A stretch of DNA of 64,000 nt from Psychroflexus torquis ATCC 700755 (lineage in GTDB: Bacteria > Bacteroidota > Bacteroidia > Flavobacteriales > Flavobacteriaceae), in assembly GCF_000153485.2 (NCBI RefSeq), contig NC_018721.1, positions 1,922,001-1,986,000 on the forward strand, in the 5' to 3' direction. Shown piece after piece: positions 1 to 64,000 of this stretch (position 1 is its first letter; each line of letters starts with the position of its first letter). A program made the position numbers and the translations under genes. The notes beneath the pieces are model-generated. The model worked only from the letters and a program-made list of their open reading frames with translations. It did no database searches and had not been told where the DNA came from.

Positions 1-411
1 AAAAAAGATTTCATCATTAAAATAGAGCTTGAACAACTTTCCTTCAACTAAGTACTCGTAAATATCTACTCTTTTTAGAACCATTGTTTGTACTAGGTCC
101 ATTTTCAATTCATTCTCATACTTTACCTCAACTTGATCATAAAAGATATTATATCTCAAATTGGCCTTAATTTTTGATTTTTCTTTGGAGTTATTGATAA
201 TAACTCCCGACTTGAATTCTTCAGTAAGAAACGGAGAACCTTCAATGTCTTTTAAATTCATTTGTCCATCTTCGGTATCGATAGTGTATATATCGCCAGA
301 TTCACGGACGACTAGTTCTCGGAGAAATTCTCCCTGACCAGCGTATTGAGCATTAACTTCAGAAGAAAATAGAACCAAAATTAATAGACTTAAAGAAACA
401 TAATTTTTCAT
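1..411 (-). CDS. Hypothetical secreted protein, 3' end outside window
   Basis: This reading frame starts with ATG at 411 and runs off the window edge, giving at least 137 codons without a stop. The first ~21 residues form a clear signal peptide: MKNYVS, then a Leu/Ile/Val-rich core, then a VNAQ cleavage-type end. The mature part is rich in charged residues and has alternating hydrophobic stretches. I recognise no family. It reads away from the window on the same strand as the MscS gene upstream of it, 32 bases away, so the two may share a transcript. Only the N-terminal part is visible. Confidence 0.7.
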   Translation of the reverse strand, partial: MKNYVSLSLLILVLFSSEVNAQYAGQGEFLRELVVRESGDIYTIDTEDGQMNLKDIEGSPFLTEEFKSGVIINNSKEKSKIKANLRYNIFYDQVEVKYENELKMDLVQTMVLKRVDIYEYLVEGKLFKLYFNDEIFF

Positions 412-443
412 AATAATTTTTTTCTTAATAAATATAACAAAAA

Positions 444-1289
444 TTATTTAACTTTCTTATTCATATCGTATAAATGTACATCGCGTTGTGGAAATGGAAA
501 GGAAATTCCTGCATCTTCAAGTTCCATTTTTAGCTTTTCAATCGTATCAAAGTGTAATTCCCAGAAATCGTCTTGATTAGCCCAAAATCGTAAAGACAAA
601 TCAACGGAATTATCTCCTAAACCTCCTACAAAAACAACGGGAGCAGGATCTTTTAAAACGCGTTCATCAGAATTAACGATGTTTAATAAGACTTCTCTAG
701 ATTTTTTAATGTCACTATCGTAGGAAATTCCAACGGTCATTACATTTCTGCGAGTAGGCTCATAAGAATAATTGGTCACTTTATTATTGCTTAATTGACC
801 GTTAGGAATAACAATGCGCTGATTGTTTGGAGTTGTTAGAATCGTATAAAAAATACTGATCTCGGTCACTGAACCTGATTCCTCCTGAGCTTCAATAAAA
901 TCGCCAACCCGAAATGGTTTCAGTATAATAATGAGAACCCCTCCAGCAAAGTTGGAAAGCGATCCTTGTAAAGCAAGACCGATAGCTAAACCCGCTGCTG
1001 CCAAAATTGCTGCAAACGAAGTGGTTTCTACACCAAGTTTTGTAATGATGACAATAAACAAAAGGATTTTGAGCACTATGCCCAAGATACTTAAGGCAAA
1101 ACCTCTTACGCCTCGGTCTACCTCGCGTTTTTCCATTATTTTTCTTAAACGACCTATAATCAATTTTATGACCCATAACCCTAGGATCAAGAGAACTATA
1201 GCAGCGATGATACTTGGAAGATAGGTTAAGATGCTGTCTAGCAAATAATTTGCATATTCGCCAACACTGTCAGTTGAAATGTTTTCCAT
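444..1289 (-). CDS. MscS-family small-conductance mechanosensitive channel
   Basis: This is a small channel of the inner membrane that releases solutes during hypo-osmotic shock. Three hydrophobic segments (about residues 24-48, 64-86 and 92-120) are followed by a soluble beta domain. The third segment has the Gly/Ala-rich pore-helix pattern of MscS (AAAGLAIGLALQGSLSNFAG), followed by the family pattern PFRVGDFIE. At 281 residues it matches the minimal E. coli MscS size. The reading frame opens at a TTG at 1295, but the ATG at 1289 (MENIST) is the more natural start. Family assignment is firm; its gating behaviour cannot be read from sequence. Confidence 0.92.
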   Translation of the reverse strand: MENISTDSVGEYANYLLDSILTYLPSIIAAIVLLILGLWVIKLIIGRLRKIMEKREVDRGVRGFALSILGIVLKILLFIVIITKLGVETTSFAAILAAAGLAIGLALQGSLSNFAGGVLIIILKPFRVGDFIEAQEESGSVTEISIFYTILTTPNNQRIVIPNGQLSNNKVTNYSYEPTRRNVMTVGISYDSDIKKSREVLLNIVNSDERVLKDPAPVVFVGGLGDNSVDLSLRFWANQDDFWELHFDTIEKLKMELEDAGISFPFPQRDVHLYDMNKKVK

Positions 1290-1319
1290 GAGCAATGATT
1301 TTTTAATAATATAAATATA

Positions 1320-3380
1320 TCAATTAATTGTTGAACCATTTTCAACGTCTCCAGACGGATCTGGGTTCACAAAGGTCAATTTTCCAGAGGAATCTTCAGT
1401 CATTAAAATCATCCCTTCGCTTAAGGTGCCTTTAAGTGTAATAGGTTTAAGATTGACGACAACACTTACTTTACGACCAATAAGCTCTTCTGGCTTATAA
1501 TGTTCTGCAATTCCAGAAACTATAGTTCTTTGATCTAAACCAGTATCTACGGTGAGTACCATTAATTTTTTGGTCTTTGCCTTTTTCTCTGCCGTTATTA
1601 TGGTTCCTACTCTAAGATCGAGTTTGGAGAAATCTTCAAAAGTAGCTACTTCTTTTTGGGGTTCTAGTTCTTTCTCTTCATTTTCTATTTTGGAAGCTTC
1701 AAGTTTATCTACTTGCTTTTGTATCTCCTCCTCTTCAATTTTACTAAAAAGGAATTCAGCTGTATTGATGTTATGATGAGAAGGAAGCAATTCATCTAGT
1801 TTCGAAATATCATTCCAAAATGGATGAGAAAAGCCTTCAAAATTGAGCATGGTTTTCAATTTTAAAGCGGTAAAAGGTAAAAAAGGCTCACTTAAGACTG
1901 CTAAAGCACTTGACACTTGCAAAGCCACATACATAATCGTAGATGTTCGCTCAGGATTTGTCTTTTGCAGTTTCCAAGGCTCTTCATCAGCTAGATATTT
2001 ATTGCCAAGACGCGCCAGATTCATCATAATCCCTTGGGCTTCCCTAAAGCGGTATTTCTCGATAGAAGCTGAAATTTGTGAGGGAAATGTTTTAATATCC
2101 TCAAATACTTTGAGATCAGTTTCGCTAAAGTCAAAGGCTTTTGGCACTACTCCTTCATAATACTTATGCGTTAGAACCACCACTCTATTGATAAAGTTCC
2201 CATAGATGGCAACTAACTCACTGTTATTTCGGGTTTGGAAATCCTTCCACGTAAAATCATTATCCTTGGTTTCAGGAGCATTTGCTGTAAGCACATACCT
2301 CAACACGTCTTCTTTACCTGGGAAATCTTCTAAATAGTCGTGTAACCAAACTGCCCAATTTTTAGAAGTGGATAGTTTACGGCCTTCTAGATTCAAAAAT
2401 TCATTGGCAGGTACATTATCTGGTAAGATATAGCTGCCTTCTGCTTTCAGCATCGCAGGGAAAATAATACAATGAAACACAATATTATCTTTGCCTATAA
2501 AATGAACAAGCTTAGTGTCCTTATCCTTCCAATAAGGCTCCCAATCTTTGCCTTCCCGTTCTGCCCATTCTTTGGTAGAAGAAATATACCCAATTGGAGC
2601 ATCGAACCAAACATAAAGGACTTTACCTTCACCTCCTTTTACAGGAACTGGTATACCCCAATCTAAATCTCGAGTAACTGCCCTAGCTCGTAAACCTTCA
2701 TCTAGCCAAGATTTACATTGTCCATACACATTAGCTTTCCAGTCCTTTTTATGATCTTTTAATATCCAATCTTTCAAAAAGCCATCATATTGATCTAACG
2801 GTAAAAACCAGTGCTTGGTTGACTTTAACGTAGGTACATCTCCTGTGATAGCAGATTTTGGATTTATTAAATCAGTAGCATTCAGAGAAGAGCCACATTT
2901 TTCACATTGATCGCCATAAGCTTCTTCATTGCCACATTTTGGGCAAGTCCCTGTTACAAAACGGTCGGCTAGAAATTGATTGGCTTTGGCATCGTAGAGT
3001 TGTTCTGTTGTTTCTTCAATAAATTTTCCCTTATCGTACATGGTCTTGAAAAACTCAGTCGCCGTATCATGGTGGATTTTAGCAGAAGTTCTTGAATAAT
3101 TATCAAATTGAATCCCAAAATCTTGAAACGATTGCTTGATTATAGCGTTGTATTTATCGACAACATCTTGAGGACTTATGCCTTCCTTCTTGGCTTTGAT
3201 TGTAATAGGGACACCATGCTCATCACTTCCGCAAAGAAAAGCGACGTCTTCTCCCTTCAGTTTCAAGTAACGAACGTAAATATCTGCTGGTACATAAACC
3301 CCTGCCAAATGTCCTATATGTATAGGCCCGTTGGTATAGGGCAATGCTGCGGTAACTGTATAGCGTTTTGGGTTCTTCAT
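1320..3380 (-). CDS. metG: Methionyl-tRNA synthetase
   Basis: The enzyme charges tRNA-Met with methionine in the cytoplasm. The class I signature HIGH is at residues 21-24 and the second signature appears as KLSTSKN near residue 337. A four-Cys zinc knuckle (CPKC...CEKC) lies around residues 145-165. The last ~110 residues form the EMAP/Trbp111-like tRNA-binding domain (starts around [11 protein letters not shown]), as in long bacterial MetRS. The reading frame is open to 3404, but the extra eight residues look unlike the family, so ATG at 3380 (MKNPKRYTV) is chosen; this gives 686 residues. It stands as a single gene. Confidence 0.97.
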
Positions 3381-3518
3381 GAGTCTAAAATTTCTAAAGC
3401 ACAAATGTAATAAACCCCTTTACATAAAAAGACTAAGGCTATTGTATAATATGTGTGAAAAAGCCATTGAACTATACAGAAATAAATATATTAGAACTTA
3501 ACCAAAAAACATCCTATT

Positions 3519-4034
3519 ATGAAGCTTATCTCAAAACTTTGCCTTACGGCGCTAATCCTTATGTTCTTTTTTTCATGTAGCAGTGATGATGATTCTGCTC
3601 CTCCCATTGAAAACGAAAACTTTTTAAAAGTTGGAAATCAAGAATTTGAACTCAAGTCTGGGTCATATGGAACCGATAGCTTAGAGGAAGGACTTTATGC
3701 TTTTGGAATTACTTTATACGACACCAATTTAAATATAGTAGATGGTGAGCCAACACCAGAAGACAATATAGTTAATGGTATTTCTTTTGGAATTTATACA
3801 GATAATAGTACTAAGCCAGACCTTGGTGAATACATTTTTACAGGAGCTTCCAATCCAGGTGAAGATTCACTTGCCGCAGCATTAATTTTATCTAACATAA
3901 ATGTTGAAAACCAAACAGGGCAAACTATTGAAATTGAAGTTGGTATATTAGAAATTGTAGAAAATGAAAATGAGTATGTACTTAATTTTACGGGTGTTGA
4001 CGAGGAGGACAATGAAATCTCAATGAACTATTAG
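3519..4034 (+). CDS. Small lipoprotein of unknown function
   Basis: A 171-residue protein with a type II signal peptide: a basic start (MKLISK), a hydrophobic core, and a lipobox FFSC with Cys at residue 20, followed by SSDDD. Asp/Ser-rich residues right after the Cys are typical of surface-exposed lipoproteins in Bacteroidota. The mature part is acidic and rich in Glu, Asp and Asn, and is predicted by eye to be mainly beta. I recognise no domain. A perfect 7-bp palindrome (TTAGAGG/CCTCTAA) covers the stop codon. Confidence 0.8.
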   Translation: MKLISKLCLTALILMFFFSCSSDDDSAPPIENENFLKVGNQEFELKSGSYGTDSLEEGLYAFGITLYDTNLNIVDGEPTPEDNIVNGISFGIYTDNSTKPDLGEYIFTGASNPGEDSLAAALILSNINVENQTGQTIEIEVGILEIVENENEYVLNFTGVDEEDNEISMNY

Positions 4035-4110
4035 AGGTCCTCTAACTTTAGTTGAAAATTAAACTATTGTGTCTTAATTTTTAAATTTCATCAATAATAC
4101 CTCCCTTATT

Positions 4111-4722
4111 ATGAAAATAATTTTTTTAGCATTTTTTAGTCTCTTTTTTGTATCACAAGCATCCGCTCAAGATCAAAATAACTCAACCACTGCAAGCGTA
4201 GAAAAATCAATTTATGGCATCCAAACTGGGTTCTTAGGGACTTGGCTGTATAACGAAAGCCGGCTTAATAATGAATTTGCCCTAAGAAGTCAAGTGGGTT
4301 TTGACTTTAGAGTAGAAGGCATTAGAGAATTTGAGTCATTTGGACCTAATAGTGACTTTTACGGCATCCTCCATTTAAGCTTAGAGCCCAGATGGTATTA
4401 TAATTTAGACAGAAGATTAAAAAAAGGAAAAAACATCGATCGTAATAGCGGGAACTTTGTTGCTTTACTAGCCTCTTTAAACTTGGAAAGTGTGTCTTTT
4501 ACGAACAATGATAGGATAAGAAGTTTAGATCAGATCAGATTTGTTCCGAAATGGGGCATTCGTCGTAGTTTAGGAAAGCATATTTCTTATGAAGCTGGTT
4601 TTGGTTTTGGCTACGCTTTCTTTTTGAATAACACAGAAAAAACTGGGTTTTTTCCATTTAGGAATGAAAGAACTGGTGATTTTACAGCAGATATTCACTT
4701 AAGAATTGGGTTTGATCTATAA
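4111..4722 (+). CDS. Outer-membrane beta-barrel protein
   Basis: A 203-residue protein with a signal peptide ending around SQASAQ (residue 20) and a C-terminus ending in an aromatic-alternating strand (DIHLRIGFDL), as expected for a small outer-membrane barrel. Alternating hydrophobic/polar strands and the central pattern RNSGNFVALLASLN are clear. A broken paralogue lies at 43240-43803 in this window and shares the patterns YGIQTGFLG, LEPRxYYNL, DxNSGNF, WGIRR and G.GFGY. Transport function is unknown. It is separated from the next gene by a long hairpin (4750-4807). Confidence 0.75.
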   Translation: MKIIFLAFFSLFFVSQASAQDQNNSTTASVEKSIYGIQTGFLGTWLYNESRLNNEFALRSQVGFDFRVEGIREFESFGPNSDFYGILHLSLEPRWYYNLDRRLKKGKNIDRNSGNFVALLASLNLESVSFTNNDRIRSLDQIRFVPKWGIRRSLGKHISYEAGFGFGYAFFLNNTEKTGFFPFRNERTGDFTADIHLRIGFDL

Positions 4723-4749
4723 AATTTATTACTTTTAAATGATAGATTT

Positions 4750-4807
4750 ATAACTTCTTGATACTTTTCTATGGCTTTAATGAAACCATAGAAGCACTAG
4801 AAGTTAT
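4750..4807. terminator. Long imperfect intergenic hairpin
   Basis: The outer arms ATAACTTCT and AGAAGTTAT (9 bp) enclose a second stem, TTCTATGG/CCATAGAA, with a ~11-base loop. The structure lies between the beta-barrel gene and the LD-carboxypeptidase gene, both on the + strand. There is no long U tract after it, so it could be a weak terminator, an mRNA-stability structure or an RNA-processing site. Confidence 0.5.
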
Positions 4808-4828
4808 AAACAATTTACAAATCCGATT

Positions 4829-5725
4829 ATGAGTCTTCCACCTCCACTCCAAACTGGCGACCAAGTCGCTATCATAGCTACCGCAAGATATATTTCTAAA
4901 GCAGAGATTCAGCCTGCGATTGACCTATTAAAAAGCTGGGGGCTCAAGCCTATTTTAGGCTCTAGCATTGGTCAACAAGAACACCAATTTGCAGGAAGCG
5001 ACCAAGAGCGGGCAAAGGATTTTCAAAACCAACTGGATCATCCAGACATCAAAGCTATTTGGTGTGCAAAGGGTGGTTATGGTTCTGTAAGAATCATTGA
5101 CCATATTGACTTTTCTAGTTTAAAAAAACAACCCAAGTGGATTATTGGTTATTCGGATGTGACGGCTATTCATATGCATTTACAGAGTATAGAAATTGCC
5201 AGTCTTCATGCACAAATGGCATTTGACATTGAGGCTAAATCAAACTCTACCTCAACTCAGCTTCAAAAAGTATTATTTGGAGAAAATGCCGGTATCTCCT
5301 CACAAAACATTCATCCCTTACAAAAAAACGGAACAGCTTCTGGCGAAATCATTGGAGGAAATTTATCTGTGCTCTATTCCCTATTAGGGAGTTCATCTGC
5401 TCCTAGCTTTAAAGGGAAAATCTTGTTCCTTGAAGATCTCGATGAATACCTCTATCATATCGATAGAATAATGCAAAACTTAAAACGCAGTGGTATTTTG
5501 AAGGTGATTAAAGGTCTTATTGTTGGTGGCATGACACAAATGAATGATAACACCGTACCCTTCGGGAAAACCGCCGAAGAAATCATTTCTGAAGCTGTGC
5601 AAGTTTACGATTATCCTGTCTGTTTTCAATTTCCAGTGGGACACACGCAGGATAATTTGCCTCTCATTTTTGGTAAAGTCGCAAGACTTGAGGTGTCTTC
5701 TAGTCAAATTCAGCTAACCTATTAA
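4829..5725 (+). CDS. LD-carboxypeptidase (peptidase S66 family)
   Basis: Peptidase S66 enzymes remove the terminal D-Ala from murein tetrapeptides during cell-wall recycling; some relatives (MccF) inactivate microcin C. The catalytic triad is visible: Ser109 in GYSD, Glu202 in FLEDLDEY and His272 in VGHTQDN. The length (298 residues) and the order of the motifs fit the family. No signal peptide is seen, so it should act in the cytoplasm. It begins an apparent operon: the next start (yraN) follows its stop after two bases, and pirin follows that. The choice between an LdcA and an MccF role is not settled. Confidence 0.9.
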   Translation: MSLPPPLQTGDQVAIIATARYISKAEIQPAIDLLKSWGLKPILGSSIGQQEHQFAGSDQERAKDFQNQLDHPDIKAIWCAKGGYGSVRIIDHIDFSSLKKQPKWIIGYSDVTAIHMHLQSIEIASLHAQMAFDIEAKSNSTSTQLQKVLFGENAGISSQNIHPLQKNGTASGEIIGGNLSVLYSLLGSSSAPSFKGKILFLEDLDEYLYHIDRIMQNLKRSGILKVIKGLIVGGMTQMNDNTVPFGKTAEEIISEAVQVYDYPVCFQFPVGHTQDNLPLIFGKVARLEVSSSQIQLTY

Positions 5726-5727
5726 CC

Positions 5728-6090
5728 ATGGCAGAGCACAATGAACTTGGAAAAAGTGGAGAGAAAGAAGCGGTAGAGTTTCTTCGAGCAAAAGGCTACA
5801 CTATTTTAGAAATTAATTATGTCTACGATAGAGCAGAAGTCGACATTATTGCCAAAACTGGTAAAACCTTAGTCGCTGTGGAAGTCAAAACCAGAAGTAC
5901 GCCAGAGTTTGGTGACCCTCAAGATTTTGTGAAACCTGCGCAAATCAAACGGTTGGTAAAAGCCGTTAATTTTTATATTAATGATAAAGACCTCGACCTA
6001 GAGGTAAGGTTTGATATTGTGGCTATTATTAAAAATAAATTAGGAAAACGTATAGAGCATTTGGAAGATGCTTTTTATTACTTTGAATAA
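5728..6090 (+). CDS. YraN/UPF0102 nuclease-fold protein
   Basis: A 120-residue protein of the UPF0102 family, which has a restriction-endonuclease-like fold and no settled role. The expected nuclease residues are present: Glu37 and Asp39 in RAEVDII, then Glu52-Val-Lys54 in VEVKTR, with the family ending in FDIVAI...EHLEDAF. Early residues LGKSGEKEA and FLRAKGYTIL also match the family. It is packed between the S66 peptidase (2-base gap) and pirin (13-base gap), so it is surely co-transcribed with them. Confidence 0.9.
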   Translation: MAEHNELGKSGEKEAVEFLRAKGYTILEINYVYDRAEVDIIAKTGKTLVAVEVKTRSTPEFGDPQDFVKPAQIKRLVKAVNFYINDKDLDLEVRFDIVAIIKNKLGKRIEHLEDAFYYFE

Positions 6091-6103
6091 ATATAAAAAG
6101 AGA

Positions 6104-7123
6104 ATGAGTGATGTTATTTTAAGAATTAAGGAGCTTGGTTTTCAATGGGAAACCAAAGATCCTTTTTTGTTTTGTGCTTTTCATGAGGATCAATTTCCGA
6201 AGGGAGGAACCAAACTTGGTCCTTCCAAGGAAAGCTTAAAAGATCGGTTTTTGGGGAATGATTTTAATAAAAAAGACGGCTGGCGGATGTATCATGGACA
6301 AGAAATACCTGGGTTTCCTTACCATCCCCATGCAGGTTTTGAAACCATTACTTTAGTAGAAAAAGGCTTTGCAGATCACTCAGATTCTATGGGGGCCAAA
6401 GGGCGATTTGGCCAAGGTGACGCACAATGGATGACCGCAGGAAAAGGCATTTTACATTCTGAAATGTTTCCACTTATAAATCAAGACAAAGGAAATCCTC
6501 TTTTACTATTTCAAATCTGGTTGAATTTACCCAAGCGTTCCAAAAAAGTAGAACCTCATTACAAAATGCTTTGGCACGAAGATATTCCTATTATTGAAGA
6601 AAAAGATAAGCATGGAAACGCTATGAGTATCAAAATTATCGCTGGAAAATACAAGTCAGAAAAAGCGTTGGATCCCACTCCAGATTCTTTGGCAGCAGAA
6701 GATAATACCGATATCCAAGTCTGGAGAATTAGCTTAGCATCAGGTGCGGAGTTTACACTTCCTCCAGGAGAGGCAGAAAGTAACCGCGTTTTGTTTTTTT
6801 ATGAAGGAGATCAAATTAAAACCGAAGGGTCTGAGATTCCTGCTGGTCATTCCTTAGACCTTGAGGGGTCTCAAGAACTCAAACTTGTAAATGGTAATAA
6901 AAAAGCTGAGCTACTTTTGCTACAAGGGAAGCCCATCAACGAACCTGTTGTTCAGCAAGGCCCTTTTGTGGCCAATTCTACTGAAGAAATGAACAGCATC
7001 ATAAGAGAGTACCAACAGACCCAGTTTGGAGGTTGGCCATGGCCAAAAGCAGAATTTACGCATGGAAACAAAGGTCGTTTTGCTTTATTTTCCGATGGAA
7101 ATTTGGTAGAGAAGCCTAAGTAA
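6104..7123 (+). CDS. Pirin family protein (bicupin)
   Basis: Pirins are metal-binding bicupin proteins; some act as quercetinases or modulate other enzymes. The N-terminal cupin carries the metal-binding pattern HPHAGFET, then ADHSDSMG, and WMTAGKGILHSE with the later His and Glu ligands. The C-terminal half holds a second, degenerate cupin (PAGHSLDLEG). The open frame extends back to 6068 inside yraN; ATG at 6104 (MSDVILRI) removes the overlap and is chosen. This gives 339 residues, longer than the ~290 usual for pirin because of insertions after the first cupin. Substrate unknown. Confidence 0.88.
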   Translation: MSDVILRIKELGFQWETKDPFLFCAFHEDQFPKGGTKLGPSKESLKDRFLGNDFNKKDGWRMYHGQEIPGFPYHPHAGFETITLVEKGFADHSDSMGAKGRFGQGDAQWMTAGKGILHSEMFPLINQDKGNPLLLFQIWLNLPKRSKKVEPHYKMLWHEDIPIIEEKDKHGNAMSIKIIAGKYKSEKALDPTPDSLAAEDNTDIQVWRISLASGAEFTLPPGEAESNRVLFFYEGDQIKTEGSEIPAGHSLDLEGSQELKLVNGNKKAELLLLQGKPINEPVVQQGPFVANSTEEMNSIIREYQQTQFGGWPWPKAEFTHGNKGRFALFSDGNLVEKPK

Positions 7124-7232
7124 AAACTGCCTTAACTATCAGTTTTGACCAAGCTCGACCCATAAAGAAAATCTCTGCAAAGAGGAGACAAGCATATCAA
7201 TATCATACTATTAAGAAATTAAACCCTTTATA

Positions 7233-7628
7233 ATGAAAAAACTAGTCTTCCTTTTAATTGTTAGTCTAAGTTTAATCTCCTGTGAGGACTTATGGAATAA
7301 TGATGATGACGGTCTTTATTATCCTTTTCCTGAAGAACCCATCACTTTGTTTGAAATCAATATAGGGAGTTCAGGTGATCGTGTCGCGGAAACTAGCTTA
7401 GGCAATTTCGAGGACAACAGAAGTGCCGTTTTCCAAATTAGGGGTCAGCATTCCAGGGTAAGTGAGCTAGACCAAAATCCAGATACTGGAGAAATTATTT
7501 TTAGATACCAACCACGTCGAGGCTTTGTAGGCGAAGATTATGTTGAAATCATCGCTCCAACAGATAAAAGTGGGAATCAAATTTTTGAAAGTAAAACTCT
7601 TGAATTTTATATTAAAGTGCATGATTAA
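7233..7628 (+). CDS. Small lipoprotein with an Ig/cadherin-like tail
   Basis: A 131-residue protein with a type II signal peptide (lipobox SLISC, Cys at 17) followed by an acidic stretch. The second half has the shape of a single Ig/cadherin-like beta domain, with the pattern FRYQPRRGFVGEDYVEI, which resembles the strands of tandem-95/cadherin-like repeats. It is probably anchored in the outer membrane. Role unknown. It is the last gene before the low-GC cassette at 7804. Confidence 0.72.
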   Translation: MKKLVFLLIVSLSLISCEDLWNNDDDGLYYPFPEEPITLFEINIGSSGDRVAETSLGNFEDNRSAVFQIRGQHSRVSELDQNPDTGEIIFRYQPRRGFVGEDYVEIIAPTDKSGNQIFESKTLEFYIKVHD

Positions 7629-7630
7629 AT

Positions 7631-7642
7631 AAAAAAGCGAGA
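7631..7642 (+). repeat. 12-bp direct repeat, left copy (right copy 9723-9734)
   Basis: AAAAAAGCGAGA occurs directly after the lipoprotein stop codon and again at 9723-9734, where it forms the left arm of a complete terminator hairpin. The two copies flank the three-gene cassette exactly. At the left copy the matching right arm is missing. This could be an insertion footprint at a terminator, or chance, because A-tract plus GCGAGA stems are common as terminators. Confidence 0.45.
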
Positions 7643-7743
7643 TAGAAGCCCGAAAGGACATTTAAAACTAAGCTAGCATTGGCATTTTGTTTTTTATATT
7701 TTACCAAGTTGCTAATTTATAGGTTTGCTAAAACTCACAGAAA

Positions 7744-7778
7744 TTGTTTATTTAGACTCAAATAATAATCTACATTTG
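7744..7778 (+). promoter_or_regulatory. Putative promoter of the three-gene cassette
   Basis: TACATTTG at 7771-7778 fits the Bacteroidota -7 consensus TAnnTTTG, and TTGTTT lies about 20 bases upstream where the -33 TTTG element is expected. The first gene starts 26 bases downstream. This is a pattern match only. Confidence 0.45.
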
Positions 7779-7803
7779 TTGATGAATTTATTTTTTAAAT
7801 TAA

Positions 7804-8592
7804 ATGTTAGAATTTTTAAAGCCTATATCTGAAAATCATTCGATTAGTAGAGCTGTAGCATCTGTTTTCATTCCACAAGCTTTTCTAAAGCCACAGGATA
7901 TCTTTGAAAAAACAAAAGATGTTATAGGTTTTAAAAGTTATCCTAAAAAAGGAATGTTGAAGGCAACAACTATTAATATTAAAAATAACAATTTAGGAAT
8001 AAGTAATGAACAAATTAAGGGCTTTATATTTGAAAGTTATGATGATGAGGGTTCGATAAATAATGTTTTTAAGTTAGAAAACAGCAAAGAAAATCAATCG
8101 ATTCTGTCATTAGAGAATAGAAAATATAAGAATTGGAATACATTTAAAGTTCAGTTAGACTCTGATTTAAATTCATTTTCTGGTATAAACGATTTTTATG
8201 TTGAAGCGATTAGTTTAAATTACAGGGATGAATTTATATGGATGGATAGAGATTCATCTATCCCTGTTGCTGAAATATTTAATAATGATTCAGAACTTCT
8301 AAATAAGAAGTTTTTGTCATCTAAAAATGGAACCTTAATTTTAATTTCTCAGGGCAATGATGAAAACGGTTTTGTTTACGAAGAAAGAACAGAAATTTCT
8401 TTTAATAATGATATTAAAAGAATAATAATTGACCATCAATACGTTCAACGCTTTGGTAATATCGAATTATTTAGTATATTAAATAAAAATAAAAGCTTTA
8501 GCTTACTTTACAATAAAGCTCATACAGAAAACAAAAAAATTCTTAAAGACATATTAACAGTAAATAGTCAGAACTTAATAAAATTGAAGTGA
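7804..8592 (+). CDS. Unknown protein, possible TIGR04255-like
   Basis: A 262-residue soluble protein with no signal peptide or membrane segment. It begins with an LKPISENHSISRA segment and ends with a His-containing helix (AHTENKKILKDIL). An N-terminal segment of this kind, a long beta-rich middle and a terminal helix with LH..nk.f..l resemble the TIGR04255 family as I remember it, but the match is weak and I would not name it. It is the first of three tightly packed genes; the next start overlaps or nearly abuts its stop. Base composition is visibly poorer in GC than in the neighbouring metG/glnS genes. Confidence 0.75.
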   Translation: MLEFLKPISENHSISRAVASVFIPQAFLKPQDIFEKTKDVIGFKSYPKKGMLKATTINIKNNNLGISNEQIKGFIFESYDDEGSINNVFKLENSKENQSILSLENRKYKNWNTFKVQLDSDLNSFSGINDFYVEAISLNYRDEFIWMDRDSSIPVAEIFNNDSELLNKKFLSSKNGTLILISQGNDENGFVYEERTEISFNNDIKRIIIDHQYVQRFGNIELFSILNKNKSFSLLYNKAHTENKKILKDILTVNSQNLIKLK

Positions 8593-8594
8593 TT

Positions 8595-9098
8595 ATGGCA
8601 TTATTAACAAGTTTTTTTGCTTTAAATCCGGAAGTTGAAAAATTCAATTTTTTACACAGAAACAATATTGAAATGGAAAATGTATATCTTGAAGAAGAAA
8701 TACTTGACTTGAAGCACACTTACCATTTTACAGAATTAACAAGTAATGATAAATCAGATTTATTAAAAAGTCAAATCTTAGACTTCTTTAATTCGACTGA
8801 TAAGAATATCAAGATATCCTCAGAAGTACTTTCTCAATGCTATTCCTTTATAGAAAATCTTTATCCAAGTATCTTGGAACAATTAGAAATTGATGAGGTA
8901 TACAGCACACCTTACGGTACTGTTATTTTTGATTGGGAAAAAGATGTAGATAATGCTTTTTCATTAGAAATTGGCGCTAAAGAATTTGGTTATTTTATAG
9001 AAATAAACGGAACTGATGCTAAACAAGTGGATTCTTTAATATTAGACTTATCAAAAAATGAATTACTTCAAGATTTATCTAGCTTCTTATCAGTTTAA
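8595..9098 (+). CDS. Unknown protein, second gene of cassette
   Basis: A ~168-residue soluble acidic protein. The first 60 residues are rich in Glu/Asp, and the centre has YSTPYGTVIFDWEKD followed by a strand pattern SLEIGAKEFGYFIE. A short motif of the form T-P-x-G-x-V-x-x-x-W followed by two beta strands is, to my recollection, recurrent in uncharacterised proteins that sit in small accessory cassettes, but I cannot name a family. A GTG at 8589 overlaps the previous stop; ATG at 8595 is chosen. Its stop codon touches the start of the next gene (TAAATG), so translation is probably coupled. Confidence 0.72.
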   Translation: MALLTSFFALNPEVEKFNFLHRNNIEMENVYLEEEILDLKHTYHFTELTSNDKSDLLKSQILDFFNSTDKNIKISSEVLSQCYSFIENLYPSILEQLEIDEVYSTPYGTVIFDWEKDVDNAFSLEIGAKEFGYFIEINGTDAKQVDSLILDLSKNELLQDLSSFLSV

Positions 9099-9647
9099 AT
9101 GTCCTTATTAGTTCCAAAAAAAATTGCAGACGATGAAATCTTGGTTCACTATATATTTGATCGAAATTTCAAGAAAAAAATCATATCAGAAAGAGAATTA
9201 GTTTCGAAAGATATCTTTTTACCTAACAAGGGTGGAGTCTCTTTACAAAGAAGTTTTTATTGTAATGAAAATAAATGTAAACAACTTGCAAAAGATATTG
9301 CTATTGGTAAAGTTTATATAGGCTTTTTTGTCTTTAGAAAATCAGATTTTGAAAGAGTTAAGCAAAATTATGTTCTACATGAAAGAAGCGAATTTGATGC
9401 AGATATTATTTCAACACCTTTAGATGAATCTTTTGCATCTATAAAATCTAAGGTTTATATTGATTCTACTGGGAATCCTGCTCACGCCGATTTAATTTAT
9501 AAAAACCCTGCTCTAAGAGAAAGTGAAAGTCCAAATACTGCAATTAGGTCTTTTTCCAGAAAACTTTCTAAAAATTGTAAACTTATAATTGATACCAATC
9601 CATCTTCAAAATCCTTTGAAGATATTGAATTTAAAAAAGTTATCTAA
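9099..9647 (+). CDS. Unknown protein, third gene of cassette
   Basis: A 182-residue soluble protein starting directly after the previous stop. Visible segments are ILVHYIFDRNF, SERELVSKDIFLPNKGGVS and, later, NPAHADLIYKNPALRES. The order of a short opening strand, an F-x-P...G-V-S-L-x-R segment and a P-x-H-A-D segment suggests one compact domain. No enzyme signature, membrane segment or HTH is evident. Conservation of the trio as a unit would be informative. No function is proposed. Confidence 0.72.
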   Translation: MSLLVPKKIADDEILVHYIFDRNFKKKIISERELVSKDIFLPNKGGVSLQRSFYCNENKCKQLAKDIAIGKVYIGFFVFRKSDFERVKQNYVLHERSEFDADIISTPLDESFASIKSKVYIDSTGNPAHADLIYKNPALRESESPNTAIRSFSRKLSKNCKLIIDTNPSSKSFEDIEFKKVI

Positions 9648-9721
9648 AATTTTCGCAAAATTTTATTTTGTAATTATCATTCCAGTTACTAAAGATTCCC
9701 GACCTATTTATAGCGTTAGCT

Positions 9722-9752
9722 AAAAAAAGCGAGACTCTCATCTCGCTTTTTT
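9722..9752. terminator. Bidirectional rho-independent terminator
   Basis: Perfect stem AAAAAAGCGAGA/TCTCGCTTTTTT with a short loop (CTCA), flanked by A and T tracts. It sits between the + strand cassette and the - strand glnS gene and can serve both. The glnS stop codon lies at its right edge. Confidence 0.85.
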
Positions 9753-11426
9753 CTACTTATTCTTCCAGCTGTCTCTTAAGGTCACCGTTCTATTAAAAAC
9801 AAGCTTATGTTCTGTAGACTCTCTATCCACACAGAAATATCCAATGCGTTGGAATTGGAATTTGTCTTCCACTTTTGCAGACTTTAAGCTAGGCTCTACA
9901 TAAGCTTTGCCGATCTGTAAAGAATCAGGATTCACAAAATCTAAAAAGTCTTTGTCCTTATCTGCTGAGGGATCTTCCACAGAAAACAACCGATCATAAA
10001 GTCTCACCTCTACTTCTTCAGCATGAGGAATAGAGACCCAGTGAAGAGTTCCTTTTACTTTTCGTTGAGAAGCCTCTGTGCCACTCCCACTTTTGGTGTC
10101 TGGATCATAGGTACAATGCACCTCTAAAATAGTTCCATCTTCATCTTTCACTACCTCTTCCGCTTTAATGATATAAGCACTTTTCAAACGTACCTCTTTG
10201 CCTAATTTTAAGCGAAAAAACTTGCGGTTAGCTTCCTCTTTAAAGTCTTCTTGTTCTATATATAGTTCTCTAGAAAAAGGAATTTCGCGTTCTCCAGCAG
10301 ACTCATCTTCTTGGTTGTTCTCTGTAACAAGCCACTCTTCTTTCCCTTCAGGGTAATTGGTAATAATCACTTTTAAAGGATCCATCACCCCCATTACTCG
10401 TGGTGCTTTTTTGTTAAGATCATCTCTCACACAGAATTCCAGATGCGCTACATCTATCATATTTTCTCGCTTACCTATCCCTATACTCTCGGCAAAATTG
10501 CGGATAGATTCTGGAGTATAGCCTCGTCGTCGCAAGCCAGAAATAGTTGGCATCCTAGGATCATCCCAAGAATTAACGATGTTTTGCTCTACCAGTTGCG
10601 CTAACTTTCGTTTACTAACCATGGTGTGGCTCAAGTTACGTCGTGCAAATTCTCTTTGTTTTGGAATGAGCTGACCAGGTTGACTTACGCGATCGACGAA
10701 CCAATTGTAAAGCTCACGGTGAGGTAAAAATTCTAGGGTACAGAAAGAATGAGAAATAGATTCTATAAAATCTGATTCCCCATGAGCCCAATCGTACATA
10801 GGATAGACTTTCCAGTCATCTCCTGTGCGATGATGTGCCTTATGTAAACACCTGTACATCAAAGGATCACGCATAATCATATTGGGAGACGCCATATCAA
10901 TTTTAGCGCGAAGTACATGAGCTTTTTCTGCAGTTCCCCCATTTTTCATCGCTTCAAAAAGCTCTAAATTTTCTCCTACAGAACGCTGTCTATACGGACT
11001 GGCTGTTCCTGGCTGAGTAGGAGTTCCTTTTTGAGTCGCAATATCTTCAGACGATTGGCTGTCCACATAAGCATCACCAGCTTTAATTAACTCCACCGCC
11101 CAGTCATATAGTTTCTGAAAATAGTCTGAAGCATAACATTCCTCTGCCCATTCAAAACCAAGCCATTTCACATCGGACTTGATAGACTCTACGAAAACCG
11201 TTTCCTCTTTAATAGGATTGGTATCATCAAATCTTAAGTTGACAGGCGCTTTATACTTTAACCCCAAACCAAAGTTCAAACAAATTGATGAAGCATGACC
11301 TATGTGCAAAAATCCGTTAGGTTCTGGAGGAAACCTGAATTTAAGATCACTTACTTTATAGTCGGTTTTCAAATCTTCTTCAATAATCTGCTCGATGAAG
11401 TTCAATGATTTTTTTTCTTCAGACAT
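9753..11426 (-). CDS. glnS: Glutaminyl-tRNA synthetase
   Basis: The enzyme attaches glutamine to tRNA-Gln. The class I signatures are HIGH at residues 41-44 (PPEPNGFLHIGHAS) and VSKRK around residue 270. Also visible are NLRFDDTNP and the conserved GDDWKVYPMYDWAHGESD segment that distinguishes GlnRS from bacterial GluRS. The C-terminal third is the two-barrel anticodon-binding region, ending in the family pattern FNRTVTLRDSW. Length 557 is normal. Having GlnRS suggests Gln-tRNA is made directly rather than only through GatCAB. Single gene ending at a strong terminator. Confidence 0.97.
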   Translation of the reverse strand: MSEEKKSLNFIEQIIEEDLKTDYKVSDLKFRFPPEPNGFLHIGHASSICLNFGLGLKYKAPVNLRFDDTNPIKEETVFVESIKSDVKWLGFEWAEECYASDYFQKLYDWAVELIKAGDAYVDSQSSEDIATQKGTPTQPGTASPYRQRSVGENLELFEAMKNGGTAEKAHVLRAKIDMASPNMIMRDPLMYRCLHKAHHRTGDDWKVYPMYDWAHGESDFIESISHSFCTLEFLPHRELYNWFVDRVSQPGQLIPKQREFARRNLSHTMVSKRKLAQLVEQNIVNSWDDPRMPTISGLRRRGYTPESIRNFAESIGIGKRENMIDVAHLEFCVRDDLNKKAPRVMGVMDPLKVIITNYPEGKEEWLVTENNQEDESAGEREIPFSRELYIEQEDFKEEANRKFFRLKLGKEVRLKSAYIIKAEEVVKDEDGTILEVHCTYDPDTKSGSGTEASQRKVKGTLHWVSIPHAEEVEVRLYDRLFSVEDPSADKDKDFLDFVNPDSLQIGKAYVEPSLKSAKVEDKFQFQRIGYFCVDRESTEHKLVFNRTVTLRDSWKNK

Positions 11427-11679
11427 AATTCAAAATTAAGTTGCAAATTTACTTAAATTCGGTTGGCTTCTTTAGGGAGCTAATAAGATTTAATCAGATT
11501 TATTTAGGGACGAAATACAGCATTATAAATGAACTCAAATGCACTAGGTTTATACTACAACTTGACTCTGGTATTTAAGATTATTATAGTTGAGAGATCT
11601 AAATTTAATAGAATATTCGTGTAAAAGTCTTATTTTAATGTGACGCTAACCAATGGAAATTAATTTTAAAAAAAATGAC

Positions 11680-12633
11680 ATGAAAAATCTAAAACCCCTA
11701 CTCATCATCGTTTTATTCTTATTTATTTCTTGCAGTTCTGATGATGATTCCCCTGAAACAAATATTAGAGTTACCAATTTCATAAACGAGGTAGTAGATA
11801 TTATGGAGGTGAATTCAATTAATAGAAATACCATTAGCTGGGACGATTTTAGAACTCGGGTATTGACTAGGGCTCAAAATGTAACTGGAACAGATAATCC
11901 ACTCCGCTTAGCTTTGCAATTACTTGAAGACAACCATAGCTTTATAAGGAAGACAAACGGTACATTTATTTCTGGATCATCTATATTTTGTCCGCCCTCA
12001 GATTTATCTCCTGTCCCAACACCAGATAATGTAGGGTACATTAAGATTAATTCTTTTTCTGGTAACGATCAGAGCGAAAGTTTAGCTTTTGCCGAAAATA
12101 TTCAAAACGAGATAAGAGTTCAGGACAGTGAAAATATATCGGGTTGGATTGTAGACCTAAGAAATAACCCTGGCGGCAATATGTGGCCCATGCTGGCAGG
12201 AGTAGGACCAGTTTTGGGGGAAGGTATAGCGGGGTACTTTATTGGTCCAGACAATGAATCCACACCATGGTCTTATGCTAATGGAGCAGCCATTTTAGGG
12301 CAAAATACTATCGCTAATGTAACATCTGCTTATACATTACTCCATTCAGACTCCAAAGTAGCAGTTCTGTTGAATCGTGCAGTAATTAGTTCTGGTGAAG
12401 CTATAGCTATATCATTTATCGGACGGAGCAACACGGAAACTTTTGGCGAAGCTACCTGTGGATTATCTACCGCAAATGCTGGTTTTTCATTAAGTGATGG
12501 CTCTACATTGTTTCTTACAACTGCATTTATGGCTGATCGAAATCAGAATGTGTATGGCGAGTCAATTCTTCCAGACAATGTTGTGAGCGATGGAGAACTC
12601 ATTCAGGCAGCGATAGATTATATAAATAATTAG
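11680..12633 (+). CDS. S41 family peptidase, lipoprotein
   Basis: A 317-residue lipoprotein (lipobox LFISC followed by SSDDDSP) with the C-terminal core of S41 (tail-specific/carboxy-terminal processing) proteases. The strand WIVDLRNNPGGN is the typical S41 core, and SSGEA holds the catalytic Ser. No PDZ domain is evident and the N-terminal region is short. The catalytic Lys expected about 25 residues after the Ser is not obvious; a Cys (EATCGLS) lies in this stretch, so activity is uncertain. An upstream ATG at 11653 adds nine residues; the ATG at 11680 (MKNLKPLL) gives a normal signal peptide and is preferred. Confidence 0.82.
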   Translation: MKNLKPLLIIVLFLFISCSSDDDSPETNIRVTNFINEVVDIMEVNSINRNTISWDDFRTRVLTRAQNVTGTDNPLRLALQLLEDNHSFIRKTNGTFISGSSIFCPPSDLSPVPTPDNVGYIKINSFSGNDQSESLAFAENIQNEIRVQDSENISGWIVDLRNNPGGNMWPMLAGVGPVLGEGIAGYFIGPDNESTPWSYANGAAILGQNTIANVTSAYTLLHSDSKVAVLLNRAVISSGEAIAISFIGRSNTETFGEATCGLSTANAGFSLSDGSTLFLTTAFMADRNQNVYGESILPDNVVSDGELIQAAIDYINN

Positions 12634-12976
12634 AACCTATACTCATCATTTATATCTACCAAGTACCTAACACTATCCTTGAAGAATTTTTAAAAGCACC
12701 CAGTAAATAAAAATTCATGAACACACACATTTCCTAATGCCTGATGACTGTAAAACACACTATCATATTTTAAATGACCATTATAGGATTTGTAAATACT
12801 TGTAAACAATTCATAGGATAACACCTGTGAATTCAAACACTCTATCCATATCTTCAGATTCTAGATTTCGTTGAATTCCAAGTTTAGAATAGTAGATTTT
12901 ACATCAAGAGAATCATTTCAATCTAGGGCTAGATTTTGTTCTGCCACTTAAGCTTTTGAGGTAAATTTTAAAGCTG
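12634..12976. other. Gene-free stretch between S41 peptidase and glpR
   Basis: This 343-base convergent gap is AT-rich and has stops in all frames. I see no RNA gene, clear terminator stem or repeat shared with the rest of the window. Confidence 0.6.
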
Positions 12977-13735
12977 TTATACCAAAGTCAATTGGATACC
13001 ATGGTCTCTGATTTCTTGAGCTAAGGTACTACTGATTGCGGAATCGGTAATGATATGATGAATTTCAGAAATATCACATATCTTTCCAAAGCCCTTTCGG
13101 TTGAATTTGGAAGAGTCTGCTAGAATAATTATTTTTTGAGCCGACTCAATCATCTTCTTATTCAGCATCGCTTCGCTTAGACTTGTAGTAGTACACCCAT
13201 AACTCATATCGATACCGTCTACGCCAAGAAATAATAAATTACAGGAAATATTTTCCAAGATCGCCTGAGAAAAATGACCAGTCACCGATGAAGAGCTATG
13301 CCTTACATTTCCTCCCAACTGTAGGATATCATAATGAGGAGACTTGGTGAGCTCTAACGAAACATTAAGCGAAGAAGTGGTTATATTTAGATTGCCCTCA
13401 ATATTAATAGCTTTAGCAAGGGATTGCATACTTGTCCCAGAACCTATCATAATAGAGTCCTCTGGCTTGATTAATTTTACAGCAGCCTCTGCTATTGCAT
13501 TTTTTTCTTTAACATGAATTTTTTCCTTTTCACTAACGTTCCTATCATTAATATATGGATTTTCGAAAGTAGCGCCACCGTGATTCCTAAAAAGAAGACC
13601 TTTGTTTTCAAGCAGTTTCAGATCCTTTCTTATCGTTACGGCTGATACACTAAACATGTCACAAAGTTCGGAAACACCTATATAACCTTCCTTCTGTAAT
13701 AAATCTAAAATAGCTTGATGTCGTTTCATTTGCAT
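12977..13735 (-). CDS. glpR: DeoR/GlpR-family transcriptional repressor of the glp genes
   Basis: A 252-residue regulator. The N-terminal DeoR winged helix-turn-helix is clear: RHQAILDLLQKEGY, then VSELCDMFSVSAVTIRKDL and LLFRNHGGA. The remainder is the DeoR sugar-phosphate sensor domain (GSGTSMQSLAKAI, LLFLGVDGID, ILADSSKF). The gene is divergent from glpD, with a shared 190-base control region, so it most likely represses glpDKF and responds to glycerol-3-phosphate. The ligand is inferred from context. ATG at 13735 or 13729 could be the start. Confidence 0.88.
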   Translation of the reverse strand: MQMKRHQAILDLLQKEGYIGVSELCDMFSVSAVTIRKDLKLLENKGLLFRNHGGATFENPYINDRNVSEKEKIHVKEKNAIAEAAVKLIKPEDSIMIGSGTSMQSLAKAINIEGNLNITTSSLNVSLELTKSPHYDILQLGGNVRHSSSSVTGHFSQAILENISCNLLFLGVDGIDMSYGCTTTSLSEAMLNKKMIESAQKIIILADSSKFNRKGFGKICDISEIHHIITDSAISSTLAQEIRDHGIQLTLV

Positions 13736-13841
13736 TTCACTTAAGTCACAAATATAAGTGATATTAAAACACTAAGGTCGGCTAGGCTTGTATTTATAGC
13801 TTCACTTGTAACATTAAAATTATCAATATAGCTTCATTATG

Positions 13842-13902
13842 TTTCGTTTTACAGTAATTATTTCACTTATTCTTTCGTTTTATTATAATTTTATTATATT
13901 TG
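13842..13902 (+). promoter_or_regulatory. glpD promoter with candidate GlpR operator repeats
   Basis: TATATTTG at 13895-13902 matches the Bacteroidota -7 element, 24 bases before the glpD start. TTTCGTTTTA occurs twice in direct orientation, at 13842-13851 and 13873-13882; the second copy covers the expected -33 region. Binding there by the divergent DeoR-type protein would block transcription. The operator role is inferred. Confidence 0.5.
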
Positions 13903-13925
13903 GTTTATATTAGAAATAAAACAAA

Positions 13926-15503
13926 ATGATAAAACAGCTACTTTTTGACAGAAAACATCTCATTGAAAACGCAAAAAAAGTAAAGGAGTGGGATGTCATT
14001 GTAATCGGGGGAGGATCCACTGGTCTTGGAATTGCATTAGATAGCGTCACTAGAGGTTATAAAACTCTTCTTCTGGAACAGTTAGATTATGCCAAAGGAA
14101 CGTCAAGCAGAAGTACTAAGCTTGTCCATGGTGGTGTCCGATATCTTGCACAAGCCAATTTTTCCCTAGTTACAGAAGCCTTGAAAGAAAGAGGCTTACT
14201 AGAGCAAAATGCTCCACATCTAGTTAAAAATCAAACCTTTTTAATTCCAAACTACACTTGGTGGGAAGGTCCTTATTATACGCTAGGTTTAAAAGCCTAC
14301 GACTTTCTTGCTGGGAAATTAAGTTTAGGTGCTTCTAAACATCTGAATAAAAGTGAAACCATTCGTAAGTTAAAAACGATTAAAAAAGATAAATTGAGAG
14401 GGAGTGTTAGTTATCAAGATGGTCAATTTGACGATTCTAGACTAGCAGTAAATATTGCACAAACTGCCATTGAAAAAGGAGGCTCTTTACTCAATTATTT
14501 CAAGGTCAAAAATTTAACAAAAGACACTGATAATAAAGTATCTGGTGTTCTAGCCATCGATCAAGAAACCAAAGAGGAACATCTCTTTAAAGGAAAAGCT
14601 ATTATCAATGCCACAGGAGTTTTTGCAGATGATATTTTGCAAATGGACGAGCCTGGCTCCAAAAATATAATACAACCTAGCCAAGGAGTTCATTTGGTTT
14701 TTGATAAAGAGTTTCTTCCTGGAGAAGATGCTCTAATGATACCAAAAACTGATGATGGGAGAGTTCTCTTTGCAGTCCCTTGGCATGATAAAGTGATTGT
14801 GGGGACTACCGACGAAATGGTAGATTCTCATACCACAGAGCCTAATGCCTCAGAGAAAGAGGTTGAGTTTATCCTAGAAACCTTCAACCGTTTTATAGAA
14901 AGGAAAGCCACACGAGCAGATGTGAAAAGTATATACGCCGGTCTTAGACCACTTGCTGCACCAGAAGATGATAGCGGAAAGACAAAAGAGATTTCCAGAG
15001 GACATAAAATCTTCGTTTCAGATACTGGTCTTGTTTCTATTACGGGTGGTAAGTGGACTACCTACAGAAAAATGGCAGAAGATACCCTCGATAAAGTAAT
15101 CGCTTTAAATAAACTTCCTAAAAAAGAATGTGTCACAGAACGTCTTTTGATACATGGCGCGATGGAAACAGAGGAAAGAGGGAATCACCTTTACGTTTAT
15201 GGTACTGATCAGGTCCATCTTAAAACTTTACTAATAGAAAACCCTAGCCTAGGAGAAAAGATACACCCAGACCTGGAGTTTCAAAATGTAGAAGTTTTGT
15301 GGGCGGCAAGGCATGAAATGGCAAGAACTGTTGAGGATGTCTTAGCAAGAAGAGTGAGAGTCTTATTTCTAGACGCTAAGCGTTCTATTGAAATGGCTCC
15401 TAATGTTGCAGAAATTTTAGCAAAAGAGCTCAATAAAGATAAGTCGTGGATATCCACGCAAATTGAAGACTATACTCAACTCGCTAAAGGATACCTCATG
15501 TAA
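13926..15503 (+). CDS. glpD: Glycerol-3-phosphate dehydrogenase (FAD)
   Basis: The enzyme oxidises glycerol-3-phosphate to dihydroxyacetone phosphate at the membrane and feeds electrons to the quinone pool. The FAD-binding GxGxxG motif is at the N-terminus (VIVIGGGSTGLG), followed by the family pattern GTSSRSTKLVHGGVRYL. Later patterns include GVHLVFD, VGTTDE, YAGLRPLA and ITGGKWTTYRKMAED, and the C-terminal helical domain has WAARHEMARTVEDVLARR. Length 525 is standard. It is the first gene of a four-gene operon (glpD, glpK, glpF, outer-membrane protein) and is probably controlled by the divergent repressor. Confidence 0.96.
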   Translation: MIKQLLFDRKHLIENAKKVKEWDVIVIGGGSTGLGIALDSVTRGYKTLLLEQLDYAKGTSSRSTKLVHGGVRYLAQANFSLVTEALKERGLLEQNAPHLVKNQTFLIPNYTWWEGPYYTLGLKAYDFLAGKLSLGASKHLNKSETIRKLKTIKKDKLRGSVSYQDGQFDDSRLAVNIAQTAIEKGGSLLNYFKVKNLTKDTDNKVSGVLAIDQETKEEHLFKGKAIINATGVFADDILQMDEPGSKNIIQPSQGVHLVFDKEFLPGEDALMIPKTDDGRVLFAVPWHDKVIVGTTDEMVDSHTTEPNASEKEVEFILETFNRFIERKATRADVKSIYAGLRPLAAPEDDSGKTKEISRGHKIFVSDTGLVSITGGKWTTYRKMAEDTLDKVIALNKLPKKECVTERLLIHGAMETEERGNHLYVYGTDQVHLKTLLIENPSLGEKIHPDLEFQNVEVLWAARHEMARTVEDVLARRVRVLFLDAKRSIEMAPNVAEILAKELNKDKSWISTQIEDYTQLAKGYLM

Positions 15504-15560
15504 TCTTTTAACAAATCTAAAATACCAACCTTAATTAATAACCCTAAAACATATAATTTG

Positions 15561-17057
15561 ATGGAGAAATACATTTTGGCATTAGACCAAGGAACAACAA
15601 GTTCAAGAGCAATTGTGTTTAACAAGAAAGGTAAAATCTATTCTGTTGCTCAAAAAGAAATCACTCAATACTTTCCAAAACCAGGCTGGGTGGAACACGA
15701 CCCTTTAGAAATTTGGTCTAAACAAGCAGGTGTTGCTGCTGAAGCAACAACCAAAAAAGGACTAAATGGTAAAAATATTGCTGCCATAGGAATCACCAAC
15801 CAAAGAGAAACAGTGGTCATATGGGATAAACACACTGGAGATCCTATTTATAACGCAATTGTTTGGCAAGATAAACGGACCTCTGACTATTGTGACCAGC
15901 TTAAAGCAGACGGTAAAGAAAAGATGATACAAGAAAAGACAGGTCTTGTGATAGATTCCTATTTTTCAGGAACTAAGGTCAAATGGATTCTCGATAATGT
16001 TGAGGGAGCAAGAGAAAAAGCAAACGCTGGTGATCTTATTCTTGGAACAATGGATTCGTGGTTAATTTGGAACTTTACCAAAGGGGAACTCCATGTAACT
16101 GACGTGACCAACGCTTCTCGAACCATGCTTTTTAATATTCATACCATGGACTGGGATGATGATCTCTTGGAATTATTTGACATTCCAAAAAACATGCTGC
16201 CAGAAGTTAAAGATTCAAGTGAAGTGTATGGACATACCAAAACCACAGTATTTGCTTCCAAAATTCCTATTGCGGGTATTGCTGGAGATCAAATGGCTGC
16301 CTTGTTTGGTCAAATGTGTACAGAAAAAGGAATGGTGAAAAGCACTTATGGAACAGGCTGTTTTATGCTGATGAATATTGGTGATAAACCTATTATTTCA
16401 AAGAACAAATTATTGACTACTGTTGCTTGGAGAATTAATGGTAAAACTGAGTATGCACTAGAAGGTAGTATTTTTATAGGTGGTGCTGTGGTCCAATGGC
16501 TAAGAGATGGATTGGGAATTATTAAAAGATCCCAGGATATTGAAAACTTAGCGATGTCTGTAGAGTCTACAGACGGTGTATATTTTATTCCTGCATTTGC
16601 TGGTATTGGTGCTCCATATTGGGACCAAGAAGCGAAAGGGACTATGTTTGGAATTACAAGGGGAACCACTGATGCTCATATTGCAAGAGCTTCTTTAGAA
16701 GCTATAGCTTATCAAACTATGGACATCTTAAAAGCAATGGAGGCCGATTCCGAAATCGATATAGGAGAATTACGTGTGGATGGTGGAGCCACTGTTAATG
16801 ACATGTTGATGCAATTTCAATCTGATGTTTTAAATACCACTACTATAAGACCAAAAGTAACTGAAACCACTGCTTTGGGGGCTGCCTATTTAGCGGGATT
16901 GGCGGTTGGTTTTTGGAAAGATATGGAAGAAATTCAGGCCACCTGGAAAGAAGATGTCAAATTTCAACCAACAAAAGACCAAGATAAAATTCAAGACGGT
17001 ATCAAGGGTTGGTACAGAGCGATTAATGCCCTCCAATCTTGGAGTAAATCTAAATAA
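15561..17057 (+). CDS. glpK: Glycerol kinase
   Basis: Phosphorylates glycerol to sn-glycerol-3-phosphate with ATP. FGGY-kinase signatures are clear: [14 protein letters not shown] at the N-terminus, [38 protein letters not shown] and [10 protein letters not shown], with [19 protein letters not shown] near the C-terminus. Length 498 is standard. A TTG three bases upstream of the ATG at 15561 extends the frame, but the ATG is chosen. It lies 57 bases after glpD and only two bases before glpF. Confidence 0.97.
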
Positions 17058-17059
17058 TT

Positions 17060-17791
17060 ATGACACCATTTATAGCAGAAATATTAGGGACAGCTATACT
17101 CATTCTTCTTGGAGGAGGAGTGGTTGCTAGTTGCGTATTAAAAGAAACCAAAAGCAGCGGCTCCGGGTGGATCGTTATTACCACAGGATGGGCTATGGCT
17201 GTTTTTATAGGGGTGCTTGTTGCTGCGCCTTATAGCGGAGCGCATATTAACCCAGCAGTAACTTTAGCATTAGCTCTTGAAGGAAGCTTTCCTTGGAAAG
17301 AAGTGCCAGTGTATATTTTAGCTCAACTTATTGGAGCAATGATAGGCTCTGGAACGGTTTATGCCCTCTTTAAAGATCATTTTGACGCCTCAGATGATGC
17401 TGCAGGTAAGCGCGCTATCTTTTGTACCGATCCAGCGATTTCGAATACATTTAGGAATTTATTAAGTGAAATTGTGGGCACTTTTGTACTCATCATCGCT
17501 GTATTTTATATCTCTGGAGCAGAGTTGCATGGAGAAAATAGTGCTCCCGTTGGACTTGGATCTGTTGGTGCAATTCCTATTGCGTTTGTCGTGTGGAGTA
17601 TCGGTTTATCCTTAGGGGGACTTACAGGTTACGCCATTAATCCTGCAAGAGACTTAGGCCCTAGAATTATGCACTTCCTCCTTCCTATTAAAGGAAAGAC
17701 TCATAGCAACTGGTCGTATGGATGGATCCCCGTTATAGGACCGTTTATAGGCGCAGTACTAGCCACCTTACTTCATTTAATGCTTAGCTAA
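17060..17791 (+). CDS. glpF: Glycerol uptake facilitator (aquaglyceroporin)
   Basis: A 243-residue inner-membrane channel of the MIP family. Both half-helix motifs are present: NPA in GAHINPAVTLAL and NPA in GYAINPARDLGPR. The acidic residue after the second NPAR (NPARD) is the mark of glycerol facilitators as opposed to water-only aquaporins. Six hydrophobic segments can be counted. It starts two bases after glpK, so uptake is coupled to phosphorylation. Confidence 0.95.
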   Translation: MTPFIAEILGTAILILLGGGVVASCVLKETKSSGSGWIVITTGWAMAVFIGVLVAAPYSGAHINPAVTLALALEGSFPWKEVPVYILAQLIGAMIGSGTVYALFKDHFDASDDAAGKRAIFCTDPAISNTFRNLLSEIVGTFVLIIAVFYISGAELHGENSAPVGLGSVGAIPIAFVVWSIGLSLGGLTGYAINPARDLGPRIMHFLLPIKGKTHSNWSYGWIPVIGPFIGAVLATLLHLMLS

Positions 17792-17802
17792 AAACTAAAA
17801 TA

Positions 17803-18600
17803 ATGATACCTTTTATAAAAATAATAGGACTTTTTATAGTCCTAAACACTACTGCTTTGTCTTATGGTCAAAGAGATTATGACAGAATTCCGAATTTACC
17901 TAAAGAGAATTTAGAGACCAAAGAGGATAACGACTCCTATCGCCCATTTAATTTTAACTTAACGGTAAAAAACATGCACTTATGGCGAGGGTATCGTGTG
18001 ACAGATGAAGCTATGACTGCCGCTAATGTATATTATGAATCCAAGAATAGAAAATTTAAAGCTGGTCTTTGGGGAGGAGTAGGATTTGCAGGAAATTATA
18101 CTGAATTTGACTACTACCTGTCTTACGAGCACAACAACTGGACGTTTGCTATTTGGGATATCAATAATTACACCGATTTTCCAAATGCTAAAATTTTCAA
18201 CTACGACAGAGCAGTAACCTCACACTTTATAGATGTTTCTATAACTCATAAATTAGAACAAATCCCATTACAGTTTTCTTGGAGTACGATAGTTCAAGGT
18301 CGGGATACCTATATAAATTCCAATGGTGACTTACGAAATGCTTTCACAAATTACGTAGAAGCTTCCTACAGTATTGCCGATGGTAAAAACTGGAATTTAA
18401 GTGCTTATGTTGGCGCAGCATTTTCATTTGTAAGTGATGCTCACTTTTATGGAGAAAAAACCGGTTTCAACAATTTTGGACTATCTTATACAAAAGATTT
18501 AAAGATCCTAGATAAGTATACTATTCCTGTAGCCGCTACTGCCGTGTGGAACGATTTACAAGATTATGGTGCTTTACAAATCGCTGTTGATCTATTTTAA
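17803..18600 (+). CDS. Outer-membrane protein of the glp operon
   Basis: A 265-residue protein with a signal peptide ending near LSYGQ (residue 23) and about ten amphipathic beta strands ending in DYGALQIAVDLF, which fits an outer-membrane barrel. Recurrent aromatic strands include WRGYRVTDE, FKAGLWGGVGF, NWTFAIWDINNYTDF and NWNLSAYVGAAFSF. The start lies 11 bases after glpF, so it is part of the glycerol operon. A role in letting glycerol or glycerophosphodiester products cross the outer membrane is inferred from position only. Confidence 0.8.
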   Translation: MIPFIKIIGLFIVLNTTALSYGQRDYDRIPNLPKENLETKEDNDSYRPFNFNLTVKNMHLWRGYRVTDEAMTAANVYYESKNRKFKAGLWGGVGFAGNYTEFDYYLSYEHNNWTFAIWDINNYTDFPNAKIFNYDRAVTSHFIDVSITHKLEQIPLQFSWSTIVQGRDTYINSNGDLRNAFTNYVEASYSIADGKNWNLSAYVGAAFSFVSDAHFYGEKTGFNNFGLSYTKDLKILDKYTIPVAATAVWNDLQDYGALQIAVDLF

Positions 18601-18800
18601 CCCAGCTCAATAGATCAGAATATTACGTTAGATCTCTTTTGATTTTGGGTTTCGAAAAATTTCAAGTGTAGAATAAGTTAGCTTTAAACTTAGCATTCTC
18701 TTGAACCCTTAGCTGGGCCTGTAAGATCCTAATTGAAGGCACTAGGAAACGATTTGAAAATTATTTTTTTGCCGTTTTCACGTCTCTGCATTAAAAAAAT

Positions 18801-18833
18801 AAAAGTCCCTTTCTACAGTTGAAAGAGACTTTT
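18801..18833. terminator. Bidirectional terminator between glp operon and pyc
   Basis: Arms AAAAGTCCCTTTC and GAAAGAGACTTTT pair over 13 positions with one mismatch around a 7-base loop. The stem is A/T flanked, so it works in both directions for the convergent glp operon and pyc. Confidence 0.82.
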
Positions 18834-18854
18834 ACTTATTAAAATAGTAGATAT

Positions 18855-21800
18855 TTATTTCAATTTCACTACCAAATCATCTGAATATACCATTATTCCT
18901 GAATTTAGTATAATGTCACTAACTTCTCCCTCAGCATTAGCGGTTACAGTAGTTTCCATTTTCATAGCTTCAATAATGAATAAAGGCTGGTTCTTTTTGA
19001 CCTTGTCTCCTTTCTTCACTAGAACTTCAGTCAACGAACCTTGTAGCGGAGCGCCTACATGTTTTTCGTCCGATTTATCGACTTTTTGATGAGCTACTTT
19101 TTCGACCTTAACATTGTTATCTCTAACAAGGATGTTTCGAGTTTGACCGTTAACCTTAAAGAATACAGTGACCATTCCATCTTCATCCGTTTCCCCTATT
19201 GAAACTAAAGTAATCAATAAGGTTTTTCCTCTATCCAACTCCACCACAATTTCTTCACCAGCTTCCATTCCGTAGAAGAAATTTTTCGTTGGAATATTGT
19301 GTACACTTCCGTACTTCGTATGATGGTTATAGGCGTCTGTGAAAACTTTAGGATAGAGTTTATAAGATATAAAATCTTCAAAATCTAAGATTCTGTCAAT
19401 TCCATCAGAGAACATGTCTTGGAAATCTTTAAATTCTTTTTTAAAATCTACAGGATCTAAATGGGCATTAGGTCTATCTGTATAGGGCTTTTCTCCTTTT
19501 AAAATTATTTTCTGAATTTTCTTTGGGAAACCACCAACGGGCTGTCCTAAGTCTCCTTTAAAAAAGCTAACGACCGATTGAGGGAAAGATAAGTTTTCAC
19601 CATTTTTCAGCACATCTTCAATAGTCAAATTATTGCTCACAAGGTATTGAGCCATATCGCCAACCACTTTTGAACTTGGGGTCACTTTAATTATGTCTCC
19701 AAAAAGCAGATTTACTTTGGCGTACATATCTGTAATTTCGTGGAAACGATCTGATAACCCTAAAGATTCTGCCTGTGGTTTAAGATTGGAATACTGTCCA
19801 CCTGGGATTTCGTGAGTATATACTTCGCCTGTTCCAGATTTTAAGCCAGACTCAAACGGATAATAATAAGTTCTCACTTGCTCCCAATAAATAGAATATT
19901 CATTCAACTTCTCATTATTCATTTTATTTTCTCTAGGATGGTATTTCATGATCTCAACCAGAGAGTTAAAATTAGGTTGGGACGTAAGCCCAGATAATCC
20001 CCCAAGCGCCACATCAACCACATCTACTCCTGCTTCTATAGCATTCATATAAGTGGCCCCTTGCATGGAAGAGGTATCGTGAGTATGTAAATGGATTGGG
20101 ATTTTAATTTCAGATTTTAAGGCCGAAATAAGCTCTGTTGCTGCCTTTGGTTTTAATAAACCAGCCATATCTTTAACGGCAAGAATATGAGCACCAGCAT
20201 TTTCAAGATCTTTGGCTAGTTGTATGTAATACTTAAGCGTATACTTCGTTCGGTTTGGATCCATGATATCTCCTGTATAACACATGGACGCTTCTGCCAG
20301 ACCACCCGTGTTTTTTCTTACATACTCGATACATGGGACAATAGATTTCATCCAGTTTTGAGAATCAAATATTCTAAAAATATCCACCCCATTATTCCAA
20401 GATTCGGTAACGAAACGTTCTATCAGATTGTCCGGATAGGCCGTATAACCAACCCCATTGGAACCTCTCAGCAGCATTTGTAATAAAATATTGGGTACAG
20501 CTTCTCTAAACATACGAAGCCTTTCCCAAGGATTTTCTTTTAAAAATCGCATGCAAACATCAAAGGTTGCTCCTCCCCAGACCTCCATACTAAAAACTTC
20601 GGGGTGATCTTTAGCAAAATTGGCCGCTACTTTTTGCATATCAAAGGTTCGCATTCTAGTGGCCAACAAGCTTTGATGCCCATCTCGCATGGTCGTATCT
20701 GTGTAGTGAATTTTCTTTTCGTTGGTTAACCATTTAGAAAATTCTTCAGGACCCAATTCGGTTAATAAATCTTTAGTCCCTTTTTGATAGGGTCCTTTTA
20801 GTATACTCTTAGGCACTTCTGGGATTAAAAACCTTGGGTTTTTAATCGTATTCTTGACATCTGCATTTCCATTCACGGTAATATCTCCTAGAAAATTCAC
20901 CGTTTTGGTCGCTCGGTTTCTTGGCTCTTTGATATCGAAGAGCTCTGGAGTATTTTTGATGTAGTTGACCGTGACTTTTCCTTCTCGGAAAGTGGCATCC
21001 TTTAGAATGTTATCTAAAAAGGCCATATTAGTTTTAACACCACGCACTCTAAACTCCGCTAGGGCACGACGCATTTTCTTACACGCATCGTCCAAAGTTC
21101 TGCTACTTGCCGAAACTTTTACCAGCATAGAATCGAAGAACGGAGAAATCTTAACCCCCTGGTAAACACTCCCTGCATCTAGTCGTATCCCGAAACCTGA
21201 AGCACTCCTATAGGTAGAAATAATTCCATAATCTGGTTTGAAATCATTTTTCGGATCCTCTGTAGTGATTCTACATTGTACAGCAAAACCAGTGATGGAT
21301 ACAGATTCTTGATTGGGAATATTAATTTCTTCATCCGATAGTTTATAGTTATCAGCTATGTATAATTGAGTTTTGATGAGGTCTATTCCTGTGACCACCT
21401 CTGTAACTGTGTGCTCCACTTGCACCCGAGGATTGACTTCTATAAAGTAAATGCTTCCATCATCATCTACAAGAAATTCTACCGTACCAATATTGTTATA
21501 ATTTACAGCTTTACAAATTTTTATAGCATAGCTGTAAAGTTTGTTCTTAACGGTTTCATCCAAGTCTTTAGATGGTGCAAATTCAATAACTTTTTGATAG
21601 CGCCTTTGCACAGAACAATCTCTTTCAAATAGATGTAGGGTATTTCCAAAATTATCTGCGACAATTTGGATTTCAATATGCTTTGGATTTTCGATAAATT
21701 TCTCCAGAAACACGGTTTCATCACCAAATGCATTTTTGGCCTCTCTCCTAGATTCACCATAAGCTTTTTCAAGCTCTCCCATGCTTCTCAACACTCTCAT

Positions 21801-22307
21801 ACCTCGTCCACCACCACCAGAAGCTGCCTTGAGCATTAAAGGAAAACCTATTCGCTCAGCTTCCTCGGTCGCAATCTCCAAGGTGTCTAAATCTTTTTTA
21901 TTGCTTTCTATAACAGGGACATCACTTTTAATCGCCACTTTTTTGGCGGTTATTTTGTCTCCTAAAGACTTCAGCACATCCACTTTAGGCCCTACAAATA
22001 TGATATCATTATCGGCACAGGCTTGAGCAAATTTTGAATTTTCAGAAAGAAAACCATAGCCAGGGTGGATAGCGTCTACGCCGTTCTCCTTAGCAACCCG
22101 AATAATCTCCTCTATATCTAAATAAGGTTTTAAAGGTTCCTTATCATCTCCAACTTGGTAAGATTCATCTGCTTTATATCTATGTAAAGAATACCTGTCT
22201 TCGTATGTATAAATTCCAACAGTTCTTATACCAATTTCTGTACAAGCGCGAAAAATTCTTATAGCGATTTCGCCTCTGTTAGCAACTAAAACTTTATTGA
22301 TGTTCAT
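18855..22307 (-). CDS. pyc: Pyruvate carboxylase
   Basis: A single-chain biotin enzyme (1150 residues) that makes oxaloacetate from pyruvate, bicarbonate and ATP, refilling the TCA cycle. Domains in order: biotin carboxylase, about 1-450 (KVLVANRGEIAIRIFRA, KAASGGGGRGMR, EVNPRVQVEHTVTE); carboxyltransferase, about 530-830 (DTTMRDGHQSLLATRMRT, HLHTHDTS); tetramerisation/linker region; and biotin carboxyl carrier at the C-terminus with the biotinylated Lys in EAMKMET. All parts of a full-length Pyc are present. Co-regulation with the glycerol operon, which produces triose, is plausible but not shown. Confidence 0.97.
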   Translation of the reverse strand: MNINKVLVANRGEIAIRIFRACTEIGIRTVGIYTYEDRYSLHRYKADESYQVGDDKEPLKPYLDIEEIIRVAKENGVDAIHPGYGFLSENSKFAQACADNDIIFVGPKVDVLKSLGDKITAKKVAIKSDVPVIESNKKDLDTLEIATEEAERIGFPLMLKAASGGGGRGMRVLRSMGELEKAYGESRREAKNAFGDETVFLEKFIENPKHIEIQIVADNFGNTLHLFERDCSVQRRYQKVIEFAPSKDLDETVKNKLYSYAIKICKAVNYNNIGTVEFLVDDDGSIYFIEVNPRVQVEHTVTEVVTGIDLIKTQLYIADNYKLSDEEINIPNQESVSITGFAVQCRITTEDPKNDFKPDYGIISTYRSASGFGIRLDAGSVYQGVKISPFFDSMLVKVSASSRTLDDACKKMRRALAEFRVRGVKTNMAFLDNILKDATFREGKVTVNYIKNTPELFDIKEPRNRATKTVNFLGDITVNGNADVKNTIKNPRFLIPEVPKSILKGPYQKGTKDLLTELGPEEFSKWLTNEKKIHYTDTTMRDGHQSLLATRMRTFDMQKVAANFAKDHPEVFSMEVWGGATFDVCMRFLKENPWERLRMFREAVPNILLQMLLRGSNGVGYTAYPDNLIERFVTESWNNGVDIFRIFDSQNWMKSIVPCIEYVRKNTGGLAEASMCYTGDIMDPNRTKYTLKYYIQLAKDLENAGAHILAVKDMAGLLKPKAATELISALKSEIKIPIHLHTHDTSSMQGATYMNAIEAGVDVVDVALGGLSGLTSQPNFNSLVEIMKYHPRENKMNNEKLNEYSIYWEQVRTYYYPFESGLKSGTGEVYTHEIPGGQYSNLKPQAESLGLSDRFHEITDMYAKVNLLFGDIIKVTPSSKVVGDMAQYLVSNNLTIEDVLKNGENLSFPQSVVSFFKGDLGQPVGGFPKKIQKIILKGEKPYTDRPNAHLDPVDFKKEFKDFQDMFSDGIDRILDFEDFISYKLYPKVFTDAYNHHTKYGSVHNIPTKNFFYGMEAGEEIVVELDRGKTLLITLVSIGETDEDGMVTVFFKVNGQTRNILVRDNNVKVEKVAHQKVDKSDEKHVGAPLQGSLTEVLVKKGDKVKKNQPLFIIEAMKMETTVTANAEGEVSDIILNSGIMVYSDDLVVKLK

Positions 22308-22808
22308 TCTATTTATCTTTAATTTGAAAATATTTCCGCTTGGCTTTAAAGTTATTAAATAAATTGGTGAGCCCTACTTTATTGCTAATTTTTAAGAAAA
22401 AAAAGATGAACTATTTCGTATATCCCTTATGAAAGACTCCTTATTTACCTTAATTAATAAAGAACTCACGCTTTCTCAACTCACCAAAAAAGAAAAGACC
22501 GATAATTTGTCTTATTCTACGAAACCTATCGCTTAGGTTGCACAGGAAGAACTATTCCATTTGCCTTCGAGCTTTTTCTTCAGTTTCCTAAACTGAATTT
22601 AATAGTTATACATACTCATTTTGGGAACCAATCGTTTTCCAAGGTCGAAATTTGAGACCTATTTACATCTAAGGCTTCCCCTTTTGAAGATGTTTGACAC
22701 TGTTTTTTATTTATAGAAACTTCCAAGGCTACAAAGTCTTTATGTAATTAAAAAAATGCCGCCGCACAATTAAGAACTCGAAAAAAACAAATGCTTTATT
22801 TCGGGGCT
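22308..22808. other. Gene-free stretch upstream of pyc
   Basis: About 500 bases with no convincing gene. A 35-codon frame starting at 22428 (MKDSLFTLINKEL) ends early and is followed by other short frames, so this may be a decayed gene. The pyc promoter should lie at the left edge. A MITE-like element (22811-22995) follows. Confidence 0.55.
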
Positions 22809-22810
22809 TA

Positions 22811-22995
22811 TACCAAATTAGACCTATAATGATGCAATAAATCGTTTCTTTTTAGCCTGCTTTTCATCAAAAATAATTACCGTAGCTAAGGCTATGCCAG
22901 TTATTTTTGATTTCAATCAATCAAAAAACCTGTGCTGAGCTACGCCGTAGTATAATTCAATTTATTCATACGGCATTATAAATATAATTTGGTAT
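22811..22995 (+). mobile_element. MITE-like element, family A (copy A1)
   Basis: A 185-bp element with imperfect terminal inverted repeats of about 21 bp (18 of 21 positions match): the left end opens TACCAAATTA and the right end closes TAATTTGGTA..T. It is flanked by TA on each side (22809-22810 and 22996-22997), as expected for a Tc1/IS630-type target. Internal landmarks are AATAAATCGTTT, CCGTAGCTAAGGCTATG and GAGCTACGCCGTAGTATAAT. It has no coding capacity. Further copies are at 31261, 44436, 48124 and 62369. Confidence 0.75.
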
Positions 22996-23104
22996 TAGAC
23001 AAAGTTCTGATATAATTATCATTGATTTTTAGAACTATTTACCTTAAATATGAATGGAAACAAACATGATTAAGGGCTTTATTTTGTGTTTAAGCATGAT
23101 AATT

Positions 23105-23120
23105 AGAGAGAGAGAGAGAG
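23105..23120 (+). repeat. (AG)8 microsatellite
   Basis: Eight uninterrupted AG dinucleotides lie 39 bases downstream of the DUF1080 gene's stop. This is outside any reading frame, so slippage would not switch a gene. Confidence 0.8.
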
Positions 23121-23158
23121 AATTGTTTTGCTTAACTTATAATAAGTTAGAATAAATA

Positions 23159-23962
23159 TTAAAGTTCACGTACCCAAATATTTTGAAAACTCACTCCACT
23201 CTTGTCTTGGTGATCTTGTAATTTGATTGGTGCTTTCCCGTGTGGTTTGTTTATTGGCAGACCAATGTATTCTGTAGTGCCTAATATCTCAAAATGATCC
23301 TGAATGAGCACTCCATTATGTAATGCCGTAATATAAGCTGACTTTATTTTATTACCAACGGAATCAAAAATGGGTTGGCGATAGATGATTTCATAAGTGT
23401 TCCACTTACCAGTTGGTGCAGAAACCCTTGCAAGAGGAATAGATTGTTTATAGACAGACCCGACTTGGCCATTTACATAAGTTTCGTTGTTATTATTATC
23501 AAGTATTTGTAACTCGTAACGATTTTGCAAAAACACACCACTATTACTTTTATTTTGACCAGTCACACTACTTTCTGGATTAGAACGCCACTCAATATGT
23601 AATTGAACATCTCCAAAATTTTGCTTGGTTTGGATATCGCCTGTTTTGTCTTTTACCGTCATACTCCCGTCATCATTCATTATCCATTTTACAGCTGTGG
23701 AATCTACAGATGATGTCCATCTGTCAAAGTTTGAGCCATCAAATAAAACGAGAGCATCTGAAGGAATTTTTGAAATAGGATCAACGTTTATTTGTTTGGG
23801 TTTGGGTTCCCACACTTCTGTTTCTTCAGGTTTTGTAAGTTCTTTTTTTTCTACAGCTGAAGTTTCTTTGCTTTGTTTGTCTTGGGTTTTGGTTTCTGAA
23901 TTTTTGTTTTGGCAACTTGTTAATCCAATACAAAACAGACCTATCCAAATGTATTTGTTCAT
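23159..23962 (-). CDS. DUF1080 / 3-keto-disaccharide hydrolase family lipoprotein
   Basis: A 267-residue lipoprotein (lipobox GLTSC, Cys 17, then a Lys/Glu/Thr-rich linker to about residue 60). The rest is one concanavalin-like DUF1080 domain: ALVLFDGSNFDRW, DVQLHIEWR, NSGVFLQNRYELQILD, GKWNTYEIIYRQP, HNGVLIQDH and PIKLQDH. Family members are described as hydrolases of 3-keto-glycosides. It is the last gene of a five-gene run (28409 to 23159) with two TIM-barrel isomerases and a Gfo/Idh/MocA oxidoreductase. That context supports cleavage of oxidised sugars in the periplasm. Confidence 0.9.
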   Translation of the reverse strand: MNKYIWIGLFCIGLTSCQNKNSETKTQDKQSKETSAVEKKELTKPEETEVWEPKPKQINVDPISKIPSDALVLFDGSNFDRWTSSVDSTAVKWIMNDDGSMTVKDKTGDIQTKQNFGDVQLHIEWRSNPESSVTGQNKSNSGVFLQNRYELQILDNNNNETYVNGQVGSVYKQSIPLARVSAPTGKWNTYEIIYRQPIFDSVGNKIKSAYITALHNGVLIQDHFEILGTTEYIGLPINKPHGKAPIKLQDHQDKSGVSFQNIWVREL

Positions 23963-23984
23963 AGTTTAATGGTTTAAAAAAATA

Positions 23985-25040
23985 TTAAATACCTAATATG
24001 CGTCTCAAATAAGCTTCATCAGTTTGGGAGCCTCCTGCAAAGTCATCAAAAGCTTTAGTGGTTGCCTCGATAATATGCTTATTGATAAAAGGAGCGCCTT
24101 CTCTGGCGCCTTGTTCAGAGCTTTTTATCACACATTCCCACTCCAAAACAGCCCAGACATCGCAACCATACTCCGTTAATTTAGAAAAAATGGTTTTAAA
24201 ATCAACTTGTCCGTCACCAGGTGAACGGTATCTACCAGCACGATCTTTCCAATCGTTATAACCACCAAAGGCACCCTTCTTACCTGTTGGATTGAACTCA
24301 GAATCTTTGACGTGAAAAGCCTTTATAAATTCATTATAGTGATCTATAAATGCTATATAATCTAACTGTTGAAGAACAAAGTGTGAAGGATCATATAAAA
24401 TATTTACTCTTTTATGGTTACCCGTGGCAGCTAAAAAACGTTCAAAGGTATCCCCGTCATGAATGTCCTCTACTGGGTGTACTTCATAACAAACATCAAC
24501 ACCTGCATTATCAAAAGCATTAAGAATAGGTTTCCAGCGTTCTGCAAGTTCTTTAAAACCTTCTTTTACTAAACCTTTAGGTTGTTGTGGCCATGGGTGC
24601 ATCATAGGCCATAAAAGTGAACCAGAAAAAGTGGCATGTACATTTATTTTTAAGCGTTGGCTAGCTTTAGCGGCATATTTAAGTTGTTGAACAGCCCAAG
24701 CGGTTCGCTCCTTTGGCTTACCTTTTAAGTAGTCTGGAGCAAAGACATCAAACATCAAATCGTGTGCAGGATGTACAGCAACTAATTGCCCTTGAATATG
24801 GGTTGATAGTTCTGTGATCTCTAAGCCATAACTATTTATTTTTCCTTTAATTTCATCAGCATACGTTTGGCTCTTGGCCGCTTTTTCTAAATCGATGAGG
24901 CGGGTATCTGTAGTTGGTATTTGTATGCCTTTATAGCCTAAATTACTAGCCCATTTACAAAGGTTGTCCAAAGTATCAAATGGTGGTTTATCGTCCATAA
25001 ATTGAGCTAAAAATATAGCTGGACCTTTAATAGTTTTCAT
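23985..25040 (-). CDS. Sugar phosphate isomerase/epimerase (xylose isomerase-like TIM barrel)
   Basis: A 351-residue cytoplasmic protein of the AP-endonuclease-2/xylose-isomerase-like family. Likely metal ligands are in order: Glu in CYEVHPVED, Asp/His in LYDPSHFVLQQ, His in AFHVKDSEF and Glu in VLEWE. Such enzymes isomerise or epimerise keto sugars and inositol derivatives. The stop of the oxidoreductase gene lies two bases upstream of its start, so they are translationally linked. The substrate may be a 3-keto-hexose or derivative produced by this locus (inferred). Confidence 0.88.
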   Translation of the reverse strand: MKTIKGPAIFLAQFMDDKPPFDTLDNLCKWASNLGYKGIQIPTTDTRLIDLEKAAKSQTYADEIKGKINSYGLEITELSTHIQGQLVAVHPAHDLMFDVFAPDYLKGKPKERTAWAVQQLKYAAKASQRLKINVHATFSGSLLWPMMHPWPQQPKGLVKEGFKELAERWKPILNAFDNAGVDVCYEVHPVEDIHDGDTFERFLAATGNHKRVNILYDPSHFVLQQLDYIAFIDHYNEFIKAFHVKDSEFNPTGKKGAFGGYNDWKDRAGRYRSPGDGQVDFKTIFSKLTEYGCDVWAVLEWECVIKSSEQGAREGAPFINKHIIEATTKAFDDFAGGSQTDEAYLRRILGI

Positions 25041-25042
25041 GA

Positions 25043-26185
25043 TTAAGTGTTTTCGATTTTAATCCATATGTTTCCTTTATGATGAGACTCTACAGCTTTT
25101 TCAATAAAATTCATACCTCGTGTGCCGTCTAAAATAGTTGGGAATTCTGCAGGATTGTAAGGTTCGTTGGAAACAGCTTTGGCTACGCCTTTGTAGATGT
25201 TACCCATCGCGTCAAAAATACCCTCTGGATGTCCTGGTGGAAGTTTGGTACCGTCTAAAGCCAATTCAGAATTATAAGTGTGTCCTGGTTTAAGAACTTG
25301 CAGAGCTTTTCCTTCTTCCATCAAAAATAGGTAATTAGGATTTTCTTGCTCCCATCTCAATCCAGCCTTATCTCCATAAATTTTCACTATAAAACTATTT
25401 TCTTCTCCTGTAGCTATCTGGCTTGTACAAATAACACCTTTGGCTTGCTTGTTTAAACGAAGAAGGACAGTGGCATCTACGTCCATTTTATTATCCTTGT
25501 ACACAAAATTTAAATCAGATAAGACAGATTCTATCTTAAGATCACTCACATATTCAATCATGTTAAAAGCATGCGTGCCAATATCTCCTAAACAACAACT
25601 TATACCAGATTTATCTGGGTCTAAGCGCCAAATGCTCGAACGCTGTTTTGCATCATGAATGATGGGATTTATCCAGCCTTGATAGTATTGAGCATCTACT
25701 TTTTGAATTTTTCCAATGGCACCGCTCAAAACCATTTCACGCATTTGTCTAACCATCGGGTAACCTGTATAGGTGTAGGTTACAGCAAAAACGCTCTTTG
25801 TATTTTGTAAGGTTTTTTGTAAGATTTTAGCTTCTTCAATAGTAGTTGTCATGGGTTTTTCGCAGATGACATTAAACCCATTTTCTAACAATTTTTTAGC
25901 CATGGGGAAATGCAAAAAATTGGGAGTGAGCACAGATACCACTTGCATCCGTTCAGACTGAGGAAGCTTTAGCTCTTTATCTACTAAAGTATCTAAGTCT
26001 TTGTAAACACGATGACTTGGCAAGTCTATTGATTTGGCAAAAGCGAGGCTATCAGCATGATTTACATTAAAAACTCCGCCTACAATTTGATATTTATCGT
26101 GCATAGCTGAAGCAATTCGGTGAAGGATACCTATAAGAGAATCGCTACCGCCACCCAAAATGCCTAGCCTTATTTTTTTTGACAT
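25043..26185 (-). CDS. Gfo/Idh/MocA family oxidoreductase
   Basis: A 380-residue NAD(P)-dependent sugar oxidoreductase. The Rossmann motif is at the N-terminus (LGILGGGSDSLIG) and the family signature EKPM is in NVICEKPMTTT. The C-terminal substrate domain has GDIGTHAFNMIEY, where the His is the usual catalytic candidate. It has no signal peptide and should act in the cytoplasm. Three bases separate it from the MFS gene. Likely job: reduce or oxidise the keto group at C3 of an imported sugar. Confidence 0.9.
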   Translation of the reverse strand: MSKKIRLGILGGGSDSLIGILHRIASAMHDKYQIVGGVFNVNHADSLAFAKSIDLPSHRVYKDLDTLVDKELKLPQSERMQVVSVLTPNFLHFPMAKKLLENGFNVICEKPMTTTIEEAKILQKTLQNTKSVFAVTYTYTGYPMVRQMREMVLSGAIGKIQKVDAQYYQGWINPIIHDAKQRSSIWRLDPDKSGISCCLGDIGTHAFNMIEYVSDLKIESVLSDLNFVYKDNKMDVDATVLLRLNKQAKGVICTSQIATGEENSFIVKIYGDKAGLRWEQENPNYLFLMEEGKALQVLKPGHTYNSELALDGTKLPPGHPEGIFDAMGNIYKGVAKAVSNEPYNPAEFPTILDGTRGMNFIEKAVESHHKGNIWIKIENT

Positions 26186-26188
26186 AAG

Positions 26189-27415
26189 TTATGCTTTATA
26201 TTTAATGGTTTCATTTTTAAAGAATATTCCAAATAATATGAGAACGCCAACAGCAAAAATGGCAGGAAATAACCAAACGTCTTGCCAAGTGTGTGTTCCA
26301 TCTGCTAAAGCGTTCTTATCTACAATTTGTCCAGCGACCCAAAATCCGATCAACATTCCAATGCCATAGGTGGCTAAAGTGATGAGGCCTTGCGCTGCAT
26401 TTTTGTACTTTTCTCCAGCTTTGGAGTCGGTATAAATTTGACCTGAAACAAAGAAAAAATCATAGCAAATTCCGTGTAGAGCAATACCTAATATCAGCAT
26501 GAAAAATAAATCACCTGAATTGCCAAAGGCAAAAAGGGCATAGCGAACACCCCAAGCTAACATTCCAAAAAGCAAAGTCTTTTTAAACCCATATTTTTTA
26601 AAGAAAAAGGGCAATAAAAGCATAAAAAACACCTCAGAAACTTGACCTAAGGAAGCCCAAGCTGTAGAATTTTCAACCTTTAATTCTGTCAGAAAAGGGC
26701 TGATGTTTTGGTAGTAAAATGCCAATGGAATACAAATAAGCACAGATGACATAAAGAATACTAAAAAGTTTCTATCTTTTAAAAGTTTGAGTGCATCTAA
26801 GCCTAAAATTTCAGATAAACTTAAAGCACCCCCTTTATTTTGGGGTGGAGTTTTGGGTAAGGAAAAACTATATAGCCCTAAAACTGCAGAAGCAATAGCT
26901 ACCATCATAAAGGTATTGGATAGCATACCATTTGCAATATTCTCTGCGGCATCCCATTTAAACACAAAGCTGATAATTAAGCCAGCAACAATCCAACCCA
27001 ATGTTCCAAAGACCCTAACATAAGGAAAGTATTTGGCAGGATCTTTCATTTGGTAAAATGAAATTGAATTGACTAGTGCTAAAGTAGGCATGTACACAAT
27101 CATATAGCCTAAGATATAGGGATAAAACTCTGAAAAACCACTGGCTTGAGACATTTGATACATCAAAACAGCACCCATGAGATGAAGTACCGCTAAAATA
27201 CGTTCAGCATTAAAAAACCTATCGGCAATAAGTCCTATGATAAATGGCGCAACTATGGCTCCCCATGATTGTGTAGAGAAGGCCATAGCTGTCTCGGCTC
27301 CAGAAGACTCTAAGTTATTTCCCATAAAAGAGCCTAAGGTTACGAACCATCCGCCCCAGATGAAAAACTCCAAAAACATCATTATAGACAATTGTATGAA
27401 CCTAGATACTTTCAT
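26189..27415 (-). CDS. MFS transporter, nucleoside:H+ symporter-like
   Basis: A 408-residue inner-membrane protein with twelve hydrophobic segments. The opening MMFLEFFIWGGWFVTLGSFM and the APFIIGLIADRFF loop match the Nuc_H_symport/NupG group of the major facilitator superfamily. In Bacteroidota, members often sit in sugar loci, so the true substrate may be a sugar or keto-sugar rather than a nucleoside. It lies between a TIM-barrel isomerase (16 bases upstream) and the Gfo/Idh/MocA gene. Confidence 0.87.
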   Translation of the reverse strand: MKVSRFIQLSIMMFLEFFIWGGWFVTLGSFMGNNLESSGAETAMAFSTQSWGAIVAPFIIGLIADRFFNAERILAVLHLMGAVLMYQMSQASGFSEFYPYILGYMIVYMPTLALVNSISFYQMKDPAKYFPYVRVFGTLGWIVAGLIISFVFKWDAAENIANGMLSNTFMMVAIASAVLGLYSFSLPKTPPQNKGGALSLSEILGLDALKLLKDRNFLVFFMSSVLICIPLAFYYQNISPFLTELKVENSTAWASLGQVSEVFFMLLLPFFFKKYGFKKTLLFGMLAWGVRYALFAFGNSGDLFFMLILGIALHGICYDFFFVSGQIYTDSKAGEKYKNAAQGLITLATYGIGMLIGFWVAGQIVDKNALADGTHTWQDVWLFPAIFAVGVLILFGIFFKNETIKYKA

Positions 27416-27431
27416 AGTGGTTTAAGTTAAG

Positions 27432-28409
27432 TTAGTTTATGGATTCAGATGATTTTAATAATAAATTTTTAATGGCCTCAACGCCATCTTTTTCACTTAG
27501 TCTATCCCCCTCATACTCAACGCCAATATAGCCAGTGTATCCAGAATCTTTAACCATTTTTAGGATACGCATAAAATCTAAAGTGGTTTCGTTTCCATTT
27601 TCATCAAAGTCATATGCCTTAGCACTTACTGCTTTTGCTTCTGCCAACATCAATTCAATACCTTGATATTTATCAGGAAATTCTTCAAGACACTCCCCCC
27701 AATTTTCTCCTGCTTTTCGTTTTGTGCACCAATTTCCGAAATCTGGTAAGGTTCCACAATTTTCCATATCTACCTGTTCGATAGCTTCCATCAACAAAGG
27801 AGCATCAGAAGAAAGCCAGCCATGATTTTCGCAAAGTATATTGATGTTTTTGGTCTCAGCATATTTTGATAGTTTTTGGAGACCATCAACCACAGAAGGT
27901 AACCATTCCTCTGGGTCATTTGTTCCGAAAGTATTAACTCGGATAGAATGACAGCCAAGTTTTTGAGCGGCATCTACCCATTTTTTGTGGTTTTCTACAG
28001 CTTGATTTCTAATGGCTGTAACTGGGCTTGCTAAATCACCTTCGCCATCAACCATAATAAGCACATTGTCCATACCCTGTTTTTCACTCAATATTTTAAG
28101 TGAATCAATCACAGCCATAAAACCCAAAGAATCGATTTGTTTGGCATAGATATGATTGACATATTCTAAACCTTCAAAGCCCATATTTTTTGCTATTTCA
28201 GCAAATTTAAAGGGATCTACTCCTTGTTCATTAAAAGAACGATGAAGAGACCATTGGGCTAACGAGAGCTTAAAAAAAGGTTTCGTCTCGGCCTTTACAA
28301 TCCTAGTTTCTGAATTTTCATCAGAATTATTTTTGGACTTATTGCAACTTGTCAATAAAGTAATAAACAGAAAACAAAAAACAGAATGGAGTAAAATAGA
28401 ACGTTTCAT
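27432..28409 (-). CDS. Exported sugar isomerase/epimerase-like TIM-barrel lipoprotein
   Basis: A 325-residue protein with a lipobox (LLTSC, Cys 22) followed by an Asn/Ser-rich linker and a xylose-isomerase-like TIM barrel: FKLSLAQWSLHRSF, ILCENHGWLSS (Glu ligand), LPDFGNWCT (Asp) and IGVEYEGDR (Glu). Because it is lipid-anchored, it should act outside the cytoplasm, next to the DUF1080 lipoprotein. It is the first gene of the leftward run and is divergent from the GMC oxidoreductase, with a 214-base shared promoter region. Confidence 0.88.
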   Translation of the reverse strand: MKRSILLHSVFCFLFITLLTSCNKSKNNSDENSETRIVKAETKPFFKLSLAQWSLHRSFNEQGVDPFKFAEIAKNMGFEGLEYVNHIYAKQIDSLGFMAVIDSLKILSEKQGMDNVLIMVDGEGDLASPVTAIRNQAVENHKKWVDAAQKLGCHSIRVNTFGTNDPEEWLPSVVDGLQKLSKYAETKNINILCENHGWLSSDAPLLMEAIEQVDMENCGTLPDFGNWCTKRKAGENWGECLEEFPDKYQGIELMLAEAKAVSAKAYDFDENGNETTLDFMRILKMVKDSGYTGYIGVEYEGDRLSEKDGVEAIKNLLLKSSESIN

Positions 28410-28623
28410 TAAAATTAAATTATTTGGTTTTTAATATCAAAAGATCATATTTAAAATTGTGTTGAAGTTTATCCAATCCAAAAAATTAGGTAAATTTCAA
28501 TTAATCTATTTAATTCATTTTAAATTAATCTAAAAAATACAACCGCAAAATAGTAAAATAAGCTAAAAAGTGTATTTTTATTCCCAAGTAATTAAAGAAT
28601 GATTATTTATTCAAAAAAAATCT

Positions 28624-30378
28624 ATGGCTGCTAAAACGATTGATATTTCTAATGAACAATTTGATGCTATTGTTGTAGGAACTGGTATTTCTGGAGGTTG
28701 GGCTGCTAAAGAGCTCTGTGAAAAAGGTCTTAAGACCTTAGTTTTAGAAAGAGGCCGTAATATAGAACATGTAAAAGACTACCCCACCGCCCATAAGGAT
28801 CCTTGGGATTTTCCAAATGGTATAAGTGCAACAAGAGAAACCAAAGAAAGAAAATTCAAACAACATCGAACAGGTTATGTAACTCGAGAACCTCATCAAC
28901 ATTTTTTTGTTGATGATTTAAAACACCCCTATAACGAGGAAAGGAGGTTTGATTGGATTCGTGGCTATCACGTTGGTGGTAGATCTTTGATGTGGGGACG
29001 ACAAAGTTACCGCTTAAGCGATATAGATTTTGAAGCTAATAAAAAAGAAGGTATTGGCGTAGATTGGCCTGTGCGTTATAAAGATATTGCCCCTTGGTAT
29101 GATAAAGTGGAGGAATTTATTGGTATAAGTGGAGAAAATCTAGGTTTACCGCAATTGCCAGACCAAAAATTGCTGAAACCTATGGATTTAAATTGCGTAG
29201 AAGAGCATTTAAAAGCTCGAATGAGCGAAGAATTTGATGACGGACGCTTATTAACCATTGGTCGTACAGCTCATATTACAGAGGGAACTAAGCCAGGTTT
29301 AGGACGTGTGCAATGCCAATATAGAAATAGGTGTATGAGAGGCTGTCCTTACGGCGCCTATTTTAGCAGTAATTCTTCTACATTACCTGCAGCTGATGCT
29401 ACGGGTAATATGACGCTTAGAACACATTCTGTTGTTTATGAGGTCATTTATGATGAAACCACACAACTTGCAACAGGCGTTCGAATCATTGACGCAGAAA
29501 CAAAAGAGAAAATAGAATTTAAAGCCAAAGTAATTTTCCTTTGTGCCTCTTCAATGGCCTCGGCCTCAATTTTACTTCAATCTAAGTCTAGTCGTTTTCC
29601 CAAAGGCCTTGGAAATGATAGTGGTGAATTAGGACAAAATATTATGGATCATCATTTTCATGTAGGTGCCTTTGGTATTGCAGATGGTTTTGAAGACAAG
29701 TACTATAAAGGGCGACGTCCCAATGGTTTGTATATTCCGCGTTTTCGAAATTTAGGTGGTAATACTGATAAAAAAGAATTTTTAAGAGGCTACGGATATC
29801 AAGGAGGCGCAAGCAGATCTAGTATTTCTGAGATGGTCGCAGAGTTGAAATATGGTCCAAAACTTAAGGAAGCTATACTTAAACCGGGGCAGTGGAATAT
29901 TGGCCTGTTAGCTTTTGGAGAAACCTTACCAGATAGCAGTAATCGTATGTATATGAACTACGATATAAAGGATGAATGGGGCTTACCAACTATAACTTTC
30001 GATGCTGATTTTGGGAAAAATGAATTAGCAATGCGAAAAGATATGAAAGAGCAAGCCGTAAAAATGCTAGAAATAGCAGGTTTTAAAAACGTAGAAGGAT
30101 ACGACCTTGAAGACCGACGAGCTATGGGGCTGGGCATTCATGAAATGGGTACAGCTCGTATGGGAAGAGATCCTAAAACGTCTGTGCTGAATGAACATAA
30201 CCAAGTTCACACCTGTAAAAATGTGTACGTCACAGATGGTGCTTTTATGACCTCATCAGGTTGTCAAAACCCGTCGTTGACTTATATGGCATTTACAGCT
30301 AGAGCAGCTCATCATGCTGCAGGGCAACTCAAAAAGAACTTAACTCAAAAAAAAGTTAACTTAAAAAATATCACATGA
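28624..30378 (+). CDS. GMC-family oxidoreductase, glucoside 3-dehydrogenase-like large subunit
   Basis: A 584-residue FAD enzyme. The dinucleotide-binding motif is GTGISGG (residues 19-25), followed by VLERGRN. A Cys-rich segment, CQYRNRCMRGCPYGA, is typical of the gluconate/glucoside dehydrogenase branch. The C-terminal GMC part has GIHEMGTARMG and SSGCQNPSLTYMA with the conserved Asn. It shares an ATGA stop/start overlap with the small subunit gene. By analogy with LacA of the Agrobacterium glucoside 3-dehydrogenase it should oxidise sugar C3-OH groups. It has no own signal peptide and could be exported with its Tat-bearing partner. Confidence 0.9.
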   Translation: MAAKTIDISNEQFDAIVVGTGISGGWAAKELCEKGLKTLVLERGRNIEHVKDYPTAHKDPWDFPNGISATRETKERKFKQHRTGYVTREPHQHFFVDDLKHPYNEERRFDWIRGYHVGGRSLMWGRQSYRLSDIDFEANKKEGIGVDWPVRYKDIAPWYDKVEEFIGISGENLGLPQLPDQKLLKPMDLNCVEEHLKARMSEEFDDGRLLTIGRTAHITEGTKPGLGRVQCQYRNRCMRGCPYGAYFSSNSSTLPAADATGNMTLRTHSVVYEVIYDETTQLATGVRIIDAETKEKIEFKAKVIFLCASSMASASILLQSKSSRFPKGLGNDSGELGQNIMDHHFHVGAFGIADGFEDKYYKGRRPNGLYIPRFRNLGGNTDKKEFLRGYGYQGGASRSSISEMVAELKYGPKLKEAILKPGQWNIGLLAFGETLPDSSNRMYMNYDIKDEWGLPTITFDADFGKNELAMRKDMKEQAVKMLEIAGFKNVEGYDLEDRRAMGLGIHEMGTARMGRDPKTSVLNEHNQVHTCKNVYVTDGAFMTSSGCQNPSLTYMAFTARAAHHAAGQLKKNLTQKKVNLKNIT

Positions 30379-30977
30379 AAAGAAGAGACGCGATAAAACG
30401 CATGGGGTATGCCGCTGGATTTGTGGTGATTACTCCAACTATTTTAGGGATTTTGAACAGCTGTACAACCGAAGTTGCTAAATGGACTCCTAAATTTTTA
30501 ATGCCGGAACAAGCTGAAGTTTTAATCAAATTGGTAAACGTATTTTTACCTAAAACCAGTTTGCCTTCTGCTACAGATGTCAATGTACCCGAATTTATAG
30601 ACCGTTATGTTGATGAAGTTTTTACCATAGAAGATCAACAACTCTTCAAGGCTGCTTTTAGCAACACCATGACAAAAATCGGTAAACACCAAGGCGTCGA
30701 AGTATTAAGTGAGGTTGAAGACTCTCAGCTCAAAGCTTTTCTAGATGAACATTTGATGGTTAAAGATGAGGTTGATACTGAACGTGAGGCTAATCCAGAT
30801 TTTAAAGGGAAAACGACCTCAGAATTTCTCAATACTATCAAAACTATGACAATACAAGCCTATCTTACCAATGAAAAAATAGGTGAAGAAGTACTATCAT
30901 ATGACCCAGTTCCTGGTGCTTATTATTGTGGTGATTTGGAGTCTCTCACAGAGGGTAAGTCATGGTCTTTAGATTGA
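30375..30977 (+). CDS. Gluconate 2-dehydrogenase subunit 3-family small subunit
   Basis: A 200-residue small subunit. The N-terminus has a twin-arginine type signal (KRRDAIKRMGYAAGFVVI) ending at a possible lipobox (LNSC). The rest matches the gluconate 2-dehydrogenase subunit 3 family: LVNVFLPKTSLPSATDVNVPEFIDRYV, and YLTNEKIGEEVLSYDPVPGAYYC at the end. Its start overlaps the GMC stop codon, so the two are made in step. Known relatives carry their FAD partner through the Tat system. No cytochrome c subunit is seen next to it, so the electron acceptor is open. Confidence 0.9.
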   Translation: MKRRDAIKRMGYAAGFVVITPTILGILNSCTTEVAKWTPKFLMPEQAEVLIKLVNVFLPKTSLPSATDVNVPEFIDRYVDEVFTIEDQQLFKAAFSNTMTKIGKHQGVEVLSEVEDSQLKAFLDEHLMVKDEVDTEREANPDFKGKTTSEFLNTIKTMTIQAYLTNEKIGEEVLSYDPVPGAYYCGDLESLTEGKSWSLD

Positions 30978-30994
30978 TTTATTTATGTTTAAAT

Positions 30995-31243
30995 TCAAAT
31001 CTTGCTTATAAAACCAAGTGCGTGAGGTGTGAGAAGAATAAAAACCGAAAGATTCATGAGAAGGCTTAGACAATGTCCTGATGTAAAAATATTTTTTAAT
31101 TGGTCATGATCAGTTAAAATAGCTTCCTCTATAGATTTCAAATCCCGCTGCAATTGCCTTTGAGATACACTACTATTTTTTTCATTCAGAAGCTTAAGTA
31201 GCTCTCCAGAGGTATAAATATTTGCCTTTAATATAGAAATCAT
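30995..31243 (-). pseudogene. Remnant of a WYL/YafY-type HTH regulator (N-terminal part)
   Basis: An 82-codon frame whose first ~52 residues look like the N-terminal helix-turn-helix of DeoR-like/WYL regulators: YTSGELLKLLNEKNSSVS, then QRQLQRDLKSIEE. The rest (SLLMNLSVFILLTPH) is unlike the family, and the WYL sensor domain is missing. It probably is a gene truncated by rearrangement; a MITE-like repeat starts 18 bases away. A short functional HTH protein cannot be excluded. Confidence 0.5.
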
Positions 31244-31260
31244 AATTGATAGGAATCTTG

Positions 31261-31434
31261 TACCAATTGAAACCTATAATGTCGCAATAAATCGTTTTAC
31301 TGACACAAATTCGGCACAGGCTTTTTCGCCTGATTTTTATCAAAAATAATTACCACAACTAAGGCTATGCTAATTATTTTCAACTTCGATCAATCAAAAA
31401 ACATGTGCTGAGCTACGTCGTAGTATAATTAAAT
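31261..31434 (+). mobile_element. MITE-like element, family A (copy A2, right end lost)
   Basis: Shares the left end (TACCAAtTgA.ACCTATAATG), AATAAATCGTTTTAC, CTAAGGCTATGCTAATTATT and GAGCTACGTCGTAGTATAAT with the other family A copies. The right terminal repeat is not present, so this copy is truncated. It sits between the regulator remnant and the dehydrogenase gene. Confidence 0.65.
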
Positions 31435-31504
31435 TTTCAGCAAAAGATATTATTTGCTGAAAACTCAATCTGAAGTTAAGAGTAGCCTATCCGTATTTAT
31501 TTCG

Positions 31505-32461
31505 TTAGTTGACATGCTCAAGCGATTTCACACCTTCTAGCATTTCTTTAACAATCATGTTCAAGTCAAAATTATGTTTCCAATTCCAATCTTTTCTAGC
31601 TTCAAAATCATCTATACTACTTGGCCATGAATCGGCAATATCTTGACGAAAATCAGGCTCATAATCAATTTCAAAATTCTCAATGTGCTGCTTAACCAAC
31701 TTGGATAAATCATCTGGGGTAAAACTCACTCCAGACAGATTGTATGAGGATCTCACCTTTATGTCTTGACTAGGAGCATCCATAATGGAAATTGTCGCTT
31801 TAATAGCATCATCCATATACATCATAGGAAGCGCTGTATCTTTAGATAAAAAAGAAGTGTATTTAGAGTTTTTCAAAGCCTCGTGGAAAATTTCTATCGC
31901 ATAGTCTGTCGTTCCTCCTCCTGGCGGCGTTTTATAACTTATGAGCCCTGGATACCTAATACTTCTTACATCTACTCCGTAGCGTTTGTGGTAATACGCA
32001 CACCAACGTTCTCCAGCTTGCTTACTAATACCGTAAACCGTGGTCGGTTCCATAATTGTGCGTTGAGGAGTATCATTTTTGGGAGTTGTAGGGCCAAACA
32101 CAGCAATACTTGAAGGCCAAAACACTTTTGAAATCAACTTGTTTTTAGCAAGGTTCAACACATTAAATAAGGAAGTCATATTAAGATCCCATCCTTTGTC
32201 TGGAAATTTTTCAGCAGTACCACTTAACATAGCTGCCATCATATACACTTTATCTATCTGATGAGTTTTTACCACGTTTTCAAAATCTGAATAACTGGTG
32301 GCGTCAAAGATTTCAAATGGACCTGAGTTTGACTCTGGAGATTTTGGGCGTTTTATATCACTGGCAATGACCATATCATTACCGTGAATTTCTCTAAGGG
32401 CAAGGGTTAATTCTGAACCTATCTGTCCGCAAGCACCAACTATTAGTATTTTTGATGACAT
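31505..32461 (-). CDS. NAD-dependent epimerase-type L-threonine 3-dehydrogenase
   Basis: A 318-residue short-chain (extended SDR) enzyme. The cofactor motif is GACGQIG at residues 8-14, and the catalytic YxxxK is in VYGISK. The patterns FWPSSIAVFGPTTPK, SIRYPGLISYKTPPGGGTTDYA and MYMDDAI match the epimerase-like L-threonine 3-dehydrogenase group, which oxidises threonine to 2-amino-3-ketobutyrate. The partner ligase gene kbl is not adjacent. Family placement is strong; the exact substrate is inferred from the group. Confidence 0.85.
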   Translation of the reverse strand: MSSKILIVGACGQIGSELTLALREIHGNDMVIASDIKRPKSPESNSGPFEIFDATSYSDFENVVKTHQIDKVYMMAAMLSGTAEKFPDKGWDLNMTSLFNVLNLAKNKLISKVFWPSSIAVFGPTTPKNDTPQRTIMEPTTVYGISKQAGERWCAYYHKRYGVDVRSIRYPGLISYKTPPGGGTTDYAIEIFHEALKNSKYTSFLSKDTALPMMYMDDAIKATISIMDAPSQDIKVRSSYNLSGVSFTPDDLSKLVKQHIENFEIDYEPDFRQDIADSWPSSIDDFEARKDWNWKHNFDLNMIVKEMLEGVKSLEHVN

Positions 32462-32581
32462 AAATAATATTTTTCAGCAAATTTAAGCTTTGAAAAGCAT
32501 TTAAAAATAAAATATCCGTAATTATGAAAAACTTAGCCTATCAACCTCTAAATTTGATATTGAAAACATTTTATCATGTGT

Positions 32582-33109
32582 ATGCGGTTTAAACTTAAAA
32601 TAATTGGAATTCTCTTTTTTATACTTTCTTCTTTATCCTGTTCAGAGAAAAAGAACGGAAATGATACTAGCGAAGAGAAAGCTAACATCAGTCAAGATCT
32701 GGGTAAGAAAATAGAGTTAGACAGCATTAAGCTTATTAAATTATCTCCCCGCTCTAGAAAAGTAACCGATGATTGGATGATGTATGTTGCACTCAACTCT
32801 GAGATAGAACGTTTGGAGACCTATAGCATTCAAGATGTTATCGATAATTCAATGACAATTCGCTCAGTAACAGATTCTTTATCTGAAACTATCCCCGATA
32901 TTTTTAAGACCAATGCCATCCTAGCGAGAGTAGTCACCTTAAAAACACATTCAGAATTATTAAGGGAAAACTCAACTAGAATTGAACCTATCCTTTCAGA
33001 GATTGAAGAATTAAGTGCAAAACTGAAGTTTGATTTTAGAAATCTCAATATTCAATTAAATGAAGTTTTTATCATACAAGATAATCTTGGAGAAAAAGAC
33101 ACTCCCTAA
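32582..33109 (+). CDS. Small lipoprotein, helical, unknown
   Basis: A ~175-residue protein with a signal peptide and lipobox LSSLSC, followed by a Lys/Asn/Asp-rich linker. The mature part is rich in Glu, Ile, Leu and Ser and predicted by eye to be largely alpha-helical, with no recognised domain. The frame is open from 32576; the ATG at 32582 (MRFKLKII) is preferred. The next gene follows after 12 bases, so the two form a pair. Confidence 0.7.
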   Translation: MRFKLKIIGILFFILSSLSCSEKKNGNDTSEEKANISQDLGKKIELDSIKLIKLSPRSRKVTDDWMMYVALNSEIERLETYSIQDVIDNSMTIRSVTDSLSETIPDIFKTNAILARVVTLKTHSELLRENSTRIEPILSEIEELSAKLKFDFRNLNIQLNEVFIIQDNLGEKDTP

Positions 33110-33121
33110 AAGCAATTGGTC

Positions 33122-33607
33122 ATGAAACTACTCTTTACTTTTCTATTCGCTTGTCTAAGCTTTGTTTCTGTAGCACAAAAGAAGGCTATAGAACAGAGGA
33201 TCAACCAATGGCACAAAGCAGCAGAAACGGCTGATTTTAAAACCTATTTCAATGTAATGACAGAAGATGCTGTGTTTGTTGGGTCTGATGCTTCTGAAGT
33301 ATGGAATTATAAAGAATTTAAAGCTTTTGCGAAGCCCTATTTTGACGCTGGTAAAGCCTGGACATTTACACCTGTAAATCGAAATGTTTACCTAAGCCCC
33401 AATCAACAAATGGCTTGGTTCGACGAAACCTTAGATTCAAAACACATGGGAGTGTGTAGAGGATCTGGTGTACTGACAATGCAGAAAGATGAAACTTGGA
33501 AAATAGTACACTATGTCTTGTCTATCGCTATACCAAATCCAGATGTGGATAAGGTCGTAAAGCTTAAAGAGGAGTTGGATAAGGTCTACTTAAAAACGAT
33601 CGATTAA
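33122..33607 (+). CDS. Secreted SnoaL/NTF2-like protein
   Basis: A 161-residue protein with a signal peptide ending at SVAQ (residue 18) and one NTF2-like (SnoaL-type) domain: RINQWHKAAETADFKTYFNV, MTEDAVFVGSDASEVW, FDETLDS and KIVHYVLSIAIPN. Such domains bind small ligands or act as lyases/isomerases; nothing here fixes the substrate. The frame opens at TTG 33116, but the ATG at 33122 is chosen. Confidence 0.82.
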   Translation: MKLLFTFLFACLSFVSVAQKKAIEQRINQWHKAAETADFKTYFNVMTEDAVFVGSDASEVWNYKEFKAFAKPYFDAGKAWTFTPVNRNVYLSPNQQMAWFDETLDSKHMGVCRGSGVLTMQKDETWKIVHYVLSIAIPNPDVDKVVKLKEELDKVYLKTID

Positions 33608-33635
33608 GAATTTTTGAGCGAAAATAGTAAAGAAT

Positions 33636-33730
33636 CCTCGGGGCAAGCTCACGAGGCATTTAGATGGTCGTTTTTGATTGATGAAAACCATCCGTTTTCA
33701 AACTTTCCTTAAAACACGAGGCAAGCCTCG
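33636..33730. repeat. REP-like palindrome pair with central hairpin
   Basis: Two small palindromes, CCTCG...CGAGG at 33636-33656 and CGAGG-CAAG-CCTCG at 33717-33730, flank a central hairpin GATGGT/ACCATC (33663-33692). A related hairpin, AATCCC...GGGATT with GCCTCGGG, lies at 47688-47707. This is the geometry of paired repetitive extragenic palindromes. It stands between the SnoaL-like gene and the M13 peptidase. Confidence 0.6.
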
Positions 33731-33792
33731 GGGAATTAAACCCAATAGAGATTTAAAGACGTATTTTTAGCCAACATATTAAATAAACCATT

Positions 33793-35847
33793 ATGAATAA
33801 AGTGAAAATACTGTTGATGTCATTCAGTGCATCAGCTTTGCTTTTTTCGTGTCAGGAGTCTAACAAAGAAGCCGATAACGAAGAGAAAGGGATTACCATG
33901 AAATACATGGACACAGCAGTGAACCCTCAAGACGACTTTTATAGCTACGTCAACGGAGGCTGGATGAAAACTGCAGAGATTCCAGATGATAGAACATCTT
34001 GGGGTGGTTTTCAAATCTTAAGAAAATCTACGGACAACGATGTTTTAGGGATTCTTAAAGAAGCTGAAAGTTCAGGAAAGTATGATGCAAATTCAGATCA
34101 AGGAAAAGCCATTCAGGTGTTTAACTCTATCATGGATACCGTTTCTAGAAACGCTGCTGGGGTAAGCCCGATCACTGGGAAGCTTGATTTGATTTCTGAA
34201 ATTAAGGACAAGAAGGATATTCAAAAACGTCTTGCAGAACAACCGACTTCCGTGTCGTCCCCATTTTTTGGAGTTTCTTCTTACTCAGACCCAGATAATA
34301 GCGATGTGAATGTTGCTTACGTAGGAACTGGAAGTTTAGGTCTTCCAGACCGAGACTATTATCTTGAGGAGGATGACAATTCAAAAGAGATCAGAGAAAA
34401 ATACAAAGAGCATATCGCAAGTATGTTGATGTATTTTGGAGAATCTCAAGACGAAGCTAAATTTAAAGCTGAAACTATTTTAGCTCTAGAAACTAAGCTA
34501 GCAGAACCTAGATTGGATAAAGTTGCTAGAAGAGATTTTAGAAATTTCAATAATAGATATGCTGTAAGCGATCTTGGAGAAGTCGCTAAAAATATCGATT
34601 TGAAAACGTATATGACCGATCTAGGCGTTGAAACCTTGCCAGATACCGTTTTGGTAATGGAGCCTAAATACATGGCCGCTTTGGACGAGTTGATGGTCGA
34701 AACTTCTCTTGAAGATTTAAAAACTTTGATGAGATGGTCTACTATTAACGACGCTTCAGATCAATTAAGCACAGACATCGCTACGACCAACTGGGAGTTT
34801 TATAGCAAAACCTTAAGCGGTGCTAAAGCTCAACGCCCACTAGACGAAAGAGCTCTTTCTGTCGTAAATGGAAGTATTGGTGAAGCTGTAGGTAAGCTTT
34901 ATGTGGATCAAAAATTCCCGCCAGAGGCTAAAGAAAAGGCTGAAAAAATGGTAGCGAATGTCATTACAGCTTTCAAAAACAGAATTGATAATTTGGAATG
35001 GATGACTGCGGAAACCAAAACACAAGCCATTGAAAAGCTTAACAAATTCACTGTCAAAATTGGATATCCAGATGAGTTTGAGGATTACAGTGATCTTAAA
35101 GTGGTTCCTGAAAATACCTTTTACGAAAATATGCAAGCGGTATCTTACTGGAATTATTTAGATAATTTAAGTAAAATTGGTAAGCCTGTGGATAAAACAG
35201 AATGGGGAATGTCTCCACAAACGGTGAATGCATATTTCAACCCACTTTATAATGAAATCGTTTTTCCTGCTGCTATCTTACAGCCTCCTTTCTATGATTA
35301 TGAGGCAGATGCTGCCGTAAATTATGGAGGAATAGGTGCTGTTATTGGTCACGAAATTTCTCATGCTTTCGATGATAGTGGGGCTAGATTTGACTCTGAC
35401 GGAAACCTCAACAACTGGTGGACCGATGGAGATCTTGAGCAATTTACTGAACGAGGAAATAAACTAGCGGACTTATACAGCAGCGTAGAAGTTCTTGATA
35501 GTGTTTACATCAATGGTAAATTCACACTAGGAGAAAATATCGGGGATCTAGGTGGAGTTTTAGGCGCTTATGATGGCCTAATGTTGCATTATGAGAATGA
35601 AAAAAAGCCCCAAAAAATCAATGGGTTTACTCCTGAGCAACGCTTCTTTATGTCTTGGGCAACCGTTTGGAGAACCAAAGTAAGAGAAGAAGCTTTGAGA
35701 ACACAAATCAAAACAGACCCTCATTCTCCAGGACAATATAGAGCGTATATTCCACTACAGAACGTAGATGCCTTCTATGAAGCTTTTGACTTGAAAGAAG
35801 GAGACGACTTATACATCGCTCCAGAAGATAGAGTGAGAATTTGGTAA
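33793..35847 (+). CDS. M13 family zinc metallopeptidase (neprilysin/PepO-like), lipoprotein
   Basis: A 684-residue peptidase. It has a lipobox (LLFSC, Cys 20) followed by a polar linker; the large alpha-helical N-terminal domain is typical of M13_N. The zinc motif HEISH is at residues 520-524 (VIGHEISHAFDDSGARFD), followed by the second Glu in ENIGDLGG and the family pattern FFMSWATVWR...PHSPGQYRA near the end. Ends in VRIW, the usual M13 C-terminus. It should degrade small peptides outside the cytoplasm. Followed by a strong terminator. Confidence 0.94.
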   Translation: MNKVKILLMSFSASALLFSCQESNKEADNEEKGITMKYMDTAVNPQDDFYSYVNGGWMKTAEIPDDRTSWGGFQILRKSTDNDVLGILKEAESSGKYDANSDQGKAIQVFNSIMDTVSRNAAGVSPITGKLDLISEIKDKKDIQKRLAEQPTSVSSPFFGVSSYSDPDNSDVNVAYVGTGSLGLPDRDYYLEEDDNSKEIREKYKEHIASMLMYFGESQDEAKFKAETILALETKLAEPRLDKVARRDFRNFNNRYAVSDLGEVAKNIDLKTYMTDLGVETLPDTVLVMEPKYMAALDELMVETSLEDLKTLMRWSTINDASDQLSTDIATTNWEFYSKTLSGAKAQRPLDERALSVVNGSIGEAVGKLYVDQKFPPEAKEKAEKMVANVITAFKNRIDNLEWMTAETKTQAIEKLNKFTVKIGYPDEFEDYSDLKVVPENTFYENMQAVSYWNYLDNLSKIGKPVDKTEWGMSPQTVNAYFNPLYNEIVFPAAILQPPFYDYEADAAVNYGGIGAVIGHEISHAFDDSGARFDSDGNLNNWWTDGDLEQFTERGNKLADLYSSVEVLDSVYINGKFTLGENIGDLGGVLGAYDGLMLHYENEKKPQKINGFTPEQRFFMSWATVWRTKVREEALRTQIKTDPHSPGQYRAYIPLQNVDAFYEAFDLKEGDDLYIAPEDRVRIW

Positions 35848-35889
35848 GTCGATCATCAATTTAGCTTTTAAGCTAAGTCAATTCATAAT

Positions 35890-35921
35890 AAAGCGGTTGC
35901 AAATTCATTTGTAACCGCTTT
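35890..35921 (+). terminator. Rho-independent terminator of the M13 peptidase gene
   Basis: AAAGCGGTTGCAAA pairs with TTTGTAACCGCTTT (one mismatch region) around a 4-base loop, followed by a T-rich run. It is placed 42 bases after the stop codon. Confidence 0.85.
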
Positions 35922-35974
35922 ATTTATTTAAGCCAGTTAACCGCCTGTTATTAGAAATTTTTAAAATTGCCCTG

Positions 35975-38320
35975 TTGTATTGTTTGCGGGCTTCCCAATG
36001 ACAAACTCCTGATTTTTATGTTGTACCTGACGGCACAATCTATTGATAGGATTATGCTACACATCATCCTTTTTTTGTCCTGACGGGACAATTAGGAGTG
36101 TTCTTCTCTTTTAAAAGGTAACCCTAAGCCCAATTTTAAACCCCTCAACTCACTTTGTCAATATGTCCCGTTAGGGACTAACTCTCGGTAAAAAAAGTGA
36201 ACGAAAAAAACAGCGTGCCTTTAGGTACGCCCTATGATCTGAGTGTTGCTTTTCGACTTCCCTATACTAGCTCCGGATTTTCATGTTGTACCTGACGCCA
36301 CAATCTGATGATATCATGATGCTTTGTGTTACCCATGTTATCTATATTTAGTCCCTAACGGGACAATTAGGGTTGTTCTTCTCTTTTTAAAGACACTATG
36401 GATTTTAATCTTTGTCCCGTTAGGGACTAACTCTCGGTAAAAAAAAAAAACGAAAGAAACAGCGTGCCTTTAGGTACGCCCTATGATTTTGAGTGTTGCT
36501 TTTCGACTTCCTTATAACTAGCTCCTGGTTTTTATATCGCACCTCACGGCACAATCTGATGATATCATGATGCTTTGTGCTACCCATGTTACCTATATTT
36601 AGTCCCTAACGGGACAATTAGGAGTGTTCTTCTCTTTTTAAAGACACTATGGATTTTAATCTTTGTCCCGTTAGGGACTAGCTCTCGGTAAAAAAAAGGT
36701 AAACGAAAAAACAGCGTGCCTTTAGGTACGCCCTATGATTTGGGGATTGCTTTTCGACGCCACTATGACTAGCTCCCGATTTTTATGTTGTTGCTAACGC
36801 CACAATATGGTGATATCATGATGCTTTATGTTACCCATGTTACCTATATTTAGTCCCTAACGGGACAATTAGGAGTGTTCTTCTCTTTTTAAAGACACTA
36901 TGGATTTTAATCTTTGTCCCGTTAGGGACTAACTCTTGGTAAAAAAAGATGAACGAAAAAACAGCGTGCCTTTAGGTATGCTCTATGATTTGGGGATTGC
37001 TTTTGACTTCCTTATACTAGCTCCAGATTTTATGTTGTACCTGACGGCACAATCTATTGATAGGATTATGCTACATATCATCCTTTTTTTGTCCTAACGG
37101 GACAATTAGGGTTGTTCTTCTCTTTTAAAAGGTAACACAAAGCCCAATTTTGAACCCCTCAAATCACTTTCTCAATATGTCCCGTCAGGGACTAGATCTC
37201 GGTAAAAAAAAGGTTAACGAAAAAATAGCGTGCCTTTAGGTACACCCTATGATTTGGGGATTGCTTTTCGACGTCACTATGACTAGCTCCTAATTTTTAT
37301 GTTGTTGCTAACGCCACAATCTGTTGGTATGATTGTACTTTGTGTAACCTATGTTTAGTCCCTAACGGGACAAATAGGAATGTTGTTCTCTTTTACGAGG
37401 TAAAGCTCAGCCCAATTTTAAACTCCTCAACTCACTTTATCAATATGTCCCGTTAGGGACTAAATCTCGGTAAAAAAAAGGTTAACGAAAGAATAGCGTG
37501 CCTTTAGGTACTCCCTATGATTTTGGGTGTTGCTTTTCGACTTCCTTATGACTAGCTCCTGACTTTTATATTGTACCTCACGGCACAATCTGATGATATC
37601 ATGATGCTTTGTGTTATCCATGCTACCTATGTTTAGTCCCTGACGGGACAGTTAAGAATGTTGTTCTCTTTTACAAGATAAAGCTAAGCCCAATTTTGAA
37701 CCCCTCAAATCACTTTCTCAATATGTCCCGTTAGGGACTAACTCTCAGTAAAAAAAAATAAACGAAAAAATAGCGTGCCTTTAGGTACGCCCTATGGTTT
37801 GCGTGTTGCTTTTCGACTTCCCTATGACTAGCTCCCGATTTTTATGTTGTACCTGACGGCACAATCTGGTGATATCATGATGCTTTGTGTTACCCATGTT
37901 ACCTATATTTAGTCCCTGACGGGACAGTTAAGAATGTTGTTCTCTTTTACAAGATAAAGCTAAGCCCAATTTTGAACCCCTCAAATCACTTTCTCAATAT
38001 GTCCCGTTAGGGACTAACTCTCGGTAAAAAAAAATAAACGAAAAAATAGCGTGCCTTTAGGTACGCCCTATGGTTTGCGTGTTGCTTTTCGACTTCCTTA
38101 TGACTAGCTCCCGATTTTTATGTTGTACCTCACAACACAATCTGATGATATCATGATGTTACCCATCTTTAGTCCCTAACGGGACAATTGAAGTGTTTGT
38201 TTTTTTTTAAAAACACACTATAGATTATGATCTTTGTCCCGTTAGGGACTAACTCTCGGTAAAAAAAAGGTTAACGAAAAAAGTGTGCCTTTAGGTACGC
38301 CCTATGGTTTTGTAATTATA
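35975..38320. repeat. Nine-unit tandem array of inverted palindrome pairs (REPIN/BIME-like)
   Basis: About 2.35 kb of direct repeats between two convergent genes. Each unit has GTCCCTAACGGGAC and, 63 or 88 bases later, its reverse complement GTCCCGTTAGGGAC. First palindromes start at 36077, 36351, 36602, 36853, 37091, 37358, 37636, 37912 and 38172 (spacing 238-278). Partners start at 36165, 36414, 36665, 36916, 37179, 37447, 37725, 38001 and 38236. Two spacer types exist: long (AAGCCCAATTTTGAACCCCT) and short (GACACTATGGATTTTAATCT), in the order L S S S L L L L S. Each unit also holds TGATATCATGATG and a hairpin GCGTGCCTTTAGGTACGC. No reading frame runs through it. No transposase is nearby. 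Confidence 0.9.
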
Positions 38321-38343
38321 AATTACAAAACGCCATTCAAAAA

Positions 38344-40695
38344 TCACTTCCCAATTGTGCTTTCAAAAAGTTTTAGAATACGCCTATACTCATCTGTCCA
38401 ACTGCTAGGCTGAGTAAAGCCATGTCCTTCGATTGGGTAGACTGCCATTTCCCAATTTTCTTTCTCTAATTCTATAAGGCGTTGTGACAGCCTTACCACA
38501 TCTTGAAAATGGACATTGGTATCTACAACACCGTGAGCGATCAACAGATGCCCTTCAAGACCTTCAGCAAAGTAAATAGGTGACGACTTTCGGTAAGCTT
38601 CTGGATCTAGGTGAGGCTCATTCAGAATGTTGGAGGTATAGCCATGGTTATAATGAGCCCAGTCCGTTACAGATCTTAGAGCTGCTCCGGCGGCAAAAGT
38701 ATCTGGTTCATTGAATAAAGCCATCAAGGTGATAAAGCCGCCATAGCTTCCTCCATACATCCCGATTTTCTCAGGATCTATACTATAGTTATCTACTAAA
38801 TACTTAGCCCCATCAACTTGGTCAGATAAATCCTTTCCTCCCATATGTCTATAAATTCCTGTTCTCCAATTTCTCCCATATCCTGCACTTCCTCTATAGT
38901 CTATGTCCAAAACCGTATATCCAAGATCGGTCAAAAGATTATTGAACATATACTCTCTAAAATAACTCGACCACCATTTGTGAGCATTTTGAAGATAACC
39001 TGCCCCATGAACAAAAATTACCGCGGCTTTTTTATCAACATCTTTGTCTGGAGTATAAAGTCTCGCATAAGGTTTGGCACCATCTTCAGCGGTAAACTGA
39101 ATCAACTCTGGTGTTTTCCAATCATAACTTTTAAAAGCGTCAGACTGTCCAGAAGTGAGTTCTTCTAAAGAAGAATTCGCTTTAGTCCGCTTTAAATAAA
39201 GTTCCTCTGGTGTATTGGAATCCGAAAACAAGACCGCCATATACTTTTCATCTGGAGACAAACTCACTTGATGCTTACCTTCCATTGACGTCAGTTGGAT
39301 TTTTTCACCTCCCATAACCGGCATTTTATAAAAATGACGCTCTCCTGGATGCACTTCAGAAGACGTAAAAAACCATGAGTTTTGGTCTAAAGACAGTTGG
39401 GGGTTAAAGATTTCATACTCGCCATCTGTCAGCTGAATTTGTTTGTTCTTCTTAACATCATGAACATATAGATGTGAGTATCCTGTCGCTTCAGACTGGT
39501 AATACACATGAGTATTATCGCCTAGCCAACCCAATGTTCCTCCACCGTAATAACTACCAATCCCAGGGCCCGCAATCCAAGCTTCGTCATGTTGTCTATC
39601 TAAAGTTTCTAAAGCGCCCGTGTCCAAATTCAAAAGGCTAATCCAACGGTCCTTATTGTCTTGAGCTCTCATAGACAAAACTGCCTGTTGATCTGTAGAA
39701 GAAAATTTTACATCAGAAAAACTGACTTCACGTTCCTTGTTTTCCCATTCTCGATCTGGATAATTCTTGGTATAACTAGGTAAATCTGTGAGGCCAGGCA
39801 GTGAGGAAACATCTATCTTGAAAACCGTGTCTTTTTCGATATGGTAAAGCCACAAGTCTCTTTGTTGAGTCTGGTCGCCTACTTTGCTTCTCGCCTCCAA
39901 GAGTTTTGTATAGCCAGAAGCATCTACATAATTTGGAACTTCTGTAGATTCTGATTCTGAAGGTTCGTAAGTTTGAAAGGCTAAAAACTGACCTGTTTCA
40001 CTAATGTTGAAATTAAAGGCTCTTTTTTTATCTAAATAAAAGACGAATTTTTCACCCTCAAATAACTCTTTGTTTTTATCTCTGAGTTCGGAGTTTTCCT
40101 TTTGAGTACGCACTTCTTCAAGGAGACTTAAATTTTCATCTTCTAACCATTGATTTTTTTCAGATTTTTTAGAGGTTTGGTCGTTAGAGCTTCCAGATTC
40201 TATGTTGGTTTTCTGCTGAATTTGCCCTAGATCAGCATCATAAATAAAGAGATTATTTCTTGAAATAAAGGCATACTTTGAAGTCGTAATAAACTTTGGA
40301 CTCTGGATGCGTTCTCCAAGATCCAAGATGAGCTGGGCCGATTTCTTTTTCTTATCGTAGAGGTATAAATCTCCAGATTTCACGAAAAGCTTTTGAGTTT
40401 GTTTATCGTTATAATCCCCGTAAGCAGGAATTTTTGACTTACGCTCTGTAAGGCTTACTTTCTCGATGTTCGATTTGTTTTTCAACCTTTTTTGATACAA
40501 CGAGTCAGAAAGCTGTTGTTCTGGATTATAGTCGAAATAAATAATGTCCGACTCCTCGTTCCATTCTATATTAGAGGGAAACGTTCCAAACCATTGTGGA
40601 TCTTGCATGATTTGGTTGACAGTCAGATCAGATTGGGCTTTTCCGATCCAACTTGCTAGAAAAATGAAGATAAAAATGCGCAGTGAAAAGTTCAT
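38344..40695 (-). CDS. S9 family prolyl oligopeptidase (DPP IV-like)
   Basis: A ~783-residue secreted serine peptidase. It has a signal peptide ending near IGKAQ (residue 21), an eight-bladed-propeller DPPIV N-terminal domain (to about residue 520) and an alpha/beta hydrolase domain at the C-terminus. The nucleophile is Ser650 in GGSYGGF; the Asp is in HGVVDTNVHF and the His in EGHGF, near the end. It likely releases dipeptides or cuts after proline outside the cytoplasm. The frame opens at 40722, but the ATG at 40695 (MNFSLRIFIF) gives the right signal peptide. Confidence 0.94.
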   Translation of the reverse strand: MNFSLRIFIFIFLASWIGKAQSDLTVNQIMQDPQWFGTFPSNIEWNEESDIIYFDYNPEQQLSDSLYQKRLKNKSNIEKVSLTERKSKIPAYGDYNDKQTQKLFVKSGDLYLYDKKKKSAQLILDLGERIQSPKFITTSKYAFISRNNLFIYDADLGQIQQKTNIESGSSNDQTSKKSEKNQWLEDENLSLLEEVRTQKENSELRDKNKELFEGEKFVFYLDKKRAFNFNISETGQFLAFQTYEPSESESTEVPNYVDASGYTKLLEARSKVGDQTQQRDLWLYHIEKDTVFKIDVSSLPGLTDLPSYTKNYPDREWENKEREVSFSDVKFSSTDQQAVLSMRAQDNKDRWISLLNLDTGALETLDRQHDEAWIAGPGIGSYYGGGTLGWLGDNTHVYYQSEATGYSHLYVHDVKKNKQIQLTDGEYEIFNPQLSLDQNSWFFTSSEVHPGERHFYKMPVMGGEKIQLTSMEGKHQVSLSPDEKYMAVLFSDSNTPEELYLKRTKANSSLEELTSGQSDAFKSYDWKTPELIQFTAEDGAKPYARLYTPDKDVDKKAAVIFVHGAGYLQNAHKWWSSYFREYMFNNLLTDLGYTVLDIDYRGSAGYGRNWRTGIYRHMGGKDLSDQVDGAKYLVDNYSIDPEKIGMYGGSYGGFITLMALFNEPDTFAAGAALRSVTDWAHYNHGYTSNILNEPHLDPEAYRKSSPIYFAEGLEGHLLIAHGVVDTNVHFQDVVRLSQRLIELEKENWEMAVYPIEGHGFTQPSSWTDEYRRILKLFESTIGK

Positions 40696-40790
40696 AGATT
40701 TTATGTTTTGAGAATAGATCAAATATAAAAGCTTTTCGAGTAAAGCTTTAAGGGGAATTCTTATTAATTTTAAGCCTAGATTATATTCTT

Positions 40791-41660
40791 ATGACTTCAA
40801 AACCCCATTTAAGTTTAACGCTCCTCTTGCTACTTGTTTTTAATTTGACTTACTCTCAAGAGAAAAAAGCCTTTTCCCTGTATACCCAAGAAGGAGAAAA
40901 AATCTCTTATGATACTATGCTGGACAGTTTAAGCAAAACCAATGTGGTTCTGTTTGGAGAGTATCATAATAATCCTATTTCCCATTGGTTACAATTTGGA
41001 GTTGTCTCCGATTTAAAAACCTCTAAAATCAACCTTGCCATCGGTGCTGAAATGTTTGAAACCGACACACAATCTGTTCTTAACTTGTATTTAAAAGATA
41101 GCCTTACAGAACCTAAGTTTAAAAAAGAGGCTAGAGTTTGGAGCAATTATTCCACAGATTATAAGCCATTGGTAGAGCTAGCAAAACGAGATTCTATCCC
41201 CTATATAGCGACCAATATCCCAAGACCTTATGCCACTAGTGTGTACAGAAATGGTGGCTTTTCAGCTTTAGATAGCCTTCCTAAAAACGAGTTGAAGTGG
41301 ATAGCGCCATTGCCTATTCCTTTTGATATCCATTTAAGTTCATACCAAAATATGCTAGACATGATGGGGGGACATGGAGGGGAAGATCTCGTAAAAGCCC
41401 AAGCCATAAAAGACGCGACTATGGCTCATTTTATATTAGAAAATTTAAAACCAAACCAAGTCTTTGTCCACCTTAACGGAAGCTACCATTCCAATTTTTT
41501 TGAAGGTATTTACTGGTATCTTAAAACCTACAGAGAAAACCTCAACATCCTAACCCTAACCACGGTTGAACAAAAAAACGTGCATCAATTGAAGGAGGAA
41601 CACAAAGGTCTAGCGAATTTTATTATTGTTGTAGACGAAAACATGACCAAAACGTATTAA
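40791..41660 (+). CDS. ChaN-family heme-binding-like exported protein
   Basis: A 289-residue protein with a signal peptide ending near LTYSQ (residue 23). The mature domain has VVLFGEYHNNPISHWLQ, AIGAEMFETDTQSVL and VFVHLNGSYHSNFFEGI, which are signatures of the ChaN/haem-binding uptake family (Cofac_haem_bdg). The conserved Glu/His in GEYHNN and the His in LNGSYHS would be ligand residues. No Cys lipobox, unlike some relatives. Located three bases before the omega-amidase gene, so they share a transcript. Confidence 0.85.
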   Translation: MTSKPHLSLTLLLLLVFNLTYSQEKKAFSLYTQEGEKISYDTMLDSLSKTNVVLFGEYHNNPISHWLQFGVVSDLKTSKINLAIGAEMFETDTQSVLNLYLKDSLTEPKFKKEARVWSNYSTDYKPLVELAKRDSIPYIATNIPRPYATSVYRNGGFSALDSLPKNELKWIAPLPIPFDIHLSSYQNMLDMMGGHGGEDLVKAQAIKDATMAHFILENLKPNQVFVHLNGSYHSNFFEGIYWYLKTYRENLNILTLTTVEQKNVHQLKEEHKGLANFIIVVDENMTKTY

Positions 41661-41663
41661 ATA

Positions 41664-42449
41664 ATGAACGATACTCTTCAGATCTCTTATATACAAGCCG
41701 ACTTAATTTGGGAACATCCCAATGCAAACAGAGCTGTTTTTGAAAAAAAAATAGCCACTTGCCCAAAGGATACCGAGGTGATTATTTTACCCGAAATGTT
41801 TAACACAGGCTTTTCTATGAATGCTGAAGCCAACGCACAAGAAGTGCCAGACGTTTTGGAATGGATGAAAGCTCAATCTAAAAAACACCACGCAGCGCTA
41901 ACGGGAAGTGCCATGGTAAAAGAAAATGGAAAGTATTTCAACAGGATGTTCTTTGTAGAGCCTAATGGAAAAGTCTCAAAATACGATAAAAAACACTTGT
42001 TTACTTTAGCAAAAGAACAGGAAACGTATACACCTGGCAACGAAAGGTGTGTCGTGCATTATAAAGGTTGGAACATTTGTTTGATGGTTTGCTACGATTT
42101 GCGTTTTCCAGTCTGGGCTAGGAATAAAGATGATTATGAGGTCTTGATTTATGTTGCCAATTGGCCAGCAAAGCGAATCTCCGCGTGGGATACTTTATTA
42201 AAAGCCCGTGCTATCGAAAACATGAGTTATTGTATTGGCGTTAATATAATTGGAACCGATGGAAATAATTTTCCTTACTTAGGTCATTCTGCGGCCTATA
42301 ATGTATTGGGAGAACCCTTAAGCTCTCACCTTCCAGAAGAGGAGGTCATAGAAACTGTCATTTTAAAAAAATCTGACCTTGAAACGACTCGAGAAAAACT
42401 AGGCTTTTTAAAAGATAAAGATAGCTTTGAGTTCACTACTGAACAATAA
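41664..42449 (+). CDS. Omega-amidase / nitrilase-family hydrolase (YafV-like)
   Basis: A 261-residue carbon-nitrogen hydrolase. The Glu-Lys-Cys triad is visible: Glu in ILPEMFNTGFSM, Lys in YDKKHLF and Cys in MVCYDLRFPVWARN. The pattern matches YafV/Nit2-type omega-amidases, which hydrolyse alpha-ketoglutaramate and alpha-ketosuccinamate and so repair products of glutamine transaminases. It has no signal peptide. Confidence 0.92.
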   Translation: MNDTLQISYIQADLIWEHPNANRAVFEKKIATCPKDTEVIILPEMFNTGFSMNAEANAQEVPDVLEWMKAQSKKHHAALTGSAMVKENGKYFNRMFFVEPNGKVSKYDKKHLFTLAKEQETYTPGNERCVVHYKGWNICLMVCYDLRFPVWARNKDDYEVLIYVANWPAKRISAWDTLLKARAIENMSYCIGVNIIGTDGNNFPYLGHSAAYNVLGEPLSSHLPEEEVIETVILKKSDLETTREKLGFLKDKDSFEFTTEQ

Positions 42450-42557
42450 ACAGTCGTCAAATTCGTGAATGTGCTAAAAAATCTCTACACTTTCCCTGAA
42501 ATACCATCTCTCAAATTTACTCATCATCATGGGATCATCGGCAAACCATAGAGTTAC

Positions 42558-42608
42558 TCTACCTTAAATCCTCGAGGGCTTATGTTGTGCCTCCCCTACG
42601 AATGCTTA
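42558..42608 (+). repeat. 50-bp direct repeat, copy 1 (copy 2 at 43159-43209)
   Basis: TCTACCTTAAATC.TCGAGGG and TTATGTTGTGCCT..CCTAC.AATGCTT recur with few changes at 43159-43209. The two copies flank the small membrane protein gene at 42654. The inner string TTATGTTGT is also part of the repeat unit in the array at 36-38 kb, which suggests a distant link. Confidence 0.6.
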
Positions 42609-42653
42609 TTTATTGGCAAAAGGTATTCTCTTTTGTTATTGTTTTTTTGACTT

Positions 42654-42875
42654 CTAAAAAATGAGAACATTTGTCCATTTCAAGAGAACCAATATTATAG
42701 ATGTAACGCCCGTACAAATATATATAGCATCTTGCCAATAAAAAGTTCTCGCTCCCCATATCTTCCAATTATGCCCATATTTTGTTTTGATCGTTTCACG
42801 GGTAAACTTCCAATAAATTAAAGTGATTATTAAAAAAATAGATACCGCTATTACTATTATCCAAATTTCTGCCAT
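42654..42875 (-). CDS. Small two-helix membrane protein
   Basis: A 73-residue frame with two strong hydrophobic segments (residues 4-22 and 51-70) joined by a basic loop that contains KYGHNWKIWGARTFYWQD. The start is ATG at 42875. There is no homologue I recognise. It lies alone between two 50-bp direct repeats, so it may be a small accessory gene. Coding status is moderately supported by the clear membrane pattern. Confidence 0.5.
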   Translation of the reverse strand: MAEIWIIVIAVSIFLIITLIYWKFTRETIKTKYGHNWKIWGARTFYWQDAIYICTGVTSIILVLLKWTNVLIF

Positions 42876-43239
42876 TTGTTGAATTTTTAGTTTGTGTTTT
42901 TTTAATTACTGGATATAGATATAACATAACATCTTGTGTTATACCAGTCTTAAAATTCTAAACTAAAACATTTTCGCAACATGGATGTTATTTTTTTTGT
43001 TTTAGTCGTCTGATAGCATAAAAAGCTTGTATATATCTCCAGTTAATCTCAGCTTTTAGAGGATGTTAAGCAAAATTAGGCCTAAAAATCTGTAGTATTA
43101 CTGGAATTGTGGTTTTTACTTTTTAATCAGTTTTTCGAAATGTTAGCCATCGATTCTATCTACCTCAAATCATCGAGAGTTTATGTTGTGCCTACCCTAC
43201 CAATGCTTCTTAGATATTGTTCAACATTACTTATTCAGG
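42876..43239. other. Gene-free stretch with second copy of 50-bp repeat
   Basis: 364 bases without an open frame. It holds the second 50-bp direct repeat copy (43159-43209). A local inverted motif, ATAACATAACATCTTGTGTTAT, is near 42929-42953. Otherwise nothing is recognised. Confidence 0.55.
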
Positions 43240-43803
43240 CTAAAATCTGTATCCAATTCTTAGGTGTATGTTAACAGTACCTTCACTTTCATTTTCTAAA
43301 AATCCTGCTTGTTTTGCATAAGCATACCTATAACCAATCCCTATTCCAGTTTCATAAGTAAAATGTTTTCCTATATTTCTTCTGATTCCCCAGGTCGGTA
43401 TAATTGAAATACTACTAATTACAATAACATTTTCCGTATTAGAAATAACAAACCAATCTGGATGATAACTGGTTTTCAGCGAAATAAAATTTCCACTATT
43501 TCCATCAATTCTACGTGATTTCTTTACTCTTTTATTTAAGTTGTAATAAAGTCTTGGTTCGAGTGTAATTACAGGTGTCATTAAAAACCCAGTTCCATCG
43601 TAGAAACTTCCTCCCCAAATTTCGCTGTCAAATCCGATTTCAGTTCGTAATGCTATTAAGTTTGTGAGTTTAGATTCTTGATGAGCTCAAATTCCTAGAA
43701 ATCCAGTTTGAATTCCGTAAGTTGATTTTTCCACACTAGCGGTTTGAGGTTTAGCTATTAAAGTCATTCCACACAATGCCATTGTAAATAAAATTCTTTT
43801 CAT
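43240..43803 (-). pseudogene. Outer-membrane barrel paralogue broken by one stop codon
   Basis: Reading from ATG 43803 the frame is open for 188 codons apart from one TGA at codon 39 (43687-43689). The product aligns along its length with the 203-residue barrel at 4111-4722: signal peptide, ASVEKSTYGIQTGFLG, LEPRLYYNLNKR, DGNSGNF, PTWGIRRNIGKHF, ETGIGIGYRYA and HLRIGYRF. In the intact paralogue the aligned position is Trp (FLGTWLY), so a TGG to TGA change explains the stop. Re-initiation at 43581 would lose the signal peptide. A sequencing error or stop-codon readthrough is possible. Confidence 0.82.
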
Positions 43804-43987
43804 TAAGTTAAATTTTTGTCCTAAAGTTTAAATTGTTATCAAGTGTTACACAACAGCCTTGGTTAAGGAGAGTGTTGTGGAGTAGGGACTCGAACTTGTC
43901 GGCTTTTTTGTTTATTCTCAAAAATAACACTTCATTCGAATACCCACTTTATAAGCTTAACCGATTTTACCTGCGGGATTTCTCCCA

Positions 43988-44404
43988 TTATGTGGTCATC
44001 GTCAGTATCAATACCAATGTAAAAATCCCAACAGCTGTTGTAAATCTTCCCATTTTTTTTGATTTGGTCCATCCTGCTAAAGAAATCATAGCTATCAATG
44101 ATATAATTCCCAAAATAAATGAAATAGTTCCTACTATTCTTGGAAATATTAAATCACTTTCGATGACTTCCAAAGGGTAACCTGTAGTCGTTTTCATAAG
44201 AAGGGTGGTCATTGCAAAAACTGAAACCAAAAAGAAACTAGCGGCTAATGTGGACACTATCATAATATTTTTAAATATCCGAGTGTTCACCTCTGATACT
44301 AATAGATTTGCAATTACCGCGATTGTAAACCCACCAAGTAACGAACTAATCATTATTGTCTGGTCAGCAAGTTTATTCCAGTATCCAAAAGTAATTTCAA
44401 TCAT
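43988..44404 (-). CDS. Four-helix integral membrane protein, unknown
   Basis: A 138-residue protein with four hydrophobic segments (about residues 16-37, 45-68, 87-110 and 118-137) and short polar loops. It starts at ATG 44404 and ends close to its last helix. I recognise no family. It is isolated: a truncated MITE-like element lies just upstream and a broken barrel gene further downstream. Confidence 0.65.
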   Translation of the reverse strand: MIEITFGYWNKLADQTIMISSLLGGFTIAVIANLLVSEVNTRIFKNIMIVSTLAASFFLVSVFAMTTLLMKTTTGYPLEVIESDLIFPRIVGTISFILGIISLIAMISLAGWTKSKKMGRFTTAVGIFTLVLILTMTT

Positions 44405-44435
44405 AAATTCAGTGTGTTTTTACAATTAGATTCTA

Positions 44436-44556
44436 ATACCAAGTTAGACCTATAATGACGCAATAAATCGTTTTACCGATACGAATTCGGCACAGGCTTT
44501 TTTCGCCTGCTTTTCATTAAAAATAATTACCGCAGCTAAGGCTATGCTAGTTATTA
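44436..44556 (+). mobile_element. MITE-like element, family A (copy A3, truncated)
   Basis: Carries the left end (ATACCAAGTTAGACCTATAA), CAATAAATCGTTTTACCGAT, GCACAGGCTTTTTTCGCCTG and GCAGCTAAGGCTATGCTAGT of family A, then stops. The right half is missing. It abuts the 3' end of the DUF885 gene. Confidence 0.65.
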
Positions 44557-44587
44557 GTGCCTTTTGCAATAAAGTAAGTTGTAGAAG

Positions 44588-46474
44588 CTAGATAATATTT
44601 TTTGTAAGGGTTTCTCTGATATAAGAGTCAACGATCTCTTCTAAGATACCTAAAGGAACTGCTCCATTTTTCAAGACCACATTATGAAATTCCCGCAAAT
44701 CGAATTCATTACCAAGTTCTTGTTTTGATTTTTCTCTAAGCTCTAATATTTTGAGCATTCCGATCTTATAAGCACAAGCCTGTCCTGGCCAAACAATATA
44801 TCTCTCAATTTCCGTAGTTACTTCTGTCGTCGTCATTCCTGTGTTGAGCACCATATAATCGATGGCTTCTTCTCTTGTCCATTTTTTATAGTGAATCCCC
44901 GTATCCACCACTAATCTAACAGCCCTGAACATTTCAGCTTGTAATCTGCCTAAGTTTCCAAATGGGTCATTGTCATAAAGACCAAGCTCCCATCCCAATT
45001 GCTCGGAGTATAATGCCCAACCTTCTACATATGCTGTAAAAAGCCCTATCGTCCTAAAAACAGGAACACCTTCAAGTTCAGATTGAATAGCTATTTGAAA
45101 ATGATGCCCAGGAATGCCTTCGTGGTATGCTAATGTTTTCATTCCAAATTTTACAGATTCATGCACGTTCCTAAGATTAGCATAGAAAACGCCCCCTCGT
45201 GAATCATCCATGGCCGGACCCTTATAATAGGCGCCAGCGGAACCTTCTTCTTTAAATTCAGGAACGCGCTTCACCTCTAGACCTGCTTTTGGTCGTACAT
45301 CAAAGGCATCATCCAAACCCCCACTTATTTCAGATAATATACGGTCATATTCATCGAGTACCATTTGCCTTCCTTCATCAGTGTTAGGAAAAAGAAAACG
45401 TTCTTCCTTGTTCAATTCCTGAATTATTGCGCCGACTGTTTTGGTTGAATCTACATATCCTTCGGCTAATAGAATATTTTTCATTTCACTCTTTATTCTG
45501 GCTACTTCTGATAAACCGATCTGATGTACCTCCTCTGGATTTAGATTGGTTGTCGTGCTTTGTTTCAATTGATGACGATAGTATGCTGCTCCATTAGGGA
45601 GCTTCCAAACACCATCATCAGTAGTCGCTTTTTCATCGAGTTTTTCGAAATAATCAATAAGATTTTGATAGGCACGAAAGACTGTTGTGTCTATTTCTAC
45701 TTCAACTTGTTTTTTATAGGAAGTTTTCTGTTCTGCAGATATCTCATCCAGCTTATCAATTTTCAATTCAAAATTGGTGTATAGAATATTCGATTTTTCT
45801 GCTGATAGAGTCGTGTTTGAAACCTTAGTTGAGTCTGTGGTTTCTGTTAGTATTCCTGTGAAGCCTTTCATTTCGTCAACCACTCTTTTAATCACAAACT
45901 TTGGAGGAATGATGCCTTTATTCTCTGCTATTTTCAAGTTTTCAATTAATTGCTCAAACTTCGTGTCGAATTTCGAAAGCCTGGAAATATAGGCTTCGAC
46001 ATCACTCTCATCCCTAAGTTTATGGGCGCTTTCCATAAGACTTGGCAATCCGCTTTGGATACCGCCCATTTGGTTTACAGGATAACCGTGATAGAAAAAT
46101 GGTTCACTATCCTTTAACCCTTGTAAATAGAAGGCCAAAATTTTGGTGTTCAGCTTATTTTCTTCCGATTGACTTTCAAAATCATAACTCATCAATGTCT
46201 CGTAGTCTTCTTTCATTTTATAGAAAGATTCCCATTGTTTTGCATCGGAGATATCATCCAATTCATCTTTTGATCTATCGTATAGAATAGGAATCCCAAC
46301 GGATGTTGTTAGTTCCGGACTATCTATGGCCAATTCTACAAAGATCTTATCGTAAAAGTGTTCGATATTAAATGGTCGAAACCAAATAAGGTTTATGAGC
46401 CAAAAAATACCGACTAAAAAAAGTATAAGAATAGTTCTTGATGTCCAAAATTTCCAAGTGCGTTTTTTCGTCAT
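44588..46474 (-). CDS. DUF885 family protein (putative metallopeptidase-like)
   Basis: A ~628-residue protein with an N-terminal membrane anchor (about residues 10-30) and one large DUF885 domain. The hallmark HEGIPGHHFQIA lies in the C-terminal third, a zinc-binding-type HExxxxHH arrangement found in this family; a Glu (GWALYSEQLG) follows about 30 residues later. Related patterns are KMLKI/ELREKS and FHNVVLKNGAVPLGILEE near the end. A peptidase role is probable but not proven. The frame starts at 46495; the ATG at 46474 (MTKKRTWKF) is chosen. Confidence 0.87.
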   Translation of the reverse strand: MTKKRTWKFWTSRTILILFLVGIFWLINLIWFRPFNIEHFYDKIFVELAIDSPELTTSVGIPILYDRSKDELDDISDAKQWESFYKMKEDYETLMSYDFESQSEENKLNTKILAFYLQGLKDSEPFFYHGYPVNQMGGIQSGLPSLMESAHKLRDESDVEAYISRLSKFDTKFEQLIENLKIAENKGIIPPKFVIKRVVDEMKGFTGILTETTDSTKVSNTTLSAEKSNILYTNFELKIDKLDEISAEQKTSYKKQVEVEIDTTVFRAYQNLIDYFEKLDEKATTDDGVWKLPNGAAYYRHQLKQSTTTNLNPEEVHQIGLSEVARIKSEMKNILLAEGYVDSTKTVGAIIQELNKEERFLFPNTDEGRQMVLDEYDRILSEISGGLDDAFDVRPKAGLEVKRVPEFKEEGSAGAYYKGPAMDDSRGGVFYANLRNVHESVKFGMKTLAYHEGIPGHHFQIAIQSELEGVPVFRTIGLFTAYVEGWALYSEQLGWELGLYDNDPFGNLGRLQAEMFRAVRLVVDTGIHYKKWTREEAIDYMVLNTGMTTTEVTTEIERYIVWPGQACAYKIGMLKILELREKSKQELGNEFDLREFHNVVLKNGAVPLGILEEIVDSYIRETLTKNII

Positions 46475-46614
46475 TATAGTTATTTTATTTAGCAATACAT
46501 TTTTTTAGCATTTTACGCTAACACATTTTAATTGTAGTCGTTCTTTAATAAAAGGCTAAGGTTTGGCCAAACTGCAGTTTCATGCAGTTTAGGTTTTGTT
46601 GGCTAATGGATTTA

Positions 46615-47418
46615 TTAACCACAATATCCGCCCCCATAAGAATAAATATATTTTGGGTTCCATTTGTTTTCTTTACCCAAAATCATTCTTGACCATTTAA
46701 CTCCTTTCTTCAAACCGTAACTCTCTAGAAAATTAACGCCTTCTCCATTATCTATTGGCAATAATGTTCTCATTCCTTGTTTTGTGTGCTTTAATTTTAA
46801 CAATTCAATTCCTGCTTTGCTATCCTTGGACAAAACTAAACCACGTCCAAGGTGTGGAAGGTAAAATTCCAACAACTCCTTATCATTATTGAAGTATCCT
46901 GTTCCGGTTGCAAAATATTTATCTATCAGATGTATCCTATTCTCACCATTTGTTTCCTTATCCAGTTTATATATACTTTCTAAATCTGATTTTTTCAATC
47001 TCCGCATGGAATTTGTATAATTAAAATCCATGTCTACTTCTGAATCGAAGCATTGGTATTCCATTATTTTTCTAAAGCCAACTTTTTGATAAACGGTCTC
47101 TCCAAGTTCAGTAGCAATTAACAATTGTGTTTCACACCCTTTATGATTTAAAAAGTCAACAAGAAATTTTGTCATTTTATACCCTAAACCTTTACCCCGG
47201 TGATTCTGATCTACAATAATGTTTGCAAGCCAACCAACTTTTTCTTTGAGCATGACATTTCCTGTCCCTACGATTAGTTCATCCTGAATTATGACAAAAG
47301 CATGGAAAAAGTCATCTTCGATAAAACTCTTTACAAAAGCTTCGTAATCAAATTTCCAATCTATTGGTGGAAGATTATTTAATCCTTTTATATCCGTTCC
47401 TTCTAATTCTCTAATCAT
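46615..47418 (-). CDS. GNAT N-acetyltransferase with C-terminal acetyltransf_18-type domain
   Basis: A ~267-residue cytoplasmic enzyme. The first half is a GNAT fold: MIRELEGTDIKGLNNL, GWLANIIVDQNHRGKGLGYKM (acetyl-CoA loop RGKGLG) and ETVYQKVGFRK. The second half (from MRRLKKSDLESIYKLD) has the features of the Acetyltransf_18 domain found in paired GNAT proteins. The open frame reaches 47580, but its first 54 residues look random, so the ATG at 47418 is chosen; 47445 is an alternative. Substrate unknown. Confidence 0.82.
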   Translation of the reverse strand: MIRELEGTDIKGLNNLPPIDWKFDYEAFVKSFIEDDFFHAFVIIQDELIVGTGNVMLKEKVGWLANIIVDQNHRGKGLGYKMTKFLVDFLNHKGCETQLLIATELGETVYQKVGFRKIMEYQCFDSEVDMDFNYTNSMRRLKKSDLESIYKLDKETNGENRIHLIDKYFATGTGYFNNDKELLEFYLPHLGRGLVLSKDSKAGIELLKLKHTKQGMRTLLPIDNGEGVNFLESYGLKKGVKWSRMILGKENKWNPKYIYSYGGGYCG

Positions 47419-47854
47419 TAGATTAATTCTCACATTTAGAATCATGGTTTTTAACGTAAAGCCAAAATTGTTGCCTTTTTTTATGATATGATTAAGCACT
47501 AAAGTTAATAAATAAATTAAAAATAGAAAATCCGCGAGTTCCGACACTTTGGGCTTCGTAAGTAAACTAAAACTAGCCATAAATTATATACGGCTTAAGT
47601 TTAATTTCTAATACCTTAAGTTATAAATCAGAAAGAACAAAAGAAAAAATTAATCGTTCTCTATACGATGAAGCTTTAAACTTCAACAATCCCAGAGCCT
47701 CGGGATTAATTCTCTCTCTATTACTACTTAAATCATGGTCTCCTTATAAATATAGGGACTGTGAGACATTAGATCTTATTTTCAAGCCTTTACTAAGCTT
47801 GTCTTAATGTTGTTGTTACCCATAGCTAGTTCTTTCATAAATCAATTCTTATAG
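47419..47854. other. Non-coding stretch upstream of GNAT gene
   Basis: About 430 bases with no gene; short frames here look like noise. A hairpin AATCCC-AGAGCCTC-GGGATT at 47688-47707, with GCCTCGGGATTAA on its right arm, resembles one half of the REP-like pair at 33.6 kb. The remainder may be part of the old IS110 element's left side. Confidence 0.45.
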
Positions 47855-48052
47855 ATGAATATAAAGAAACTTTGGAGTTGACATCAGTAAGAATGTTTTT
47901 GATGTCCACTGTAGTTCTACAAGTGATAATCAGTACAAAACCGATGATACAGGTTTTAAAAAATTTCTTAAAGACTTGCCTAAAGGTTCCTTAGTAGTAA
48001 TGGAAGCTACAGGGTGTTATCAGTATAGACTTGCTCAGCTTCTTTTAAAATA
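47855..48052 (+). pseudogene. IS110-family transposase remnant (N-terminal part)
   Basis: Translation of 47874-48052 gives GVDISKNVFDVH, then DDTGFKKFLKDLPKGSLVV, then MEATGCYQYRLAQLLLK and a stop. This is the N-terminal DEDD nuclease region of IS110/IS1111 transposases, with the first catalytic Asp in GVDISK and the Glu in VMEATG. The expected start ATG (47855, MNIKKL) is in a different frame, so there is a 1-base frameshift near 47870. The frame is cut at codon TAA 48052. The other two thirds of the gene are absent. Confidence 0.72.
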
Positions 48053-48123
48053 AGAAATACTTCATGACCCACCCTGAGCTTAACAGCCCCAAGAACAACC
48101 CCTTGGACGCAACGTTGTGTTTA

Positions 48124-48158
48124 ATACCAAATTAGACCTATAATGACGTAACAAACGG
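48124..48158 (+). mobile_element. MITE-like family A fragment (left end only, A4)
   Basis: The first ~35 bases match the left end of family A (ATACCAAATTAGACCTATAA, then TGACGTAACAAACGGT). It ends where the family B element begins, so B was inserted in, or recombined with, a family A element. Confidence 0.6.
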
Positions 48159-48160
48159 TT

Positions 48161-48349
48161 AATACCAATTTAGCATCCGAATGTCGGATAAAATCAGTTT
48201 CTTTTTCACTTATTAATCGTCATAAAATAGAACTATAACTGGTGCTATGCTTATATTTTTTTCCTCAACTAAGTAAAAAACTTGTACTGAGCTACATCGT
48301 AGAATAATTCAAATTTTTAATACAAGATTTAAAAACTAAATTGGTATTA
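48161..48349 (+). mobile_element. MITE-like element, family B (copy B1)
   Basis: 189 bp from AATACCAATTTAGCATCC to AAAACTAAATTGGTATTA. It shares nearly all of its inner sequence with B2 (GTTTCTTTTTCACTTA, AATCGTCATAAAATAGAAC, GCTATGCTTATATTTTTTTC, TACAAGATTTAAAAACTAAA). Compared with B2 it keeps an extra 24 bases including GAGCTACATCGTAGAATAAT, a motif also present in family A. Its right end directly abuts the HMG-CoA lyase remnant. Confidence 0.75.
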
Positions 48350-48973
48350 GAAATAGCAGACAAAAGCAACAAAAAAATGATGGTTTATATTTCTATCAGA
48401 TTTTGAAATCCATATGGTGATCTTTGGAATTTTGGTATCGTAGATGGGTGGACCGAACGTTTATCTAAAATGGGAGTCAAGATTTTGTCTTTAAATGATA
48501 CTATAGGCAGTTTAGACCCTGAAAATATTAATTATCTCTTTTCAAATTTAATTCCAGCCTATTCAAATATTGAGTTTGGAGCTCATCTTTACATGACACC
48601 AAGTATTTGGTGTAAACAAATTTATGCTACTTATACCAAATTAGCATCCAAATGTCGTACAAAATCAGTTTCTTTTTCACTTAATAATCGTCATAAAATA
48701 GAACCATAACTATTGCTATGCTTATATTTTTTTCCTCAACTAAGTAAAAAATATTTCAACTTTTTAATACAAGATTTAAAAACTAAATTGGTATTACTCA
48801 AGCGGCTGCGGCCGTTTTGATCGTTGTCTTATGGCAAAAGATATACTGACTGGTCATATGCCAACAGAAAAAATGCTATTCAATTATACTCAAAAAAAGC
48901 ACATCAACTTACTGCGATGTGTTTTGAGAGTTCTTTTAATAAAGCGACTAGTATGTTTTCGGAGTACCATTAA
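48350..48973 (+). pseudogene. Hydroxymethylglutaryl-CoA lyase pseudogene, interrupted
   Basis: The C-terminal two thirds of an HMG-CoA lyase (leucine/ketone-body catabolism) can be read in pieces. 48350-48632: VYISIRF, stop TGA at 48404 where the family has Gly, then NPYGDLWN, MGVKILSLNDTIGS, YLFSNLIP and IEFGAHLYMTP. After the 161-bp element B2, 48795-48900 gives SSGCGRFD, MAKDILTGHMPTEKM and TQKKH. A further frame shift leads to FESSFNKATSMFSEYH and the natural stop TAA at 48971. About eight codons between GRFD and MAKD are lost. The 5' third is missing and replaced by element B1. Confidence 0.85.
48634..48794 (+). mobile_element. MITE-like element, family B (copy B2), inserted in HMG-CoA lyase gene
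   Basis: 161 bp with ends TACCAAATTAG and CTAAATTGGTAT. It is flanked by TA at 48632-48633 and 48795-48796. Removing the element and one TA restores the lyase codons ACT TAC TCA, so the insertion site and 2-bp TA duplication can be read directly. It has no gene. TA duplication is typical of Tc1/mariner/IS630-group transposases, which suggests what moved it. Confidence 0.82.
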
Positions 48974-48974
48974 A

Positions 48975-49004
48975 AAAAAGACTGCCCTTACAGACAGTCT
49001 TTTA
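48975..49004. terminator. Bidirectional terminator
   Basis: AAAAGACTG and CAGTCTTTT pair perfectly (9 bp, 10-base loop) with flanking A and T tracts. It lies just after the stop of the HMG-CoA lyase remnant and before the 3' end of the opposite-strand T9SS gene. Confidence 0.85.
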
Positions 49005-49496
49005 ATTAAATAGTATTTGGTTAAGCTTATTTTAGGATAATCCTTTTGGTCGTCGTGAATCCTCCAGAGGTGAATTGTAAAATATAAATACCACCCGCTA
49101 GCGATGACAAATCGAGTGATTTATTATAAAACCCTCCAACTTTATTTAATGTAGTTTGCAGTATTTTTTTTCCGACAGTAGAAAAAATCACAACATTATG
49201 TTCGTCTGAATTTAATTTACTGGTATCATAATTTAGATTGATTTTTTTATCATTTGACGGATTTGGATAAACGCTAAAAGATAAATTATTAGAAACGTTT
49301 TCAATGCCCAAAGTCTCACTTGTAGCTTTATCAGAAATAATAAAAGCAGTATCCACAGCACTTACAGACCAATAGTAATTTGTATTTCCTAAGTTTTTAA
49401 TAGTCCATGAATTACCATTGACTTTGTAAGATGCAATCTCAGAACCATTTTGAGTCGTCCCTACATTTAAAAAATAAAATAAACCGTCTGATGGTG

Positions 49497-50761
49497 CAGG
49501 GCGAACGCATTAAAAAAAGTTTAAGTTAATTGGGTAAAAATGAGTGTTAATCACTTAAAATTCATCATATTATTTGTTGTTTTTTAGTTTAAAATATTGT
49601 ATATTATATTGATAACCAATACTTTATACATTTTGAAAACTACCCAAAAGCTAAAGACCATATTTGGTCAAATACCCGACTTTAGACGTTCTCACAAGCA
49701 ACTTTACGATTTAGAAAGCATCCTTCTCATCGGGATTATTTCAGTGATTTGTGGAGCAGATTCATGGAATGAAATGGAAAACTACGCCAACTCAAAAGAA
49801 GAATTTCTTCGTAGCTTCCTTGATTTGCCTAATGGTATCCCCTCGCACGACACATTTAATCGCGTTTTTTCTAATATTGACAGTAATCAATTTGAAAAAT
49901 GCTTTATACAATGGGTTAGTGCTCTTGCACAACTACAGCCCAGAGAAATCATTGCTATAGATGGTAAAACAATTAGAGGTGCTAAAGCTGGCGGTAAAAA
50001 ATCCCCAGTACACATGGTTAGTGCTTGGGCAAATGACAATAATTTGGTTTTAGGACAAGTGAAAGTTTCCCACAAGTCAAATGAGATCACTGCCATTCCA
50101 AAATTATTAAAAGTCTTATCCATAGAAAATACTATTGTAACTATTGATGCTATGGGATGTCAAACTAAAATAGCTAAGGCCATCGTTAAAAAAAATGCAG
50201 ACTATATCTTGGCTGTAAAAGAGAATCAACCTCAGTTACTAGAGCATATTGAAGATGAATTTAGATTTGGAAAAACTATGGAATCAAACCTTAGCCAAGA
50301 ATTAGACCATGGCAGAATAGAAACCAGGACGTGCAGTGTAATAAGCAACTTTAAGTTTATTTTAAAAAACAATAACTGGGAAAACCTAACAAGTGTTATA
50401 AAAATAGAAAGCAAACGTGAGTTTAAAAACTCACAAAAGCCTGCACAACACGCAATACGATATTATATTTCAAGTATAAAGGCTAGCTCCCAAGATTTTC
50501 AAAAAGCCATTCGTTCTCATTGGTCTATAGAAAATAAGTTACACTGGACTTTAGATGTTGCTTTTTCAGAAGATGCTTCTAGAAAAAGAACAGGTAACTC
50601 CACTCAAAATTTCTCCATACTCAATAAAATTGCACTAAATTTATTGAAAAATGAAAAATCATTAAAAACAGGGGTGAAGAGCAGAAGACTTCAAGCGGGA
50701 TGGGACAATCACTATCTGATAAAAGTGCTGAATCTAATGAAAGTTTAATGCGTTTGCCCTG
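49497..50761 (+). mobile_element. ISAs1-family insertion sequence, complete
   Basis: A 1265-bp element with terminal inverted repeats CAGGGCGAACGCATTAAA (left) and CAGGGCAAACGCATTAAA (right, reversed). The target TCTGATGGTG is duplicated exactly at 49487-49496 and 50762-50771. It carries one transposase gene on the + strand. Length, 10-bp duplication and transposase type agree with the ISAs1 family (H-repeat relatives). The perfect duplication and intact gene suggest a fairly recent insertion. Confidence 0.93.
49633..50748 (+). CDS. ISAs1-family (H-repeat type) DDE transposase
   Basis: About 371 residues. The N-terminal domain (GQIPDFRRSHKQLYDLESIL, PSHDTFNRVFSNID) and the DDE core match the ISAs1/H-repeat group: first Asp in IAIDGKTIRGAK, second in VTIDAMGCQTKIAK, and Glu late in HWSIENKLHWTLDVAFSEDA. 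No ATG lies near the expected N-terminus; TTG at 49633 (Leu-Lys-Thr-Thr) fits other members, and TTG at 49597 is an alternative. The frame is intact, so the element may still be active. Confidence 0.92.
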   Translation: MKTTQKLKTIFGQIPDFRRSHKQLYDLESILLIGIISVICGADSWNEMENYANSKEEFLRSFLDLPNGIPSHDTFNRVFSNIDSNQFEKCFIQWVSALAQLQPREIIAIDGKTIRGAKAGGKKSPVHMVSAWANDNNLVLGQVKVSHKSNEITAIPKLLKVLSIENTIVTIDAMGCQTKIAKAIVKKNADYILAVKENQPQLLEHIEDEFRFGKTMESNLSQELDHGRIETRTCSVISNFKFILKNNNWENLTSVIKIESKREFKNSQKPAQHAIRYYISSIKASSQDFQKAIRSHWSIENKLHWTLDVAFSEDASRKRTGNSTQNFSILNKIALNLLKNEKSLKTGVKSRRLQAGWDNHYLIKVLNLMKV

Positions 50762-53198
50762 TCTGATGGTGTAAAATCGTCAGAAGCATTATCCCAAGTA
50801 AATGTTATAGAATCATCAGTATTTATTTGATTCGAAAGATTTGCAGGTACATTCGGTTGTGTATTGACCACATCGATATTGTTTTTATGTAAAACTGATT
50901 GAGATACATAAGCAGCATCATCAAAAAAACCAGAAACTAAAATATCAAAGTCGTTCTCATTGTCGTAATCGGACCAAGTCACATTTGTGCTTCCACCAAG
51001 ATTAATAAGACCTTCTTCTACCAACGTAAAAACCGTGCCGTCGTTTCTATAAAGATAAGTAAGATCATTAAAGTTATTATCTGTACCAGATAACACTAAA
51101 TCTAAATCACCATCGTTATCATAATCTCCCCAAGCTAATGGCGTTGTACCACTTGAATTACCGACACCTTCTAATACAATATTTGAATCCGTAAACATAC
51201 CGGTTCCGTCATTATTATAAATTTTACTTAAGTAATCATAATTAGCATCATAACCTGTGAATACTAAATCTAAGTCACCATCATTATCGTAATCTCCAAG
51301 CGTTACCCAGCTATCTGCTGTGGCAAAAGGGATTTGACCTTCTGAGAAAATACCGTCTACATTATTGAATATTTGAGCATAATTATCGCCGTTTAAATCA
51401 TAGCCATTAATTATAATATCTAAATCTTCATCTTTATCAATATCTCCAAACACAGCATTACCACCTTGTACCCCTGGTAAATTAGCAATTGCATCAGAGA
51501 ATGTGCCATTAGTATTATTATAAATTGTGGTACCCCTTCCATTACTCCCTACTCCTGTAATCAATAGATCCAAATCTCCATCATTATCATAATCACCAAA
51601 ATCAATAGAACTATAAATGACGCCTTCTAACTCTTGTTTTACGGTAAAAACGCCACTATTATTTTCATAGACGGTCAAGAAAAAAGAGGTGATATCATCA
51701 TAATTTTGACCAGAGACTACTAAATCCATATCACCATCATAATCAATATCTAAAAACTTTACAGCTCCTAAATGGAGACCTTGTACATTAGGCTGTGAAA
51801 TCAAACTCATTACTCCATTGTTATTTTCATAGAAATCTACTTTACTTGTGTCAGCAAATTCATTAGCATCTGTATCTAAAGCTCCAGAAATGACAAGGTC
51901 TTTATCGCCGTCATTGTCAATATCTGCCCAATCTGATGATGAGAAAAAATAGTCGTCGATTTCAGATGTAATAGGTTCAAATACACTTGGTGTTATTGTT
52001 TGGTTTAAAAATACTGTAGTCTTTGGTGTATTGTTTTCATCATATCCTGAAATAACAATATCAGGCCTCCCATCGTTGTTAATATCTCCAGAATCGCCAT
52101 CTCCATAATATGAAGCTGTTAAGACGCTATCAGTTTGTGTGAAAGTGTCGTCTCCATTATTTACAAAAACGTAATGCGCAGAATCACCCTCTCCTGGTGT
52201 TGTTGTTGCGCCAACTATTAGTAGATCTACTAAACCATCTAAGTTAAAATCATTCCATTCCAAAATGCTATGTGAAACACCTGGAAGATTAATGTTTAAT
52301 GGTGTAAAAGTGTTACCATCTATATTTTTATAAATGGTTGTTTGGCGTTCTACGCCACTATATCCACCTGTGACAGAGACAACTAAGTCTATAAATCCGT
52401 CGTTATTGTAATCTGCCCATTCTGTATCTCCTAACCAACTTTGAGTTAAATCAATGTTACTGTTAGAAAAGGTATTATCACCATTATTGGTATATATATT
52501 AACAGAATAGCTACCACTAATTGCGTCAAACCCGCTTAAAAGAAAGTCTGGGTAATTATCATTATTATAATCAGCCCATTTTATTCTTCCATAATTCATT
52601 CCAGGAATCGTTTCTAGATTGTTAATTTCTGTTACTGTATTATCTCCATTGTTTATAAATAATTTGGTTACAAATGTCCATGTATTAGTTTCAATGCCTG
52701 TAGTAGATATATCTACATCACCATCATTATCAAAATCTGAAAAAGCAACTTCGCCCAAGTACATTGGAGGCAGTCCTAATTCTAATTCGCTAAAAGTGTT
52801 ATCGGTATTGTTTATGTATAGTTTTGTTAACCCACTTACGGAAGCATCATGTCCTTGTATAAGAATGTCTTGATAACCATCGTCATTATAATCTGCCCAT
52901 CGTGCAGAACCTAGAGCTACTTGTGGTAGGTTACTTGTTGTTTGAAGTATGTAATTATCATTATGATAAATATATAAGCCTCCTTCTATATCACCAGAGG
53001 CATTATTTCCAGAGAGATATAAATCCATATCACCATCGTTGTCCACATCTCCTAGAGCTGTTATGGAATTATAGATCTCAGGGAGGCTTGTGCTTATTGG
53101 TGAAAAATCTTGAGCCTTAACAGAGCATATGCAGGCCATGGCAAATATTACGAGTTGTAATCTTTTATTTAGAATCATTCTAACTTATGTTTTAGGGT

Positions 53199-53233
53199 AA
53201 AAAAAAGAGAGCTTATTTTATCTCTCTTTTTTT
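53199..53233. terminator. Terminator between two T9SS genes
   Basis: AAAAAAGAGAG and CTCTCTTTTTT form a perfect stem with a 10-base loop. On the - strand it lies after the stop of the truncated T9SS gene (53254) and before the FG-GAP gene start at 53178. Confidence 0.8.
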
Positions 53234-53253
53234 GTTAATTAATTTATGTGAGC

Positions 53254-53331
53254 TTATTTTAAAATTAGTTTTTTAGTTATGTTATTGTTTCCAGATGTGA
53301 ATTGTAAAATATAAACACCTCCAGGTTGGAG
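53254..53331 (-). pseudogene. Last 25 codons of a second T9SS-secreted protein
   Basis: On the - strand, 53331-53254 reads PGGVYILQFTSGNNN, then ITKKLILK and stop. This is the final strand of a type A T9SS sorting domain, close to that of the FG-GAP gene (AGGIYILQFTSGG). The rest of the gene is missing because the IS3 element begins at 53332 and different DNA follows it. Confidence 0.8.
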
Positions 53332-53385
53332 TGTCTACCTTTGATGTGACGATTTTTATGAGTTTATAAATTTTATATTTGAGTT

Positions 53386-53664
53386 ATGGTAAAAAAGTAT
53401 GACAATGAATTTAAAGTTATGATCGTCGAACTATTAAATTCTGGTATTGAGACAAAACAAGTTAGTGAGGATTATGATTTAAGCCTTAATATGATTGGTC
53501 GTTGGAAACGAGAATACAAGCTCAAATCTGGAGACTTTTCAAAGAAGAAGGAGTTATCTATTGAAGCTCAAGAGCTCAAAGCATTAAAGAAAGAGTTAAA
53601 GAATGTAACGATGGAACGTGACATCTTAAAAAAGGCGGTGAGCATCTTCTCCAAGAGCGACTGA
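53386..53664 (+). CDS. IS3-family OrfA (HTH protein)
   Basis: A 92-residue protein with a helix-turn-helix for binding the IS ends (IETKQVSEDYDLSLNMIGRWKREY), then a Leu-zipper-like helix (ELKALKKELKNVTMERDILKKA). Near its end the codons TTA AAA AAG form the A6G slippery string at 53628-53634. A -1 slip there joins it to OrfB, as is standard in IS3 elements. Confidence 0.9.
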   Translation: MVKKYDNEFKVMIVELLNSGIETKQVSEDYDLSLNMIGRWKREYKLKSGDFSKKKELSIEAQELKALKKELKNVTMERDILKKAVSIFSKSD

Positions 53665-53696
53665 TAAGATATCAATTCATTTTAAAGAATGTTGAT

Positions 53697-54548
53697 ATGT
53701 ATCCAGTAGAGAAGATGTGCAAATCCATGAGAGTTAGCAAGAACGCTTATTATCATTGGTTTAAAAACAAAGACATTGTAGTTTTAAAAACAGCGACAGC
53801 GGTTCTAAAAGAGAGGATCAAAATTATTTTTGAGCAAAGTAGAGAAATTTATGGTAGCTCTAGGGTTCAAAAAATGTTAGAACGAGAAGGCTTGGTTTAC
53901 TCTCGTTCCTACATCGGTTTACTGATGAAAGATATGGGGCTAAGAAGTGTTCTAAAGAGAAAATTCGTTCTTACAACAAACTCTAATCATCCATATTTAA
54001 CTAAGGAAAATGAGTTAAATAGAGAGTTCTCTAGTTTTAAATTAGGGGAGAAATGGGTGTCTGACATCACTTATATTCGAGTTAATGATGATTGGAATTA
54101 CTTAACAACCATCATAGATTTAGCAGATAGAAAGGTGGTTGGATGGTCTTTAAGTGAAGATATGACTACTCAAAATACAGTTCTGAAGGCTTGGATTGAT
54201 GCTCGAAAAACAAGAAGTATTCATAAAGAATTTATTTTTCATTCAGATAGAGGTGTGCAATATGCTTCGAATAAAATGACTAACATTTGCAATTTTAACC
54301 TTAAAATAACTCAAAGTATGAGTAGGAAGGGGAATTGCTGGGACAATGCTGTAGCTGAAAGCTTTTTTAAAACAATCAAATACGAATGGCTATATAGATT
54401 TAAATTTACCTCATATAATCAATTATATGAGTCTATTGATAGCTACATTCATTGGTATAATACCGAAAGATTACATTCTAGTTTAGGATATTCCTCACCT
54501 CTAGAAATGGAAATAAAATTGAGAGGATTTATTAAAAAAATAGCTTAA
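53697..54548 (+). CDS. IS3-family OrfB DDE transposase
   Basis: The 283-residue rve-type integrase core of an IS3 element. The catalytic residues are Asp in WVSDITYI, Asp in FHSDRGVQY and Glu in AVAESFFKTIKYEW, with GNCWDNA between the last two. The open frame extends upstream of the ATG at 53697 to the slippery site (ERLIRYQFILKNVDMYPVEKM), so the natural product is an OrfAB fusion made by -1 frameshifting. The gene appears intact. Confidence 0.92.
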   Translation: MYPVEKMCKSMRVSKNAYYHWFKNKDIVVLKTATAVLKERIKIIFEQSREIYGSSRVQKMLEREGLVYSRSYIGLLMKDMGLRSVLKRKFVLTTNSNHPYLTKENELNREFSSFKLGEKWVSDITYIRVNDDWNYLTTIIDLADRKVVGWSLSEDMTTQNTVLKAWIDARKTRSIHKEFIFHSDRGVQYASNKMTNICNFNLKITQSMSRKGNCWDNAVAESFFKTIKYEWLYRFKFTSYNQLYESIDSYIHWYNTERLHSSLGYSSPLEMEIKLRGFIKKIA

Positions 54549-54567
54549 AAAATTAGTCACAAATTTA

Positions 54568-54948
54568 CTAGCTATTCCAATCGACGCTGTCAAACGTTCC
54601 TGTTACGATAGTAGCACCAGCATCACCATTTCTTGTAGGTTCATCATTTGTGCCTGTAGCTGTTCCACCATTTATGGCAATAGTCGTACCTCTAAAGGCA
54701 ATGTCCCACTCTGTATCGCTGGTGGTTTCTGCGCCAGTTTTAAAATCAAATTTTGTAAATGGACCTCCTACATCCATTCCCGTTCCCTGACCACCGGTTT
54801 GAGGTGCTGATAGATTACTTATCTGTTCTGCTTGAACAGGGTCTGATATTGGTATATTGTCATCGTCGCTGCTGCAAGATGTGAATGCCATAAATAATAC
54901 TGCTAGTGCTAGTGTCTGTACTGTTTTCATTGTTTTCATTGTTTTCAT
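54568..54948 (-). pseudogene. HmuY-family heme-binding lipoprotein, C-terminus cut off by IS3
   Basis: A 126-codon frame: lipobox FTSC (SSDDD after it), then KFDFKTGAETTSDTEWDIAFRGTTI-type sequence and GDAGATIVTGTFDSV. This is the first half of HmuY, a lipoprotein that captures heme and passes it to a TonB receptor; known relatives run to roughly 200 residues. The stop codon TAG lies in the end of the IS3 element. Three start codons lie in a 9-bp tandem repeat (ATGAAAACA three times, 54948, 54939, 54930). It is directly downstream of the TonB receptor gene. Confidence 0.82.
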
Positions 54949-54966
54949 TCTAATTGTGTTTAAAAA

Positions 54967-54982
54967 CCTGCCCGACGGCAGG
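54967..54982. repeat. Short GC-rich hairpin between receptor and hmuY-like gene
   Basis: CCTGCC-CGAC-GGCAGG is a perfect 6-bp stem with a 4-base loop, in very AT-rich surroundings. It sits in the 38-base gap after the receptor stop. It may separate expression of the two genes, or be a dispersed palindromic repeat. Confidence 0.55.
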
Positions 54983-54986
54983 CGGG

Positions 54987-57068
54987 TTAAAATTGATAAT
55001 TGAGTTTTACGTATCCTTGAATTCCCGGCAACGTTGGAATATTGATATCGGTATAGTCCAAAAGATTATTTGCTCCTACCTGTACTGTGAAATCTGTATA
55101 AAAGGTTTTGCTAGCTGCTACATTTGCCGTTACAAAACCATCGATAAAACTGGTATCATAAGAATCGATAAGTCCATTTCCATTAGTGTCGAACTGAGCA
55201 TATTTGCTTCGATATAGAAGTCGTAGATTAATGTTTGCCTTTGCGGAAACAATATCATAAAACACCTTGAAGTTGGCATTGTGCCGAGAGCGGTTCACGA
55301 GCCCAAAATAATCGGACTGCGTGACCGCCACGGTCTGGTTTGTCCCAGGGTCACGGGCAAATACTTGACCATCTTCTACCTCTTGTTGTTTGTTTTTATC
55401 GTAGGCATAAAGCAACTGATAGCCAGCACTTACATTAAAGGCCTCGGTTATTTTATACCCTGTGTTGATTTCAAGTCCTGTGGTATAGATTTCATCAAAA
55501 TTGACATAACTGAAAATATTTTGACCGTTGGTTTTGCGGGCAATAATGCGTGTATCGATAAGGTTCTTAATATCGTTTCTAAAAAAATTAAGTTCGCTAT
55601 TCCATTTGCCTTCTTTGAAAGTCAATCCTAAATTATAACCAACAGAACTTTCTGCTTCTAACGGATTATTTAAGTCATCTCCCGAAACTACCACGTTAAG
55701 AATTTGTCCTTGTTCTTGAAGCTCTTGTAATTTATCCAGAGCCACGTTATACCCCAGAACCGTATAACCAACTGCCGAATTGGTAAAATCAAAATACAAC
55801 TGTCTAAAGTCTGGCGCTTTAAAACCATAGCCTACCGAGCCTTTTACAGCAAATGCATCACTCAATTTATAACGCATTGCCAGTTTGGGACTAAATTGAT
55901 TGCTATATTCCGAATGATTGTCAAAGCGAGCACCAGCAATAACATTGAGTCGTTCTATAGGATTGATGTCATATTGTGCATAAACATATTGCGAGTTGAA
56001 ACTTACAAGTTCATCAAAAAACGTTCTGTCCAAAGCATCATATTGAAAGCCCAATCCTGCCGTTAGCGTTCCTGCGTTTGTGAAAGTGTAATTTCCACGA
56101 ATTTCTGGTCGTAATAATTTTTGATCAAAATCACTATCGCTCAACACCTCTTCGGTAATTGGGTTTGCAAGTCGCTCATTGGCTACATAATTGGTATAAT
56201 ACAATTCATAAGCTGTCGTGAATTTTTCGTTCCATTTTTGGTCGAGCCTTGCATGGGCATTCCATTCCCGTTCTTTGCTATCTCCTTCAAACAGAACATC
56301 GTTGAAGGTAAATCCAGCATCCTGTACTTGGTCATAAAATCGTGTAGATGTGAATAAAGATAGCTTGTCATTAAAGTCATAATACACTCGACCATTAACG
56401 GTATAACTTTCAAATGGATTGACCGTTTGACCCTCTTCTTCAGGATTTAAATCATAGCCTTCGCTGGAAAATCGGTTGACAAAAAACCCATAACGCAACT
56501 TTTTAAAACGCTGTTTAATATCAAGATTGATATCTTGTTGTACAAAACTGCCTATGCGATAAGAAACGTCTCCCTGCAGGTCTTCAGTTTTTGGTTTTTC
56601 CGTGATAATATTGATGACACCCCCCAAAGCTTCAGAACCGTAAAGACTGCTCGAAGGTCCTTTTACCACCTCAATCTGTTTGATATTGCCCACCGTAAGC
56701 CTGCTCAAATCAAAATTTCCGGCACTTCTACCCACAAGTGGCACCCCATCTATAAGAATCAAAATATAATCTGATGAGATCCCTTGAATTTGTACACCTT
56801 CAAAACCACTTTCATCAGCCACGGTTATAATTCCTGTTTGCTCGCTTAATATTTCATTTGAGCGGATTGTACCCGACTGTAAAATTTTCTTTTTTGAGAT
56901 TAAAGTTACTGGCAGTGGTAAAGATGAAAGTTGTCTTTCTGTACGCGTGGCCGTAAGGATAACTTCCTCTAAATTGTTGATTTGAGTGCTATCTACGCCC
57001 TCTTGGGAAACTACTTTCAAAAAAGATAAAATTATCAAAGTGTTTATAATAAGGAGTTTATAGTTCAT
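54987..57068 (-). CDS. TonB-dependent outer-membrane receptor (heme, HmuR-like)
   Basis: A ~693-residue receptor. A signal peptide is followed by the plug domain (EEVILTATRTERQLSSLPLPVT, ILSEQTGIITVAD, VQIQGISSDYILILIDGVPL, VVKGPSSSLYGSEALGGVIN). A 22-strand barrel follows and ends in GIQGYVKLNYQF. The next gene on the strand is the hmuY-like lipoprotein, and the divergent genes also look iron/heme related, so heme uptake is the best guess. The frame opens at TTG 57083; ATG at 57068 is chosen. No carboxypeptidase-like N-terminal extension is present, unlike SusC receptors. Confidence 0.9.
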   Translation of the reverse strand: MNYKLLIINTLIILSFLKVVSQEGVDSTQINNLEEVILTATRTERQLSSLPLPVTLISKKKILQSGTIRSNEILSEQTGIITVADESGFEGVQIQGISSDYILILIDGVPLVGRSAGNFDLSRLTVGNIKQIEVVKGPSSSLYGSEALGGVINIITEKPKTEDLQGDVSYRIGSFVQQDINLDIKQRFKKLRYGFFVNRFSSEGYDLNPEEEGQTVNPFESYTVNGRVYYDFNDKLSLFTSTRFYDQVQDAGFTFNDVLFEGDSKEREWNAHARLDQKWNEKFTTAYELYYTNYVANERLANPITEEVLSDSDFDQKLLRPEIRGNYTFTNAGTLTAGLGFQYDALDRTFFDELVSFNSQYVYAQYDINPIERLNVIAGARFDNHSEYSNQFSPKLAMRYKLSDAFAVKGSVGYGFKAPDFRQLYFDFTNSAVGYTVLGYNVALDKLQELQEQGQILNVVVSGDDLNNPLEAESSVGYNLGLTFKEGKWNSELNFFRNDIKNLIDTRIIARKTNGQNIFSYVNFDEIYTTGLEINTGYKITEAFNVSAGYQLLYAYDKNKQQEVEDGQVFARDPGTNQTVAVTQSDYFGLVNRSRHNANFKVFYDIVSAKANINLRLLYRSKYAQFDTNGNGLIDSYDTSFIDGFVTANVAASKTFYTDFTVQVGANNLLDYTDINIPTLPGIQGYVKLNYQF

Positions 57069-57116
57069 TTTATTTATAACCAATCTTAATAGAGTTCAAA
57101 TATATATATATTATTG

Positions 57117-57138
57117 TTATTTAGATTTAATAAAAATA
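57117..57138. promoter_or_regulatory. Possible Fur-type operator in divergent heme promoter
   Basis: TTATTTAGATTTAATAAAAA is a loose inverted repeat between the receptor and the DUF6607 gene, similar to A/T-rich Fur boxes with an ATTTAGA half-site. The match is weak and unproven. Its position would allow iron control of both sides. Confidence 0.3.
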
Positions 57139-57180
57139 GCTATTTTTGAGAAAAAATTATTAATCAATAAATCCTATTTC

Positions 57181-58089
57181 ATGAAAACACCTTTTTACAC
57201 CCTATTGGCACTATTGTTTTCGATAAGTGCAATTTCTCAAACATCAAAAAAACAAGAAGACCGCGAAGCTATCAAGACTATGTGTGGCTGTTTTGAGGTC
57301 GCTTTTAACTTTGCAGAGACCTTTAATTACAGTACTGATTCGCTTTACAAGCCCTCAAAAACGAAAATGGTCAAAGGTTTGGAATGGGCACAATTAGTGA
57401 CCGATACAGATGATAAAATCCAAATTCAGCATTTGTTACAAGTCGGTAATCCTGCCGAACCTATGGTTATGAAGCATTGGCGTCAAGATTGGTTGTTTGA
57501 GAACACAGATTTATACTCTTACAACGCAGAGAATGAATGGAAGTTTAAAAAATTCTCTTCTCCCGAAGTTACAGGACAATGGACACAGAAAGTATTTCAA
57601 GTAGATGACAGTCCGCGTTATGAAGGGTCTGGCTCTTGGGTACATGTAGATGGTAAAAGTTATTGGGAAAACACCACACCTGCACCTTTAGCAAGACGTG
57701 AATATACCACCAGAAGCGACTACAACGTTTTGATGCGTGGCAACCGTCACGAAATTACAGATTACGGTTGGGTACATGACCAAGATAATACCAAAATTAT
57801 CCGTGAGACTGGCAAGGAAGATATCGTATTGGCTAAGGAAAAAGGATATAACACCTATGTAAAAGTAGATGACAGCAAATGTGCTGCTGCCTCACAATGG
57901 TGGAAGGACAATGACAAAAAATGGGCTTTAGTTCGTGCTAAATGGGATGAAGTTTATGGCCGCAATAAAGACCTTGTTCTTGAAGAAAAAGTAGACAATA
58001 AGCCGCTCTATAAGTTTTTATTTGAAGAAGAAAGTTACGAAAAGGAAGCCGAAATTGATGAAGTCATTGAATCTTTCGTAAAAAAATAG
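57181..58089 (+). CDS. DUF6607 family exported protein
   Basis: A 302-residue protein with a signal peptide ending near ISAISQ (residue 20). Typical segments are CGCFEVAFNFAETF, GLEWAQLV, HWRQDWLFENTDLY, WTQKVFQVDDSPRYEGSGSWVH and DYGWVHDQDNTKIIR. These fit DUF6607, a family that in Bacteroidota commonly sits beside TonB receptors with PepSY proteins. Its role is unknown. It starts a rightward run with the ankyrin protein (4-base gap), DUF2271 and the PepSY fusion. Confidence 0.87.
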   Translation: MKTPFYTLLALLFSISAISQTSKKQEDREAIKTMCGCFEVAFNFAETFNYSTDSLYKPSKTKMVKGLEWAQLVTDTDDKIQIQHLLQVGNPAEPMVMKHWRQDWLFENTDLYSYNAENEWKFKKFSSPEVTGQWTQKVFQVDDSPRYEGSGSWVHVDGKSYWENTTPAPLARREYTTRSDYNVLMRGNRHEITDYGWVHDQDNTKIIRETGKEDIVLAKEKGYNTYVKVDDSKCAAASQWWKDNDKKWALVRAKWDEVYGRNKDLVLEEKVDNKPLYKFLFEEESYEKEAEIDEVIESFVKK

Positions 58090-58093
58090 TAAG

Positions 58094-59617
58094 ATGAAGA
58101 TTTTGAAAAATGTAACGCTGCTTGCTATGCTCTTTATGAGCATAGTGGCAGTGGCACAACAAGATAATGTACTTCTTGACCGTTCCTTCTGGAAAGGAAA
58201 TCCAGACTTGAAAACAGTAAAGCAAAAAATCGCTGAGGGCAATGATGCAACCGCCTTAAATGAGAATGCATTTGATGCCGTAATCTATGCGTTACTTGAA
58301 AATGCAGATGATAGTATCATAAAGCACCTCTTGTCTTTTGAAGGAAATCCGGTTGATAAAAAAACCCACGACAGCCGTATCTACTTGCATTGGGCGGCCT
58401 ATGCTGGACAAACCGAAATGGTCAATTTTTTACTCGATAAGGGTTCTTCTGTTACGAAATTAGACAGCCACGGTTATACACCACTTGCCTTTGCAGCGAA
58501 TGCAGGTCAGAAAAACAAAGCCCTGTACGACGCTTTTGAAAGTCACGGTGTAAATCTTCTTAATGAGAAAAATGAAAGTGGTGCTAACCTACTTTTACTG
58601 GTTGCGCCATCACTTTCCAATGAAGAAGAGTTGAATTTCTTCACCGGAAAAGGTCTAAAACTTAATAGCACAGATAAAAATGGCAACGGTATTTTCAATT
58701 ACGCCTCCAAAAAAGGGAATATAGATTTTCTAAAATTGCTTATTAAAAAAGGTGTGGATTATAAATCATCGAACAAAAAAGGGGGGAATGCCTTTTTATT
58801 CGCAGCACAAGGCGGACGTGGTTATAGTAATCCGTTGGCAGTTTATGAGTACTTGAAAAGTCTTGGTCTTGAGCCTAATATCGTGACCAAAGACGGCTAC
58901 ACGCCCTTACATAGATTGGCGTACAACACTAGCGATCCAGCGATTTTTGAATTTTTCCTAACTGCTGGTGCAGATGTAAACCAAAAAGATGCCGAAGGCA
59001 ACACACCCTTTCTCAATGCAGCATCCCGAAATGAACTGGAAATGGTAAAACTACTTTCCAAAAATGTAAAAGACTTCGATGCTACAAATAATAATGGACA
59101 GTTGGCTTTAATGCTTGCGTTTCAACGTAACAGTCCAGAAGTGGCAGAATTCTTATTGAATAAGAAAAGTGATGCTGAAATTTATAGTGAGGGTCGTAGA
59201 AATGCAAAAGACAAGAAAGGCAATACCATCGCTTATTATTTGGTAGCCTCTTTTGATAGCAGAAAACCTGATGAATTTGATGCCAAATTAAAACTGCTTC
59301 AAGAAAAAAATATACAATTAAACACCACGCAAGCTGAAGGAAACACGCTATTTCATCTTGCCACCAAAGACAATGAATTAGGGGTATTGAAACGCCTTGT
59401 AGATTTTAATATTAACATCAATGCTAAAAATGGAAAAGGGTTAACCGCTTTACACCTTGCTGCTATGAAAGCTGAAGACAGCCAAATAATGAAATACCTA
59501 ATCTCAAAAGGTGCGGATACAAAAATCAATACCGATTTTGAAGAAACGGTTTTTGACTTGGCCAGCGAAAATGAACTCTTACAAAAACAAAACACCTCAT
59601 TGAATTTTTTAAAGTAA
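58094..59617 (+). CDS. Exported ankyrin-repeat protein
   Basis: A 507-residue protein with a signal peptide ending at AVAQQ (residue 23) and about ten ankyrin repeats through the rest. Good examples are RIYLHWAAYAGQTEMVNFLL, DGYTPLHRLAYNTSDPAI, GNTPFLNAASRNELEMVKLL and KGLTALHLAAMKAEDS. It probably binds partner proteins in the periplasm. Its place between DUF6607 and DUF2271 in a heme/iron operon is the only clue to its job. Confidence 0.9.
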   Translation: MKILKNVTLLAMLFMSIVAVAQQDNVLLDRSFWKGNPDLKTVKQKIAEGNDATALNENAFDAVIYALLENADDSIIKHLLSFEGNPVDKKTHDSRIYLHWAAYAGQTEMVNFLLDKGSSVTKLDSHGYTPLAFAANAGQKNKALYDAFESHGVNLLNEKNESGANLLLLVAPSLSNEEELNFFTGKGLKLNSTDKNGNGIFNYASKKGNIDFLKLLIKKGVDYKSSNKKGGNAFLFAAQGGRGYSNPLAVYEYLKSLGLEPNIVTKDGYTPLHRLAYNTSDPAIFEFFLTAGADVNQKDAEGNTPFLNAASRNELEMVKLLSKNVKDFDATNNNGQLALMLAFQRNSPEVAEFLLNKKSDAEIYSEGRRNAKDKKGNTIAYYLVASFDSRKPDEFDAKLKLLQEKNIQLNTTQAEGNTLFHLATKDNELGVLKRLVDFNININAKNGKGLTALHLAAMKAEDSQIMKYLISKGADTKINTDFEETVFDLASENELLQKQNTSLNFLK

Positions 59618-59623
59618 TATGAA

Positions 59624-59660
59624 GCCCATAATCCCGAAATAAATTCGGGACAAGTTGGGC
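59624..59660 (+). repeat. Nested intergenic hairpin
   Basis: TCCCGAA/TTCGGGA (59632-59650) sits inside an outer GCCCA...TGGGC stem. It lies in the 60-base gap between the ankyrin gene and DUF2271. There is no T tract after it, so an attenuator or mRNA-processing role is as likely as termination. Confidence 0.5.
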
Positions 59661-59677
59661 CTTAAAAATTTAGCTTA

Positions 59678-60163
59678 ATGAAAACACTATTTAAAATTAT
59701 TCCTGTGATGGTAATTGCAATATTATTGCTCTCGGCATTTACAACTACTGAAAACAAAGCTGTAAAATGCCTTATACAAATGACCAATTACACAGGCGAA
59801 GGTGCTTATGTAATTGTTTCTTTAATGAATCCATCTGGCGACTATGAAGAAACCCTTTACGTGCAAGGCAAAGACAGTGAATGGTTTAGTGAAATCCCTG
59901 AATGGTGGAAATTCTATGGGAAATATCGCCCTAATATCGATGCTATTTCGAGTGCAACGATAAGCGGTGGCGAACGTACCGTTACTGTATTGCAGATTCC
60001 AACCGATAAAGTTGATAAAGGATACAGCCTGCGTTTTGAAACTTCGGTAGAAGACCAAGACTATTATGCCGCTGATATTCAATTTGAGTTGACCACAGAA
60101 AATCTTAAATCCAAAAAAGAGGGGAAAGGGTTTATACGCTATATAAGAATGCTTCTGCAGTAA
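59678..60163 (+). CDS. DUF2271 family exported protein
   Basis: A 161-residue protein with an N-terminal signal segment (residues 5-24, no lipobox). The mature region is a beta-sandwich type DUF2271 domain: CLIQMTNYTGEGAYVIVSLM, LYVQGKDSEWFSEIPEWW, DAISSATISGGER and YSLRFETSVEDQDYYAADIQ. In other genomes this domain is often next to PepSY and flavin-transfer proteins, as here (the PepSY fusion starts 9 bases later). Its function is not established. Confidence 0.88.
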   Translation: MKTLFKIIPVMVIAILLLSAFTTTENKAVKCLIQMTNYTGEGAYVIVSLMNPSGDYEETLYVQGKDSEWFSEIPEWWKFYGKYRPNIDAISSATISGGERTVTVLQIPTDKVDKGYSLRFETSVEDQDYYAADIQFELTTENLKSKKEGKGFIRYIRMLLQ

Positions 60164-60172
60164 AAATTACCT

Positions 60173-62368
60173 ATGACAATTTCTATTTGGCGATACAGTC
60201 ATTTTATACTTGCCTTTGCTTCTTCTTTGTTTTTACTCATTGCCTCGGTGACAGGTGTGATTTTAGCCATTGAGCCCATTTCGCATCAAGCTAAAGGGTA
60301 TGCAGTTCAAGATTTGGACAAGATATCTTTAGGGACTACCACTGAGGCGCTGAAAAAAAATTACGACGACGTATTTGCACTCGAAGTAGAAACATCAGGT
60401 TTTGTAAAGGCCTCTGTTCTTACTTTGGAAATGGAAATGCTCGATATCTACATCGATCCAAACACAGGCCTAGAATTGGGCCAAATACAAGAGCGACCCT
60501 TTATTTATAGTTTTGCCACTAATCTACATCGTTCTCTTTTTCTTAAAAGCATCGGACGGTTTTTTGTGGGTTTGATTTCGCTTTTACTTTTACTGATTAC
60601 CATTACTGGAGTATTGCTTCTCGCCAAAAGGCAAGGAGGTTTTAAACGTCTTTTTTCAAAAGTTCAAAAAGATTATTTTGAACTTCGATACCATGTTATT
60701 TTAAGCCGATGGTTTTTTATTCCAATTGTTATTCTTGCTTTTACAGGTGTCTATCTTTCCGCAGAAAAATTTGAATTACTACCCAATGCTACTATCACGC
60801 ATAAAGAAATTAATAATACGGATACGACAGAACGTTTTGAGCATATTATTGATATTCCTTTTTTCAAGGCAACCACGCTCGACCAAATAAGAAAGGTAGA
60901 TTTTCCATTTTCTGAAAATCCTGAGGAGTATTATCAAGTCGCATTAAAGAATAAGGAAATAAGGGTCAGTCAACAAACAGGACAAATTGTAAGTGAAGCC
61001 AATTATCCTTTTGTAGCATTGGCATCCCGTTTAAGTTGGAAGCTGCATACAGGCGAAGGAAATGTCTTTTGGTCTATTGTTTTACTACTTGCAAGTGCTT
61101 CCATTCTATTCTTTATGTATTCAGGTTTTGCGATGACGCTGAAACGTAGAAAAAAAGTAAAAGCCATTTCCATAATGCCAGATAAGGACGACTGTGAATT
61201 TGTTATTTTAGTGGGGTCAGAAACAGGAACAACATTCGATTTTGCAAGGCAACTTTATACAAGTTTGAATGCTACTGGTAAAAAAGTCTATATGACCGAA
61301 TTGAATAAGTATTGCACTTTCGCTAAAGCAAGACGCATCATCATATTTACTGCGACCTACGGCGAAGGCGAACCCCCTTCAAACGCCAGGAAGTTTGAAG
61401 CTATTTTTTCAACTATCCAACAACCGAACAAAATCCGATATTCCGTAGTAGGATTTGGTTCCTTGGAATATCCAGACTATTGTAAGTTTGCTATAAAAGT
61501 TGATGCGATCTTGCAAATACATCCTGATTTTCAGCCCTTGTTCCCACTTTATAAAATCAATAATGCAGATGCTGCTGATTTTGAAAACTGGGTCAAACAA
61601 TTGAGCAAACAAATTGATATTTCGTTATCGATACAGCAGCCTAAAAAAATTAAAAGGCAGCTCAAGCAAATCCCTTTTGAAGTTTTGGGACGTACTGGAT
61701 TAAATGTAGATGACACTTTTCTGATTCGATTAAAGCCCAAGAAAAAAATAAAATTCACTTCTGGCGATTTATTGGTCATATTAATAAAAGGAACTACTAT
61801 TACCCGTCAATATTCTATTGCCAGAATAGGCGATGAAATACTGTTAAGCATCAAAAAACACGAGTTTGGCCAGTGCTCCTCCTATCTCTACGAATTGAGT
61901 AAGGGCGATACCATTGAGGCCGCTGTAAAGGCTAATCAACATTTTCATTTCCCTAAAAAAACGACTGCTACAGTATTGATAGCAAACGGAACTGGGATAG
62001 CCCCATACTTGGGGATGATAGAACAGAATAGAAACACAACAATTAACTTATTTTGGGGAGGTAGGACCGTAGCTTCATCAGCTATTTATGATGACATTCT
62101 TAAAGGGATTATTTCGAAAAATGAAAATAACACAATCCATAAATCCCATTCAAGAGAGGGAAGTAAAGAATACGTCCAAAATCTGGTAATCCAACAAAAG
62201 GATAGTGTTCTCAAAACAGTTCAAGAAGGTGGTGTGGTTATGATTTGTGGTTCGCTAGCGATGCAACACGATGTTTTAGATGTGCTGGAAAGTTTACTCG
62301 CAGAACATTCTGCAACTAGCCTCGACGAGCTTCAGCATAATGGGCAGTTAAAGATGGATTGTTACTAA
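60173..62368 (+). CDS. PepSY-membrane / flavodoxin / FAD-NAD(P) reductase fusion
   Basis: A 731-residue inner-membrane reductase. Residues 1-330 form a PepSY_TM region with four hydrophobic segments and conserved His residues (RYSHFILAFASSLFLLI, NLHRSLFLKSIGRF, WKLHTGEGN). Residues ~342-475 are a flavodoxin domain (FVILVGSETGTTFDFARQL, TATYGEGEPPSNAR). Residues ~495-731 are a ferredoxin-NADP-reductase module (TRQYSIAR, FGQCSSYLYELSKGD, IANGTGIAPYLGM, CGSLAMQHDV). It could carry electrons from NAD(P)H across the membrane to reduce ferric iron or heme. A MITE-like repeat begins at its stop codon (TAA/TACC). Confidence 0.9.
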   Translation: MTISIWRYSHFILAFASSLFLLIASVTGVILAIEPISHQAKGYAVQDLDKISLGTTTEALKKNYDDVFALEVETSGFVKASVLTLEMEMLDIYIDPNTGLELGQIQERPFIYSFATNLHRSLFLKSIGRFFVGLISLLLLLITITGVLLLAKRQGGFKRLFSKVQKDYFELRYHVILSRWFFIPIVILAFTGVYLSAEKFELLPNATITHKEINNTDTTERFEHIIDIPFFKATTLDQIRKVDFPFSENPEEYYQVALKNKEIRVSQQTGQIVSEANYPFVALASRLSWKLHTGEGNVFWSIVLLLASASILFFMYSGFAMTLKRRKKVKAISIMPDKDDCEFVILVGSETGTTFDFARQLYTSLNATGKKVYMTELNKYCTFAKARRIIIFTATYGEGEPPSNARKFEAIFSTIQQPNKIRYSVVGFGSLEYPDYCKFAIKVDAILQIHPDFQPLFPLYKINNADAADFENWVKQLSKQIDISLSIQQPKKIKRQLKQIPFEVLGRTGLNVDDTFLIRLKPKKKIKFTSGDLLVILIKGTTITRQYSIARIGDEILLSIKKHEFGQCSSYLYELSKGDTIEAAVKANQHFHFPKKTTATVLIANGTGIAPYLGMIEQNRNTTINLFWGGRTVASSAIYDDILKGIISKNENNTIHKSHSREGSKEYVQNLVIQQKDSVLKTVQEGGVVMICGSLAMQHDVLDVLESLLAEHSATSLDELQHNGQLKMDCY

Positions 62369-62530
62369 TACCAAATTAAACCTATAATGTCGTAATAAAT
62401 CGTTTCTTTTCCGCCTGCTTTTTATCAAAAATAATTACCGTAGCTAAGGCTATGCTAATTATTTTTAATTTCAATCAACCAAAAAGTAATTCGATTTATT
62501 CATACGGCATTATAGATATATTTTGGTATA
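62369..62530 (+). mobile_element. MITE-like element, family A (copy A5)
   Basis: About 160 bp from TACCAAATTAAACCTATAAT to GCATTATAGATATATTTTGG. Both terminal repeats are present and the inner motifs CGTAATAAATCGTTT and CCGTAGCTAAGGCTATGC match the other copies. Compared with A1 it lacks about 26 internal bases, including GAGCTACGCCGTAGTAT. The left end touches the stop codon of the upstream gene. Confidence 0.75.
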
Positions 62531-63502
62531 AGAAGACCTGAGTGCCGAAATACAAAGTCACTATCGAAAAACTTGAACGGACAGTTCGCCTAAAGTAAAA
62601 GTAACAATGCCTATTTTCTTTACCTCATCAACATCTGCCTTGAGTTTACTCCAAGAGAAATGAAGGCTTTTAAACAGTTCGTATCCAAAATTGAAGTGCA
62701 CTATTGGGAATAGTGTTGCCAAAGAGCCCTCCTTAAACCAAAATTCACGTATGAAGAATGAAACAGAACCTTGCTATGGTCTTTAACCAGCAAGAGCTGA
62801 AATCGCTCAAAGATTTGATTATTTAACACACTAAAAACCAGACGCAACTTTGAAAGTAACTGAAATTAAGAGATAAAAACTTAGCATACATAATACCCTT
62901 TGCCATTCAAGAGAAATCTCTCCATCGCTGTTGTCCAAGTTGTAAAAGGAAACCTTGATCACACTTTTTACTTTTGACAGTCGAGGGCCGCCAAAGGATT
63001 ACAAAAAAATTATAAAGGATAAACTGGAATACAAAAATTAAAAAACAGTTCTAAAAAGAAGATTAGCAGAGTACTGCCTAAACTGAAGAAAAAAGGGTAA
63101 TATCGAGTGAAACTCACATAAAAGGAAACAAACAAACCCAAAAAAAAGTTGCTTCAAGTGACCATCAAAGAAAAACAATGCCTAATTTGATGTAAAACCA
63201 ATCTTCTCCTTTTTTAAGGTCTATGGCCTAATCGTCAATTTACACCTTACCAGCAATCACGGATCAGTCAACAAATCATATAGCGGACTCCACTGAGCCT
63301 GTTGAAGTGTTGGCCTATCGGCAAGCGATATACTTAGTTATTGTCAATAGTTTTTGGTTCAATTTTATCCTGTAATTAGTATAGCTAGTCCTGTAGCTAA
63401 TTATTGTGAACCATTCTCTAATATTATTTTTCATCGTGACTATGAACTTTGTCTTTAAGAATTGGAATCTACACCATTAAATGACTCCGTATTATTATAA
63501 GT
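62531..63502. other. Decayed non-coding region
   Basis: Nearly 1 kb with no frame over 60 codons. Near 62933-62953 a short frame reads HRCCPSCKRK, which could be a scrap of a zinc-binding transposase or other protein, but nothing continuous can be rebuilt. No RNA gene or terminator is evident. Confidence 0.5.
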
Positions 63503-63889
63503 TTAATATTCATATTCTACCAGGGTTGCTAATCTTTTTTGATTATTATTTGTTAAATGGTTTATTAAATTTTGTATCTCGATTATTATTTGAGCAGGAG
63601 TAATTAAACATTCCATTTTCCAAATCGGGTCCCTCTCAAACAAATACAATCCATTTATTAAGTATTTTTTTAGAGTATTCAAACTTGCTATTATTTCACT
63701 TTTTGGACAAAAGACGAGTGGTGCAAGTTGATCAGAATAGTCATCCCTTTTATTAATGTCTTCAAATGGAGCTAGACAATAATCCTTTTCGGAGCTACAA
63801 TAATGTAAATAAGGGTAGTCTAGAAACTTATAATTTATATTTATTAGGCAATCAAGATCAACTGTTAATATTTTAAATCGAGACTTCAT
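63503..63889 (-). CDS. Hypothetical protein
   Basis: A 128-residue soluble protein starting at ATG 63889. It opens with a beta strand and DLD (ILTVDLDCLININYKFLDYP) and ends with a helical region (IIIEIQNLINHLTNNNQ). It contains four Cys (DCL, HYCS, YCLA, FCPK) but no regular metal motif. I recognise no family. It is isolated next to decayed DNA and could be an accessory gene. Confidence 0.5.
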   Translation of the reverse strand: MKSRFKILTVDLDCLININYKFLDYPYLHYCSSEKDYCLAPFEDINKRDDYSDQLAPLVFCPKSEIIASLNTLKKYLINGLYLFERDPIWKMECLITPAQIIIEIQNLINHLTNNNQKRLATLVEYEY

Positions 63890-64000
63890 TTTATGTATAT
63901 AATTTTTACAATTAGTAGTTTATGATCTTGCTAATTTGAAGGTAACGATAACAATAAATTAAATATGATTATTAGACTTAAGTAATTCATGTCCCACTAT

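Follow-up and report, generated by a model that had tools for sequence, protein, structure and literature searches.

The systems closest to the locus described here are the REPIN and BIME families of E. coli and Pseudomonas with their TnpA-REP (RAYT) partners. These families consist of short extragenic palindromes in inverted pairs and arrays, with GTAG at the 5' foot of the stem and a high dispersed copy number, and the gene for the Y1 enzyme is flanked by repeats that also occur without it. The RAYT enzymes belong to class 2 and carry NP after the catalytic tyrosine. In the parts of the two papers used here, irregular stems are needed by the E. coli enzyme (PMC8266576), and REP dimers reiterated in tandem together with flanking DNA are reported from other bacteria (PMC3733652). 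Insertion sequences of the IS200/IS605 type (subclass 1.1) have a related small Y1 enzyme, whose Y motif is Y---Q lacking HH, and hairpins near the gene, and their gene-bearing units are present in multiple, nearly identical copies. In the sections of the TnpA-Y1 survey on which we draw (PMC6006769), subclass 1.2 is given by DH[IV]H, WQ and Y---Q--HH, a median length of 148 aa, a shortened core with a C-terminal domain of its own and occurrence in Bacteroidetes or Cyanobacteria; its REP entry is 'no', terminal IS200 structures are 'generally' absent and it is described as without the IS properties of subclass 1.1. The same sections list a subclass 2.6 in Bacteroidetes, with NH[LIV]H, YIH[QN]NP and 'atypical secondary structures'.

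The window analyzed here is a stretch of 64,000 nt of Psychroflexus torquis ATCC 700755 (NC_018721.1, positions 1,922,001 to 1,986,000), in which a nine-unit array of inverted palindrome pairs had been predicted. A profile search confirmed the nine units as 18 repeats of 69-85 bp at window positions 36017-38306, strictly alternating in orientation and thus forming nine inverted pairs, between convergent genes for an M13 family peptidase (ending at 35847) and an S9 family peptidase (ending at 38344). The repeats and neighboring genes are listed in Table 1. Profile E-values for single repeats ranged from 4e-6 to 2e-18 and are not independent, since the profile was seeded partly with the array's own repeats; Tandem Repeats Finder detected the array independently, with scores of 1382 and 1701. 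The right-hand palindromes start at 36165, 36414, 36665, 36916, 37179, 37447, 37725, 38001 and 38236, a step of 235-278, and a degenerate unit piece was seen by eye just left of 36017. A separate hairpin scan demanded stems of at least 6 pairs, was therefore blind to the five-pair stems of the array, and was set aside as evidence.

Table 1. Repeats of the array and flanking genes, in window coordinates.
Feature	Position	Strand	Support
Left neighbor, M13 family peptidase gene, 684 aa	33793..35847	+	Pfam PF05649, PF01431
Repeat 1, pair 1 left arm; outer palindrome shorter by one base	36017..36091	-	nhmmer 25.3 bits
Repeat 2, right arm of pair 1; linker before, 71 nt	36163..36236	+	61.8 bits
Repeat 3; 46-nt gap after repeat 2	36283..36366	-	43.7 bits
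Repeat 4; linker before, 45 nt	36412..36485	+	63.4 bits
Repeat 5	36533..36617	-	47.4 bits
Repeat 6; linker before, 45 nt	36663..36737	+	64.9 bits
Repeat 7	36784..36868	-	37.8 bits
Repeat 8; linker before, 45 nt	36914..36987	+	57.0 bits
Repeat 9, outer palindrome one base short as in repeat 1	37031..37105	-	28.3 bits
Repeat 10; linker before, 71 nt	37177..37251	+	60.6 bits
Repeat 11	37298..37373	-	36.2 bits
Repeat 12; linker before, 71 nt	37445..37519	+	60.1 bits
Repeat 13	37567..37651	-	44.6 bits
Repeat 14; linker before, 71 nt	37723..37796	+	57.1 bits
Repeat 15	37843..37927	-	49.1 bits
Repeat 16; linker before, 71 nt	37999..38072	+	61.9 bits
Repeat 17	38119..38187	-	42.4 bits
Repeat 18, adjoins S9 gene end; linker before, 46 nt	38234..38306	+	61.3 bits
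Right neighbor, S9 family peptidase gene, 792 aa	38344..40722	-	Pfam PF00326, PF00930

Each unit had been described as carrying one palindromic sequence with its exact reverse complement, a third hairpin and a further sequence. The pairing was found in all units, but not the exactness: GTCCCGTTAGGGAC is exact in eight of nine units and has one substitution in the remaining one, while its partner GTCCCTAACGGGAC is exact in five, has one substitution in two and is one base short in two, one of the short copies also having a further substitution. The third hairpin and the further sequence were likewise present, but GCGTGCCTTTAGGTACGC is exact in five units with one change in the other four, and TGATATCATGATG is exact in only six. 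The third hairpin also has an inverted partner that had been missed, GTACC....GGCAC (for example at 36021-36038), and the unit is therefore made of two nested inverted pairs. The two spacer types were borne out in their predicted order, L SSS LLLL S, as linkers of either 71 or 45-46 nt between outward-facing repeats when measured by our own repeat borders. A search of the whole genome found 17 copies of the exact 14-bp palindrome, 13 within the array and four elsewhere.

A typical repeat is formed of two hairpins, with GTCCCGTTAGGGAC followed by 8 nt, GGTA[AG], about 25 nt and then GTGCC-TTTA-GGTAC. In an alignment of 36 repeats from the genus, 32 rows retain a G-T mismatch in the second stem, reminiscent of the irregular stems of E. 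coli TnpA-REP in the part of that work used here (PMC8266576), and the first stem had one pair changed on both sides in five rows. The tails after both hairpins favor nnnATAT at an equal offset (in the 34 of the 36 rows that entered this comparison), and each repeat may, from this shared offset, be a doubled module. A structured RNA gene or cis-regulatory RNA, as had been suggested, would fit the conserved hairpins and the six cells of the alignment changed on both sides of a pair, but we consider it very improbable: the four Rfam matches at E up to 1 were all far from the gathering score, both strands carry these elements, owing to the inverted pairs, with no single transcript sense, and the repeats adjoin unrelated genes and a Y1 gene. 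Integron attC sites were considered as well and set aside because neighboring units share sequence.

The same intergenic site in a sister species (genome G032) holds seven alternating pairs, with one arm truncated and two extra half repeats, and between these repeats lies an intact gene for a 153-aa Y1 transposase (L130 7760-8221, minus strand). Comparison of the window with this genome gave two long alignments, 89.1% and 90.3% identical, which include the array ends, and a syntenic array in an independent assembly speaks against an assembly artefact. Both spacer types were found in both sister species. The arms of the repeats do not track spacer type (p 0.36 and 0.37), which fits exchange between units and supports the earlier proposal that units have been shuffled or converted; because the two types were themselves defined by the spacers, an effect of type on spacer identity is circular and only the arm result is informative. 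Homogenization within species was weak and clearest for the right arm (p 0.003).

Orthologues of the S9 gene were present in 18 of 27 genomes of the genus. Among the nine with S9 identity of at least 76%, seven have a repeat that starts no more than 300 bp from the S9 stop. The number of copies at this site is 18 in P. torquis (G000), 14 plus the Y1 gene in G032, five in G035 and one each in G013, G004 and G008, with an additional partial repeat in G013 and one partial repeat of opposite orientation in G001; no match above 4 bits was obtained there by profile search in G016, G005 and nine more distant genomes. In five other species, too, the first repeat past the end of the S9 gene has the orientation of repeat 18, and in G008 and G001 the repeat at this site is the sole one found in the genome. 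The site is most simply explained by a single old repeat at the S9 3' end, with growth in place in three species. The suggestion of a nursery of REP elements fits this only loosely, in that one site holds from 1 to 18 repeats in different species. A plain tandem repeat produced by replication slippage with no mobile element would agree with tandem units whose number differs between species, but it is hard to credit given that these repeats recur at many other sites across several genera and bracket a transposase gene.

The original prediction had proposed looking for an associated Y1 transposase, and such a gene was found tied to the repeats in relatives, although not intact in P. torquis. Six of the 16 repeat-bearing genomes (G032, G004, G035, G195, G075, where the frame is broken, and G184) have a Y1 gene between inward-facing repeats, and G218 has one with a repeat on one side only; the other nine gave no Y1 match beside the repeats. 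In a tree of 24 rows, which omits the short or distant rows L014, L020, L093 and L095 as well as L017, which had no match to place, the Y1 proteins of the three genus members G004, G032 and G035 form one clade (support 99/98). The G032 enzyme has DHIH, WQ and YIQNQEEHH in 153 aa, and these motifs match the definition of TnpA-Y1 subclass 1.2, in length and in host phylum as well, rather than class 2, as far as can be judged from the protein sequence and the sections of PMC6006769 used here. The gene differs from subclass 1.2 as described in those sections in being flanked by palindromic repeats. It shares with subclass 2.6 a Bacteroidota Y1 gene, unusual palindromes and copies elsewhere, but has DHIH and YIQNQ where that subclass has NH[LIV]H and YIH[QN]NP (PMC6006769, same sections).

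The repeats might also be remains of an ordinary IS200/IS605 element, that is, two insertion-sequence ends and small derivatives of them. The G032 enzyme passed the NCBIfam IS200/IS605 model (65.6 bits against a cut-off of 55) and failed the REP transposase model REP_Tyr_transpos (36.1 against 80), and the closest solved structures by sequence, 2xm3, 2xma and 2xo6 (E 9e-6 to 3e-5), were deposited as 'transposase'. We nevertheless regard this explanation as rather unlikely. YIQNQEEHH, with HH in the Y motif, is the signature of subclass 1.2, without the IS properties of subclass 1.1 according to the cited sections of PMC6006769. No multi-copy gene-bearing unit was seen, G004, G032 and G035 each having a single Y1 gene of the cognate clade in a count that leaves unplaced two weak matches in G032 and one in G035. 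The repeats beside the gene point toward one another, and gene-free arrays of them occur as well; two P. torquis loci that we read as IS200-type (L037 and L038) are without a repeat of the array's family. A profile search of all the stretches around other Y1 genes of this genome (L036-L044) likewise found no repeat of this family.

Thirteen Y1 matches in P. torquis were considered as partners, and the search among them yielded no intact member of the cognate clade. Five were placed in the tree and fall outside that clade; L014 and L021 have internal stops; one is a remnant next to the second set of arrays; the MSRKYKF type accounts for L018, L019, L020 and L022; and L017 failed to match the Y1 profile. 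A subclass-1.2-like profile found only two genes in this genome, both outside the cognate clade. Separately, L036 (G000:C1:3300000-3316000) contains four closely similar Y1 genes of the MSRKYKF type, at 3303353, 3306604, 3310229 and 3311708, which alternate with open reading frames whose shared core resembles Rhs by eye, as if the Y1 gene had been duplicated with each cassette.

The P. torquis genome (4.32 Mb) has at least 47 repeats in three regions by covariance model (150 of 2003 first-look candidates scored), with 18 in the array, 27 at 2615444-2623743 that form a second subfamily in three clusters, and one pair at 3956072-3956212. Eight of the 27 genomes of the genus have repeats at E up to 0.001, numbering at least 47, 34, 22, 18, 6, 3, 1 and 1, and under a stricter filter (E up to 1e-4) ten of 249 genomes sampled from the family have them, in nine genera. 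In G195 at least 23 repeats were found, again with part of the candidates scored, more dispersed than in P. torquis, with inward pairs of 137-146 bp at five further places. A further array lies between two genes in G013 (L056 6358-7338) and G035 (L137 6321-7188), and the window orthologues of these genes, at 40791-41660 and 41664-42449, are 3 bp apart with no repeats. Beside the second subfamily, a Y1 remnant with stops (L035 9875-10015, within 9800-10040) adjoins a repeat array and resembles L013 and by eye the P. torquis gene at 356457, not the cognate enzyme; as by eye it is of another Y1 type, it was rejected as support for a partner enzyme. Near the same arrays are a tandem array of 66-bp units whose reading frame is open and shows a 22-residue motif again and again (L035 1485-2221, G000:C1:2613484-2614220), and fragments at L035 3187-3350 and 11760-11800 that resemble by eye the starts of nearby genes of 244 and 250 aa.

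Taken with the strict alternation of the 18 repeats, the Y1 gene inside the syntenic array, the Y1 genes between inward-facing repeats in six genomes and the varying copy number at one site, these results make it highly probable that the array consists of tandem REPIN-like elements of a family partnered by a subclass-1.2-type Y1 (HuH) transposase, amplified in place at an old site from which the enzyme is now absent; transposition itself we infer. The enzyme would recognize the hairpins on single-stranded DNA and move repeat pairs. The array would have grown in place by recombination between units, starting from the old single repeat at the S9 3' end. Either P. torquis lost the enzyme or the sister species gained it, and the array would persist as an orphan that may also help to end transcription.

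The REPIN/BIME reading of the original prediction stands in part: the inverted-pair geometry, the link to a Y1 gene and exchange between units are borne out. The locus is REPIN-like by anatomy and is not classed as a classical REPIN/RAYT system: we tested enzyme class, the 5' GTAG foot and copy number, and found YIQNQEEHH in an enzyme below the REP_Tyr_transpos cut-off instead of a class 2 protein, GTA[AG] about 9 nt 3' of the stem (GGTA[AG] 8 nt after the first stem) instead of GTAG at its 5' foot, and at least 47 repeats in three regions rather than hundreds dispersed. Two hairpins per repeat are a further difference. The tandem array itself was confirmed, but REP dimers reiterated in tandem (PMC3733652, in the part used here) mean that its form alone is not new; the geometry has precedent and the unusual part is the enzyme. 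If the proposed partnership is correct, small transposase-like proteins of many Bacteroidota gain a substrate and a likely job, and a second independent case is added, beside E. coli and Pseudomonas, of an insertion-sequence enzyme becoming the partner of a repeat family. The S9 site, with 1 to 18 repeats in relatives and an enzyme gene in one array, offers a ready system for following the growth of a REP array and its fate without the enzyme.

The repeats could instead, or in addition, be host-useful elements at gene ends, acting as terminators, mRNA stabilizers or protein-binding sites, which is compatible with a mobile origin and which we hold as a tentative possibility. The genes on either side are convergent at 14 of 31 repeat clusters, codirectional at 14 and divergent at two, with one cluster unclassed; nine predicted terminator-like sites were found in the region against 1.9 expected; and the S9 3' repeat is kept in G008 and G001 as their sole repeat. 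On the other hand, that repeat is absent in two of nine close relatives, several clusters are one site in different species and so are not independent events, and avoidance of promoters alone would give an equal bias in placement. All nine terminator-like sites are on the plus strand, yet the flanking genes are convergent. From its sequence, a role of the array in ending transcription is possible.

Hairpins were also found around Y1 genes of this type beyond the array's own family. In 18 of 29 genus and family Y1 loci the inverted match between left and right flanks beat all 200 shuffles; the 11 that failed include three Y1 genes of other types and the motif-bearing L041, L133 and L199. By eye, the palindrome near the gene differs between clades across these 29 loci. 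Of 296 genomes of the phylum, 131 had a match at E up to 1e-25 to a profile of nine proteins of this kind; weaker matches may be other Y1 types. All 30 phylum loci fetched have the Y--Q--HH motif, and 20 beat all 100 shuffles. Less favorably, matched flank pairs lay above the 95th percentile of mismatched pairs in 13 of the 30, and in only 12 did the inverted orientation outscore the direct one. An inward-facing arrangement of the flanking hairpins can thus be stated for the window's own repeat family but not for the phylum as a whole. When either orientation was allowed, the two flanks shared a repeat with a score of at least 30 in 23 of 27 loci, compared with three controls taken from flanks 900-1250 bp away (three of the 30 loci, near contig ends, were skipped), although in two of these three controls the score was higher than that near the gene. 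Perfect hairpins in these 27 loci numbered 37 near the gene and seven in the controls.

On this evidence and the counts that follow, we think it likely that subclass-1.2 Y1 transposases are the enzymes of their own Bacteroidota-wide REP system, in which GC-rich hairpins with GTA[AG] about 9 nt further on form pairs and arrays. If so, REPs and enzyme would have become partners twice, on the second occasion out of the IS200 side of the Y1 family rather than class 2. Full-text literature searches, which left most subscription journals outside their scope and are no proof of absence, returned no title or abstract start linking subclass 1.2 to REPs. The counts come from 43 Y1 loci with Y--Q--HH, namely the 53 of 59 loci that scored at least 150, less three duplicates, two without the motif and five near contig ends; the sample is not random, being the best locus from each of the 30 top genomes of the 131 that matched plus the genus and family loci chosen earlier. 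Near the gene there were 188 hairpins against 24 in control flanks, with at least one hairpin in 42 of 43 loci (19 of the controls) and hairpins on both sides in 35. Hairpins tagged with GTA[AG] numbered 58 against four, in 26 of 43 loci against four (Fisher p 4e-7), and 17 loci had no tagged hairpin near the gene. With the window's own repeat family excluded, a tagged hairpin was still found in 22 of 39 loci. In 33 of the 58 the distance from stem to tag start is 9 nt, and GTAG stood at the 5' foot of one of 211 hairpins near Y1 genes (53 loci, including three duplicates).
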